This document shows, piece by piece, positions 1 to 64,000 of a stretch of DNA of 64,000 bases (position 1 is its first letter; each line of letters starts with the position of its first letter). The stretch is taken from positions 5,176,332 to 5,240,331 of the forward strand of contig OY811972.1 in NCBI GenBank assembly GCA_963681505.1, read 5' to 3'. The position numbers were made by a program, and so were the translations under genes. Source of the DNA: Eunapius fragilis. Its lineage: Eukaryota > Porifera > Demospongiae > Spongillida > Spongillidae. Below the pieces are notes generated by a model. That model searched no databases and was not told where the DNA came from. It saw only the letters and a list, made by a program, of their open reading frames with translations.

Positions 1-477
1 ACTCAAGTTAACCCTTTTGAGCAAGAGGTGTTTCTATATAACAAAAAAGAAGAATAGTAAAGCAGACAACTAATCTCAGAATAGTCCATGCCACCATTGC
101 CACAGCGATGAACGATGAATCTCATTGTAATGCGTTCAATTGGATTAACGGTATTCCTCCAATACTTCAATGGGCCATTCCTTCAATACACAAGTACTAG
201 AGGAATACCGTTAATCCTATTCCAATTAAAAGTACATAAATGCCAAATAAGGTCTATACTGCCGCAAAACCAAAACAGAGATCTGTGTGACCAAGCTAGT
301 CACTAACTCTAAACAAGCGTCGCACCCAGACCCAACATGCAACAGCGAAGGATATATTATATCATATGAGAGTTATGTGTATAACTCAACAGTGCATGTT
401 TTTAATTACTGCGACCATAAATAATACGCTCCCCTCGGTAAAAAGGCAGTAGCGGGTCTTGGGGGTTTGGGGGGTTA

Positions 478-513
<36 letters not shown>

Positions 514-1000
514 TTCCAACCCATCGATATTATTATCCATAGCAGATAATTAGGCAATCTGCATTGATAGTTGTGAATAAAACCCTCTCTTTGACTGCCA
601 CGCCCCCTTCGTACGTCCGCGCCTGATTAACGGACCGTTATATGGAACATGCGGAGTGAGTAATGTTGATCGGTACGCGTACGCACAGGCTGCAACACAG
701 CTGCTCTGATGGAGACATCGCAACCGTGATGAGACTGAATATGTATCAGCTACGGCCAACACTGTAAAATGCTTACGTCTAATTCACTTAAGTTAATCCC
801 TTTGAGCCAGAGGTGTTTCTATAACAATGTAGAACGTAAAAGAAGAATTGTAAAAGCAGACAACTAATCTCAGAATGAACAGGCTGTGTCCATGCCACGT
901 CTGTTGCAAAATCAAAACAGAGATCTATGTGACCAAGCTAGTCACTAAATCTAAACAAGCGTCGCACCCAGACACAACTTGCAGCTGCGTATGGAATACT
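1..1000. repeat. Tandemly duplicated 5' region of the ankyrin gene
   Basis: Two blocks alternate. Block A is at about 7-345 and again at about 785-990, sharing the phrase on a tail of 20+ bases around ACAAGCGTCGCACCCAGAC. Block B is at about 629-740 and again at about 1182-1312, sharing TCGGTACGCGTACGCACAGG. The order A-B-A-B shows a tandem duplication of several hundred bases. The upstream B copy (about 663-745) is a relic of the ankyrin first exon: it lacks about 11 bases after the shared CAGCTGCT, so the frame is lost. A run of C (about 479-513) lies in the first copy. Confidence 0.7.
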
Positions 1001-1212
1001 ATATTGATTCTTGCTTCCGTACTTATTCATTCATTTATTCTCCGTATTTATCTATTTCATATAACAGTTTCTGTGTAGGCTAGTGCATATGGGTCTGTGT
1101 ACGAGGCTACTACGACCATAAATAATGGTCGCAGTAATTAAAGCAAAGGTTTTGCATCCTTTTACGCGGACCTCGGTAAAATGGACCGTTATATGGATCA
1201 GGTCAGCAATCT

Positions 1213-1758
1213 ATGCAATATGTATGTAATGTTGATCGGTACGCGTACGCACAGGCTGCAACACAGCTGCTGTCTGCTGCAAGTGATGGAGACGTCGTCA
1301 CCGTTATGAGACTGCTGACTACACACGGTGTGTCGGTAAACGTAACGGATGAGGTGAGTCGTACCTTTTGAAGACGCGTGCTTTGCCTTTGGAGTGTGTT
1401 TGCTTAGAGTGGACACAGCTGGAGTCATAAATGGCGTGGCATGACAACGTTCTAACCTTCGACCATAGTAAATCAGGGCCGTCGCCGCTATAATAGAAGT
1501 GGTCCGGTTATTCTGAATTGAAACTAAATGCATGAAGTAACGCGGAATTACACTGAACAACTGCGCGCTACAACTCCGCAAGCTCATCCATCTGTTCTGG
1601 GGCGGAGCCCCAGCCGCTAAGGCATTTCGGCAGTAGATGTAAAACGTTACTACTGTAAAACATGCATGTGCGTGCTAATCAGGCAGGCTTGCGAACAGTT
1701 CTTTAACATTCATGGTACAATGATGTAAAAATATAGGTATGGGGCTAAGACACGGGAA

Positions 1759-1822
<64 letters not shown>

Positions 1823-4800
1823 CGGGTCGGCGCTTCAGGCCCGATACAAAAAGCGGGGGGGCTGTTTAGCAGAAGAGGGGGCGGTACCTTATTGGAAAGG
1901 GGGGGTGGGGTTGCACCCCCAAACTCCCCCTCCCCCCCGCTGGATCCGCCTCTGGGAACGGACAAAAAGCTTTGCAATTGTTTCACTATTTTTAACAATG
2001 GTCCCCATGACAACACAAACTTTTTATCACGTGTTCTGTAAATTCTGTTAGTTGGATACTTTTAGAACGGTATTACAGCATAGCAAGAGTGCATACCCCT
2101 TTGTTAGTCAGTTATAATCAATGGAATATTTTTATTAGCAAAAATGTTTCAATGCTGTGTATACAAGTCTGGAATAACATATGGTTTAGGATTTAGGACG
2201 ATACATGTGATATAAAAATTTCGAAACTGCCTACTTCTAACATTATGTAGTGCGTAGCAAATGTCGTAACTAAATTATAATAATAAAATTTGTAATAACA
2301 GCATACATTTTCTATGATTGGTACTTTTAGTGGAAAAATATTAGCTCAGATCAATCAAAGAATTTTATTTTTTGTGCTGACATGCCTTATGTTTATGCAA
2401 CAATTCTGTGCATGTGTTATGTCACTTGTTATTGCCTAAACAAGGAAGAGGCAACCCCCGCCCCCCCCCCCCCCCCCCCCCCCCCGCCGTTGATCAATGA
2501 AATTCTTGCAGTGTGTAGGGTCATTGGGGATGCACACACTGTTGTTAGTGAGTATGAGTTGGGTGTGTATGCTGATGGGAGGTCATATGCATGTAGTTAT
2601 GTGGGCAAGGAGTGTACGCTCATGTGGAGGGTAAGTAATGTTGTGAGTGTGACTGGGTTTTGTGGGTTATGTGTGTGACAGTGTGTATGTAGTAATGAAT
2701 ACTGTTCAGGACAACATTAACTCACCTATATACTTGATCACGTGGTGGCCATGTTGTTGGATGGTTTACTTCGTCCTAACTGATGCTTCCAAGGTGTGTA
2801 ATAGCCAGTATGCTTAATCCCAAGTATCATACAATGGAAGATGTAAAGAGCATACTAGAGGCATATATGTAAGTACAAATTTATACACCCCAAGAAGCCA
2901 CAAGACAGAAGCAAAAGGGTTTTCCATGTGCAGAATGGCATATTGTTATTTTAGTTGCATCAGTACTATGCATGCTTACATAAATGTATAACACACATGA
3001 CATACACCATAATATTATTGGTCCAACATAACGCGCTAACCCTGATGGGGGCTGGGAGGGGGGTGGGTCCCGTACTCCCTCCATGCAGGGAATCAATTTG
3101 CTCCCCCCCCCCAGCAGTTCAGGATCTGCAGTATACCTCCACAATCATGACCTCATCCTTTGATTAATCTGTTTGTACTGCCTGAAAGTAATGCGCAAAT
3201 AGCGGTATAGTTATAGGAGCGCGTATTTTATGGGGTCATCTGTGCTTGCTTATACACGAACAGTGAGGCTCAAATTATAAACTGCTGTACATAACTCACT
3301 GTTACTTCCCTCCTAGGATAATAGAACACCATTGTTTGAGGCATGTCGTGAAGGTCATCATGATGTAGTGCAGACATTGCTGGGAGCTGGTGCTGGAGTG
3401 AATATAGCAAATTGTGTAAGTGATGTCAGGTTTTGCTCTACTGGTCCCTTGAACCTTGTATACAGAGGTACCTCACGAACCCTCCTCTTCCCTCTGCCTT
3501 CATATACAGGGAGCATCCTCACGTTACTGTGAAGGTTGTGGGCATTAATTAATTGTACATGTAGCTCATTGTTGTATTATCTTTCCTCTCTCCCTCATCC
3601 CTTCTCTTCTGTCTAATGTTGTGTTATCTTTCCTCCCTCCCTCATCTCTTCTCTTCTGTCTAATGTTGTGTTATCTTTCCTCCCTCCATCATCCCTTCTC
3701 CTCTGTCTAATGTTGTATTATCTTTCCTCCCTCCCTCATCTCTTCTCTTCTGTCTAATGTTGTGTTATCTTTCCTCCCTCCATCATCCCTTCTCCTCTGT
3801 CTAATGTTGTGCTACCTTTCCTCCCTCCCTCATCCCTTCTCTTCTGTCTAATGTTGTGTTATCGGAGTTTTCAATTCTGTATTCATGCAAGTATGAAGTC
3901 ACATATATTGTTTATGGACATGTGTCTGTATTGGAGTAACATTTTAGATCATTCGAGAGGTGTCTGCACTTTGTGCATTCAAGCATGAACTCATATACTG
4001 TTATTCATTTTGGAGATGTCTTTTCATGACCTCCATTATCTTTCCTCCCTCCCTCATCCCTTCTCTTCACTTTCACCAAACATGCATACTGCTGTACACA
4101 TGCATGGAGATGGTTACATGACATGTATATTGTTCTATAGTCTCGTACCCAGACCCAAATGTACGTAAGTGTTATCCGCTTGCAGTATGACACTACGTAC
4201 AGTGGGTCTGGACGATAAGTCAAGCGAAGTTGTTCTGTGCTTCCAAAATTTGAAGTTGTTCTGTGCTTCCAAAATTTGAAGCACCAATCAGAATGCAGCT
4301 TCCGCGTGACGTCACAACGCCATTGTAATTATTCATTCTCATTGTAAATTGCACTCCGCCTTAACCATGACCTAGTACGAGCGACTCCGATACTGCTAAT
4401 CTTGACAGCGTAATTGTACACACGTGTGGAAAATTGGGTTATTGTGACTTTCGTCCAAGTCAACACACAGCCATAAAGTGCTTTCTACAAGGAAAGGATG
4501 TTTTCATTTGCTTCAGTTACCGACCGGCAGCGGAAAGTCGTTACAGAGAATGGAAAGGCCTAGCGTGAGCGTGCGGGTATACCAAAAAGTTCTGATCGAG
4601 CTATTATTGTGCCGGCAGCGATTCGCGAATGTGGTGACATAGGCAATTATTACATTACATTTTAAAAGCACGGAACAACTTCGCTTGACTTATCGTCCAT
4701 ACCCACTGTACGTAGTGTTATACTGCAAGCGATAACACTTACGTACATTTGGGTCTGAGTACGAGACTATTTGTTCTATTTCTTCACTCCTTACCAGGAC

Positions 4801-7175
4801 AATACAACTCCATTGTATGTGGCAAGTCATAGTGGTTATCATGATGTAGTGCAGACCTTGGTGGGAGCAGGTGCTGATGTAAATATAGCAAGATCAGTAA
4901 GTGATATCGTGTTTTGTTCTTATACAAGTACATGTACACATTGACTTCTTATTGTAAGGTACATGCTTTATTAATAAATGTGTTGTATACAGGTCACATT
5001 TCTGTACACGTGTACATATCTTATGTGCTTGGATATTACTACATGTTTCCAATATCCAATGTCATCATCCTAAACCACTACACCAGTACAGTACTTAGAC
5101 CATAGCAAAGCATAGGTACCAACCAATGTATTAAACAGGAAGAGGCATTCTAAGTGCTCAGGTCACAATCACCCCACTCCTAGTTTTGTACTACAATTTC
5201 GACATTCTGAATTAGCCAATCACATTGGGGATATAATAACTGAATTTTTAATTCATCCAGCTATAAACACCTGATGGGTTCCATGGCAACCAACTCCTCC
5301 CCCCACCCACCTCTTCATGTGTAGTCATTGGTTAGGAGGACTTATCAACCATGGCTATGTCATGATGGGGTAGGGTAAGGCTTGGGAGGAGGATCACCCC
5401 CCCCCCCCCCCCCCCACCCTGTTGCTTTGACCCTGCACCTTTTAATGCCATTTAAAGTTATTATAGATAATTCAAAACTTTGTCTATTAACCAATCGAAT
5501 ATGTGTTTTACTTTTTTTACATCCAATCATGAGCTAATGCCAGTGTGTCTTATTTTATGAACCTTAGTACATATATGTGTATGATACATATATGTATGTA
5601 CATTCATGTACGTGTACACATACTTGCATGCATGAAGTCACATGTACTGTTTATGGGCAGGCGTCTGCACTGATTAGATAAATTAATACCATTATGTCAT
5701 TTTTAGGTGTAAATGCAAGTGTAAGTACATGTGCATATACGGTTATTCATTTTGGAGATGTCTTTTCATGACCTCCATTATCTTTCCTCCCTCCCTCATC
5801 CCTTCTCTTCACTTTCACCCAACATGCATACTGCTGTACACATGCATGGAGATGGTTACATGACATGTATGTATGGCTTGTTCTATTCCTTCACTCCTTA
5901 CCAGAACAATGTAACTCCATTGTATGTGGCAAGTCAGAATGGTCATCATGATGTAGTGCAGACCTTGGTGGGAGCAGGTGCTGATGTAAATATAGCAAGA
6001 TCAGTTGTAAGTGATATGGTGTTATGTTCTTGTACAAGTACATGTACACATTGCAAGGTACATGCTTTATTAACAAATGTATTCATTCTATACAGGTCAC
6101 ATTTCTGTACACATGCACATATCTTATGTGCTTGGATATTATAACATGTTTCCAATACCCAATGTCATCATCCTAAACCACTACGCCAGTACAGTACTTA
6201 ACCAACTTAGACCATAGCAAAGCATATGTACCAACCAATGTATTACATAGGAAGAGGCATTTTAAGTGCTCAGGTCACAATCACCCCACTCCTGCCCTGT
6301 GATAGTTTTGTATTACAATTTCAACATTCTGAATGAACCAATCATATTGGGGATATTCTATTTATTAACAGAAATTTTCATCAACAACACATCAGCAACA
6401 CGGTTTTGTCCCTTTAATCTTTTTGGAGATGTACCTCTTCATGTGTAGTCTTGGGAGGACTTTATCATCCATGACTATGCCATGATGGGGTAAGGCCTGG
6501 GGACGAGGTGAGGTTGCAGTGCATGTACTGTAAATCCGAGCACCAGTAGATATATGTACATGAATGAAGACACATCTGTGGTTTTTCCTCTTTAATTATT
6601 TTTTAAAATTCATTTTGGAGATGTCTTTGGGGGTGATATTGGATTGTGTCAGTATGCAATATAATTGGTCATCAAGAAGTTGAAGAGTGGGGGTGGGGGA
6701 GGCTCCATTTGTGTTGTGTGTTCTTATGTACATTTACATCCAAGTACCAGTAGGTACATGTGTACATGTATGATGCCATATCAAGACAATAGCTCCTGGT
6801 TCCTAGGACCCCTCCCTATCCTGTAGTAATGGCTGTACCAGCACTCACACTATGGACCCCTCCCTCCCCCTCGATGATGCCTGTACTGCTCACACTATGG
6901 ACCCCTCCCTTCCCCAGTAGTGATGGCTGTATCAGTCACCCTATGGACCCCTCCCTCCCCCATGGTGATGGCTGTACCACTCAACCCATGGAACCATCCC
7001 TTCCCCTTGATACACATGCATATAATTTGTCCACCTCACCCAATCTCTCCCTGTTATGATCACATTTATATTACAGAATGGTTGGAGTCCATTGATGGTA
7101 GCAAGTGAGAAGGGACAAGTTGAAGTGGTGAGATCACTCATTGAAGCAGGAGCTAATATCAATCACTCTAACAAG
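1213..7175 (+). CDS. Ankyrin-repeat protein, multi-exon, likely partial
   Basis: Five exons read as one gene. Exon 1 is 1213-1353 (ATG at 1213; 47 codons; donor GTGAGT). It is followed by single-repeat exons at 3317-3415, 4798-4896, 5905-6003 and 7077-7175, each 99 bases or 33 codons, in phase 0, with AG acceptors and GT donors. Each encodes the ankyrin pattern: NxTPLYVAS near the start, then HHDVVQTL or QVEVVRSL, then GAGADVNIA or EAGANINHS. Ankyrin repeats are protein-binding helical hairpins; the partner cannot be told. No signal peptide or membrane segment is visible. Exons 3 and 4 are near-identical and lie in a duplicated block. The donor of exon 4 is ambiguous: GTTGTAAGT allows 33 or 34 codons. 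No convincing final exon or stop was found downstream, so the 3' end may be missing or inactivated. The 1.9-kb first intron could hide further exons. Confidence 0.75.
1757..1957 (+). mobile_element. Truncated G-rich minisatellite MITE, copy 1
   Basis: A run of about 65 G is followed by a block containing GCTTCAGGCCCGATACAAAA, then CTGTTTAGCAGAAGAGG, then a right end CTGGATCCGCCTCTG. The same parts in the same order occur at 13334-13735 (reversed) and 47714-48215. This copy lacks the left terminal AGGGGCGGAT. It lies in intron 1 of the ankyrin gene. Apparent Pro-only and Gly-only reading frames here are artefacts of the run. Confidence 0.6.
2459..2486. repeat. Poly-C tract
   Basis: A near-pure run of C interrupted by single G at its edges, in ankyrin intron 1. 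Similar tracts occur at 479-513, 5400-5415 and 18001-18015. The surrounding intron (2040-3316) shows no feature that I can name. Confidence 0.8.
3570..3862. repeat. 47-bp minisatellite in ankyrin intron
   Basis: Six consecutive 47-base units start at 3570, 3617, 3664, 3711, 3758 and 3805, with a partial seventh. Each begins TGTTGTGTTATCTTTCCTCC and ends TTCTGTCTAA. The units differ by a few C/T changes. Two variants alternate (CCTCATC versus CATCATC), suggesting growth by a two-unit step. Confidence 0.9.
4138..4770. mobile_element. 633-bp MITE with TAGTCTCGTACC termini (copy 1)
   Basis: It begins TAGTCTCGTACCCAGACCCA and ends in its near-inverse TGGGTCTGAGTACGAGACTA plus one base. The inverted ends extend about 90 bases and include GATAAGTCAAGCGAAGTTGT near the left and its inverse near the right. 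The 8-bp target duplication TTGTTCTA lies at 4130-4137 and 4771-4778. The empty site is seen in the duplicated intron near 5877. An 8-bp duplication fits hAT or P-type transposition; the ends are not a hAT consensus that I know. No coding capacity. A 25-base internal tandem duplication (TTGTTCTGTGCTTCCAAAAT) is present. Confidence 0.85.
5400..5415. repeat. Poly-C tract in ankyrin intron
   Basis: A run of C ending CACCCTGTTGC. The rest of the intron (4897-5739) shows no recognised feature. Confidence 0.7.
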
Positions 7176-9039
7176 GTTGGCATACATGCACCCTATCATT
7201 GTATTCTATTAGATGCACACCCAAGGCAGTAGCCATAATTTCGAAACAGGTGGGTTGGATATATGTGAATTTACTTTAAAAGACCTAGTACCCAATGGAC
7301 ACAATTGCAGATGGACCACATTACTGCTACAGACATGTACCAGTAATATAAACCATCCCAAGAGAGACGTTATTCTAAAAGCAGACAAATTGTACTAAAA
7401 ACAGTCAGTCGTACATGTAAGTATGAACACACATGTAAATAGTGTGTCACTGGTGACCTTCTTTCCACGGTTAGGGTGGGTGGGAGGGTGGGGGTCATTT
7501 GATCCATTGACACATACCCTCCCCCTGTTGCTACAGCTCTGCACCTTTCACGGATGTTTCGGAGTGGATATTTACGGATATTTTGATGTCCAATTGCACA
7601 TTTACGTAAAAATGATTTTGCTAGCTCATTAACGCACTAACATTTTCAAGGCCGGTTTCTGCTACGACCCAGTATCACTACGCTTCTCTATTGATAATTT
7701 AATGCATAGTAATGGTCTAAGCACAAACCCAAATCAACTGCTCACATGTTTATTGCATTTCAAGTTATGACATTGGTGGTGTAAAAACCACCAATTGTTT
7801 TCTTTATTTTTTTTTCATACCATTTAATTATGCAAGACATTAGTCTCGTACCCAGACCGTCTATGACGTAAGCAATTATCGCTGTAAACAGTGTAATCAC
7901 TACATGTACGTCCATACGTATGGACGTAGTGATTATACTGTTTACGGCGATAATCGGGTACGAGACTAACAAGACATAGGAGGCTGATAGTCGATTGTTT
8001 ATCAAAGTATTATATTATATAAAAGCGAGTCCTCCAGCCGATTCTGAAGCTATTGGTGAAATTTTCATCGCTTAGAAATGTTCCTGTCCTGAGTTATGCG
8101 TTGCCAAGAAGGAGGAGAAGAAGAAGACGACCCGCCCCTTGTTCCGAGACTGGGTACGAGGACGGGCAGTACACTCTTGTTCTCAACAACCACGCGGTTC
8201 AGCGACATGAAACAAAAACGAAACTACTCATTTTTGACTTCTAGATCGATTGCTAAAACATGCTACACGATCCGATCGTCGGGAGTGTTGTTACAGACGG
8301 GTCGCGTTTTTTTAATGACATTCATAGTCGGGGTCAAATCCTATATGGAAGTTTCTAACGAAACTTCCGATTAATAGACTATACAACAACACGTTCAATT
8401 AATTTTAATAAAAAGGTGATAAATAAATACAACATAAAAGGAACACATAAAGAAAAGTAGATGTCTTTACACGCTATAACGATCGAGCAGGTTGTTTCTC
8501 TGGTTTAGACACTAGAAAATCAAGAAAACTAATAAAGGACAGGTTCAGTACGAGACATCTCTCACCTTAAATCTTGGGTTCATGCAGCCGTCACGCTCGC
8601 GAAGCAGAGGAGACCATTCTGTAACAATAACAATGTCAGCCGTACTAATCGTGAAGCTTACCTCGAAAGCTTGGTAGGGCATGTCCTTTTAGTCTTATGA
8701 ACTCAGAAAAATAAGATGGGGCGGGGCGTATTAGTAACTTACACGTTTCCTTACGCGAAGGCCCATATAGTGCGGTAGCGTACGCTGCAGTAGTCGGGTA
8801 GCACGGTAGTAAAAATTTTCTTTGCGTATATTATATTTCGCAGTCTACAGAGAAGTGGAGTTATACAGGCATTCTGAACTGCTGCACTAGTATACTCGCC
8901 ACGAAAAAATCGAAAGCGCTCAACTTTTTTTAACTCGAACGAGGCATCGCTAAACGCGGTAAGAAAACAACTGGGTATAAACCAAGCCAAAAAAATACAA
9001 TGCAAACATACCTTTCACAAACAGCGCCATTAAAAGGGT
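7176..9039. other. Region without a recognised gene
   Basis: Apart from the hairpin MITE at 7841-7969 I see no gene. About 8040-8370 holds a GA-rich patch (GGAGGAGAAGAAGAAGACGA) followed by GC-richer unique sequence with short open frames that match nothing I recognise. 8560-9000 also has short open frames on the minus strand without recognisable motifs. Confidence 0.5.
7841..7969. mobile_element. 129-bp hairpin MITE with TAGTCTCGTACC termini (copy 2)
   Basis: It starts TAGTCTCGTACCCAGACCGT and ends GATAATCGGGTACGAGACTA plus A. The 8-bp target duplication CAAGACAT lies at 7833-7840 and 7970-7977. The whole element folds back on itself, with its centre at CGTCCATACGTATGGACG. It shares its first 19 bases with the 633-bp copy at 4138 but has a different interior. 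Confidence 0.9.
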
Positions 9040-9337
9040 CACGAACGTACACGACCAAAAGTTCAAAACCGTTCCAAACCTGTTACCTGATTTGAGTCAG
9101 ACTGTTATCAAATACTAAAAAGGTTGGGAAGAATATCCGTTTCAGATCTGGTGGAGTAATTTCCGATTCTTACCTGTACTACCACGATAATGCAAAACTG
9201 GTAACAGCTTGAATCGTGGGTGGTACCAGCGCCAAGTCAAATATAGTTCCGGTGATACACGGAGGGGGGGTGCGTGGTTTTGTCTCGTGATCGCTAATGT
9301 TAAATAAACAAATGAATGATTCCAATACATTCCATAA

Positions 9338-12300
9338 TCACACGCAATACACATTTAAACAACAATGCATATTCGTCCAGTCATGGGTATACACCAAAGC
9401 CTTCTCTCCTGATGCTTCTCTCTCTATCCTCCTAGAGCTGGACCCCCAATCAAAAGTACAACTGTCACTGCATTCATGGACTATAGAAACGGCTTGCTTG
9501 ATCTGGCTGCAGTCTGCTGAGAATATTCTTTTCGTTATGGCAAGTAGTGGGCACTCATACTCGTTCAGCACTGGTTCACTATTCACAACAAATTCATCAC
9601 TTCCTTGAAGTACGCAGAATGATTCACCCGTTTCCAACTGACAGGAAGTCAAAAACAGGGCATACTTTGTCTACAAAAGATAAACTACAAGAAGTTACTG
9701 AGATGACAACACATACTATTTTACCTCTGAACAGAGCAGTTCAACAAAGTCTCCAGCATGAACCAATCCACCGTCTGCTGCAATAACCCCTTTGAACACT
9801 GCAACAAGGCTGTCCTCCATACAGTGGAAAAGTTCTATTCTAGTTGAGCTATCATGACGATGCAGATCCTCAATGGTAGCACAGGAAAGGCCAATAGTAT
9901 TGAGAACAACATGTTGCAATACGTGTAGGGATTTTGAAAGGCGCTATAGCGTAGAATGTGCACATCATAAACAATAACTAGTTTAACTGCAACTCACTTT
10001 CCTCAGTGCTCCAGGCTGATATATGCTCCTGTCGCCATTGAGTTCTCTCATCGTAACATTGTTGAAGAAATGTTGCACCATAGGAGATGAATACAATGTC
10101 TTTAAGCCACCACCACACCTAAATCAACATCAATGATAAGTGTTCATTAAACCGAGTAACACTTACTGGATGTTATCATCTCCATCACAAGCACATGTAT
10201 AACGTAGATGCTGCTGCACAGCAAAATGATTGCAAATATCCCGAGAGGGAGCAAGGCGATTACTAAAAATATTCTGTGCTCTAACAGTAGCATTGAAGGA
10301 TTCACACCTACAGAATGAGAAACAAATTAATAACTACTTAGTAAAAGAAACGTACACACCTCTCTGCGGAAAATGCCGAACAAGGTCCCAAGTTAACCAT
10401 ACAATCCACTAGATGGAGTATTAGGTGGACCTTCGGTTTATTCAGTAACTCAGGCATTGTGTTCTTGACATTGATGACAAAGTTTTCACAAATAGATTTC
10501 CACTCATGATAGAGATGTGGAGAGAAATAGTTGCAATATGCTATTCGAAACACCTATAATAAAAAACATAATAAATCAATCATCATGGAGTTAAAATTTG
10601 TGCTTACCTTTGAAAAACTCAATAACACCTTTCTATCATCACTGCACAAGTAAGGACTTAAGATAAAAACAGACATTTGAGACCATCCTTTAAAGTCCCG
10701 TCCCACAAAGGAATTATAGTAACGACACACATTGCCAAACATTTTTGAATGTAAACCAGACTGGGGAAATGCGTTTACACGAGCAAGAACCTCTTCTTTC
10801 ATTCTGTTGGTCAATCGTGGCATAAACTGTTTCAACATGTACTTGGCAAGCCCAAGCAGAATCGTATGAAGCACTTCCAATGGTGTACCCCTATAGAATG
10901 ACAACAATAACAGTACCAAACATTGTTATTCCTATTCCTACTTGTATGGATCAAAACAATACTTGAAATGAGATGAAAAAACTGAGATCAAGACATCGGC
11001 GGCTATGTCACTGTGCATGACATGCATGAATAGAATGAATAACAAAGAATAATCTATCAAAAGCTTACTAACATGTAAGGGTTAAATCCAATACTCAGCA
11101 TAGGATTGTCCACTGCTTTCAAGCCATATAATGTCTGCATCTCATAAGTTTTTTCAACTGTTCATTGTGAACGAATAGATGCCATCTGGGTGAGGCACTT
11201 TTCCAGTGTTCTTTCATCACCAACAATATCAGGATTACTATGCTTGTCGACCTATAGGAACCCAAGTCACAATCTATCCAATGTAGTTTTGTTTACTTAC
11301 CTCACATACACGACAATACCTATTTGCAGAACTTCCCAAATGGTTTACAAGTTCAGAGGCGCGTGGATTGTCACAAATTACTATCATAAGTGGTGCCACC
11401 ACAAGGACCCTTTCAGAGCTTTTAGCATCATACATTTCCACACCTTCAGATTCTAGCATCTGTAGCTCGGCACAGATAGGTCCTGCCATATCCAAAGGTG
11501 TAACAGAATCAGAGCAGCAAATGAAGTGTATGTTGGTGGGCTTCCCGTTCTCATGTCTAGGTAGGCCGGCCAAAAGGAGATACCAGTTTTCAAATTTATG
11601 CCACTTCTTGCTTTTATTGCCACTAGTATCGTCTGAGAAAAGTATAAGAGGCACCATGACAACCTTGCGACCAGCTGCTTTTGTTTTCATGTGATGTGGC
11701 CTCAGATACACTGAAGTCTCCTGTAAAGGTTACAACATGCACTGAAACAGCAGGTCACACAGAATACACAGCTTACCTCAGAATCAAACCTTTGGAACCT
11801 ATTCTCAGCACTATTCCATCTCACAATACCAAGTGGAGGTGGGGATAATCCATGTAAGGATGACAGGGGCACAGTAATAGTGCCATAAATGATCAACACA
11901 TCATCATACAGTGTAACATTAGCACCATCAACCATGGAATTAAACTGAGCAGCATCAAGCAGGAGATCAATGCTTACAGATACGCCAGAACAGCCAGCCT
12001 GAGAGAATGTAATTAATCAGCATTGATAATCAATGGTTCTGTATGTACCTCTAAAAAGAACTCGACCACTAGACCTTTCGCAGAATTTCCCAGATTGGGA
12101 TGATGCAATAAAACACAATCTCGGACAAATACAGAGGTTCCATCAACAAGATTAACCATGGGAGCCCTGAAACGTGGATCTGTGCGCCAAAGCATACCAT
12201 GGTATAGCTCCCTGAAATGCATGTGTATAAAAATAATGCAATTATATTTGGAGTACACATACATGTAACAACCATCAGTGTGTACTGGAAGTCGGCTCAA

Positions 12301-13273
12301 ATGTAGCGATACTTTTGGATTTGCAAGGCATTGTGATACAATATTTGTTAATGATATACCATAAAATCGTGGTCCTTTAGATGATAAATACTGAAGAAGG
12401 ATTACCACAACAACAGATGAAATAGAGCTCTAACCATTTTTGGTTGCTGCAATCCTGGTAATTTGAAGCTCTTTAACTGTTGTATACTTGGGACAGTGCA
12501 ACCATTCTGTTTCAGGATGTATAGGACATACGCCATGTGGGACTCACCCTGAGTATAACAACATACAGTGTAACACACATCACACAAACATACACATGCA
12601 ATGTTCATGCATGACATTCCACAATGGCTTCAACTTGAGATGGAGAGCATGGAGCATTCTATACTATTTATTTTGTACTCTAAATAGGTATAGTCAGGGC
12701 TCTAGCCATATTTGTGCATTCATGCAGCAATTTAAATACAGTTTTACCATAGGCCTGGGTCCATGAAGCAGGATATACAGCATTGCAAACAGTTTAGTTG
12801 GGAATGGACGAAAATCAGCTGCCGTTATATGCTCTTCCTTATCCAAGTACATGTCCAAATCTAAAGTGACTATGAAAATAATTATTGCCATACCAATTAA
12901 CCCAAATAACTTTGTCCAAATCATCATAAATTTCTGTGACATTATCATCTGGCTCAGTTGTACCTACTTCAGTGATAGCGAGATCATGTTCAGCTGTGTC
13001 TATGTACAGGTAAGAAAAAACACTTCACAAAGTTCTACAAACCATATTAATCTTCACCTATTTCTAGTGCTGCATATGAATATTCGTCATAAAGATAGTT
13101 ATTCTGCTTTGTATGCATCACCATAAATTTACATCAAAACAATAAGTAGTATACCTCGGATGACGTATCTGCAAGGCTTTCAACAATCTTACTATGAGCT
13201 GGCCTAGCAAGATGTCGATCAAGGTTGTAGCGTCTTGTAAATGTTTCTTGACACACTTCACAGCGGAATCGTC
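9338..13273 (-). pseudogene. Plavaka-like CACTA transposase, 16 exons, one in-frame stop
   Basis: Exons in coding order: 13155-13273, 12964-12999, 12748-12860, 12435-12548, 12263-12390, 12049-12211, 11777-11998, 11301-11720, 11069-11251, 10942-10961 (20 bp), 10608-10890, 10360-10553, 10167-10307, 9998-10118, 9725-9943, 9338-9670. From exon 2 on all phases join; about 895 codons. Exon 1 encodes a C2H2 finger (CEVC, 12 residues, H, 5 residues, H); its join to exon 2 is unresolved. A DDE nuclease is suggested by LILFSDDTSGNKSKKW, then VICDNP followed by CRVC, and SAERCESFNATVRAQN before SNRLAPSRDI, a Plavaka-type signature. EVLHTILLGLAKY lies between. A TGA sits in frame at 11162-11164, so the protein is probably dead. 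The C-terminus is cysteine-rich. Confidence 0.8.
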
Positions 13274-13333
13274 CTTAAAAAAATGAGCAGCATGCATCAG
13301 TACCACATACAGTACAAGAATTGCTTGTATTCA

Positions 13334-13735
13334 GAGGCGGATCCGGGGAGGGGGGGGGGGGTTTGGGGGTTGCAACCCTCCTTTCATATATGGTAATGCC
13401 CCCTCTTCTGCTAAACAGCCCCTCCCCCTTCCCCGCTTTTTGTATCGGGCCTGATACGCTGGACAGCACCCCCCCCCCCCCCTCCGCTTTTCCTTAAATG
13501 GACAGCACCCCCCCACCCCCCCTCCCCCGCTTTTCGTATCGGGATTAAAGCGGACAGCACCCCCTCCCCCCGCTTTTTGTATCGGGCCTGAAGCGGGCAG
13601 CACCCCCCCCCCCTCCCCCCCGCTTTTCGTGTCGGGTCTAAAGCGGACAGCACCCCCCCCCCCCCCCTCCCCCCCCCGCATTTCGTATCGCGGGTCTCAA
13701 CCCCCCCTTTTGGAAAACCCTATATCCGCCCCTGG
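13334..13735 (-). mobile_element. G/C-rich minisatellite MITE, copy 2
   Basis: It is bounded by CAGAGGCGGATCC at the left and ATCCGCCCCTG at the right, an inverted pair. Inside are about five monomers of the type TGTCCGCTTCAGGCCCGATA + CAAAAAGC + G run, read on the minus strand. The module CTGTTTAGCAGAAGAGG is at the same end as in the other copies. It lies in the interval between the two divergent genes of the CACTA element. The open frames across it are low-complexity artefacts. Confidence 0.7.
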
Positions 13736-14275
13736 GATCTGTTCCATGAGTACGCGTAACCCTCACGCTTTTTATATTGCCGTATATGGCGTCTCACGCA
13801 TTGAGGTAAACTTATGATGTTGGCAGGTCTGCGCAGATGCCATACTCACTATAAATATATAGCTAACCCTAGAACATGCATCAGGGTTCCTTAAAGGTTT
13901 TTAAAAATTTTATTATTCATAGGGGCCGTAAACAAACTCGTACCGGTACTCATAAACTTAAACACATACTTGACCTACCCTTTCGGTTTCCAACAAATGC
14001 TTTGCCTCCACGTGCAGGGTTGCGTCCTCTAAAATGGGCATCCATTTTTAATTAAAATGAATTAGAATGTAATTTTCAATACAGTCTCGTGACCACAATA
14101 AATATGAACACGTTTCCATCAGGATCGGCCCAATCTCCGATGTTACCAAGATTCAGGTAGAAAATAAACGATAACTCAGAGATAGATTTTAAACATTTTG
14201 CACATAGGGACACTGCGGGCACAAGGTATGTCTCATACACACCAAGCAATCAGTTCAATAAAATTTTGTTGCGCC

Positions 14276-15799
14276 ATGGCCAGACAAGCCATGGCAACGC
14301 CGCCGGGAAGAACCAGTTCCTCTGGTGCAAGGTATATTGGTCAGAATTAGCAGTAACGATATTATGTTACAATATTTTTACAGCAATCCAACAGTTCCTA
14401 CTCAAGGAAGGTAGGTTTTTATTTAATGCATGCAAGAAGATATGATAATGGATGCATTGCGGTAAACACAGAAATGCATCCGCAAGCTCCTCTACTGCAA
14501 GGTATGGTACTCAATACCAGACACAGTGATTGTTTTATGTTTTATTATTGCCAGAAATTCAACAGTTCCTGCTCAAGTAAGGTATCAATTTCAGGATTTA
14601 TTATTGTGCACAGAAACAAGAATTAATCCCCTCAACAATGGGAATTCAGGCACCCTATCCGCCAAACGGGCATTGATGTAATTAGTTACTCAATGCGTAT
14701 AACATGTATTTTTAACTCCAGGTCTACTGCTACTTCCCATGATCATGAACCTGCTGCAGCTGAGGAGATGTGAGCTATTATTGCATTGTACATTTCCTGG
14801 TATAGTCTCATTGCAGAACTTTGACCTGTATTATATACAGCAACTCTACACAACCAATAGTGCTCGCCACCATTCTAGAAGAGATGAAAAAAATGAAAAC
14901 GGAAAGTGCACTGCACAACAAAGCTATGATTGATAACTATGCCAAGATGACAGAAAACTACAAAAAGATGAGTAAAGCAGTGTGTGACTTAGTTGAACAA
15001 TCCTTTCAGATTGATTCAAGCCCGTACAAGGTACACATTATCTTGACATCCAGAAATGTTTATATGACTAACAACTATACACAAGGATGATTTAATTGTT
15101 AAAGTGGGTGTCTTATTTTGCTGTACGTTTAATCGAAGTCCATCAAGCCAGGATGTGAGGGTGCGTTATATACTCATTATTGATGGGAGTGTCTATGTAT
15201 TCCATACATTCGGTTTATAGGAGAAGGTAGTAAAAAAAGTGCTCGGGCCTGAGATATCGCAGTGCAAAAGCAAAGTTAATAAAGCGGTTTCTTTCTGTCT
15301 GCGACGGCTAAGTGACCTCAGAGCTGAAGAGCGCAGAAGGGTTAAGTATAATGTTGTGCATGAATTGTGGATAACTGATTTTGTATTTTTGGTGCAGATT
15401 CTTGGAATAAAACCATTTCAAGAATATGCTACTTTAACCACAGAAGAGTTTTCTGAACGATTCTCTTCTTTCTTGAGAGTGGAAAGTGACGACCTTGCCC
15501 TCTACAAGACAACATTGCCATTTTTGGTAAATGAAATCTACTAGTGGATACCTTTCTATTTGTGTTTTATTATTCAGCGCAAGTTTGTAGCATCAACATC
15601 TACTAGCAAGGATGGGACATACAAACAATTTGGCAGGTGGCTGAAGGACAACTATGCCAACGGACAACCATCACAATCAGAAGTGCAAGCAGTGGTTGAT
15701 GAAGATGCAGCATGCAATTACAGCCAACATATAGAACAAGATGTTCCTTTTATTGACTATTCAGAAACAGAGGAACTAGGAAACAGTTTGGATGGCTAA
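14276..15799 (+). CDS. Second gene of the CACTA-like element, coiled-coil protein, 286 aa
   Basis: Nine exons join in phase: 14276-14331, 14384-14410, 14472-14501, 14555-14581, 14722-14769, 14841-15030, 15221-15352, 15398-15526, 15578-15799. They give 287 codons with stop. The ATG at 14276 begins MARQAMATPPGRTSS. Four microexons of 27-48 bases encode a Ser/Thr/Ala-rich linker. Exon 6 encodes a charged helix (LEEMKKMKTESALHNKAM), likely a coiled coil. Exons 7-8 are Lys/Arg-rich, then FLRVESDDLALYKTTLPFL. The tail is acidic, ending in EETEELGNSLDG-like sequence. No enzyme motif is visible. It is divergent from the transposase, about 1 kb away. CACTA elements often carry a second DNA-binding protein, and this may be it (inference). 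The exon 7 donor (GTTGTG) is weak. I do not recognise the family. Confidence 0.65.
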
Positions 15800-15959
15800 A
15801 TGGCCCGGTTACTCTCATTATTGCATTGCATCACTTGATTCGCTTATTTGTATCCCTTGCTTTTATTTATTCACTCTTCTGCTGTGCTGATTCATTGTAT
15901 CCCACATTATAAAATTGCAACTTCACTTTCTTATTAGCTTAGCATGATGTGTTGCGCGC

Positions 15960-15960
<1 letters not shown>

Positions 15961-16018
<58 letters not shown>

Positions 16019-16140
16019 TATGCTGCGTGTGTGGCTGAATGTGTACATGTATATGTATGTGTTTTGTATGCGTGTGTGTATGTGTTGCGTGTGTGTTGCA
16101 TGTGCGTATGTGTGTGTCTGTGTGGTGCGCGCGCGAACGC
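15961..16140. repeat. GT microsatellite
   Basis: About 27 pure GT units at 15961-16013, then an imperfect GT-rich stretch to 16140. It lies just after the companion gene, inside the proposed CACTA element. Its long open frames on both strands are artefacts. Confidence 0.9.
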
Positions 16141-16486
16141 ACATCTTCCAGTGTGCGATTTGTGCTCTGGACAACTCTTGTCGAGGATTGATAATCGAAC
16201 TGATATCAAAATATAGACCCACGGATACGAACCTTGCACAACGGCCAGTCCGAGCGAGATACTGAACCTTGACTGACACCAATGCTGGTTCGTATTGTAT
16301 TTCAGTTTTGAAACGAACTGGTACCATGCAATATTCTCAGCCTGAACCAGGGTTGTGATACCAGTTAACAACCAGGCTGTTGATTTAAACACCCATGATT
16401 CAGACTGTATTTCATTCCCAAACCAGACTGTATTTCACCACCAGGTTTGATTCAGACTGGTTACTTTTGGCTGTGTTGTACGCGTG

Positions 16487-17600
16487 CTATTAAGGGTCAC
16501 GCATGCGCAATGAAATAGACACAGCCAGATGATATCTAGCTCAATGTTTTTTATCATTAAAAAAAAGCCTAACCTACAACATAGATTCAGATAATAAGTT
16601 GATCCAATTATCACATCATGCTGGTGCCAAGCTCTTGGAGGGGGATGACCTACGCTGCATGATGGGGGCATCCCCGTGTGATGGGGAGGAGGAAGAAGTC
16701 AATCAACCACGCCCATACTGTCACTTAACCAGTTCACCTACACAACCACACCCACAGTCTCCTTACCAGTATGCCCACACATACTTACCAGTGATGTCCA
16801 CACATACTAACCAGCATGCCCACACAAACGAACAAGTTGACCCACACTACCACCCTAACCAGTACACGTCTCCAGTAGACTCAGTGATTGGTTCCTCCCT
16901 CTGTCGTGTGAGGTGAAGTGGAGGAGGAGGAGGAGGGGGAGTCCTCATGACACCTTGGGAGGTGGTCATAGTTGTCATTGTCTAGACTGTGCGATCTTGG
17001 ACACATGAAGAAAGCCACACCCTCAGATGCCCTGCATGAAGAAAGGCTCTAAGAGGGGGGCGTGGTCAAGTGGTGACAGTGGAGAGGGTATGCTCAGGTA
17101 TGAGGAGGGATTGTTGGTGGAATCCATCAGCCGTCGACCTGAGGGTTTAACAGTTGACCACCTAGGGAGGAGGGAATCTCTTCCGAACAGGCCCCGCTTG
17201 CTTTTCAGAGGTGGAGGTGAAGGGTGCATGGACGTGGGTCGTGATGTTACAGGGGGTTCCTAGACTTTGCTGGTACACCTGGACCATAGGGCATTGCCGA
17301 CTTGGAAATTATGGGCCTGAGGTTAGGAGGTGGCAATACCTGTACTCCTTGAGTGAGGGAGGGGGTGGAGGTGACGGCGACATGAGGTTTATCTGGTTGT
17401 GTATCTCGCTCACATGTGCCAAAGATGATTTAACCCCATCCACACCAACTCCCTCCATATGAAATTGGGGGTAGGGATCCTTGGTCTTGGAGCATGAATC
17501 CCTGTGGAGGGAGCATTGAGACACTCAACCACACCTATACAGTCCTAACCAGTTCAACAACACAAATACACCCACAGTCCCCTAATTATAACCAATATGG
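16487..17600. other. Region without a recognised gene; diffuse CCAGT/CCACAC repeats
   Basis: Short irregular repeats of the type CCAGTATGCCCACACATACT occur at about 16715-16870. A related stretch (CCTAACCAGTTCA.. CACCCACAGTC) recurs at about 17525-17590. A GGA-rich patch lies at 16918-16940. No coding motif was recognised. Confidence 0.5.
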
Positions 17601-17612
17601 ACTGGTGAATGG

Positions 17613-18480
17613 CTAGAAAGGATGCCTGCCTGGAGAAGGTATCATGTGCCTGCTTGCCCAATTGCCATAAGTCTCCACTGCCAATGGGATGCAGGACCAG
17701 CCCAACTCTTGGCACTTGGGGCCATTGGAGTGGAGCTTGCGGGTCTCTGCTGCCAGGGCTGCCGCACCAGCCTGGTGACATGATTCACCCATAATGACAG
17801 AGCAGGGTGGTGAGGTAATGGTCTGGTCTAGTGCCGCAGGTTTGCCTCTGTCCCAGCCAACAATGAGGATGTCAGCAGGTCTGGTGTGGACAAGGTCTCT
17901 GGTAATACCATGACCTCTCTCCACACTCACACTTAGGTGGGCACGATGACAAAGGTCAAATACCTCATCTCATAGACGATTATGGCGTGTGACCACATCT
18001 CCCCCCCCCCCCCCCATGCCTGCAGGTCACAGCATGGTGACCAAGAGGATCAAGAGCAGTATTGGGGCAGAATGGGAACATGGACCAACAAGAAGTATCT
18101 AACCCCAGCCACCACCTAATAGCCATCTGGAACTCATTCGACTCCAGGTGCAAGCCCAAACCAGGGGAAGGGACCACTGATAGCCAAGAGGAAGCATGAG
18201 GAGCAGCCACTGACAGGAGGCGAGCTCTGTTAGCTGGAGAGGAGGATTCCAACAAGATGTGGAAATGTTGGGCTTGGATCAATCCTGACAAGACCTTCTG
18301 GAGAATGGGAGACTCCAGAGCAGAATTGACTGTAATGGCATTAAAAGGGGAGACCTGAGTGTTAAACATCGCCACTGCCTGTTTTAGGTGGATGTTGTCA
18401 GCCTTGCCAAAGCCGGAGAATGACAGGGAGGCAATGAAGCAGCATGGTGAGAGACGGAGCAAAGACCCAGAACCCACAAA
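17613..18480 (-). pseudogene. Fossil of the C-terminal part of a LINE-like reverse-transcriptase polyprotein, copy 1
   Basis: In coding order it reads a helical region, then HASSWLSVVPSPGLGLHLES, WWLGLDT, a Cys/His cluster (FCPNTALDPLGHHAVTC), then after a break HTRPADILIVGWDRGKPAA, LDQTITSP and CIPLAVETYGNW. This order is that of the C-terminal region following the reverse transcriptase in LINE-like proteins of marine invertebrates. The RPAD..LD spacing recalls a restriction-like nuclease (inference). The frame is lost at a C run (18001-18015), so it is dead. No reverse transcriptase domain is present. Two more fragments are at 52850-53600 and 59569-59794. Confidence 0.7.
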
Positions 18481-18489
18481 AAACATACA

Positions 18490-18546
18490 CAAACACAAAC
18501 ACACAAACAAACACACACACACACAAACACACACATATACACACAC
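18490..18546. repeat. CA microsatellite
   Basis: An imperfect CA/CAAA-rich run at the 5' edge of the LINE fossil, next to the start of the broken DDE-like gene copy. Confidence 0.8.
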
Positions 18547-19438
18547 ACTTCTATATTTAGTATTGTACACAAGAAGAAGCTAGGCTTTTAGGTACGTTAA
18601 CATATGCATTCATAATGAGTTATTGCCATTCATCAAACAGGTGCTATACTTAATGGACAAGTTTAGCGTCAGTGACCATGAGCTGTCCATGGTGTTGCCT
18701 TCACTACCACACTCTTATAAGGTAAAGCAGGAGCGAACTGCACTGAACAAGTCACTCAGAGCTGAGATCAAACGTGTCCCTGTTCCACACCAATGTATAA
18801 TGTTCATTTACCGAACTGCTGGTAAATCAGATTGAGGAATTTGTAAGCTGTAACTGAGCACTAAATAATGACCACCTAATATATTTGTATATCTATGTAT
18901 CAGGTGAAGCTTCATTCAGAACAGAGCAGTACAATAATATGTGTAAAGCTCAGTGGGGATGGTACTAAGTTCAGCAGATGTTCCAACTACTTTTTGATGT
19001 CTGTCAGCTTGCTGAACCTTCAACAACGTGTACTTTCACCATTTTTTTAATTAAAAAATATAGGGATTCCTTCTCCCCACCTATGTTTTGGCTGACAATT
19101 TAGTTTTCCATTTTAACAGACAATCACACACTAGCTGTTGTGAGGATATGAGCATCAATAATAGCATTAGGTCCACTTCTTGAAGAGATCAAACATCTCA
19201 TGGACACTAAGAAAAGTCGATGGAACCAGCTACAATCTTGAGTTCTTTTTAGGAGGAGATTTGAAGGTAGTAACCATAACATATATATTTATATGTGAGT
19301 AATCCTTATAATTCAATCAACAGTTTTTGCTGCTGTTCCTGGGGCTAGGCCAAACCAATGCCACCTATGCCTGTATTTGGTGTCTAGTTCCAGCATGTGA
19401 TTGGTATGATAAATTGAATTAGGCGGTTATTATTTACA

Positions 19439-19730
19439 CAAGTAGATTAAAAAAATTTCTCTTTCAGAAATAGAGTGGAATGTAGGATTGGGATTGGTGG
19501 TGTAAAAAGCAAGGAAACAAGACACATTATGGATTGGTACCAGAGTACAACAAGACGGTCCTACATTTAGCCAAGAACCATGCACTTTGAATTTCAATTA
19601 GCTAAATGTAAGACCGTCTTGTTGTATTCTGGTACCAATCCATAATGTGTCTTGTTTCCTTGCTTTTTACACCACCAATTCCAATCCTACATCCCACTCT
19701 ATTTCTCAAAGAGAAATTTTTATCTACTTG
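19439..19730. mobile_element. Long-hairpin MITE, copy H1
   Basis: An almost perfect inverted repeat of 292 bp, from CAAGTAGATTAAAAAAATTT to AAATTTTTATCTACTTG. The stem contains GGTGGTGTAAAAAGCAAGGA and its inverse. The loop is near CATGCACTTTGAATTTC. It shares the GTGTAAAAAGCAAGGAAACA module with H2 to H4 but has its own inner stem (CAAGACGGTCCTACATTTAG). No coding capacity. No clear target duplication. Confidence 0.85.
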
Positions 19731-21885
19731 TTTCCTTGCTTTTTTTTCCTATCATGCAGAGGGATTGGTTAGGTGGCTGCTGTGCATACAGACACTTTTG
19801 TGTTCGCAAAACGTGGAAGAAGTGCCAGGTAGCCTCATATCAAGACCCAATAACGCAATATAATTGTGTCAACTAACTTAATAAGTTAGCATTATTGGTA
19901 AAGATTTAGTCCGCATTCTATGTCATATAATTGTGGTGTTTGGAGCGGAAGAGGCTGCTGCTATACCACCAGGTCTGATTGCTTTTGCAAGGTTTGTTCG
20001 TAGCATCTGTGGTGACACCGCGCGTGCGTATAATGCCTTTTCACATGTTTATTTGATTAAAAAACACATCTTATAAAAATTAGCATGTGCAATTCTTAAA
20101 CGAGAACCCGCCTCGCCTTGTACGTCCCCTCAAAAATAATGGGCCTCAACTGAAGCAGGAGGGTCGGGACAGCTGTGGCAAGTGAAGGAGCAGGAGAGGG
20201 AGCGTCGGGACAGCTGTGGCAAGTGAAGCAGAAACAGGAGGAACGGGTTCGTCCCCAATGCTGCTGTACATACCCGCTATATCTTCTATTGTAGGAACCA
20301 TATCTGTATTTAAAAGAAAGTACATCAAACCATGTTTGCACCCCCATATTATGCAACATGTATATATTGGTTGTGGAAGGTTTATGCACATATACGCTAG
20401 CATTCTAGCATCGTCATGCCCCAAGCAAACTTACATGCTAATTATATGGGATGTAAATTAAGCATTATACACATTTGTGCATATAACCTTTTGCACAATC
20501 CTTCTTTTAAAAAAAATCTTGAACACATTTGTGTGGATTTGTGTTTGGAGTTACAGTCTATGCCATCTTATTCTGCTACCTAGTAGCATGTCAGGAAGTG
20601 TGACCTACATTGTAAGATGCCAGCTAGAGCTGAAGTGGAGCAAAATCTGCAGGCATGAAGTGCTAATCCCTAGCCTGTATGACATGTGATACCAGGAGCA
20701 GGACTCAAAACCAGTTTAGAACCAGTACTCCCCATTCCCCTATTTTAAAAACCCTGATCACCCTTACCATTGTTATACTGCTATTGTGTGGATTATATTG
20801 AGGGGTGTTCATACACAGTTCTCATCACAAATGTCTGCATTTAGGTCACAATCAATGTGGCAACATTGATCAAGGTCATGTAGCGCTATTAGCCTACTCT
20901 AATGTCTGCTACAGGCTTTGTGAAAAGTAAGTTTGTTTTTATAACTATATCTACCTCTTCATCACTCAAGAGTCTACACTGACAAGTGCAAAGCCACTTT
21001 TTGGGACAGTCATTACTTTCAACTATACTTTTATCCTTTATTTCATTAACCACAACACTCAAGCCATTAGTGTCAACAGGCATTGCTAACAACTTTGTCA
21101 GCCAACTATTCATGTGCTTCTTTAAAATCTTCTACAACCTTTTCTTGTACGTTTTATTGCTATTTAGTGTCTTTTCAAGCAACATGCAAATACACCCTGC
21201 CTTTTATCATCATTGGTTCGAAGAGACAAAACCTGAGTAAACATTAAACATTAAATTACTTTAGTTTACCTCACTTTTCATTACAGTTAAGTTGCACATC
21301 AGAATGCTCAGTAATTTACTCACTTATTTCACCACAGTACTTGTTACAGTATACAGTGTTACATGCATACATGGACTCACCGTTTAATCATGACTTCTTA
21401 TTGTCCAGCACATGGGAGGCAGTGTTTAGATCAGACCCAGACTTTAAAATGCTCTTCTTGTTTCAGCATGATCAAGGTAGCGTTTGTGCTCACCAACCCG
21501 CTTCGATCCAGGTTCTTTTTGGTACCACCGTGCTCTTTCTGCATCTCGCTTCGATCCAGGGTCTGCCTGGTAACGTTCTCCGTCTTTTGCTTTGTTTGCC
21601 ACCGAACTAGGTTCATGCTTTGCTCACATTGGTCCGATCTCTTTGAGATCTTTTTTGACGCGAAGGCATGTTTTAACTACCATACATGTAATAGAACATA
21701 CACGAAAACCGAACACGTGCAAGATCACGTGCTTAGTAAACGGGATTCAAATGGTTATATTGACCTGGGCAATGCATCAAAGTTCCAATAGCAATTTGTA
21801 TAGACAAAAGCCCGACAACATACGGGTCCAAGCATTTAGTAACGATCCTTATCCAACTGTCCATCCGCAAGTATACTTCATATTT
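19731..21885 (+). other. Insert in the broken gene without a recognised feature
   Basis: Unique AT-rich DNA. Small direct repeats occur (CGCTTCGATCCAGG at about 21500 and 21545). Short open frames on both strands show no motif that I recognise. Confidence 0.4.
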
Positions 21886-22690
21886 TATAAATCGGCAAAA
21901 ATACACCCACGCACACTCTTTATAAATTTTATATCGAAAAATATAGTTTCAATATTCACAAAGGATGAAACGTCGCATTTAGCGCTACATTTTGGTACAT
22001 AGTTTATATGTTTCCGCTTTTCCTAACTTGAGTTATGTTTGACGAAAGGAAAAAGTAGGAGAAGGAGAAGAAGAACAAGGAGAGAAAAAATGGCGGATTC
22101 GAGAGATCGACTATACCGTCTGGAGACAACGGCAGGGTTGCGAACATCGCGCGTTGGACTATAGATGCAGCGTGTTTTGGGCTAATTTTAGAGCGACTGT
22201 CAAGTGGCTACGAAGCGTATATTCTAACGCTCGATCGACAACCACGCCTACGGAGCCAATCCTACATAGGACCTACTATCGTAGGTCCTGATATAAATCG
22301 GCAAAAATACACCCACGCACACTCTTTATAAATCTATATCGAAACTGATAAAAACAATATAGTTTCAATATTCTCAAAGGATGAAACGTCGCATTTAGCG
22401 CTACATTTTGGTGCATAGTTCATATGTTTCCGCTTTTCCTAACTTGAGTTATGTTTGACGAAAGGAAGAAGGAGAAGGAGAAGAAAGAGAAAAAAATGGC
22501 GGATTCGAGGATCAACATACCGTCTGGAGACAACGGCAGGGTTGCGAACATCGCGTGTTGGACTATAGATGCAGCGTGTTTTGGACAGATTTTATAGCGA
22601 CTGTCAAGTGGCTACGAAGCCTATATTCTGTTTTCTAACCGTCGATCGAAAACCACGCCTATGGAGCCAATCCTATATAGGACCTACTAA
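21886..22690. repeat. Tandem duplication of about 400 bp
   Basis: A unit at about 21888-22279 is repeated at about 22292-22685. Both run from AATCGGCAAAAATACACCCA through a GA-rich patch (GGAGAAGGAGAAG), AATGGCGGATTCGAG and CTGGAGACAACGGCAGGGTT to CCAATCCTA(C/T)ATAGGACCTACT. The copies differ by short indels. A small palindrome (TAGGACCTACTATCGTAGGTCC, in parts) sits at the junction. No protein is recognisable. Confidence 0.85.
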
Positions 22691-24092
22691 TACATGTACA
22701 CATTATTAAAATGCTACAATATATGGAACAATTCTATGGTGCATGCAAGCAGATCAATTGAGGATATCCAGAGATGTGCAGAGCAATCATACAGTGTCAA
22801 GAATGCTCCTCTACTTCCCATTGAATTGGATCATGTAGTTCTGGATGAACTGCATATATTTCTGTGACTTATGGATATACTCATAGAAAACATCACACAA
22901 GCAGTGGAACTCAACATTAAGGCCACAAGAAACAAACAAGAAAGAAACAAGATCCACTTTGTGGAGCAAGGAATGATACAGTCATGTGGTGTTTCATTCC
23001 AAATTTGGAAAAAAAAGGACAGCAGCAACAGCCTTGACTGGACATCCCTTGGAGGCACTGACAAGAGGAAGGTGCTATCCAAACTCCCTGCACACGTTCC
23101 TGAAATTCTACCTCCGAACATCAGCCTTCGTATTGCACAGCTATGGAAAGTAAACATAGCCGATGTAATTATTATATGGTATTGTATATGTGGACCGATT
23201 TTATTGCATGCAATACAGTTGTACCTTTCATGATGCTATTCTTACATGTTGAAATTTGGACTGGCCACCACAGGGCTATTTTTTATGTTTGTTACAAATG
23301 TAAAAAGAGTGGTTGGTATCATTTTCTGGGAAACTGTAAAATTTCTCTACTGTATTTAGGATTTTGAGAACATCTTTCAATGCATTGGGAGCTGGACAAG
23401 ACAGCCAAGTCGTTGAAGCAAAGGTGTGGCCAACCTACATGTACATGTTTTTGCAATTCAATGTACCAATGCTTTTACTGATAATACATTCAAGCTAAGC
23501 AGTGGATAGCAGATTTTATTGCACTATCCACTAAGGCTCAAGGTTACCAAAAGAGTAGAGTGACCCCATACATGATCATAATGGGTGTACATGTGCCACA
23601 ACTGATCAAGCTACACGGCAATACTAAGCAGTTTAGTTGCCAAGGTAAGAAGTGATTTTTGGAGCATACTTTACTGAGATATCCTGTACATTTTTTACAA
23701 CTATACTGCACATAATATAATATACTTCATAATGGGTACTTTTATACAATGCTACTCTCATTAGGGGTTGAAAAACTGAATTATGTTGCGAAGTGCAGCT
23801 ACTACAGCTCATGTAAGTGGTATCCAACAGAGGAGATAATGCTGACAGAGCAACGAATGACAGCCACTTCACTGTTATGCAAACGAAAAAGAAGATATAC
23901 TAACAAAGACCAGGCATACTGGAAGGATGAGATCATAAGATCTCGAAAGCAAAGAAGGATTTAAGCAGTTTCCCTGCTCTTGCTATACGTGTATTCCCAC
24001 TGCATACCTCAAAATCATGTCTAGGAAATGTTTTTTTTTTTTGGTTGCTTATTATCACTTCCAGTTATGATAGCTACACTGCACTATCTATA

Positions 24093-24376
24093 CAAGTAAA
24101 TAAAAACATTCTCTACGAGAAAGTTGGTGGGATATAGGATTTGATTATGACATTGGTGGTGTAAAAAGCAAGGAAACAAGGTCTTATCAGAAGGGAAAAT
24201 GTCATAGTCCTGTATTTAGCACATTTCTAGGACATGTGTTGTTTGTGTGCTAAATATAGGACTATGACATTTTCCCTTCTGATAAGACCTTGTTTCCTTG
24301 CTTTTTACACCACCAATGTCATAATCAAATCCTATATCCCACCAACTTTCTCGTAGAGAATGTTTTTATTTACTTG
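24093..24376. mobile_element. Long-hairpin MITE, copy H2
   Basis: A 284-bp inverted repeat from CAAGTAAATAAAAACATTCT to AGAATGTTTTTATTTACTTG. The outer stem has TTCTCTACGAGAAAGTTGGT; the inner stem has GGAAACAAGGTCTTATCAGA and TAGTCCTGTATTTAGCAC. The loop is about 20 bases. It lies 129 bp after the stop of the broken gene. Confidence 0.9.
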
Positions 24377-24429
24377 TTAACATAACCACAGTCCAGGTAA
24401 TGATAACCAATGAAAAAACAACCCCCCCC

Positions 24430-24430
<1 letters not shown>

Positions 24431-24461
<31 letters not shown>
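24431..24461. repeat. CA microsatellite after a poly-C run
   Basis: A C run (24422-24432) leads into about 15 CA units and ATATATG. The stretch 24462-25130 holds nothing recognised. Confidence 0.9.
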
Positions 24462-24466
<5 letters not shown>

Positions 24467-25130
24467 GCACCCAGGTGGAGAGAAGCAAATTTATTGGCTC
24501 ATGTGGGCCTAATGCTAGGGAGTATATAGACGTCATATCACTGATATCAGGGCCATGGGTGACCCCCTAAGCTTTTTTAGTTGGATACACAAGTACAGTG
24601 TACACAACATTTAATAATCCCTCCTGCCTTATCTCGCAAGCCAGACAGGTGACCGTACTACATGTACATGTATGACGTGGCTGGGTACTTCTCGTGATAG
24701 CCCCTAGTCCACGCCATTGTACGGTCTGCTTGTGAGACTACCTTATCACCCCCAATTCCTGCATGAAACTCGTGAGTGAAATCCCCACCCAATCTGTGTC
24801 TCCTTCACATCACAATGATAGGCGCATTGCCACATTGTCCATCTTACCCTGACTAACTTCAATCCTTCCCCACCGACCACTTGCCTCCTCGTCCTGTCTC
24901 TGCATGCCTCTTTTTCACCCTTGTCAACACCGATCGCGATGGTTAAATAAACCATTGAACTAGCGCCGCGGAAATTTTTTTCTAGGAATCGGGCTTCAGC
25001 TTTGTCAATTCCGGTACTTATTATAGGCCTAGTAGTAGTCTGTACTAAATTCGCAATTGCAATAAACCCAAAATTCCAGTATAAAACTCGCTGAAACCGT
25101 GTTATGCCAGGACCGATTTGATGCGCATTC

Positions 25131-25390
25131 AAAAAGTTGGTGGGCACATAAGATTGACAATGGTGGTGTAAATAGCATGGAAACAAGTGTGGCAGAAATT
25201 TTTATGGAAAATTGAAATAGGCCTATGTTTAGCCCATTCCACAGGCGTGCACTGCTAAAATGTGTGCGGGCTAAATATATAGGCCTATTTCAATTTTCCA
25301 TAAAAATTTCTGCCACATGCTTTATATACCACCATTGTCAATCCTATATGCCCACCAACTTACTCGTTAGAGAATGTTCTTATTTACTTG
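25131..25390. mobile_element. Long-hairpin MITE, copy H3 (left end truncated)
   Basis: It begins AAAAAGTTGGTGGGCACATA and ends TTAGAGAATGTTCTTATTTACTTG (in parts). The stem has GGTGGTGTAAATAGCATGGA, degenerate to GCTTTATATACCACC on the other arm. The inner stem (TTTTTATGGAAAATTGAAAT) is unlike H1 and H2 but is fully complementary within this copy. The outermost CAAGTAAATAAAAACATTCTC of the left arm is missing. Confidence 0.85.
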
Positions 25391-25925
25391 TTTCATGAGT
25401 TTGTTTTTTCTCCCTGTCATAGAGCACTTAGCCTCGTCCTCAGGTGCCATTTTTATACAATATTAGAATGCATGCAAGATGCAATGAATAAATACACTAA
25501 TGATTACATTACACACTTAATTAGAAAATGCGTAATACGCCTTGTACATGTACATGTATCAAAACTTTAGGAAAATATTTAGCAACTGCAACTTACACAC
25601 ATTTGATGAATTGCAACTCAATTGAATATGGGTAACACTTCTGTATACACATGTGCAGTCTTTTATTGCACATCAGATGTAGCAAAGACATAGATGATAA
25701 CCTACAAGATTGACCTTTACATGGGAAAATTACTTGTGGAAACAAAGCCTTACTGTATATCAGATAATATGAACACAAGACTCTGCATGCTTGGGCAGGC
25801 ATACATGAAACACCTAGCTTAGCTACATACAGCATGCTATAACCAAGATTATGTATGCTGTAATATACCTTGGGGTGGTAATGGTAGTTGTAAGACCCTT
25901 CCAATACCGACTCCTTTTAGCTCCT
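25391..25925. other. Region without a recognised feature
   Basis: AT-rich sequence with only short open frames; nothing supported. Confidence 0.4.
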
Positions 25926-26288
25926 TTAACCCTTTAAGTGCGAAGAGAGCCTTTTTGTGCCCAATGTGAATGCTTCACCAATGCCTGGAAACCAATCATT
26001 AACTCTTTGACCGCCAAGTGCACATTCATGTGCACACTTATTAGATAATCAAATAGTGTCGCATGGTTACACATTTTGTGCACCAAAAAGCCCTCAGGAC
26101 ATAGAGCTATGACTGGAGTGTTGGCTTTTAATAAAAAGGAAAGACTAACAGCTGCAGATGTACGTGTAATGGCGCCTCTATCGTCACTAGCGGCTATGAA
26201 TAAGCACCCGCTTGTTCTACTAAAATTAATAGGGGAGAGCGAAGCCTTTTTAAACACCTCGACCTTAGAAATAACACCAAGGGATTAA
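25926..26288. mobile_element. Possible piggyBac-type non-autonomous element
   Basis: TTAA at 25926-25929 is followed by CCCTTTAAGTGCGAAGAGAG. The right side ends AAGGGA before TTAA at 26285-26288. A second TTAA start (TTAACTCTTTGACCGCCAAG, about 25997) is close, followed by the palindrome AAGTGCACATTCATGTGCAC. piggyBac elements use TTAA targets and CCC-starting ends. The two ends match over only a few bases, so this is tentative. Confidence 0.35.
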
Positions 26289-26669
26289 AAAACGTGTTTT
26301 CGTTTGCTGTTTTATTGTATACACCATCACACACGATATGTAAGGCTTTAAATCCCCGCCCACTTGGCTCCGCCTATATCGAGTGATGTTGGCAACCATT
26401 GTTTTCAAGCTATAGTATACACCAAATAAACATCATAAAACGCTTTTTAATCATAGTAGCATCTTTAAGTAAGCTAACTGTGTCATTCTTCGAGAACGGC
26501 GACTAGGTAGCCATAATTAAAAACATCGCTGGACGACGTCAATCCGCTCATGCAAAACACCTTATCACACATGACTTCCTTCTATGGTTTCCTCCCACTA
26601 CATACCACTGATGTGTGTACTCAACAGGTGTGACTAGTACATTACCATCCCACTTGTAGGGTTAATGGC
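26289..26669. other. Region without a recognised feature
   Basis: Mixed-composition sequence between the piggyBac-like relic and the decayed repeat-coding gene. No motif recognised. Confidence 0.4.
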
Positions 26670-26998
26670 ATGCATGCAGCTGAATGGCCCTTGTATACCT
26701 GCCTTCTATAGCAGCACGGTACTCATCAAGGTCCTCTTGATATCACTGCCTTTTAGCAGCATGGTTCTCCTCGAGGTTCTCTTGATATCGCTGCCTTTTT
26801 GCCTTTTTGTAGCACGGTTCTCCTCGAAGTCCTCTTGATGTCGCTGCCTTTTAGCAGATCGCTTAGATTCAATATCTGCGCTGTAGCTCAGTAGCTATCA
26901 CGTACAGAGGCCTTCTAATTTTTAGGATTGGCCTTGTAGCGCTTCAGGAGGTATTCCGCTCGTTGGATTGATCCCTTCTTTTGATTGCGTGAAGGCAT
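26670..26998 (-). pseudogene. Decayed N-terminus of a basic repeat protein (KRQRYQE repeats)
   Basis: From an ATG at 26998 the minus strand reads MPSRNQKKGSIQRAEYLLKR, then stops and frame changes, then degenerate 17-residue repeats of the type AAKRQRYQEDLEENR: SAKRQRHQEDFEENRAT, KRQ..YQENLEENHAA, KRQ(stop)YQEDLDEYRAA. The repeats are about 51 bases each. A 10-base duplication (about 26810) breaks the frame. Similar basic tandem repeats occur at the N-terminus of invertebrate helicase-type and other transposon polyproteins, but no enzyme domain follows here, so the identity is open. Confidence 0.5.
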
Positions 26999-27596
26999 TT
27001 TTAGTAAAACAACTTCACTAGCCAAAGTACATAACGATAGGAACACCATAGTGCCTGTTGGAGTATTTATATTGCCTAATAAAACTATTATAAAACATTC
27101 TTATTAAGAACTTGCTAGGTGTGATATGTGTCCACATGACATGCAGGGATAATGTGCCGGTAAATTTCAAAGCGATTCGTACCATTGCCGTTCTTCAAAA
27201 CCGTTATGCATTCAAGACGACGAGCAACGATTTCATTGGGCCTGGGCACGAGAAACAGGTTCTTTGTCTAGAAACGCATAGTTTTATGACATGAAACTAG
27301 CATGAAAACGTAGATCTTAGAGTTGTCATTCTTTTTCAACAAAGAGATAAGCGATCCGTTTCTTCGTTGTCCCTCCAGACGCAACATAAAATAATGATAT
27401 TCATCATTCCTCAAATCAATCCTATATTGAACGTGCTGGCGTCTTCACAATTGAGTGTTATATTCTTAATGCCATGCATATATAGGGTTTCGATAGTTCA
27501 ATTACCGACAGATGCAGACACTACACAAGGGCAGTCTGAAGCCACACCTACAACCAGGAGTCATTCTAGAGACATTGTTAGGGTTTGTGAGTGTGA
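26999..27596. other. Region without a recognised feature
   Basis: Short open frames only. No motif, repeat or RNA gene was identified. Confidence 0.4.
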
Positions 27597-27751
27597 GTGA
27601 GCATGTGTGTGAAAGGTTTATGTGTGTGTGGGAAGGGTTTATGTGTGTGTGCATGGGAAGTGTTTTTCTGTGTCTGTGTGTGCGTATGTGTGTGTGGTTT
27701 GTGTGTGTGTGTGTGTGTGTGTGTGCGTGGGAAGGGTTTGTGTGTGTGTGA
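27597..27751. repeat. GT-rich microsatellite/minisatellite
   Basis: Imperfect GT runs punctuated by GGGAAGGGTTTATGTGTGTG modules at about 27640, 27657 and 27728. Open frames here are low complexity. Confidence 0.85.
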
Positions 27752-29675
27752 ATTAAGGTCTCTCACCTATTCAAGATCATTACTCGACTCTGAACTCTTG
27801 AGACGTCAGTCTATATACAGCATTGTGGACGTTGGACAAAGAACACACAAATGCAAAAGCACACACCCACACACATAAACCGTACTTAAACCACTGCCGG
27901 TTGTTGCTGTGCGTGGATATCTAAATACGTACGGTCTATAAACTAGCATTAACTTATGCGCAACAGTTTGTATGAACACAGTATACACATCACTCACGCA
28001 CATGACACTATATACCTTGCTTAACCTTTACAACACAATTCTCCATTCCATTTCAATCATGTGTTCACTTCTGAAAAATAATAATCCTATGAATCTGTAT
28101 TAAACATTGTAGCCACACCCAGCGACGGTCCTATGGTATAGGCTACGATAGTCGATAGGCGTGTGTCCTAGTAAGTAGTAACTAACCAGACGAAAGTGCT
28201 TTTCACTCGGTTCTATATCCGCATTTCGCTCGCGCGTGGTAAGTGCTTTTCACTCGTTTTAAGTGTCACTCGCACTTTGCGCGAGTGGCAAAGAGTGAAC
28301 TTCGTTCTTGCAGTGTATAGTATGAAATGTGACAATTGTCGCAACTCGTGACTTGATGTGGCGGAGCTAGAGTATGGGAGTAATGATGCATAGCATACAA
28401 TGTCGGAATTATTGCGTTTATACCCTCTCCCATGAAGGCAAACACTCACACAAACATGCACACACATATCATGTCAAGAAATTTCGGGCGCTCATTAGCA
28501 ATTCCTGGCCAATTTTGCAAACGTCCGTCACATTTCCCGCGCACGCGTCCATAGAAATGAATGGGGTACAGTTCATTTTTTAATACCATAAATCAGGGAA
28601 AGTTGCTATTTAAGTTTTCCAAAAGCCCCATGATGGATAACTTGATAACCTATCACTCTGCCAGGTTGATGGAATTTTCAGCCACTGCTGCTGGCTTCCT
28701 CATAAGGATTAGTACTCCTCCATAGAGATGTATGGAAAATTGCTTTTTATAATGATTTTTTATCACTTTTCTTTTTTGTTACTCTGAATTTAAGATAGGA
28801 AGATATTGCTTTCCTCATTTCAAATGATGCTAATATGATCAAGGCAACTATCTACCAGGTTCTCGTGCTCATAGGATTCTTCCCCTGACTTCCTGGGGCA
28901 CTTTTGGTCATGAGGGTATCTATAGTTCAGTTGAATAAGGTTAAAAATTAATAAACGCCCGTGACAGTAAATTATTTCAGGCCGCGCAGAGCTGGAAGTA
29001 GCGAACTTAACAGCACGCAAATGGGTATGCATGTTCTTTGTTTGGAACTATATAAGAGTGCATCTTTTTGGATTGATACTAAGCCGTTTGAAGTTTATGG
29101 TCTGTCAAACGCTGAGTAGTCCTAGGTCTATTCGATAAACAGTATATGTAAATACGTGTGTTTGCTTTCTGAAAAACTAAGGCATCACTGAAGGCCGCTA
29201 CGCGTATAAGTAAGGCCACTATAGGCCTAGAGCTTTGTATATTCGACCACGTGGTGGCGCTATGAGTATGACAGCTGGGAAATTAACGTTCCTTTTCTTT
29301 TGCTACTTTTCCCTATGCATGCGTGTATATCCGCCACATTTATAATGCGGTCGTTGTATACAGTCGTATGTTATATATATATATGCGGTCCTTCTACAAA
29401 GTCGTATATACGATATGCGCGACAGAGACAAGCCTTATAAGGACAGTGCCCAATTATAATCACGTGTGATCTGACTTATGGCTACGTAACTTTGGATGTG
29501 TTCTTTTTGGCTCCCTCTGCAGTGGCAGATCTAGGAGCGCGTGATCTCCTTGTCCGGGTTACTAGGAGCTGACAGCGACCTTCCAGACCCTACCTAACTA
29601 CACAGTTAGCTATTATCTATGGCAACATCTCCCCAATCCGCTACTGCTTGAGCCAATAGGATGATGCCATGTAAG
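27752..29675. other. Region without a recognised gene
   Basis: A short internal repeat at about 28190-28260 (AAGTGCTTTTCACTCG twice) and nearby GCGCGAGTGGCAAAGAGTG can pair with CACTCGCACTTTGCGCGAGTG. A TA/ATGCGGTC repeat lies at about 29345-29410. No coding motif seen. Confidence 0.45.
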
Positions 29676-29689
29676 TGTTGACCCCCATC

Positions 29690-30140
29690 ACTTTCTGTCT
29701 TCTCCCATCACTGTCCCCTCTCCCCATCACTGTCCCCTCCTCCCTATCACTCTCCCCTCCTCTCCTCTCTGTACCCTCCTCCCCATCTCTGTCTTCTCCT
29801 TCCATCACTGTCCCCCTACTTCCCATCACTGTCCCCTCCTTCCCATCACTGTCCCCTCCTTCCCATCACTGCCCCCTCCTTCCCATCACTGTCCCCTCCT
29901 CCCCATCACTGTCCTCTCCTCATCACTGCCCCCTCTTTCCATCACTGCCCCCTCTTCCCATCACTGTACCCTCTTCCCCATCACTGTATCACTGTGCAAA
30001 CCTCTTCCCCATCACTGTATCACTGTACCCTCTTCCCCATCACTGTATCACTGTGCAAACCTCTTCCCCATCACTGTATCACTGTACCCTCTTCCCCATC
30101 ACTGTACCCTCTTTCCCATCACTGTCCCCTCCTTCCCATT
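29690..30140. repeat. 20-bp minisatellite (CCCATCACTGTCCCCTCCTT)
   Basis: About 20 imperfect units of roughly 20 bases built on CCCATCACTGTCCCCTCCTT. The right half is organised in a longer step that adds ATCACTGTGCAAACCTCTTC. The long Ser/Pro-rich open frame across it is a product of the repeat. Confidence 0.9.
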
Positions 30141-31196
30141 GCATCATGTTGTCATATTCTGGCAGATTGTTTTTCCCCAACTGGTATTGTACTCTCAGGG
30201 TATTCCAATCTGTTCAGTTGAAAAAGACTCCTCTTGAGTGTTAGTGAAGTGTGCATACCTAGGGGTCTGCCAGCAGCTCAGGTTCCATGCTCAGTGACCA
30301 GGGATTGGACCCACCTTGATGAACAGTGTGGCGTACATGGACTGCTAACCACCCTCCAGGTGACAATCTCAAATGGAAAGCTTCGTGTGGTCATACAATG
30401 CCTACTGAATATGCAGACTATGTGACATTTGTATTTGGCTATGTACATGTATGGTGTTGTCACAAGTTTGTATGTTTATGTATCGAATGTATTGTAAAAG
30501 GCCAGAGTGCATGATACACTTGTATTAGAGAAGTAACTCAGGTCTTTGTGGTTTCATATGTACCGCCTATTTAATTAGGAGGGTTATTAGTTGTGGGTTT
30601 TATATAAACTTTTCCCATCCCTGGGGGGGGGGGGGGGAGGGGGGAGATTGTTCCTGGCAACTGGAAGTACTCCTTTGCCATTGTGTATGTGAGTTGTGAT
30701 CACCAGCCTTCATGCTATTGATCTGTGAAGAGATCTACATCATGTCATTTCTGTGCTGTGAACATTGATGAACAGTGCTAAGTAGAAAGACAGGCGCATG
30801 TACATGTATGTAATCTACATGCAACCATGCATCAATGTTAAAAGTAGCACTTGTATTGTTTCTTCAGCTCTGTGTCTGGGTGGTTACATGTGTATTCATA
30901 ACTAGCTGTTTGAAGTGATAGTGCATAACCTACACATGAAGTGAGAAACAAGGAACCATAGTCTAGTGTTACTGCCACATGAGTGTACAAAGCTTTTATA
31001 TTGCGCTGTGAGATAGTGAGTAAGTGGAACTACTGAATGAAGTGCATGTTGGTGATATAAGTTTTGAATTGTATAAGCTTACAAAAAGGATGAATTAATA
31101 TTGCATATAATAATAGTAAACATTAATCAGGAGCCATATTAGTACAAGGTACAAAAACAAATGGTTATTGAGTTTAAAGTGATCTGAGAACTGTTC
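30141..31196. other. Region without a recognised gene
   Basis: A G run at about 30621-30645 and otherwise AT-rich DNA. The stretch ATAATAATAGTAAACATTAA (about 31107) resembles ATAATAATAGTAACATTAAT at about 36228, on the other side of the two-gene element and in the same orientation. Confidence 0.4.
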
Positions 31197-31682
31197 CTAA
31201 CATCTTTTTTTAACTAGGTTTACTACTAAAACTTCCTCAAAGCTCCTTGCTTTGGGCACTACTTTTCCATCGTCTTGGTTGATAAAAGTCGTAGGTGACC
31301 ATTTCAACTTACTATGTAAGCGAATAGGAAAGTCAATGGTACATCCATCACCCAACTTGTCACAACACTTGGACCAGTTGCAAGGGAAGTATTCAGTGTT
31401 GAAATCTTCATATTCATACCAGCGCCCTAGTCCATGTGAGGGTTCCTTTCCTTTCCGGCCAAACAAAAACATGTAAACGTCTGTTCTAAATGATACTGTA
31501 AACTTAAAGGAACGATTAACTCCACATTTTAGTGATGCAGATATGTAAGCTAAAAATGTTGAAACATTATCCAGGAGTGCACGAAGAGGTGGTTCAGGGT
31601 GGGTGTAGCATCTGCAATGGGATGTTGTGATGTAGTAAATTACATGATATAAATTTGACTGCACTGAGTTACTTAATTCCTA

Positions 31683-31720
<38 letters not shown>

Positions 31721-32050
31721 ATATGTGGGACAATGCATTAGGCATGCACACCCTTACTGGTCTGCATCAAACGTCATGGCGTCTTCCACCACCCATGAAC
31801 ACTCTTCCTTAGAATAACCTTGCCAAAGTGCAAGGTATTCAGCACGTGCCTGTGTGTGAATAAAACGGAGTTTAACGCACGCACATAAAATGGCCATTGT
31901 ATTGCACTGTATATTACGACGCACCTTCTTCTTACGCCTTGCCACCAAACGTTCAACAATAAAAAGGTCATTCTCATCTGCAGCTAAATGTAGTTCATCA
32001 TTGAAAAAGCCTGGTTGTTTCCTAGCGCGCGGACGGAGACGTGTCGCCAT
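31197..32050 (-). CDS. Chromodomain protein, 210 aa, partner gene of a putative mobile element
   Basis: Three exons in coding order: 31925-32050, 31758-31849, 31197-31611. Phases join cleanly to 633 bases (211 codons with stop). The start is the ATG at 32050 (MATRLRPRARKQPGF). Residues about 29-72, split by intron 1, form a chromodomain: DLFIVERLVARRKKK, then EYLALWQGYSKEECSWVVED. This fits the family pattern (xxVExILxRR, YLVKWxGY, TWE), a fold that binds methyl-lysine or acts as a targeting module. The remaining 135 residues, with a Cys-rich patch (WSKCCDKLGDGC), match no domain that I know. It is head-to-head with the 745-aa DDE-like gene, 125 bp away, suggesting a shared promoter and joint function. 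A G run (31686-31719) lies in intron 2. The chromodomain call is firm; a mobile-element role is inference. Confidence 0.8.
31686..31719. repeat. Poly-G tract in an intron of the chromodomain gene
   Basis: A pure run of about 34 G, between exons 2 and 3 of the chromodomain gene. Confidence 0.9.
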
Positions 32051-32175
32051 TCAAATTATGCTCTTGAAAGTCACAAAAAAATAAATAAATAAAATCAATT
32101 AATGTTTCTGTTGAAATCGTGCTTCAATAAGTGAGCGGTTCGTGATCTGAATATAACATAACCGATCGCTGGGGC
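32051..32175. promoter_or_regulatory. 125-bp bidirectional intergenic region
   Basis: It separates the two start codons of the divergent pair. AT-rich with an AAATAAATAAATAAAATC stretch. No TATA box or binding site can be named with confidence; both promoters must lie here or overlap the coding starts. Confidence 0.5.
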
Positions 32176-33520
32176 ATGGAGGGAAACAAATGTACAACAA
32201 ATGAAATGCTCGTCACTATTGATGCTGCAGAAAGCGATGAAGCCATATGCTGCATCGTAGTACCTAACACCTTATTGCTTGATTTAAGCACGAAGACATG
32301 GAAGAGCTTATCTTTGGTCGCATGCATCAATGAACACGTCGTAGATGAGGCTATTCTTCTGAACCCAGAATGTGCACGCCTGGAAACTGTTTTGCGTAAG
32401 AAAGCCGGTGTTATAGCAAATTTGTTCCGTACATCCCAAGGTAGAAAGAAAGGCGAGGTTCTAAAGAATTCAACTCGATTTACAATATACCGTGGGGAGT
32501 GTCTGTCTGCTTTGGAGTTGAAGAATAAAGCAGACCTAGCCGAGTCCCTTGACAGCTATGTTGCTATTACTGACGAGCTGATAGCAAACTTAGTTAGTGA
32601 TGTAGAAGAGATGGAAACAGAATTGGCTTGGATACATGAACTCGAAAACAGTGGGAAGACTATTGATGAGCTATCGATAAGTCAGAGAAAAAGAAAATTG
32701 GAGGCGGTGAAAGGCAACGCTGTGAAGGCATTATCCTTCACGGAATCCTACGGTCTAACTGCCGATACACTCACTATGCACACGGCGTCCGGTAAGAGTG
32801 TTCAAATTTCTCTTTCTGATTCGGATGCGCAAACAGAAGAAAGAAGAAAACTAGAAGTCCTGTACTTATTAGACAAGTACTGCGTGAGCGATGCTTTTTA
32901 CCAGGCGCTATCAATGGAATGCGATAGCCTTCCGAGAGCATACAAAGTTAAAGCTGCTAGATCAGAGTTCAACAAAACAGTGGAACTATTCAGTATCCCA
33001 ACGTTTGATGGGTCTTATAGGCACGTTGAAACGGCAATTCGGGAGGAGATAACTAGACTGGTTAGTGTTTTTACAAATATCAGTTATATATGGTCAGTGT
33101 GTCCGGCAAACTCATCTTTGTGATACTTTTCAGGACAAGGAAAAGAATAGTAACGCTGGCATGGAAATGTATGGCTAACTATAAATTCAGTGCCCAATAC
33201 CTTTATGATGATAGTCCAACTTTGATGCATAATAATAATTTGATAGAGGCTCTTTGCGACTTATGAAAAATAAAAAAAAACTGAAACTCATGCAAAAAAA
33301 CAACCCAGAAGGGCGATTTTGCATGCTGGACACTGTCTCATATTGTACATCTTTGCATTCATTTGCAGCTTGGGGAATGTCCAACTTTGTTCCAGCCTGG
33401 TGAGAAGATTCCTGTAAAATTCAGTGGTGATGGTGCTAAATTCTCAAGGACGAGCAACGTGATGATCTTGTCTTTTTCTATCTTAGTCCCTCAAGGCAGA
33501 TATTTATCAGGATCTGGTAA

Positions 33521-33574
<54 letters not shown>

Positions 33575-36150
33575 GTGTGTGTGTTTGTGTATGCATGCAT
33601 GTGTGTGGAAAGGGTGTAATGGTTAGAAAACCTTACATGTAGTTCCTACATTACACAGTTTATTTATTACCACACACATTACATGAAGATGCATGGTGAT
33701 TGCTAACTGCTGTAAAGTGTTTTTGTTTAGGGTGTAAACAATGTTTAATGTTTTGATAAAGGGCGAATGGTTGTACACCTACCCCCTGCTTATAATTAGA
33801 TGTAGCATGGGAAAGCATATATGGCATTAAAAGGGGAACATTGTCTAAGGTTAAAGTAGGTCTAGCCACCTGCCTGTCGGCAACTCACCCTTCTAAACAT
33901 ACTATCCCAAACTAGATTGTTCCTCTGTCTGGTTCCAGGTATTGTATTGCTATATATATAATGGTGTTCTTGGGGAAAGCAACCATTCAATCTCATAGCC
34001 AGCTATTGACGACCTGAACTTTTGCTGACCCACCCACCACTCCTCTTGTGCACTGTTTGTACCTCTACACTGATTTTCCTGTCATATATCAATGGCAGGC
34101 GGCACCCTTCGGGCTTCTACCCTGACCAACCACGTCAAACCCATGACCGTGTCATGGTGTGGCACATCTGGTCGCACACAAGGCAAGCCAGTGCTACCTT
34201 GGTCCCAGACTTGGCCTGATGGGTACACCCTGTCACCAGGTTGCCGCCTGACCCTTTTTGGGCAAACAGTTATCGTCAACTAGTTTAGATGCACGACAGG
34301 GACCTAGATGGGGTATGCATGAGTCAGATATATAGGTTATGCATAAGCACAGAAGGAGCATTCATACAGCATTAAAGCATTTATTACAGAGACAATAGGC
34401 AATTAATAATTTGGCTGCCCACACTCAAGTTCTAACATCACTCCTATAGCCTGCAGTCAGTACATACCACACAAACCAATGTAACTACACACTTGACAAG
34501 GAGGGATGCATACATGTAGATCTATGTACAACATTGTAAATAACTAATTTGTTTCTGAACATGTAGGCAACCACACAATAGCTGTCGTCAAAGGTCATGA
34601 AGACTATGAGACCGTATCAAAGGCATTTGCGATGCCATTTGGAGAAATCAACCACTTATTCGATGCAGGCTGCATAGATGTCAGTGAGAACAGTTACGAA
34701 ATTGAACTGTTTTTTGGTGGAGACATGAAGGTACATGATAGCTAAAATGTCTCTGTGTCAGTGGACTTGACAATGTGTCTATGCAGTTCATGTTGTTAGT
34801 TCTTGGTCTCAATGAAGCTCATGCTAATTATGCGTGCCCTTTCTGCACTGTTCATAAGGATGAGAGGTATGTATAAATTAAGGATCTACTGATGTTAACT
34901 GAACATTCTTTATATGCATGTACGCATGGATAGATGGGATACATCAAAGCCAGAAGTACTGTACACAGTCACCAAGTCAAGAACAATTGCATCACTTCGG
35001 TACGATAACTGGTTTCAAAGAATATTAAATTATTATGATTAATTTTCAGGCATTGTTGTACAAGGGGAAGGTCTGTACAGTCGAGGCAAGGCTCTGTGAA
35101 CCTGCCACTGCTAAAAATCCCAGTTGACCACTACGCTATTGATGATCTTCATTTATTTCTCCGCATCTTTGATGTTTTGATGAGCAACATCATTGCATTG
35201 GCTTTATTAATGGATAGAACTGCAAGGGATGGAAGCAAAAAATACCTCGATGACCTAATCACTGCCATCAGAAGCTGTGGTGTAACATTCCATACATGGA
35301 AGGAGCAAGGTAGAGAACAGCTGAAGTGGACCTCCCTTACTGGTGACGGTAGAAAGAAAGTAATGAAGGTATTTATTATGTACAGCATGCTGTAGTCTGC
35401 TAGTGTATGTTGAATTCTACAGACACTGCCATCTAAACTAATTGAAGCCCTACCTCATGAAACCATACAAGAAACTGTTGAACTATGGAAGGTAAGCAGA
35501 AGGCCTAACTGATCAGTTATGTGGTTCATTAACATGGATGGCAGGACTTTCAAGAGCTTTGCAACACCTTATCTGCTGAAGTACCAATTCATCCGGACAC
35601 TATACACCAGAAAGTTAAGGTGTAGGTAGAACTGAGAACTGTTACTGATCGTATTTTCTATTAGGCAAAGCAATGGATTGATAGCTTCCTGTCAATATCT
35701 GCAGGAGGTTACGAAAAGAGTCATGTTACACCGTACATGCACTGTATGGTATACCATGTACCAGAGTGCATTAGGCGGTATGGTAACATACGAAAGTTTT
35801 CAGGCCAAGGTGTGTATATCTGATTCTGAATGGAACCTGCAGTGCAATTTTTTATATGCTTAGGTGTTGAAAAACACAATGACGATGCGAAGAGGGCGTA
35901 CTTCTCAAGCAATAAATGGAATGCCTCCATGGACATCATCAGAAGAGAAGCCAGGATTGACTGCTTACGAAAGTATGCTACCCCGAAAAGGCATTACACC
36001 AAGCACAATGATGCATACTGGCTCCATGGAGGCATTCAGGCAGTGAGAACATCTAGGAAAAATACAACACAACCAGATACCACCACTCCTCCCTCGTCCT
36101 CATCATCTAGCTCCACTTCTCCTTCCTCCTCCACCTGCACACACACATAA
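32176..36150 (+). CDS. 745-aa DDE-transposase-like protein, intact 10-exon gene
   Basis: Exons: 32176-33060, 33369-33516, 34567-34730, 34787-34866, 34934-34999, 35050-35368, 35423-35491, 35545-35619, 35665-35809, 35864-36150. They sum to 2,238 bases (746 codons with stop), open and in phase, with GT/AG at every junction. Residues 1-295 are helical and charged. Then come VKFSGDGAKFSR (D316), FFGGDMKFMLLVLGL (D397) followed by CPFC..H (C416, C419, H422), and FSGQGVEKHNDDAK (E653). A first Asp, a second Asp just before a CxxC..H cluster and a late Glu are the layout of RNase-H-fold transposases of the CACTA/KDZ/RAG group. I infer D316, D397 and E653 as the triad. The Ser/Thr/Pro tail is low complexity. 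A broken paralogue is at 18640-23964. The family is multi-copy but I cannot give it a name. Confidence 0.75.
33517..33600. repeat. GT microsatellite at a donor site
   Basis: The donor of exon 2 of the 745-aa gene (GTAAGT at 33517) is immediately followed by about 25 GT units. Expansion here could affect splicing (inference). Confidence 0.85.
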
Positions 36151-36239
36151 TGTATTGTGTGCGTTTGTACTGTTGTCTTATAAACACTACATATTTAACC
36201 CTTCACATGATTTCTGATTGACTGAGGATAATAATAGTA

Positions 36240-36380
36240 ACATTAATTAGTGAAATTAGCATTTGGGGAGGAGCCCCAGATCCATAGTGTATGGCGGGTC
36301 TAAACACCCAGGGGCGGATGCAGGGTTTTGGGGCGGGGGGAGTGCGAAGTGATTTTGAAGGGACACGCCCCCCATCGTTA
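36240..36380. mobile_element. Fragment of the GGGGCGGAT element family
   Basis: CCCAGGGGCGGATGCAGGGT at about 36307 is followed by TTTTGGGGCGGGGGGAGTGC, resembling the left terminus of the minisatellite MITEs (CAGGGGCGGATACAGG at 47714). The rest is missing. Confidence 0.4.
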
Positions 36381-36527
36381 CATGTATAGGAGAGTGGGGG
36401 CATCTCCAGGTGGCTTTGGAGAGTGAGGGCATAGACTGCTGACAAACATCTTGAAATTAGTGAAGTCACCTTTAGGAAAAACAGTACACAAATGAAAAAA
36501 AGCACTACTAAGTTACAAATTACGAAC

Positions 36528-36719
36528 CTGGTCCTTCATGAGAGCTACAAGAGGAGAAACAACAATGGCAAGGCTGCCTTCACAACCACGCAGCACGTCG
36601 AAGGCAAACAGGAGAATAGAGTAGTAAAGGGATTTGCCACTTCCCGTAGGGAGAATGATAAAGACATCGTTCCCTTGTATGACTCCATTGAGCTGGTTTT
36701 CACGAAGGTTTGAGTAACC
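36528..36719 (-). pseudogene. Isolated exon of a RecQ-like DNA helicase
   Basis: One 192-base open exon with an acceptor (TACAG before GGTTACTC) and a donor (CAG before GTTCG) in phase 0. It encodes NLRENQLNGVIQGNDVFIIL, PTGSGKS (Walker A, motif I) and AIVVSPLVALMKDQ (motif Ia). This is the N-terminal core of RecQ/DEAD-type helicases, where GYSxLRxxQ is the Q-motif region. A second exon with DEAH or later motifs was not found on either side. It lies just downstream of the two-gene element and is flanked by MITE debris, so it is probably a gene fragment, perhaps of one of the multi-copy RecQ-like genes common in marine invertebrates. Confidence 0.65.
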
Positions 36720-36794
36720 CTGTAACGATGACGTCTAAGTCCATATTGTATCAAGTAGCGTAATTCAACAATCCAAAGTATGGAATTCAAATAA

Positions 36795-36956
36795 TTACGT
36801 TACCCACATTCCAATATTCTGATTGGACGCGCCAACATTCCGGCGCACAGAACAACTTTCTTCGACCTATTGGCCAGACCCACTACATAGAATTATACAT
36901 TATGCGATAATGCTTACGTAAGCGTGGGTCTGGGTACGAGACTATTGCGCCCTCTC

Positions 36957-36989
<33 letters not shown>

Positions 36990-37025
36990 TGACACCCCGT
37001 TTAGAAAAATTTGTGTACCGCCCCT
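36795..37025. mobile_element. Relic ends of the TAGTCTCG MITE and of a C-rich element
   Basis: The right arm of the TAGTCTCGTACC family is recognisable at about 36880-36946 (CTTACGTAAGCGTGGGTCTG then GGTACGAGACTA). It is followed by a C run (36958-36989) and CCGTTTAGAAAAATTTGTGT then ACCGCCCCTG, an end of a GGGGCGG-type element. 37026-37690 holds nothing else recognised. Confidence 0.55.
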
Positions 37026-37690
37026 GAATACTACTACTTGGAGTCTGTGTTTATGGCCCACCGATAAAATCGTAAGATACATCTTGGCGCCGTGTTTGAG
37101 GTGAAGGTGGCCCCCCTGGCGAATATACCTTATTGGAAAACAACCTTTCTCGACTTCAGTCGGAGTAGGCCAATATGAATAAACGGCTCGTATCCTTGTG
37201 TAATAAAATCCAAAAGGACGCGCACCGCCAAGAGAAGATCTGTTCACACGCCAGTAGTAGTAACGCCTAACGATACATACGATATCCGGCGGATTAACAA
37301 TAACTTAGTCAAATAACAGATCATGTGACCTCTGGAACAGTTAATGGCAGGGGGACGAGTTACAATCTAACTCGGTAGGACTGACGCGCATGCGTATGGT
37401 TAGATCACTAAAATCGACGATAGCCTTAGTTTGGCAGGATTTATGTAAAAGCAATGGCCTCACCTAACTTTCCTACCATACAGACGTACAATGAATTAAT
37501 TAAAAGGCGAAAATATTAACATATTTTTAAAAATTAATTAGCTGTTTTAATAACGTGATAAATCTCTAAAGTGTCTGGTGAGTTTAATGGTGAAATCAGA
37601 ATTTTTAAATCCCAATTCTAAGTCTAGTTATACACTAATGACCAAAATTTCTTGACATGTAAACACATGTACACATGAACTGACACAATA

Positions 37691-37981
37691 CAAGTAACTA
37701 AAAACATTCTCTACGAGAACGTTGGTGGTTTATACGATTTGAAGGCAATTGGTGTTGTAAAAAGCAAGGAAACAAGGTCTTATCATAAGGAAAAATGTAA
37801 TAGTCCTATATTTACATTAGCACATTTCTGGGGCATAGTGTTGTTTCTGCATGGGCTAAATATAGGACTGTTAACATTTTTCCTTCTGATAAGACCATGT
37901 TTCCTTGCTTTACGCACCACCAATTGCCTTCATATCCTATATCCCACCAACGTTCTCGTAGAGAATGTTTTTAGTTACTTG
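37691..37981. mobile_element. Long-hairpin MITE, copy H4
   Basis: A 291-bp inverted repeat from CAAGTAACTAAAAACATTCT to AGAATGTTTTTAGTTACTTG. It contains TTCTCTACGAGAACGTTGGT, GTGTTGTAAAAAGCAAGGAA and its inverse CTTGTTTCCTTGC-like arm. The base that differs from H2 in the outer arm (AACT versus AAAT) is changed on both arms. Confidence 0.9.
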
Positions 37982-38449
37982 TTTCATTGAGTTATTCACA
38001 CCCAAATCAGAAAGTCTGAATCAACATTACTTCACAAGCTCACCTTTACACTTTATTATTATTATTACTATTTATTGGTGGTGTGTAATGTATAATTTTT
38101 TCACATTAAAGCAAATACAATAATGCTGACGACTAACACACATGCAAATAGCATGGATAATAATCATCTCCGAAGTTTTGTCAGTAAAACCTTGTAGTAT
38201 TGAAATGGGAATATCCCTTTAAGAGCATAATGGAGAGAATAGACACACATAATACTAACAGGTTACCCAGGTTACCCGTTATACACCACGTACCACCAGA
38301 GTAGTCCTTGTACACATCAATAACATCCTTGGACAGAGCGGTACAGGTGAGTGTCAGAAGCAAATGGTTATAGCATCATTTTTCAGACATCACACCAACA
38401 CATGCCATGGTGAAACCTTCAATAGAAGGCCAAATTATCATAGTTGTAC

Positions 38450-39079
38450 ATGCACTTGGCTTGATACAGACCACCAGCAGCTGGTAAAAATGCAAGTTCA
38501 GGAGGTAAACATAAGCCATGTACAAGCATGGCTAAGATCAAAGAAAGCTCACATGCACACACATGCCACTGCCACTCACTCACACACACAATACACTTGC
38601 AGTAATATTACTCTCTTTTAAATTCTAGCCCAATGGAGACACAATACACTTAGAAGCAAGCGTTAGATACTTTGTTCCATTGGGAGTAAGCAGAAGCCAA
38701 ATAGTGGAGCTAGAAATGAGAATCACTATATACATGAAAGAAGCAATTTATGTTGTATTTACCAAATGAGCTTACATCAGTAGTTTTAATTCATTTCCAA
38801 AACACACTTACATAATGGCTCAACATTGGTTAACCCCCTGTACACAATGCACCATCACAACTATAAATGGTTACTTCAATCTTTAGGTCAGAACCAGTGA
38901 TTGTCCAGAAGCATCCTTGATGAGATGCATAGCACTTTACTCCTAGTACACAAATCAGCATTCATGCATGTAGATGGGCACAGACCACCAGTAGCTGGTA
39001 ATATTCATTGGGAGTAAACAGACGCCAAAGCCAAGAGAAGAACCGGAAGAGCTATGTGCACTGCCAAAGATCAAAGATA

Positions 39080-39130
<51 letters not shown>

Positions 39131-39177
39131 CACCACAGATGGCTGTGCATGGGCACACGCGCGCGCGCACACACACG

Positions 39178-39225
<48 letters not shown>

Positions 39226-39310
39226 ACAATACAACTTACATGCACAATGGATGAACTACTTTCTTTCTCTGGTCCAATGGAGATGCATAATAGTTTCTTG
39301 TGGGATGTAG
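38450..39310. repeat. Imperfect duplication with two CA microsatellites
   Basis: ACAGACCACCAGCAGCTGGTAA at about 38465 recurs as ACAGACCACCAGTAGCTGGTAA near 38979. ATTGGGAGTAAGCAGAAGCC (about 38678) recurs as ATTGGGAGTAAACAGACGCC (about 39008). CCCAATGGAGACACAATACA (about 38629) recurs near 39270. CA runs lie at 39079-39129 and 39182-39224. A possible exon at 38630-38720 is open but matches nothing recognised. Confidence 0.6.
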
Positions 39311-41320
39311 TTTGTAACTTGATCCTTCATGATATGGTTAGAGGCGCAGAAATAATTGTTAGAAATGTGCCAATGGCATTGTACAACCAGAATGCTTGTT
39401 GTGAGCCATTCCAATCACTGGTGTAACACATGCATACATAATTTATGCATGGTCTTTCTAGCAATAATATATTAGGAGACATAAATAGTTTCTTCCATGC
39501 AACAATTGACTCCAAGAAATGAATACATTGAAAAATACCTATGGAAAAACTCTTTCAACAGCCTGGCGAGCACATACAGGGATACACTTGATAGTGGGAA
39601 TAAGAAACTATCATAAAATGAAGTATATCATGATCCGTAGTTACATCTGGAATATACCAGTATTAGAAACATAGTTGATGTCCAAGATAATTATATGAGT
39701 TGTTACAGGAGCAATGAGAAATGTGAGCATTAGTATGCATGTGAGATGGCTACCAGTGTGGAACAACTAGAACAAACAGCATGCTGATAGAGGGAAAGCC
39801 AATCTTGTGGTATATCTTGCCTGAGAGAGCACCGGAGGCATGCCTATCCATGTGAATTTTCCACATACATGGAAGGACATGTTCAAGACATGAGGAAACT
39901 AGATAAGGTAGGGAAACTGCTAGCCTATGCCTTGCCAAAGACAAAATTTCGGTTGGCGGCAGATGATAATTTGGGCAGTGATAGCGACTGCGGTGAAGCA
40001 CGTGCCTGCGGTTGTTGCAGTGGTTGATAATTATAGGTGTTTGTGAATATGATGTTGCAGGTCCACAGGCCACACAGTTGCGAGCAGGCGCTAGTTGCTG
40101 ATATGGAGACTCCAAATACTTGCATGGAAGGTGACAATGCTGTGCTCCGAATGGAGATATAGCACACCCTCCACGCTTCATGGGCATATCGTAAAGGATC
40201 TGTCCGATTTCACACAATTGCATGATTACTTTAAAAGAATACGATTCAGTGCTGATAGCGTGCACAATCTGCAGACGCTGCACCGATATTGATGTATTGT
40301 AGTAAAATAAGGTATGACGTTGGAGTTGATCCACTTCGCCATGCATACTTGGGGTTAATCCCACGCGCGCGTGATACAACATTAATAGAACAAACGCGAC
40401 TTTTACAGTCACTTTTTTTCTCTTCAGGCTGGACTAATTTACTGGCTAAAGTGTTCAAGTCATTGCCGTAAGGAAAAAAGTATATGCATGTATATCATTT
40501 ATTGCATGCAGCGATGAAGGCGAATCGCCGCGAATGTGAACACGAAAAGGGAACAGACGTGCTACGTCCATCATGCGTGCGGGACAACACGTATATGCAT
40601 GGGTGCTGCATGTAATCCGGATTGCTGTAGTGCCTGTATAGATTCAGTACAAGATCTATGCTAATACAACGTCTGTATCTCCTGTATAGAATGCTTCTCG
40701 CGTACGTTGTCAGCTGGGCACTCTTGATTGAAGGCACACTGTGCAATCATTTCAGAGGGGGAACGGCCTCCTGGAAATACAATCGAGAACAAAATGAGGT
40801 GAGGGGGGAAAATGAATTCAGTATAAATAGCTTTCATTGCGCGTATACTCTTGGGACTATATTTGTTTTATCTCAACCCCTGTGGTTTCTCCGTATACTA
40901 CATGTAGTTGTAGTGTTTTGCATACAGCACTCTGTCATCGCTGATAGGGACCTTTTGAACGCGTGTGGAATGCTACTGCACTCATTTTTTGCGCAATCTA
41001 TACTCACATTTTTAAAATCACAGTAAGCCTGAGTAAGGGAAATAAACGTCTCAAATGCTGGAATGCCTCAACACTGATCACGGCTCCAGGTCAGACACCC
41101 TGGCCGGAGTGAGATGAGCTACAAACCCGGTGCTAGGTTCACTGCAGTGGGGCGGGCGGCGGATAGAAACCGCCACCAGCACCGCACATACAGGCTGTCA
41201 CGTGGTGATAATAACGCGCATGCGGGATGCAATGCATTGCTTGCACTGCGGCCCATTAACCTCAGCTATCAAAACGTTAACCTTTATTTAATGGGTTCCT
41301 CCGAGAGTAAGAGTGGACTG
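39311..41320. other. Region without a recognised gene
   Basis: Several open frames of 60-220 codons on both strands, none with a recognisable motif or convincing splice structure. Confidence 0.4.
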
Positions 41321-41326
41321 TCACTT

Positions 41327-41756
41327 AAGAATTGGTCCCCCCCAAAAATGTCCCCCCGGACACAATATTTCAGGGGGAAATGGTCTGGTGGGACCTATAT
41401 TATCTGATAAAATAGGTCCCCTTTGAAATGTTTGGTCCTTTTTGCAGCTGAAATAAATGGTCCCCCTTTGAAAACATTGGTCCCCCCCCCCCCTCCCTTC
41501 CTCCTCTCTATTATTACCATTTGATTACATTTTTGTATAGCTAAAATAAAAAGTCCCATTATTAATAAATGTACATGACATGTACAATGTAGGTCCCCTC
41601 ATTGATCTCCAACTTCAGGTGCTTGAACACTCAAAAAACACGTGGGGGAGGGGGGGGGCGACCAAAATACGCATGCGCGGACCAAGTATTTTAGAGAGAA
41701 TTAGTCCAGGGGGACCAGTTTTATCATAAAAATTAGTCCGGGGGGGACCAATTCTT
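41327..41756. mobile_element. Foldback element with AAGAATTGGTCCCCCC termini
   Basis: The left terminus AAGAATTGGTCCCCCCC is matched by the inverse GGGGGGGACCAATTCTT at the right. Inside, GGTCCCC-type motifs repeat at irregular spacing (GGGACCTATATTATCTGATA, GGTCCTTTTTGCAGCTGAAA). The word CTGTCAC precedes the left terminus and, inverted, follows the right one (GTGACAGG, about 41780), so the true ends may lie further out. No coding capacity. Confidence 0.6.
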
Positions 41757-42009
41757 GGGGGGGAGGAACAAGTTTTTCGTGACAGGAAACCCTGGAATGC
41801 CCAGAGGGCGGCCATCCTAGGGCTGACCCCGACCCCAAGCGAATGATGCGGGAAATGACGTGCTCATGGTTCACTTGCCCAACTGCTAGGGAAAATGACT
41901 TCGATTATAAATAATTGTATGTGTATATATATTATAAACACGGCCGTGCGCTAATAAACCCGAGAGATTATATGTTCTCAAAGCCGAACTAAATAGTAGG
42001 AGAATACAG

Positions 42010-43065
42010 CTGCTTGCATGGTCACACCTCGGAGGACCTCCGGTGGGGTCCGGATGTAAAATTGGTACGCTGAGCTCTACCACCTACCCAGCACTTTTAT
42101 CAGGGAGTCCTGGACCCCACACAGAGCCGCCGTGGTCGCCGCCGCTATCCGGAAACTGTGACCTGAGTACGGCTTCGCATTGATACCTGCCCGTGACAGC
42201 GCAGATCGAATCGCAGCCACCAACATGGCTCTTGTCAAGTAACACCCGTCACTGAGCAGGAAGAGGGGGCCTTGGGCTAGGCCCCGCCGCACGATATAGC
42301 TGAGCACCGCAGCAACTGGGCTAATCTCGGTATTCCCGGTGCCGATTACGAGTGAGACCCCACTTCTAAACGGGTCAGTTTTAGACGGTTTCAGGATGCA
42401 CAGTCATTGCTGATGGTTCCGCGCAAGAATCGATAGAGATGTCCCCGATACATAGGTGGGCAGCAGCATCGAACGGAGTCCGAAAGGACCACAACTTCGA
42501 CCGGAGGAATTAAACCAAAAAAGCATTGGCAAGAGGCCGCCCATAGCATGGATGCTGCAAATTGGTCCGCGTCTGAAGACCGCACAACCTTCAAGGCCCG
42601 CAATATTGCTGGGGTTATCGGTAGCCGAGGCCTACCACTTGACTCGGCTGAAAACCTCCGATGAAAATCTTCTATACCACATATTCGAGGCGAGGCATAT
42701 CCGGGATTCTCGGATCGCCCAGATCCAGCCCAATTTGTGCATGACGAACGTACACCTTAACCGTACCATCTGATAGCCCTCGACAAGCAAATAGGCGACA
42801 AAATGGGACAATTTCTTTTCCGATGTAGGGTAAGGTGAAATATAGAGTAACGATCGCAAAAACGAGCATAAAGATTTTGGCCAGCTGCGTATGTTCTCAA
42901 GGAAGAGGCTGCCACACCCGCCGTTGAATAACTGGGGCCAGGCCGTCGACGGGCTGCTCCGTTACCAGACGCGCCAGGAGTAGCTCCGGAAGATGGGTCA
43001 GGGTCGAGTCCGCTGCCTGCAGCAAGGAGAAAAAGAGAGAGATGTTATTCCGCGAGATGGCATCA
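42010..43065 (-). pseudogene. DIRS-like retroelement fossil: RNase H tail and tyrosine recombinase
   Basis: In coding order: DAISRNNISLFFSLLQ (end of the RNase H region, typical of DIRS), LPELLLARLVTEQPVDGLAP, then a recombinase N-terminal domain in broken frames (LSDGTVKVYVRHAQIGLDLG, MLWAASCQCFFGL), then LKPSKTDPF, GPLFLLSDGCYLTRAML, YSGHSFRIAAATTA (His-x-x-Arg of the recombinase), SLIKVLGRW, and after a stop SSAYQFYIRTP with the candidate catalytic Tyr. The stop TAG is at 42077-42079. Frame breaks fall near 42395 and 42660. DIRS elements integrate with a tyrosine recombinase instead of an integrase. This copy is dead. Confidence 0.75.
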
Positions 43066-44890
43066 GCTATACCAATTCCCTTGTTATTCGCACTGCTGTC
43101 TGGTCTGGAAATGGCCTAGCATCTGCCCACTTTGTGAAATAGTCTTGTACAACTAAAATGTTGTTTGATGATACAGGTACTTCCAATATATCCACTGCTA
43201 CCATCTGCCATGGTCTGCCAACTGGAATGTTGATCAAAGGTGCTCGTTTGGGTGCAGTAGGTTTGGTCCGTTGACAAATGTTGCACTCTCTACAGTGTTG
43301 GTCAGCATCTTGGGCCATGTTAACCCAATATGCTTCCATACGCAGCTTGTGCAGTGTCTTATGCCAACCTTGGTGACCTCCTGTAGTGCTGTCATGACAC
43401 GATGTCAGGTATACTCTTTGCGCAGACATGCCGGTAGCACTGGTACTGTAATAGCTTCTGATGTGGGTCCAGGGATGTATGTTCTGTAGACCACACCTTC
43501 TCTGAGTTTGAGTTGTGACCATAACTGATGGTATCTGCTAAAAGGTGACTTCCGCCAGATTGTCCCCGTTGGCTGCTTCACAGATGACCTCAGAGCTTGA
43601 TACACCTGTTGTATGGTGTCATCTTTCTGCTGTGCTATTCTTATCTGCTCTATTAATACTCCGGTGGTACTTCTGGTGGCTGCTAGATGTGAGGCCCTCC
43701 CTACAGTCTCCCTACGTCTGGACAGGGCATCAGCATTATCATTATGGCTCCCTTTTCGGTATTCAACCAATGAAGTTGCACTCCTGTAATGCTAGAGCCC
43801 AACGACACAAGATTCCTTCCATTCTCTGTTCTGATAGCCATTGCAAGTGGTTTGTGGTCAGTCCACAGTTGGAAACTGCGCCCCAGTAGATAGTGTCTGA
43901 ACTGCCTTATTCCGTAGACTACAGCCAAACACTCTCGCTGTATTACACTATAGTTAGCCTCAGCTTTAGTCAGGATTCGGCTAGCATATGCAATAACATG
44001 CCTCCCCTCCCCTGTTCCAATACTGCCTCTAGCCCAAGCGCACTTGCATCTGTTTGAAGCTGAAATTGGCTTGCTTCCTTGTACACTCGAGGGTACACCA
44101 AATAGGTGCACCAATTAGCTTGCACTTCAAAAGCCCTGCTGCAATCATTGCTCCAACTGAACACAACATCTTTTTGGGTAAGATTATGGAGTGGCGCGCT
44201 GCCACATCCGCAAAGTTTTGAATGAATCGGCGATAGTACGATGCCATCCCCAGGAACTGGCGTACTTCTGTTGCAATTTTGGGAGATTGGTCACATCCAC
44301 AGCTTTGACTTTCTCCCTGTCTGGAATTACACCTGCATGAACCTGTAAAAAGATGACCCAGATATGTGACCTGTGGTGTACCAATCACACATTTCTTGCC
44401 TCGCAACGTCAGCCCGGCTTTTCTCAGTCGCATAAATACCTCATTCAGATGCTTTGCGTGCATCGTCGATGTATGTTGACACAAACTCATGACCTTTATC
44501 CTTAAGCCGCTGGAAGGAGCTGGGTGCCCCACACAGTCCAAAAGGCATTCGTGAGAACTCAAAAGAACCCCTGCCCGGACCTGGCGCGAGAACGCAGATT
44601 TTTCTCTATCATTGGGATCCACCGGAAGCTGCCAATAGCCACTCTGCAAGTCCAGTTAACTGAAAACAGCTGATCCTGATAGCCGATCTTGTACTTCAAA
44701 GAAAGAGAATAGGCATCTTTCGTTGTCTTCTTATTCAATTCCCGGTATAGTCCACATATAATCTTATATCACCGGTCATCTTCCTTACATATATATAGAC
44801 AACAAGGGGCGAACCATGGACTGTTACTCTCCGTTATGATTCCCTTTTCTAACAGTTGCTGGATACATACGCGGTCATCCTGTTTTTTCC
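43066..44890 (-). pseudogene. Ty3/Gypsy pol fossil 1 (reverse transcriptase, RNase H, integrase start)
   Basis: In coding order: SNSPWFAPCC (about 44815), a stop at about 44657, LDLQSGYWQLPVDP (reverse transcriptase), LRKAGLTLRGKKC, YLGHLF, VRQFLGMASYYRRFI (thumb), FQLQTDASALGLEAVLEQG, IAYASRILTKAEANYSV and LWTDHKP (RNase H), then EYRKGSHNDNADALSRR, the integrase zinc region (GGHQGWHKTLHKLR, CRECNICQRTK) and DYFTKWADARPF. The segment with the catalytic Asp pair of the reverse transcriptase is missing, and the frame shifts several times. It ends inside the integrase core at about 43066, where DIRS sequence starts. No long terminal repeats seen. Confidence 0.8.
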
Positions 44891-45284
44891 ACATTGAATT
44901 TCAAAGATTTTTAATATACTGATTATAATATGCATTTTTCAGGAAATAAACATTAAGCACCATTTCACTAAAATCAAGACAAATAAATTTATTTCAACCA
45001 CGCATGATTTATTCATATATGTGTATTTAAATGATGACGCAAGATACTATAAATATCATCTATAATACCTTTTTAATAAATCATGACGTCTACTGACGAA
45101 ACATTTACTCACGTGCACATATAACTGATTTTATTTAATAGTAAAATAACTTATGTGCACATATATAGTACAGCGTGCCAAGAGGGTATAGCACTACGAT
45201 ACTACGGTACGCCCACGCATACAGTGTATGTGCATGCATGATTGAAAAGTCAGTTAATAAATAAATAATGCAACGCATGCTGAT

Positions 45285-46305
45285 AGGGACTTCTGCATGC
45301 TAGAATATGGAGGTCCAAACATGCGCAGTATGTTGTCTACTTGAATCAGCTAGTAGCTCGAACAAAGGATTATTAACTATTACAATCCTTGCTCGAACCC
45401 AGTTGATTTATAATACTTGATGTGTCGTGCCACGTGGGATAAGCCTCATGTCATTCTCTTTGTCAGTAGCACTCACGGCATTACTTTCGAAGTGGTTGTC
45501 TGTTTCAACGCTCATATAGGACTCTATTGACAGCCTGGTGACCTCGGACAACGCTCAGTTACAATTTCCATGCTTTTCTTATTCATTTTACTAGTTACGA
45601 GCATTATCCGTGCATGCATGCGGTAGATTGTAATCCAATTATGCAGTCATAGTCTGCGATTAATCAAGATTGTGCATTATGCAAGACAATACGGTGCAAA
45701 ATATCATGACTGCACCGCTGCTAATGCTTTGAAGTGCAGTTTACCCATGTACGCGAAGAAAGTCAAACCAGCTCTGGGACTTCTGGTTGCTAGAGTATGG
45801 ACCAAACATTCAGAAATCATGGATGCACACAACATGTTGTCTACTTGAACCATGCAGCTAGTAGCTCGAACCAATGATTATTAACTATTACAATCCTTGC
45901 TCGAACCCAGTGAATTTATAATACTTGATGTGTCGTGCCACGTAAGGTTTGCCACATGTCATTCTCTTTGTCAGTAGCACTCACGGCATTACTTTCAAAG
46001 TGGTTGTCTGTTTCAACGCTTATACGACAATATACATGAAAAAGCTCGCCGATTTTTATATAGGACTCTATATTGCCATGGTAATCTCGGACACGCTTTT
46101 CTTGGTCACTTCACTAGTTAAGAACGACCATTTATCCGTGCATGCATGCATTGCATGCGCCGGGTAGATGGTGATCCAATTATGCTGTCATAGTCTGCGA
46201 TTAAAATGCAAGACAGTACGGTGCAAGATAACATGACTGCACCGCTGCTAAATTAATGCTTTGAAGTGCAATTTACCCTTATACGCGAAGAAAGTGAAAC
46301 CAGCT
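45285..46305. repeat. Tandem duplication of about 0.5 kb
   Basis: A block at about 45285-45778 is repeated at about 45774-46303. Shared phrases include GCTAGTAGCTCGAAC, GATTATTAACTATTACAATC, CTTGATGTGTCGTGCCACGT and CATTCTCTTTGTCAGTAGCA in the same order. The copies have diverged by indels. 44891-45284 is AT-rich with no feature seen. Confidence 0.8.
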
Positions 46306-46790
46306 CTCAATTGACTTAGCATTTTACCTCTAGTCGTATAAACTTCATTATACAACTTCTAGACTAAGACTGATCTAAACAACGCCATCTAATTAGTCGT
46401 TTATTAATATACGACCTTTCCCTTACCGGTATATCATCTCTGACTGTACTAACACTAGTCAGTGCAACTGCAGAAAATCTGTCCCAATATTACGGCGGTG
46501 ATCAAGTCTTTCACTACAACAAAATCGTGGAGTTTGTCGAGTGTTCCGAGTCGCACTGTCGTTTTACGTACCTTAAAATGGGCAGGCTCTCTCCCGCAGC
46601 CGTTACAAGCCGTATCTCATGTCTTGGTTGCGTCCGCACCACTCCTGTAGCCTTTTGAGCCAAATCCTGTCAGAGGAGGGACACAGAGGATCCCGAGTCC
46701 AACATTATTTCGGCCGCTGTGTCTCCGACACTCCCCATGAGCGTAGCTATCCACCCTAATAAACACCGAAAATACAAATTAAGCAGCAGT

Positions 46791-47290
46791 TTAATCCAAA
46801 GCAACAGCCACAGATACACGCGCGACAACATTGTCATCGGAGTCGATCCCGCCTGTCAGTCGCTGGATAGGGTCTGGTAGATCTAGGGCATGAGACCGCA
46901 GGATGAGCGCTTTCACATGACGAACAAACATGGCGCGTCGAACACTTCGAGTAACAACACCTCCCGGAATTGAAATTACGGCAGACTTCCTGTACGGCCT
47001 GGGGGTCGCGCCGATCAGTAATGGCCAAATGACTGCCAGATCTTGACTCCTGACCACCAGACAGGGACGCTGCTACCGATTTTACCATCTTCCAGCCGTA
47101 AATCGCCTAGACATTACAAACGCCTAGACATTACGCTCACGTAGGCGGTGAAGCACTGGAGACACAGGTTGATGTTAGTGATTTGCTTCTTCCTTCTGTT
47201 CGGCATGAGCAGGGTTCCAGCCTCCTCCTCCTTTTTAACGGCCCACTGTTCCGGGAGAAGATCCACCATCTCAAAAAACTCTCACGACCA
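46791..47290 (-). pseudogene. DIRS-like gag fossil with a Cys/His-rich segment
   Basis: In coding order, FFEMVDLLPEQWAVKKEEEA, RRKKKQITNINLCLQCFTAY, and after a frame break VCRNFNSGRCCYSKCSTRHV and CSSCESAHPAVSCPRS. A CRxFN..C..C..RHxC..C..HP..C pattern is typical of the gag-like protein of DIRS elements. It is on the same strand as, and upstream of, the DIRS recombinase fossil at 42010-43065, so both may be remnants of one element separated by Gypsy and other DNA. Confidence 0.6.
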
Positions 47291-47392
47291 GATGCGTTTC
47301 GCAACCTTCGATGGGACTGGCTGAACGCCGTGAAAACGCCCACGGCAGCCCCCGATTGCTTGCGAAACTATCGCCGCCACTGTATCAATACG

Positions 47393-48752
47393 CCATAGAT
47401 TTTTTACACAGGGATTGGAAACGAATGTCGTTAGCACCAATTAGCAGGTTCCATCATCGTTGGACCGGAAGAGCTATTTATTAAAAAGAGTTAGTGAGAA
47501 ATGGCAGCCTGCGTGAAAGGTAAGGTATATTATAGACTTCGTACAAAGCCTGCATAATCTATGGTGACGCCTATTCCTTATGCTCGTGCTACGTAGGTTC
47601 AAAGGCATTACTGCGTGATGCAATCGCGACAGTTTTGAACTCAAAGTTGCACCCGCCCCCAGCAATGGCGCCTACGAACATGTGTCTTTGTCAACGTAAA
47701 GAGAACGCGCTTTGCAGGGGCGGATACAGGTTTTTCAAAAAGGGGGGGGGGGGGGGGGGGGGGGTTGAGACCCGTGGTACGAAATGCGGGGGGGTGTCCG
47801 CTTCAGGTCCGATACGAAAAGCGGGAGGGGAGCCGGGGGGGGGGGTGGGGGAGGTGCTATCCGCTTTAGGCCCGACACGAAAACCGGGGGTGGGGGGTGC
47901 TGTCCGCTTCAGGCCCGTTACAAAAAGCAGGGGGGGGGGGGGGGGATGGGGGGGTGCAGTCCGCTTCAGGCTTGATACGAAAAGCGGAGGGGGGTGGGTG
48001 CTGTCCGCTTCAGGCCCGATACCAAAAGTGGGGGGGGGGGGGGGGGGGTGCCCGATACGAAAAGCAGAGAGGGGGTGCTGTCCGGCGCTCCAGGCCCGAT
48101 ACAAAAAGCGGGGAAGGGGGGGGGGGGGGGGGGGGGGGGCTGCTTAGCAGAAGAGATTCTATGAAAGGGGGGGTTGCAACCCCCAACCCCCCCCCCCCCC
48201 GGATCCGCCTTAGCTTTGAGTTCTTTCACTGCGTCTTTCATAGTCGTTTGTGTAAAATTTAGTTCCCCATACGGAAAAGCACAAATCGACCAACAACAGC
48301 ATTTAGGACTGCTAAATGCCCACAACCATCCCCCTATCAAAACGTGCTTTTTCGCGTCTTGTACGCTGACTCAACGAACACAATGGTTTTAACCTATCGT
48401 CGTTTGTGTAGTTCATTAAGTTGCTTAGGAATCAAATTTTATCCTTAACGCTATGATTTAAAAATGCCCAGAACTAAGCCAGTCGTAGGTTACACTATAA
48501 TTCTCCCAAAATTGATGTCAGACACCTCCAAACCACTGTATCTCACAATGAACCTCTTATTCGAGTAGAAAGCAGTCACTGTTCAGTACACAGCGTTCGA
48601 GGATTATAAAGTCAGAACAAGGAAATACGCCCGTCGTCACCTAATTAAAGGTGTCATCCATTCCAACGATGACGGCCCAAGGATTGGACTACATGTATAG
48701 CAATGTATTGCCCACGTGATCCGTTTCCAATCCCTGTGTAAAATATCTATGG
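47393..48752. repeat. Inverted repeat pair flanking the G-rich element
   Basis: 47393-47470 (CCATAGATTTTTTACACAGG, GATTGGAAACG, ..CATCGTTGGA) is inverted at about 48660-48752. About 30 bases match nearly perfectly at one side and a further 11 at the other. Both arms can be read as coding for (I)DxLHRDWKR, as if an old gag-type segment had been duplicated in inverse orientation. Confidence 0.6.
47714..48215 (+). mobile_element. G-rich minisatellite MITE, copy 3 (longest)
   Basis: The left end is CAGGGGCGGATACAGG and the right end GGATCCGCCTTA. Between are about seven monomers TGTCCGCTTCAGGCCCGATA + C(A/G)AAAAGC + G run, each 40-60 bases with G runs of varied length, then CTGCTTAGCAGAAGAG. A short direct repeat GCTTTG precedes the left end and follows the right end, a possible target duplication. 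Long Gly/Pro reading frames here are artefacts. Confidence 0.7.
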
Positions 48753-49970
48753 ATACGCGAATCCATGCACCGAGTCGCGACGTGGTGGAGTTCAGAGCCC
48801 CCGACCAGCCGAGGCTGAGGGACTGCAGTTTGGTGGAGCAGAGAGCTCCCCGACCATCTGTGCTGACGAGTGCAGGTAGGGCTGGGAGTCCGGAGCCGAG
48901 CAGGGTGGGCCGTCTATTACGGGGGCCGCAGTCCATTGCGTTCCGAGTGTTACGTGTCACCGTCAGCCCAGATGGTCGGGGGCTCTCAGTTCCACCAATC
49001 TGCGGCCCCTCAGGTCGGGAGCTCTCGGCTCCACCTGCACTTGTCAGCACAGATGGTCGGGGGCTCTCAGCTCCACCAATCTGCGGCCCCTCAGGTCGGG
49101 GGCGACAATCTCAGATACAGCATACAGCCACCACACTTAGTTCATCTACCGAAGGTCGCACACCTAGCCCTTCGCACGAGAAAACGACAAATAACAAGGC
49201 CCATCAGAACAACAAAATACACGCGCAAGGCGCTCCGCATGCCCCAACGTACACGCATAATAATGCATGTACTCCTGCCTATCTGGGCCCCAGATATGGG
49301 TGGGGCCTGGGATGGAGTCGAGCGCGCCAACTTCCCAATCTCAGAGCTCCAATTCGTCACCAGGCGTTCAAGGCGAGCCATCCTTTCCTCCATTCCCCCC
49401 TGCTTCCTCGGTATCGTGATAAAAATAAAACTAGTAACAATTACCGTACAGGCCATAATTGACTCCGTTTCATAGCCAAAGGATCCCCAAACTCAAATAT
49501 TCACTTTCTGATAGAGTTATTTGACCCTCACATTAGTTTTGTCGACAATAGTTTACGATAAACGAGCTAGGAATAATATGAAATTTTTTCTTGAGCTACG
49601 TAAGCTACAAAAGGAAACTTTCTATTTTGGCAGGGATTCCACACCGTTTATTCTGAACTTCACACGCATATAATAAATGTAGTTTGTGCGCTAACATTTA
49701 CGTATGGAGAATTTCCTGTATGGCCCTATTGTCATTGTATTGCCAATGGCACCTTGCGGCCTCTGCATGCGCTTGGAAGGTGCATTTGTATAAGGCGAAC
49801 CGATTGTAAGTCTGCCCCGAGTAGCTGCCGTTTGATCGTTGCAAGCATTTGCAGCGTCGTCCTTTACACATGTCATGAACTGTTCGAGCATACAAATACG
49901 TATTAGCAAAAGAAACATAAGACTTCATTGGTCATTAAGTACTATAGGATAGAACTGTGTTGTTGATAAT
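48216..49970. other. Region without a recognised gene; local repeat
   Basis: At about 48965-49110 a GC-rich unit is repeated: GATGGTCGGGGGCTCTCAG then CCACCAATCTGCGGCCCC. Inverse pieces occur at about 48825-48880 (GAGAGCTCCCCGACCATCTG). These give long open frames on both strands that match nothing. Confidence 0.5.
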
Positions 49971-50017
49971 GGAATGGATTATCTACTCAGATTCAAATCA
50001 CTCGCCGAACGTTCTAG

Positions 50018-51444
50018 ACTAGTTCATCGGTTACCGGATGTACTGGTGATGATGGGTTTGGTTCAGCATATGCAACCATTTACAACTGTCCTGGAACATG
50101 CGCCCTTCAACAAGATCTCCAGAGTTGTACAGATAACAGCACAACCCTTGATTGGACAACTGGAGAAAGAATGCTATCATACAGAATCTCTTCCACGCTA
50201 GAAGGCTGGTATGTACGTGCTTTCTCTTCATCTATTTTCTAATTTTGTCAGCTAAGTCAACCGTATAACATGATGAGTTGTAGAATTAACTTTTAATGTT
50301 GTCATGCACGTCAAACATTTAGTTTTTATTGTGATAAGTATATTGATAATTGCATTCTATAGGTTCTCTGGTTGCTGCTGGCCTGATAGCAGTTTCTGGG
50401 ATTTGAAAATATTTGTGGATGCTGCAAATAAACTTCCACAAGCTGTCAATACCTCACCTGTAACACTTATGCTTCCCCTTATTCAGATACAGTATGGTTG
50501 TGGCCAAGGCACTATTTACATACCCGGTATGTGCGTGTTCTAGGTGCGCATGCTTTGGTACTTTTTTCTTTGAAATAATTCTAATAGTTGAAGATGCTGA
50601 TGGAGACGACATTGTTAAGTGCAGATGGGCACTGGATAGCAACCTGGAATGTGGTGAAGTGTGCCAAAGGCTATCTGATGATTCTCTTGACCGCCAGCAA
50701 GTAAGAAGTAACGCACATGCAAACCACCACATACATAGTACAAAAAAACGCTAATTGATTTTTAAAAAGTCGGCCTCAAATACAAGTCATTAGAGAAACT
50801 ACGGATTAAATGATCATCCTATACCGTATTTAGCACACAAGCAGGCTAATATGCTAAATATAGGACTATTATACATAATCCCTTTTTACTGATTGTCACT
50901 GAATATTATCTTTACTTCATATAGCAACATGTGAGAGCACATGTAAATAAATTGTTGTCTTCTTTACATCATTAGTGTGCACTGAATGTAGAATCAGTTG
51001 GAGTTGGAACATACATCATAGCACTTCAGATCGAAGACTTCAGTTCAAGCAGTGCTGACACACCATACAGTAGTATTCCCTTGCAATTTACAATTGAAGT
51101 ATTCAACAGCTTCCAGCAGTGCACAGAACTGCCTTATATAATCAGCAGCATATCTGATAGAACAAGAGTTCATATTCTGATTAACTCTACGTGGACTCAC
51201 AGAATTGTTGCTACAAGCAGCAATGGTTTCAGGTAAACAAATATAAGATCACTGGGCTGTGTAACTTACTTACCCTTGGTTTCAGAATATCTGACATCAT
51301 AACAGCTTCTCCTTTTGGAATGAAAAAGTCTAACTTAATTCAAATTGGCAATTCTCTTCAGTGGTACATCAATGTGTCTTGGATACCACAAAGCACACAG
51401 CTAGGGCCCCATATCTTCTGCTATTCTGCAATAGATAGCATTGT
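50018..51444 (+). CDS. Cysteine-rich extracellular or membrane protein, five internal exons
   Basis: Exons 50018-50208, 50363-50526, 50588-50700, 50976-51232 and 51286-51444 join in phase with GT/AG junctions (884 bases). They encode, in order, a segment with paired Cys (YNCPGTC), WFSGCCWPDSSFWDLK, NTSPVTLMLPLIQIQYGC, IPVEDADGDDIVKCRWA, ECGEVC, YIIALQIEDFSSS, YSSIPLQFTIEVF, and finally SPFGMKKSNL with WYINVSWIPQSTQLGPHIFC. This string of motifs is one that I know from large predicted secreted or surface proteins of sponges, corals and lancelets; no name or function is established to my knowledge. Potential N-glycosylation sites (NST, NTS, NVS) support an extracellular location. The first coding exon and the 3' end are not seen. 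The last exon ends in phase 2 and no good partner follows. The EGF array from 61012 is on the same strand. Confidence 0.7.
50805..50890. mobile_element. Possible relic of a long-hairpin MITE
   Basis: CCTATACCGTATTTAGCACA and GCTAAATATAGGACTATTAT form a short imperfect inverted repeat like the central stems of H2 to H4. The conserved outer arms are absent. It lies in the intron between exons 3 and 4 of the ectodomain gene. Confidence 0.4.
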
Positions 51445-52850
51445 GTAAGTACATGTGCATTGTCTGAGTATGGAAATAACTATGCAATGATCAATGCTAG
51501 TTCACAAAATGTAGGATCAGCAATGCCTTTAAGCAAGCAAAGTACATTATAGTTACATAGGAGTTTTCATAGGTTCGTAAAACAACTTCGAAAAAAATGC
51601 ATGCTACTCGGACTCTTAGTTTATGCCATACTATGAGAACACAACTGTACCGTGTTTCCTAGCCTTTTTATATCCAGCAAATTGCTTTCTGAAATAGAAA
51701 ATTTTTTATGAAGCTTACTTACCATTCTTCTTTTCCCTCAGACAATTTGGGTGCTATTATGTAGCATCAACCTAAACCCTCTGTTTACGCTTGCTAGCCT
51801 TCTTCATGCATAATGTGATATTGATATAATACATGTCAGTGCCACACAATGCACGATGTCATGTTGGTGACAATTTTTATGAAAAATAAAAATCAAGTCA
51901 TTTGATTCTTAGGTGGGAAAGAATCTGGTTGCAGCTAACATGCTTGACTTTTTTATATCAGCTGTTTCATCGAGACCTTAATCTATTCAGGACATGTCTC
52001 TAGCTATGAATATCATTAAAAAGCAGTTCACTTCTTACAAGACTCATAACGATCACGTCGTTTAGCTCATTGTAGTAATTGAACAAGAAGAACTTTTATT
52101 AATCAATACACTACGCGACACCTTTATAGAATTTATTCACCATGTTTAGGGAAACAGTTAGCAGACTATCGGAACCTATGCGAGTAGGTTCCATATAGCA
52201 TATCATGAATGTCATTAAAAACGTCACTCACGTCTAGCGGGACAGCCAAGAATCGGGTCACTTCGCTCTTAGTGGCAATCGAGCGATATCAAAAAGGAGA
52301 ACAGTTTTCCGCATTGTATCTGTGTCACAAAACGGCGTACTTTTAGAGAACAAAAATATGCTCATCCCCATCGTCCGTACCCAGTCCCACCTAAAAATTC
52401 TCTTCTTCATCATCTTATTCTTATTCTTCCTTCGTTTTTATTAATGCTACAACATGCATTTTTAACTTTTTACTGCCAACTGTCACAGCAATAAGTTTCA
52501 TGCCATCATCATAAAATATGCTACTAGTGCAACTTGGTCAGCGCAATGTGTGCAGTTTTGTAGCCAGGAACTGCACGGGGGAACTTCCGACAGGATGGTG
52601 GGCGTAATGGGGAAGGTGCGGGAGAAGATAAGCCCTTCACACTACAGCTCGGGGGTATGGGGTAGCGCTGTAAGCTCCCATACCCTCATTGCAACGTTAT
52701 TATTGTGGATTTGATTTTGTCACGCGGGTAATTTACTGTAATGCTATTGAAAGATATTATGTTATTACAAGAGAATACACATAAGAACTATTCGCATAAT
52801 TACGAAATAATATGAATATACAGAAACAACGCTGATGAAATACAAAGTAT
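51445..52850. other. Region without a recognised feature
   Basis: AT-rich with a small hairpin GAACCTATGCGAGTAGGTTC at about 52168. No coding motif or repeat. Confidence 0.4.
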
Positions 52851-53600
52851 ATAGCTCTACACGTATGTCAGTTGGACGGGTCTTGCTGTGGTCCCTACTT
52901 AGGTTGTTGCCGACTTCCACCTTAACCCCTATGTGAGTGCGACGACTTGTCTCCACCAGGATGTCCCTAATCATGTTATGCAGAGTTACCACATCTCTAC
53001 CATACTTGCAGGAAACTGCATGGTGGCCAAAGTGACCTGTGCATAGTGCACATGGTGAGCCCTCTGAAACATCAAGGCCAAGCCACCATTTGATGGCTAC
53101 CTGGAAAACAGGAGGATCCATGTGAAGCCCTAAGCTCTCGGAGGGCACAACTGAAAGCCAGGATGCTGCATGGGGAAAGAAAACTGACAAAAGACATGCT
53201 TTGTCTGCTACTGAAGATGAGTTCAGCAGTAAGTTGATGTCATGGTCACCTAACTTACCAGAAAGGGATTTCTGAGTAACTGGTGTAGTGAGGAGAGACT
53301 CGACACTGACTACATCTGCAGACGAGACCAAGCTGTTAAAGATCTCTACTACTTGATTCACGTGGGGAGATGAATGCATACCAAAGCCAGATGAGCATAA
53401 AGAGGAGATGAATGCTGCTGATGAGTGGCGAGATAATGACCGATACCCAAAGCCCCCTCTACTTGGGCTAGGCTGAGCCTGCTGCCAAACTGTATCGGAT
53501 GTGTCAACACCAATGCATCGACAGAAGGACATTCTGATGTCATCATCAATTAGAGCAAAGACTTTACATGTAAGAGTTGATGGAGTTGCCTGTAGTATGG
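52850..53600 (-). pseudogene. LINE-like C-terminal region, copy 2 (3' truncated)
   Basis: One open frame reads FGYRSLSRHSSAAFISSL, HAASWLSVVPSESLGLHMDP, WWLGLDV, CALCTGHFGHHAVSC, then LHNMIRDILVETSRRTHIGV and SKTRPTDIRVEL. It is the same region as the fossil at 17613-18480 but in better frame. It stops before the KPAA..VTSP segment, so the 3' end is lost. The reverse transcriptase domain is absent upstream, where the Gypsy element begins. Confidence 0.7.
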
Positions 53601-54884
53601 TATACATTTATAGTGCGCATGCGCAGCAGTGTTTTTCTAATTAATGTCTTGGTGATACACTACATGGTGACAGCGATGGCTAGTATCCGCATCGAACCGC
53701 CTGAACCGTTCGTTTTTGCCGAATCAGATGGGTGGCCACGGTGGAAACGGCGCTTTGTGCAATTTCTTATTGCTTCAGGGGTGTCAGAGGAGAGCGAACT
53801 TAGAAAGGTTAGTACGCTTCTCTATTGCCTGGGACAAGACGCAGAGGATGTTCTAGTCTCGACAAACATTAATTCTGAAGAAAGGAAGAAATACTGTGAT
53901 GTAGTGAAGAAACTTCATGACTTCTTCAAGGTTAGAAAGAATGTATTTTTTGAGCGCGCGCGCTTTAATCGATGCAGTCAGTTAGACGGAGAGACAGTCG
54001 ATCAGTACATAGCTGTCGCGCACAACCTTGCTGAGAATTGTGACTATGGGACGCTAAAGTCTGAACTTATCAGAGATAGAATTGTGGTGGGAGTTCGCGA
54101 GTCTGCGTTGTCGCAACGTCTTCAGCTTGATCCGGACCTAGCACTTGAGAATTCAATGAGAGTAGGTACGGGTATATTCTTTCAAGCGCAATATTTTGCA
54201 CCAAGTTTGGTCTGCCTTAAAGAGCAAATTAAATGAATTAAAATGATATGTGAAACGTATCATTTGCATAAGTAACGACGATCCAAACATTGGATTTTGC
54301 GGCAGTGGCAATCCATGCGGTAGCGCATAAAAAATTGTGACGGTTTTTGTTCTCTTCGCTATAGCAACTACAATCAATACTATAATCATACCAATTTTTT
54401 TACAAGTCATGCAGACACATAATAGTGTTATACATCAATTTCACTAATGTACAAAAATATAGTCAACTAAGAATTCATACAGAGTCATTGAAACATCATC
54501 TCCATCTACTTGACTGCTTCCTCGTTTCTAATAAATAGCAGTTACCTTGTACACTTTACAATTTTTAGATCACTTTACTGCTACAATTTTACCTTGGTAC
54601 AATACATTTTCTTCGTTAACAAACCATAAATGTTCAAAGTTGAGTCCATCAATCCTTCTGGATTGGCAAGAATTGCTTTTGTAATATTTATGTGGGATTC
54701 ATCCATCTCTGGAAACTCTATACACAATTCTGCATTGCCTTTTGCAACACTGTATTTTCTTCTGTACCTTTCTTCAATAACTGCTATCTTTTCTGGTTTC
54801 TTTCCAATAGCAGTTTATCCTGCTCCTTAGCAATATAAAGTTCATGGGTGTGAATAAGCTACTTCATCTTTTGAGCCTGTCCTA

Positions 54885-55199
54885 TTACAAAATTTCCTGC
54901 TCATTGTGAGATTTTGAATAAAGCCATGGTAACGTATTTATTTTAGACTTAACCTTTGCATCAACAAACCCAATTTTCACATTATGTGCATTTCTAAAAT
55001 GATAATCAGCTAATCCAACGATTTTCTCAGCAAACATATTATGTGCAGGCGCAGAGAGCGTTTGACTTGCCATAGGTGTTGGAATGTTGGATACATTACC
55101 CTCAATGTAATCATACATTTGTCGTTCAATTACTTCTATAATACTAGTTATAAGTCGGAACAAAATTTCATTCAAGCTTGCTTTCTCCAGTGCATTCAT
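54885..55199 (-). CDS. Unidentified ORF within the 9-bp-TSD element (104 codons)
   Basis: It starts MNALEKASLNEILFRLITSI and contains MFAEKIVGLADYHFRNAHNV, KIGFVDAKVKSK and LPWLYSKSHNEQEIL. The Asp in GFVDAKVK and the surrounding helical pattern are not enough to call an enzyme. It may be one exon of a split or decayed gene together with 55349-55639. Confidence 0.35.
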   Translation of the reverse strand: MNALEKASLNEILFRLITSIIEVIERQMYDYIEGNVSNIPTPMASQTLSAPAHNMFAEKIVGLADYHFRNAHNVKIGFVDAKVKSKINTLPWLYSKSHNEQEIL

Positions 55200-55348
55200 T
55201 AAATTAAAATTACTTTGAAAACACTGCAGTATAACATCTGTCTTTTTGCAAATCTATATTTGTACATGTTGTTAAGACAAGTAATGGGCAATCCATTAAT
55301 GATTATAGGTGCTGTAAACATGTCTTAATGTATGAAATAATATCAAGA

Positions 55349-55639
55349 TTAGTGATGCCTGGATATCCATACAGCTAAATTTTTAATTCTCTTCATGAGC
55401 TTTTGTATTGATGTCTTTAAAGCATTAATATTCCCACATACTCCTTCATGAATAAAAGCCACCATTTTTGGCAGTTTTAAAATGCTTTGCTGCATTAAGT
55501 GCACTACCAAGCCATTTCTTATTACTGAAACCTGTAGTGCATTGTCTGCACTGATATCACCACTAAAACCTTCAATCAACATCTTAAAATCTTCGGCAGT
55601 CTTCATCCTAATTTGGAAAGATACACACCAAAAAATCAT
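55349..55639 (-). CDS. Unidentified ORF within the 9-bp-TSD element (96 codons)
   Basis: It contains KTAEDFKMLIEGFSGDISAD, LVVHLMQQSILKLPKMVAFI and TSIQKLMKRIKNLAVWISRH. No domain recognised. Same strand as, and 150 bp upstream in coding order of, the ORF at 54885-55199. Whether these join by splicing is undecided. Confidence 0.35.
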   Translation of the reverse strand: MIFWCVSFQIRMKTAEDFKMLIEGFSGDISADNALQVSVIRNGLVVHLMQQSILKLPKMVAFIHEGVCGNINALKTSIQKLMKRIKNLAVWISRHH

Positions 55640-58261
55640 TGCAGCATGCTAACATCTTAAAAGGGTTACATGTAGTGTTGTAAGCACACTGGAAAGTTGC
55701 ACAAACATGCGTTCGCGGCAACGTACAATATGATATCTGGGGACGAGTCAAAATCTGGGGTATGCCTTGGGCATCGGCGAAAAATTTTCATAGTATGTAG
55801 ATTTATAGCGTTTATAAATACTTCCTTTTACAGTACCTCAAAAATAATGGTAGTCTTTATAAATTAAGAGTTAAACTTTGTTAACGTATAAGGTACTCAA
55901 AGGTAAGAAATGTTCTTAAAAAGTTGCAAAGCTATGTTATACGGGCAGTGCTTAACCACCTAATAACGTTTGACGTGAGTTGGCTTCATGAATATCACGT
56001 GCCATATTAAAACACATAGGCTGTTGGATGACATCTTGGGCAATATTTGGCGGGCATGAACCAAAGTTCGTGAAATTTGAAATCCATATAGATTAAGACC
56101 TGTGGAGTAGCTTAATCTGATCGGTTTCCCGGTACGTCTAAAAGTTCTACCAAACCTAAAGGTACATATTTTTTCTACGCGCCAGAAATTTAGAATAAAA
56201 CATTTCAAATGAACCAGAGCTGTATCATAGCATAGACAATGTATCGACATACCGATAAATCCAGAAACAGTCCACAACAGCAATCAAACGAACACAAACC
56301 AGCTTTCACTCGAATATAATGCATCTGAACAATTTGCAACCCGCGTCACAATTGTTACTTGTTATTGGAACACCAATTTTTCGGTACTCGTACGTGAAAT
56401 ATGCCGGTACCTAATGAGAGTAGCCCGTCAGCGGGAGACAGTGCAAGAACAGCAAGAAATACTTCGAGAAGCTGCAGACTCTAAAGATTTAGATTCTACT
56501 ATGATCCAATACAAGCAACAGCTAAAAAAAACTGGGCAAAGTTACCTCAGTAGATGTCAGTGTATTAAATGCCAAAAAATAGCATTTAGCCCTTCTGTGT
56601 CCATTAAAACAAGTGGAACAGCTAAATACAAGCAGTGCAGAGAGAGAAGTTGAAGAGGAGCTGTTTATTGAAGGAATTGGTGATGAAGACGAAAACACAG
56701 CATGGTTTGCATTGTTACAGCTTAAGGGCAAGACAGTGCAATTTAAACTGGACACTGCATGGTTCAGAAGTCATGCACCGTTATTTCCGACAACACATTT
56801 AAGACCCTTCGGTGTCATGAGTAGAAGACTTCATCCAAAATTCTGTATGGACCTGCAAACAACCGTTAGATGTTATGGGGCAGTTTGTGGCCAAAATCAC
56901 ACACAATCACTGGAACCAATCTTTGTCATGAGAGGACTGAACTCAAACTTACTTGGCTTACCAGCAATTAGAGCTTTGCAGTTAGTTGCAAGAACTGATG
57001 CAATCAGTCAGTATGAGGAACAGATCCATCAGAAATATCCACACTTATTCATTGGATTGGAAACACTAGGACCAGAGTACACTATCAAGTTAAAGGCTAA
57101 TGCCAAGCCAAATGCACTGAGTACGCCCAGAAGTGTCCCGCAACCATTGAAAGACAAAGTCAAGAAAGAACTTGATAGGATGGAAATCATGGGTGCTATA
57201 TCCAGAGTAGATGATCATTCTGATTGGTGCGTTGGAATGCATAGTTGTGGTGTTTTAAAAGGGATCTGAATCTGTCCGTATATCTATGGATTTGAGGCCT
57301 TTGAACGAGAGCGTGCTGAGGGAAAATTTCCATCTCCCCAATGTTGATGAGAACCTAGCACAATTGAGTGGAGCCACTATATTTAGCAAACCTGACGCAA
57401 ATTGTGGCTTCTGGCAAATTCCACTTGCTAAGTATGTTCAGCTCCTCACGAAATTCATAACACCTTTTGGTAGATACTGATGCACCAAACGTCCTATTGG
57501 CATTTCATGTGCTCCTGAGCTGTTTCAGAAGAGGATGAGTGGTATCCTTCAGGATATAGAAGAAAAACTCTGCCAGATGGATGATGTGCTGGTATTCGGC
57601 AGTAGTCAAGAGGAGCATGACAACCGACTTGAAGCAGTATTAAAGAGAGTTGAGGAAGCAGGTATGACATCAAACTCTGACAAATGTGCCTTTTCAAGAC
57701 ACCAAATCGAATTCCTTGAGCATATAGTGGACCAGAGAGAAATTCAAGCAGATCCTAAGAAGACATCTGCCATCCTGAAAATGCCAACACGAAAGGATAT
57801 TGCATAGCTACGGCGTTTTTTAGGCATGGTGAATCAATTTGGAAAGTTTTCACCCCATATTGCTGAGATCACTAAACCTCTGAGGGAGCGTTTGAGTTCA
57901 CAAAACTGCTGGTTATGGGGCTCTAAACATGACGAGGCCTTCTTGAAGTTAAAGGAGGTAACCAAACCATCATTTCTTGCTCACTACAACCCTCAGTGTA
58001 AAGTCAGAATATCAGCAGATGCATCATCTTTTGGTCTGGGTGCAGCTCTATTGCAAAAAGAAAACAGTGAGTGGAGACCAGTTTCATTTGCATCAAGACG
58101 GATAACGGAGACAGAGCAACGCTATGCGCAAACAGAAAAAGAGGCGCTTGTTATCGTTTAGGCATGCGATAAATTCTCGTGTTTTGTGATTGGTAAGAGA
58201 TTTGGAATTGAGACAGATCACAAACCATTAGTGCCACTGCTGACATCTAAACGCCTTGATA

Positions 58262-58335
58262 CTCCCCCCCCCCCACCCCCCTCCCCCCCCCCACCCCCCT
58301 CCCCCCCCCCACCCCCCTCCCCCCCCCCACCCCCC
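58262..58335. repeat. C-rich CCACCCCCCT microsatellite inside pol
   Basis: Four units of CACCCCCCTCCCCCCCCC within the RNase H to integrase linker of the Gypsy fossil. It extends the frame as Pro only. Confidence 0.9.
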
Positions 58336-59300
58336 GAATTTTACGATTCGGCTTCATTGAGGGAGATATGACTATAGTATTGAGCATGTGGCCGGAAAAT
58401 CATTGTTTACCACTGATACACTTTCTCGAGCTCCATGCTCATATTCTGTGTCAGAAAGTGGAGGCAATTTCACAGATCAGGAACTAGATACATTTGCAGA
58501 TGCCATTACTGATGCAATTCCAATAGTCCAATCAATGCTCATCAAGGTTCGTACTGCTCAAATCGATGACTCCGTATGTTCTCGCATAAAACAATACAGT
58601 TGTTCTGGATGGCCTTCAAAGAAATATATTCCAGGTGAACTAAAACCTTATTTGTTTGTTCGGGATGAACTGAGTGTGTGTAATGACTTACTCCTGTATG
58701 GTAAACATATCATAACGCCAAGATCACTGCAGACATTCACTTTCAAAAGATACAATCCAGTCACCTGGGAATACAACATTGTAATTTTAGAGCAGGAAAT
58801 GTGGTATGGTGGCCAGGTTTGGCCAAGCACATTTTGTCAATGGTGCAGAACTGTCACATTTGCAATCAGAAGAATCCCTTGGTTGTTGAACCATGCAATG
58901 ATTTCTTTGGAACTACCAGCATACCCCTGGCAGAGAGTGTACTCTCATCTGTTTGAAATGGCTACGGCACTGATGTGTGATGATAAATTATTCAAGATAC
59001 CTTTACACTTCTGTTTGGAGAGTCATGCTTGTAGTACATGTAGAGCAAAACTTTGTAGAGCAAAACATTGGTGAACAATCACTACACTTTTCCATCCGCA
59101 TCACTTTTCGTCAAATGAACTATAAGACAGTGTTTTTGAATTTTCATTTGTTAAACTATTTCTTTGTTCATATATTGTTTGTACTTTTGTGTTCATAGTT
59201 CCAATGCTTCTATGCTTCAGCTACCAGCAATCACTTGAATTCTTGACCCCGCGTAGAGTGCATAGCACATTAGAACTTGCGCATATCATAGAGACAACTA

Positions 59301-59475
59301 CAGTCTACCCTCGATATAGTCCGGGCTACGGGAACCCCCAAACTAGCGGACTGTAGGACAAACGGATAATAGCGATGCGAAGTTTAGCTTACGAAGGGTT
59401 AGTAGTTGGCAAGACCAATATTGGACATTATCGCGGTTGGACTGTATCGAAGCGGACACTATCGAGGGTAGACTG
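59301..59475. mobile_element. 175-bp pogo/Tigger-like MITE
   Basis: It starts CAGTCTACCCTCGATATAGT and ends in the inverse ACTATCGAGGGTAGACTG. TA dinucleotides flank both sides (59299-59300, 59476-59477), as expected for Tc1/mariner insertion. The left and right halves also share CGGACTGTA / GGACTGTAT and a GCGATG..CGCGG pairing. Non-coding. Confidence 0.85.
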
Positions 59476-59568
59476 TATTTCTTCAAAAAATACTGAATCA
59501 ATAATGTTTACACATACATGGTGCCAACGTAATGCTCATGCTGTACAGAATTTAAATTAATTAATCAA

Positions 59569-59794
59569 TAATGCCAATGACCCCAAGGGCTCAGATCTAG
59601 AATGGGCATGTGTCCCTATGGTCGTTGAAACATATGGAGCTTGGGGAAAAGAAGCCACTGCCATTATCTCCTCTGTAGCCTCTAGACTTGCCACCTCCAT
59701 CTGTGGGCCAAAGTCCATCGTACTTAATGAGATCTATGGCCAACTGAATCACCACCTGGTCAGAGCTAATGCTACAGCTTCCTCTCTAGGATAG
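59569..59794 (+). pseudogene. LINE-like C-terminal tail, copy 3
   Basis: One open frame to a stop at 59792: WACVPMVVETYGAWGKEATA, IISSVASRLATS and ELNHHL-like LVRANATASSLG. It overlaps the C-terminal motif CIPLAVETYGNW of the fossil at 17613 and extends to the natural end of the protein. On the plus strand, opposite to the other two fragments. Confidence 0.75.
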
Positions 59795-61011
59795 CTTGTC
59801 TACTGTAGAGCTGTACTTTGTGTTTATTATATACTTTAAATTAAAAACATGATTATAAATGACACCAATGATCGACTTGAAGTCCACCAATAATCGAATG
59901 AGCGTCAGTGCTTTCAAGGCCAGCTTGTGACCGGTTATCTCTGTAGATGAAATTTTAGCCCTAATTCATGTACAAGCAGCTGTAGGTTTCGATACAAATT
60001 TACAATCACTCAACTCCAAAGTCACATTGATCATAACATTTTGTTCAAATGATACAATCTTACTAGAGTAGATTTTTAAAAACTTTCTATTGATCATACC
60101 GGTATACATAAATGATTCAAATTTTTTCAACAGGAGAATGTCTGCTCCACAATGCATAGTACTATCTGTTAGTACAGGTAAGTGCATTCCTATTATTATT
60201 AGCATCCAATGGATAACCAAATTGACATGTGCAGATATACCTTTCATATTTGAGAACTCCCACTGTTTTTGTGGTGTATTCATTGATTTGTAATTTGTGC
60301 AGTATTTCGTATCTTTGTGACATACTTGCCTTACCATGTCATTTAAATTCATTAACTACCCAAATGGCTGCTAATAGCAATGTTGCATTCTTTGATGACA
60401 AGAAAGATTTCTCTTAAAATACTCAAGCTGTATGAGTGCATTACAAGCAATCTACTTGCGTGCCTGTGCATGGATCAGTACATAATTGATTTTAATGAAC
60501 AAACCATATCTATTGGGTGGGGCAGAGGATGAATGTTGTTCAGCTGTATGTAAAATTAGCTGTCCCCTTTGTTGCACCAGAAAAGCACCCATGCCAGCAC
60601 CCTGTGCAAACCAGTTGAATGACCTATTATGGAAACAATGTTGTAGGAACTTTTCCTGATACAGAATAAAAATATATATATTGTCTTGTGATTGCAATTA
60701 TTTCAGAAAATGGATTCCAATATTGAACTTGATGCCTACATGGAATGAGTTTAAGCACTTGATCATTTGATAATAACCTAGCCCTAAAAAGTACATTGAT
60801 TGATGAAAAGGTAATTAATCCACAGTAACAACCACCATGTACCATTCTAACTTGTATCAGGTACTGGTAGGTTTGTACCATTTCCATAAGTCAATAGTTT
60901 TATAGGGATGGAAATAAAGTGTGCACTTCTAACTGAATCTATATATAGCATAAAGATTTGGTTTGAGTGTTCATGTAGAAATTATTCCCCTGCCCAATGC
61001 ACTTCATGCAG
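59795..61011. other. Region without a recognised feature upstream of the EGF array
   Basis: AT-rich DNA. No EGF exon, repeat or domain was found before 61012. Near 60965 the sequence GAGTGTTCATGTAGAAATTA matches the introns of the array, so the array repeat unit starts here. Confidence 0.5.
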
Positions 61012-64000
61012 ACAACAATGAATGCAACACTAACAATGGTGGCTGTTCTCAAATGTGCATGAACACTAATGGAAGTTACATATGCTTGTGTCATTCTGGC
61101 TATCTTCTGGATGCTAATAACCGCTCATGCAATGGTAAGTGATTCCCTTCAATGTCATGACGAAAATTATTCATCTCTGCATCAGACATCAATGAATGCA
61201 ACACTAACATTGGTGGCTGTTCTCAAATGTGCATGAATACTAATGGAAGTTTCATCTGCTCGTGTCTATATGGCTTTGTGAAGGATGCTAATAACCAATC
61301 ATGCACTGGTAAGGGGTGTGTTTGAATGTCATGTTGAAAATACTCATCTCCACATCAGACATCAATGAATGCAACACTAACAATGGTGACTGTTCTCAAA
61401 TATGCACGAACACTAATGGAAGTTACATCTGCTTGTGTCAATCTGGTTATCTTCTGGATGCTAATAACCACTCATGCAATGGTAAGTGTGATGTGAGTGT
61501 TCAAGTAGAAATTATTCACCTACCCAATTCATTTCATGCAGATATCAATGAATGCAACACTAACAATGGTGGCTGTTCTCAGATGTGCACGAACACTAAT
61601 GGAAGTTTCATCTGCTCATGTCAAAGTGGTTATCTTTTAGATGCAAATAGCCGCTCATGCAATGGTAAGTGTGTTTGATTGTTCATGCAGAAATAATTCT
61701 CTAGCCCAATGCACTTCATGCAGACATCAATGAATGCAACACAAACAAAGATGGCTGTTCTCAATTGTGCGTGAACACTAATGGAAGTTTCATCTGCTCG
61801 TGTCTAAGTGGCTTTGTGATGGATGCTAATAACCAATCATGCACTGGTAAGGGGTGTGTTTGAATGTCATGTTGAATGTATTCATCTCTGCATCAGACAT
61901 CAATGAATGCAACACTAACAATGGTGGCTGTTGTCAAATGTGCATGAACACTAATGGAAGTTACATCTGTTTGTGTCATTCTGGCTATCTTCTGGATCCC
62001 AATAACCGCTCATGCAATGGTAAGGGAAGCGTTTAAATGTCATGAAGAAAATTATTCATCTCCGCATCAGACATCAATGAATGCAACACTAACAATGGTG
62101 GCTGTTCTCAAATGTGCACGAACACTTATGGAAGTTACATCTGCTTGTGTCAATCTGGTTATCTTCTGGATGCTAATAACCGCTCATGCAATGGTAAGGG
62201 AAGTGCTTGAATGTCATGATGAAAATTATTCATCTCCTCATCAGATATCAATGAATGCAACACTAACAATGGTGGCTGTTCTCAGATGTGCACGAACACT
62301 AATGGAAGTTTCATCTGCTCATGTCAAAGTGGTTATCTTTTAGATGCAAATAGCTGCTCATGCAATGGTAAGAGTAGTTTGAGTGTTCATGTCGAAATTA
62401 TTCACCTGCCCAATGCACTTCATGCAGACATCAATGAATGCAACACTAACAATGGTGGCTGTTCTCAAATGTGCGTGAACACTAATGGAAGTTTCATGTG
62501 CTCGTGTTTAAGTGGCTTTGTGATGGATGCTAATAATCAATCATGCACTGGTAAGGGGTGTGTTTGAATGTCATGTAGAACTTATTCATCTCCACATCAG
62601 ACATCAATGAATGCGACACTAACAATGGTGGCTGTTCTGAAATGTGCATGAACACTAATGGAAGTTACATCTGTTTGTGTCATTCTGGTTATCTTCTGGA
62701 TGCTAATAACCGCTCATGCAATGGTAAGGGAAGCGTTTGAATGTCATGATGAAAATTATTCATCTCCTCATCAGATATCAATGAATGCAACACTCACAAT
62801 GGTGGCTGTTCTCAAATGTGCACGAACACTAATGGAAGTTTCATCTGCTCATGTCAAAGTGGTTATCTTTTAGATGCAAATAGCCACTCATGCAATGGTA
62901 AGTTTGGTTTGAGTGTTCATGTCGAAATTATTCACCTGCCCAATGTACTTCCTGCAGACATCAATGAATGCAACACTAACAATGGTGGCTGTTCTCAAAT
63001 GTGCGTGAACACTAATGAAAGTTTCATGTGCTCGTGTTTAAGTGGCTTTGTGATGGATGCTAATAATCAATCATGCACTGGTAAGGGGTGTGTTTGAATG
63101 TCATGTAGAACTTATTCATCTCCACATCAGACATCAATGAATGTGACACTAACAATGGTGGCTGTTCTGAAATGTGCATGAACACTAATGGAAGTTACAT
63201 CTGTTTGTGTCATTCTGGCTATCTTCTGGAACCTAATAACCGCTCATGCAATGGTAAGGGAAGCGTTTACATGTCATGACGAAAATTATTCATCTCCGCA
63301 TCAGACATCAATGAATGCAACACTAACAATGGTGGCTGTTCTCAACTGTGCACGAACACTTATGGAAGTTACATCTGCTTGTGTCAATCAGGTTATCTTC
63401 TGGATGCTAATAACCGCTCATGCAATGGTAAGGGAAGCGTTTGAATGTCATGAAGAAAATTATTCATCTCCCCATCAGATATCAATGAATGCAACACTAA
63501 CAATGGTGGCTGTTCTCAAATGTGCACGAACACTAATGGAAGTTTCATCTGCTCATGTCAAAGTGGTTATCTTTTAGATGCAAATAGCCACTCATGCAAT
63601 GGTAAGTTTGACTTGAGTGTTCATGTCGAAATTATTCACCTGCCCAATGCACTTCATGCAGACATCAATGAATGCAACACTAACAATGGTGGCTGTTCTC
63701 AAATGTGCGTGAACACTAATGAAAGTTTCATGTGCTCGTGTTTAAGTGGCTTTGTGATGGATGCTAATAATCAATCATGCACTGGTAAGGGGTGTGTTTG
63801 AATGTCATGTAGAACTTATTCATCTCCACATCAGACATCAATGAATGCAACACTAACAATGGTGGCTGTTCTGAAATGTGCATGAACACTAATGGAAGTT
63901 ACATCTGTTTGTGTCATTCTGGCTATCTTCTGGATCCCAATGACCGCTCATGCAATGGTAAGGGAAGCGTTTACATGTCATGAAGAAAATTATTCATCTC
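61012..64000 (+). CDS. Calcium-binding EGF array protein, 17 exons, continues past window
   Basis: Seventeen exons of exactly 123 bases start at 61012, 61186, 61359, 61542, 61724, 61897, 62071, 62245, 62428, 62601, 62775, 62958, 63131, 63305, 63479, 63662 and 63835. All have AG acceptors, GTAAG donors and phase 1 at both ends, so exons can be gained or lost without a frame change. Each encodes a 41-residue EGF with six Cys and the calcium-binding start DINEC (exon 1 has DNNEC). A typical core is [23 protein letters not shown]. The conserved Asn in the middle of each is consistent with calcium sites. Introns are 50, 51, 59 or 60 bases. This is an extracellular rod-like segment, as in fibrillin or Notch-type proteins. 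The N- and C-terminal domains are not visible; the ectodomain exons at 50018-51444 are a candidate upstream part. The last intron starts at 63958. Confidence 0.9.
61012..64000. repeat. 704-bp higher-order repeat of EGF exons
   Basis: Exon types, told by their last loop, recur in a four-exon cycle: HSGYLLD(P/A)NNRSC, then [20 protein letters not shown], then [16 protein letters not shown], then [17 protein letters not shown]. Exons 6-9 start the cycle at 61897, exon 10 at 62601, exon 13 at 63131 and exon 17 at 63835. The step is 704 bases twice and 530 once; in the short step the TYGSYICLC exon is missing. Intron lengths follow the same cycle (51, 51, 60, 50). Confidence 0.9.

Follow-up and report, generated by a model that had tools for sequence, protein, structure and literature searches.

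In chromoviruses, which are Gypsy retrotransposons, the chromodomain has been reported to steer integration into heterochromatin, and in fungi the transposon-borne TET/JBP enzymes are thought to act against silencing. KDZ (Zisupton) transposons generate target duplications of 8 bp. The CMCT clade of DNA transposases, listed in one account as CACTA, Mirage, Chapaev, Transib/RAG1, Plavaka, ESTA, and Lanisha, is defined there by three acidic residues with C(2)C and H(3-4)H motifs between the second D and the E, and is described with 5′-CA..TG-3′ termini and target duplications of 2-5 bp (PMC12730594). For the RAG-like (RAGL) transposons, terminal inverted repeats (TIRs) are described as starting with CACT, and the duplications of RAGL and Transib elements as almost always 5 bp long (PMC7204232). 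Academ elements have been described with duplications of 3-4 or 9-10 bp and a nuclease or helicase gene, and PIF/Harbinger elements with very short duplications, 1 bp included, or none (PMC10045372); two-gene elements of the PIF/Harbinger type are described as lying tail-to-tail in a brown alga (PMC12477816).

Here, we analysed a 64,000-nt stretch of the Eunapius fragilis genome (GCA_963681505.1, contig OY811972.1, 5,176,332-5,240,331, forward strand), hereafter the window; coordinates without a contig prefix are window positions, and labels such as C1, C12, and C16 denote contigs of the same genome. We hold it probable that the window carries a DNA transposon with two genes that was active recently and is of the CMCT (CACTA-Mirage-Chapaev-Transib/RAG1) type, whose second protein would read methylated histones, so that insertion or access would be guided by chromatin.

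Extent and copies of the element

The original prediction proposed a mobile element consisting of a divergent gene pair, and its mobility is borne out: the ends are defined, nearly identical copies occupy different sites, and the target is duplicated. However, the larger element had been missed, of which the gene pair makes up only about half. Copy alignment places the whole element at 28470..37659 (9,190 bp, plus strand), where the C16, C12, and C19 copies begin to match at the left edge, 28470, and the C12, C19, and C10 copies cease to match at the right edge, 37659. The copy ends define a 15-bp left TIR, CATGTCAAGAAATTT, at 28470..28484 (plus strand) and an identical 15 bp as the reverse complement at 37645..37659 (minus strand), and comparison of the flanks shows a single duplicated T at 28469 and 37660. 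Aligning genomic copies, as had been proposed for finding ends and target duplications, thus yielded both. The left arm also holds a minisatellite of ~20-bp units (29683..30139). In the right arm, a fragment of a DEAD helicase with a GSGKS motif (36516..36716, minus strand) lies within a stretch of ~0.7 kb that is missing from the C10 and C19 copies, and it is therefore not considered a component of the system.

The C16 and C12 copies are 99.8-99.98% identical to the window element over 5.8-8.2 kb; for C16 and the longer C12 copy, identity reaches 99.97-99.98% over 6.9 and 8.2 kb, with different flanks. The first exon of the large gene is 100% identical among copies on C2, C12 (two copies), and C16, and the C16 copy sits within one of the 5S rRNA genes in an array. 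Recent activity is suggested by copies this similar, including the one within a 5S rRNA gene.

A target duplication of one base pair

The mapped termini read CATG...CATG and CATT...CATG and show the 5′-CA..TG-3′ pattern, with TIRs (CATGTCAAG / CATTGCGAG) that do not begin CACT; the mapping covers the subfamily of the window element and elements derived from it, as distinct from the diverged loci. The target duplication was 1 bp in all 14 insertions examined, while the remaining 48 flank-offset comparisons gave identity in 0-8 of 14. Longer flank identity did not exceed chance (2 bp in 1/14 and 3 bp in 1/14), and a 3-bp duplication, indicated by the C10 copy alone (CAC/CAC), is ruled out by the other 13 insertions. 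Ten of the end pairs were picked by eye from candidate lists, and at least one further pair (C11:7154580/7157951) lies outside the set. Also outside the count are C16, whose right part enters an N stretch, C9:2.1 and C9:9.4, recognised by their right ends only, C7 and C5:7.29, with a mutated left end and an unpaired right end, the tandem copies on C11 and C17, and isolated ends for which no mate was recognised.

The identity of one base could be, for example, what trimming during repair has left of a longer stagger rather than a true 1-nt stagger, as CMCT relatives are described with 2-5 bp (PMC12730594). We see little chance of this, given one base in every insertion of the set and no longer identity beyond chance. 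An empty-site comparison, available for the one insertion located in a minisatellite, further argues against trimming: over the 2.4 kb inspected, TATGACTCC occurs 27 times among the repeat units and TATGGACTCC 0 times, the sequence at the filled site is TATG[element]GACTCC, and exactly one target base is doubled. A search of an open-access library for target site duplications of 1 bp, with Repbase outside its scope, found a paper on LINE-1 only.

The transposase gene and its relatives

The large gene runs on the plus strand from 32176 in ten exons with an open reading frame, and the splice models of both genes were confirmed as open, with start codons 125 bp apart. Its protein is 743-745 aa long depending on the splice donor at ~35613/35619. 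The shorter form agrees better with two paralogues; residues are numbered here on the 745-aa form. Exon 1 (32176..33060) encodes the 295 N-terminal aa, with no Pfam match over the cut-off. The paralogue alignment places the first putative catalytic Asp, D316 (GDG), in exon 2 (33369..33516), the second, D397, in exon 3 (34567..34730), and a CxxC motif (C416, C419) in exon 4 (34787..34866); exon 5 (34934..34999) is followed by exon 6 (35050..35368), with an invariant H482, and exon 7 (35423..35491). Exon 8 (35545..35613) ends at the donor that matches the paralogues, although the one after 35619 is also open, and the alignment assigns an HxxxxH motif (H628, H633) to exon 9 (35665..35809) and the putative catalytic Glu, E653, to exon 10 (35864..36150), which includes the stop. 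D316, D397, C416, C419, H628, H633, and E653 are invariant in 3/3 aligned members (the window protein and two diverged paralogues); the acidic triad lies at the positions predicted for it. Paralogues on C1 and C17 share the exon boundaries and key residues of the window gene, and the broken paralogue that had been noticed in the window is present at 22742-23922. Exon 1 compared with the C7 copy (dN 0.017, dS 0.086) indicates selection on this gene. The RNase H fold that CMCT membership would call for, and that the original prediction expected around D316, D397, and E653, stays putative: a single-sequence AlphaFold2 prediction of the catalytic part (421 aa) gave an unusable model (mean pLDDT 34.7).

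In Pfam, RAG1 was the only informative relative of the transposase (E=3.4e-4), although at 19.3 of 25 bits it remained under the cut-off; at E up to 5, the RAG1 model was matched by 3/3 family members. All 15 PDB matches of the single transposase sequence up to E=10 were RAG1 (best 0.012), and the alignment contains the second D with CxxC and the HxxxxH with E, in order. A three-sequence profile performed more weakly in PDB than the single sequence, with a best RAG1 E of 0.18 and RAG1 in 9/10 matches. No Transposase_21 or other CACTA model was matched in Pfam at E up to 5, nor were the Harbinger models. Pattern searches for relatives returned 52 matches in viral contigs and 55 in genome contigs, of which 0 were confirmed in either set, and phage records gave no match.

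The D-D-E residues, the C(2)C and H(4)H motifs between the second D and the E, and the 5′-CA..TG-3′ ends are those of the CMCT/RAG1 clade, in agreement with the earlier proposal of a DDE enzyme with a zinc-type cluster. What differs from the clade as described is the 1-bp (not 2-5 bp) duplication and the chromodomain partner. The kinship with KDZ that had also been raised found no support, as the duplication is 1 bp and not 8 bp and no KDZ model was among the Pfam matches listed. Academ was likewise rejected, given the 1-bp duplication and a helicase present as a fragment only and missing in the C10 and C19 copies. The element shares with PIF/Harbinger and relatives (PHIS) a two-gene organization and a very short target duplication, but it has the CMCT-type C(2)C/H(4)H motifs instead of a Harbinger Pfam match, and its partner gave no Myb/SANT match in Pfam.

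The weak sequence similarity to Transib/RAGL (ProtoRAG) transposons and RAG1-RAG2 covers the D708-CxxC and HxxxxH-E962 regions. An assignment to Transib or RAGL would suit RAG1 as the only informative Pfam and PDB relative, and two genes, often convergent, with a chromatin reader resemble RAG1-RAG2. Nevertheless, such an assignment is highly improbable, because the RAG1 similarity is near the detection limit, the partner has a chromodomain, with neither Kelch nor PHD among its listed Pfam matches up to E=1, and the ends (CATG or CATT, not CACT) and the duplication (1 bp, not 5 bp) refute strict membership.

For the preferred CMCT reading, the chances appear even that the element represents an undescribed RAG1-type two-component lineage, in which a DDE transposase with a 1-bp stagger and a separate chromodomain reader form an independent counterpart of RAG1-RAG2. 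A search of the open-access literature, with Repbase outside its coverage, found no description of a chromodomain transposase. If this is correct, a RAG1-type recombinase and a histone reader were paired more than once, and the need of such an enzyme for a chromatin-reading partner could be tested in another system as well. A stagger of 1 bp would, in addition, fall outside the range described for the clade and would raise the question of how a pair of active sites works on adjacent phosphates.

The chromodomain partner and its possible role

The partner gene lies on the minus strand and, as predicted, encodes an open 210-aa protein with a chromodomain over the Pfam cut-off (Chromo PF00385, E=4.7e-9, 36.5 bits vs 25.1). 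Exon 1 (31925..32050) begins with the start codon at 32050, the chromodomain (aa 30-67) spans exons 1 and 2 (31758..31849), and exon 3 (31197..31611) includes the stop and encodes a C-terminal domain with no significant Pfam match, which is the portion of the protein conserved at diverged loci. The chromodomain is related to those of HP1/CBX/CDYL and keeps the aromatic positions F30, W51, and Y54. The sole non-Chromo match in Pfam at E up to 1 was GBD_Tenm3 (E 0.22), and a single-sequence AlphaFold2 model was unusable (mean pLDDT 32.0).

The transposase family was expected to be multi-copy, and 39 transposase clusters were found, with copies on several contigs. A partner homologue lies within 6 kb of 14/39 clusters, where about 0.1 would be expected, and 25/39 have none. 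Eleven of the 14 linked loci are diverged, with a partner identity of 37-51%; a Chromo match lies beside 8 of these 11 (4 over the cut-off). The predicted adjacency of the two genes is thus found across the genome, but not the head-to-head arrangement: at the diverged loci the partner is downstream of the transposase, tail-to-tail in 8/11 and on the same strand in 3/11, and the head-to-head layout is special to the window subfamily. The chromodomain gene, with 57 clusters, is a multi-copy, old partner of the transposase family and not the single-copy, never-adjacent gene that would have spoken against the pairing.

We propose that the transposase binds the CATGTCAAGAAATTT ends and cuts via D316/D397/E653, which a C2H2 zinc site would hold, and that it would join the element to a target with strands staggered by 1 bp. 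The partner protein (210 aa) may bind methylated histone tails through its chromodomain, while its conserved C-terminal domain may contact the transposase or transposon DNA; chromatin would thereby guide insertion, or access to silenced copies. Such a pair would resemble RAG1-RAG2 in having two genes (convergent here at most diverged loci) and a histone-reader partner, with a chromodomain in place of the PHD of RAG2. As in chromoviruses, a mobile element carries a chromodomain, although theirs is fused to a retrotransposon integrase and here a DNA transposon encodes it in a gene of its own. A chromatin-related accessory gene also adjoins the transposase in fungal KDZ/Plavaka/EnSpm elements with TET/JBP; however, that enzyme concerns DNA methylation and has been passed between transposon lineages, whereas the gene studied here is histone-reader-like and belongs to one family of loci.

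While the second protein probably serves targeting, it could instead be an anti-silencing factor that sits on methylated histones in the chromatin of the element itself, so that copies stay expressed. We consider this somewhat unlikely, although the relation to HP1/CBX/CDYL chromodomains suits it equally well, the gene order relative to the transposase differs between subfamilies, and accessory genes of CMCT elements have been proposed to counter silencing (PMC12730594). Capture of the partner as a passenger, with no part in transposition, might account for the 42/57 partner clusters that lack a transposase cluster at a distance of up to 6 kb, many of which are deletion derivatives, and for the 1-3 indels in partner exon 3 of all 8 deletion derivatives checked. 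This appears quite improbable, since the partner has been retained beside the transposase at the 11 diverged loci, and exon 3 of the window and C7 copies (dN 0.019, dS 0.084; dN/dS about 0.22) shows purifying selection.

The gene pair lies within a larger mobile element

The divergent genes of the window, one for a transposase and one for its chromodomain partner, sit in a mobile element larger than the pair itself, whose boundaries, set by copy comparison, fall at positions 28470 (left) and 37659 (right), with a 15-bp inverted repeat, CATGTCAAGAAATTT, forming the ends. The original prediction had both genes open and spliceable, and this was borne out: with usable splice sites, the partner (minus strand) reads as 210 aa and the ten-exon transposase gene (plus strand) as 743 to 745 aa, their start codons being 125 bp apart.

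With the beginning of the transposase gene as query, a DNA search of the genome (219 Mb, 24 contigs) returned 12 matches, and full-length, 100% identical ones were located on contig C16, on C12 (two, 5 kb apart), and on C2, the contig of the window (C2:5176332-5240331). Identity to the window sequence was 99.97–99.98% for the copy on C16 (6.9 kb compared) and for the longer of the two on C12 (8.2 kb), and 99.83% over 5.8 kb for the second C12 copy. The flanks of the C16 and C12 copies differ, and these are therefore separate insertions, not a duplicated region. On C16 the element, whose right part enters a stretch of N (a gap or withheld sequence), has landed inside a 5S rRNA gene; this gene belongs to a tandem array for which Rfam gave seven 5S matches over 3 kb, with one match continuing into the element. 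The C12 place is a chimera of two element copies. Older, partly deleted copies were found on C10, C19, C7, and elsewhere on C2, with ~81–99% identity by stretch.

Several other sequences were noted. Relatives of ~7 kb (C5:5646686-5653774, C1:4794107-4800868, and others) share window positions 28477-31807, which include the left arm and exon 3 of the partner, and have different DNA on the right side. A DEAD-helicase fragment in the element (36516-36716, minus strand; Pfam E=6.5e-10) falls within a 0.7-kb stretch absent from the C10 and C19 copies and is perhaps captured or nested sequence. A hairpin repeat (37690-37982; 109-nt arms, 91% complementary) starts 31 bp past the right end, and at least 15 copies of AATGTCAAGAAATTT, probably an unrelated local repeat, lie within 75 kb of C12 (2728113-2803033, minus strand).

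Between the window and C7 copies, transposase exon 1 (248 codons) gave a dN of 0.017 and a dS of 0.086, and partner exon 3 (136 codons) a dN of 0.019 and a dS of 0.084; both proteins have been under past constraint. The C10 and C19 copies contain frameshifts or deletions and gave mixed dN/dS ratios, and in eight deletion derivatives partner exon 3 gave dN/dS of ~0.25–0.42 with 1–3 indels each.

Insertion duplicates a single target base

Aligning genomic copies for ends and target duplications, one check proposed with the original prediction, yielded a 1-bp duplication beside the inverted ends. We examined 14 insertions: those of the window, C10, C12, and C19 and ten relatives with like ends (eight with CATTGCGAG... 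on the left and ...CTGGACATG on the right, two with CATGTC ends), both ends of the ten being paired by eye from pattern-match lists, among the matches listed. The base before the left end equaled the base after the right end in all 14, a two-base match occurring in 1/14 and a three-base match in 1/14 of the same insertions, and 48 control comparisons of other left (1–7) versus right (1–7) positions matched in 0–8 of 14. One insertion lies in a minisatellite; across the 2.4 kb inspected, TATGACTCC occurs 27 times in intact units and TATGGACTCC not once, and the sequence at the filled site is TATG[element]GACTCC. This empty-site comparison shows one duplicated base. No strong target sequence preference was visible among the 14 sites, and the base after the duplicated one was A or G in 13.

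The partner recurs beside transposase genes across the genome

Whole-genome searches gave at least 134 matches in at least 39 clusters for the transposase core and at least 77 matches in at least 57 clusters for the partner. A partner lay within 6 kb of 14 of the 39 transposase clusters, where random placement expects ~0.1 (57 clusters x 12 kb / 219 Mb x 39). Three of the 14 are window-type places (C2, C12, and C16) with the genes head-to-head, and 11 are diverged loci (in Mb, C1:13.58, C16:3.47, C16:3.67, C16:3.71, C17:3.01, C2:5.39, C2:6.65, C2:16.37, C21:4.31, C5:7.57, and C6:6.39), where the partner is always downstream of the transposase, tail-to-tail in eight and on the same strand in three. 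Of the head-to-head adjacency that the original prediction proposed to look for, adjacency held, whereas the orientation was confined to the window-type places. Among the 25 clusters that lack a partner at this distance are the C10 and C19 copies, fragments, and matches to single exons; in the C7 copy, outside the 39 because the transposase core is missing there, transposase exon 1 is still next to the partner.

Conservation between partners is mainly in the C-terminal domain (aa 73–210), for which no significant Pfam match was found. Searching with the Chromo model (E up to 1) gave a match at or upstream of the C-terminal exon in 8 of the 11 diverged loci, four of them over the cut-off, and none at the other three; the chromodomain therefore belongs to the partner in general. 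It is nearest to those of CDYL, HP1, and CBX proteins, and its F30, W51, and Y54 align with the positions that form the methyl-lysine cage in them.

A RAG1-like transposase with CMCT-like features

RAG1 (PF12940) was the sole informative Pfam match to the transposase (E=3.4e-4; 19.3 bits, below the cut-off of 25 bits), and three of three family members matched it at E up to 5. All 15 PDB matches up to E=10 were RAG1 chains (best 0.012); a three-row profile performed more weakly (best 0.18, 9/10 RAG1). GGDMK...YACPFC aligned on RAG1 GYDEK...YICTLC, and YMHCMVYHVPE...GQGVEKHN on YFHKTLAHVPE...SEGNESGN, presumably corresponding to RAG1 D708/C727/C730 and H937/H942/E962. Paralogues on C1 and C17 share the exon boundaries over window exons 2–10 and keep all motif residues. 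Single-sequence structure predictions had mean pLDDT values of 34.7 (catalytic part of the transposase) and 32.0 (partner). The broken paralogue predicted nearby is indeed present (22742-23922, plus strand; 36–55% to the window protein by exon), the partner match nearest to it, 7.5 kb off, being the window element's own. A remnant of a CACTA-like transposase (11274-11729, minus strand; Pfam Transposase_21, E=9.5e-4, below cut-off) belongs to another family.

According to Kojima 2025 (PMC12730594), the CMCT clade is defined by a C(2)C/H(3-4)H pattern and has 5'-CA..TG-3' ends in most cases and 2–5 bp duplications; the element shares the pattern and the ends, but its 1-bp duplication falls outside the stated range. 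RAGL elements have TIRs starting CACT, duplications of 5 bp, and a partner of the Kelch-PHD type (PMC7204232), none of which the element has. KDZ, mentioned in the original prediction, does not fit in duplication length (8 bp for Zisupton, PMC12730594, versus 1 bp), and neither does Academ (3–4 or 9–10 bp, PMC10045372). PHIS elements have no duplication or one of 1–4 bp (PMC10045372), so a 1-bp duplication as such has precedent; the Pfam search (E up to 5) found no Harbinger-type match for the transposase. Our search of the open-access literature, with subscription journals and Repbase outside its scope, found no description of a DNA transposon in which a gene of its own encodes a chromodomain protein, and nothing under "chromodomain transposase" and like phrases; a matching unnamed Repbase entry may exist. 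Judged by sequence, the element is CMCT-like in motif and ends, with a duplication length outside the stated range and a putative partner of a new kind.

From its motifs and insertion products, the transposase most likely would bind the element ends, cut, and join them to the target with a 1-bp stagger. Domain content and gene linkage suggest that the partner most likely would supply histone-methylation reading, either to the transposition complex or to the chromatin of the element itself; targeting and anti-silencing fit the evidence alike.

Elsewhere in the window, we noted a reverse transcriptase fragment (57481-57807, plus strand; Pfam RVT_1) and a host-like gene with a row of calcium-binding EGF repeats (61313-63801, plus strand; Pfam run 61313-61678).
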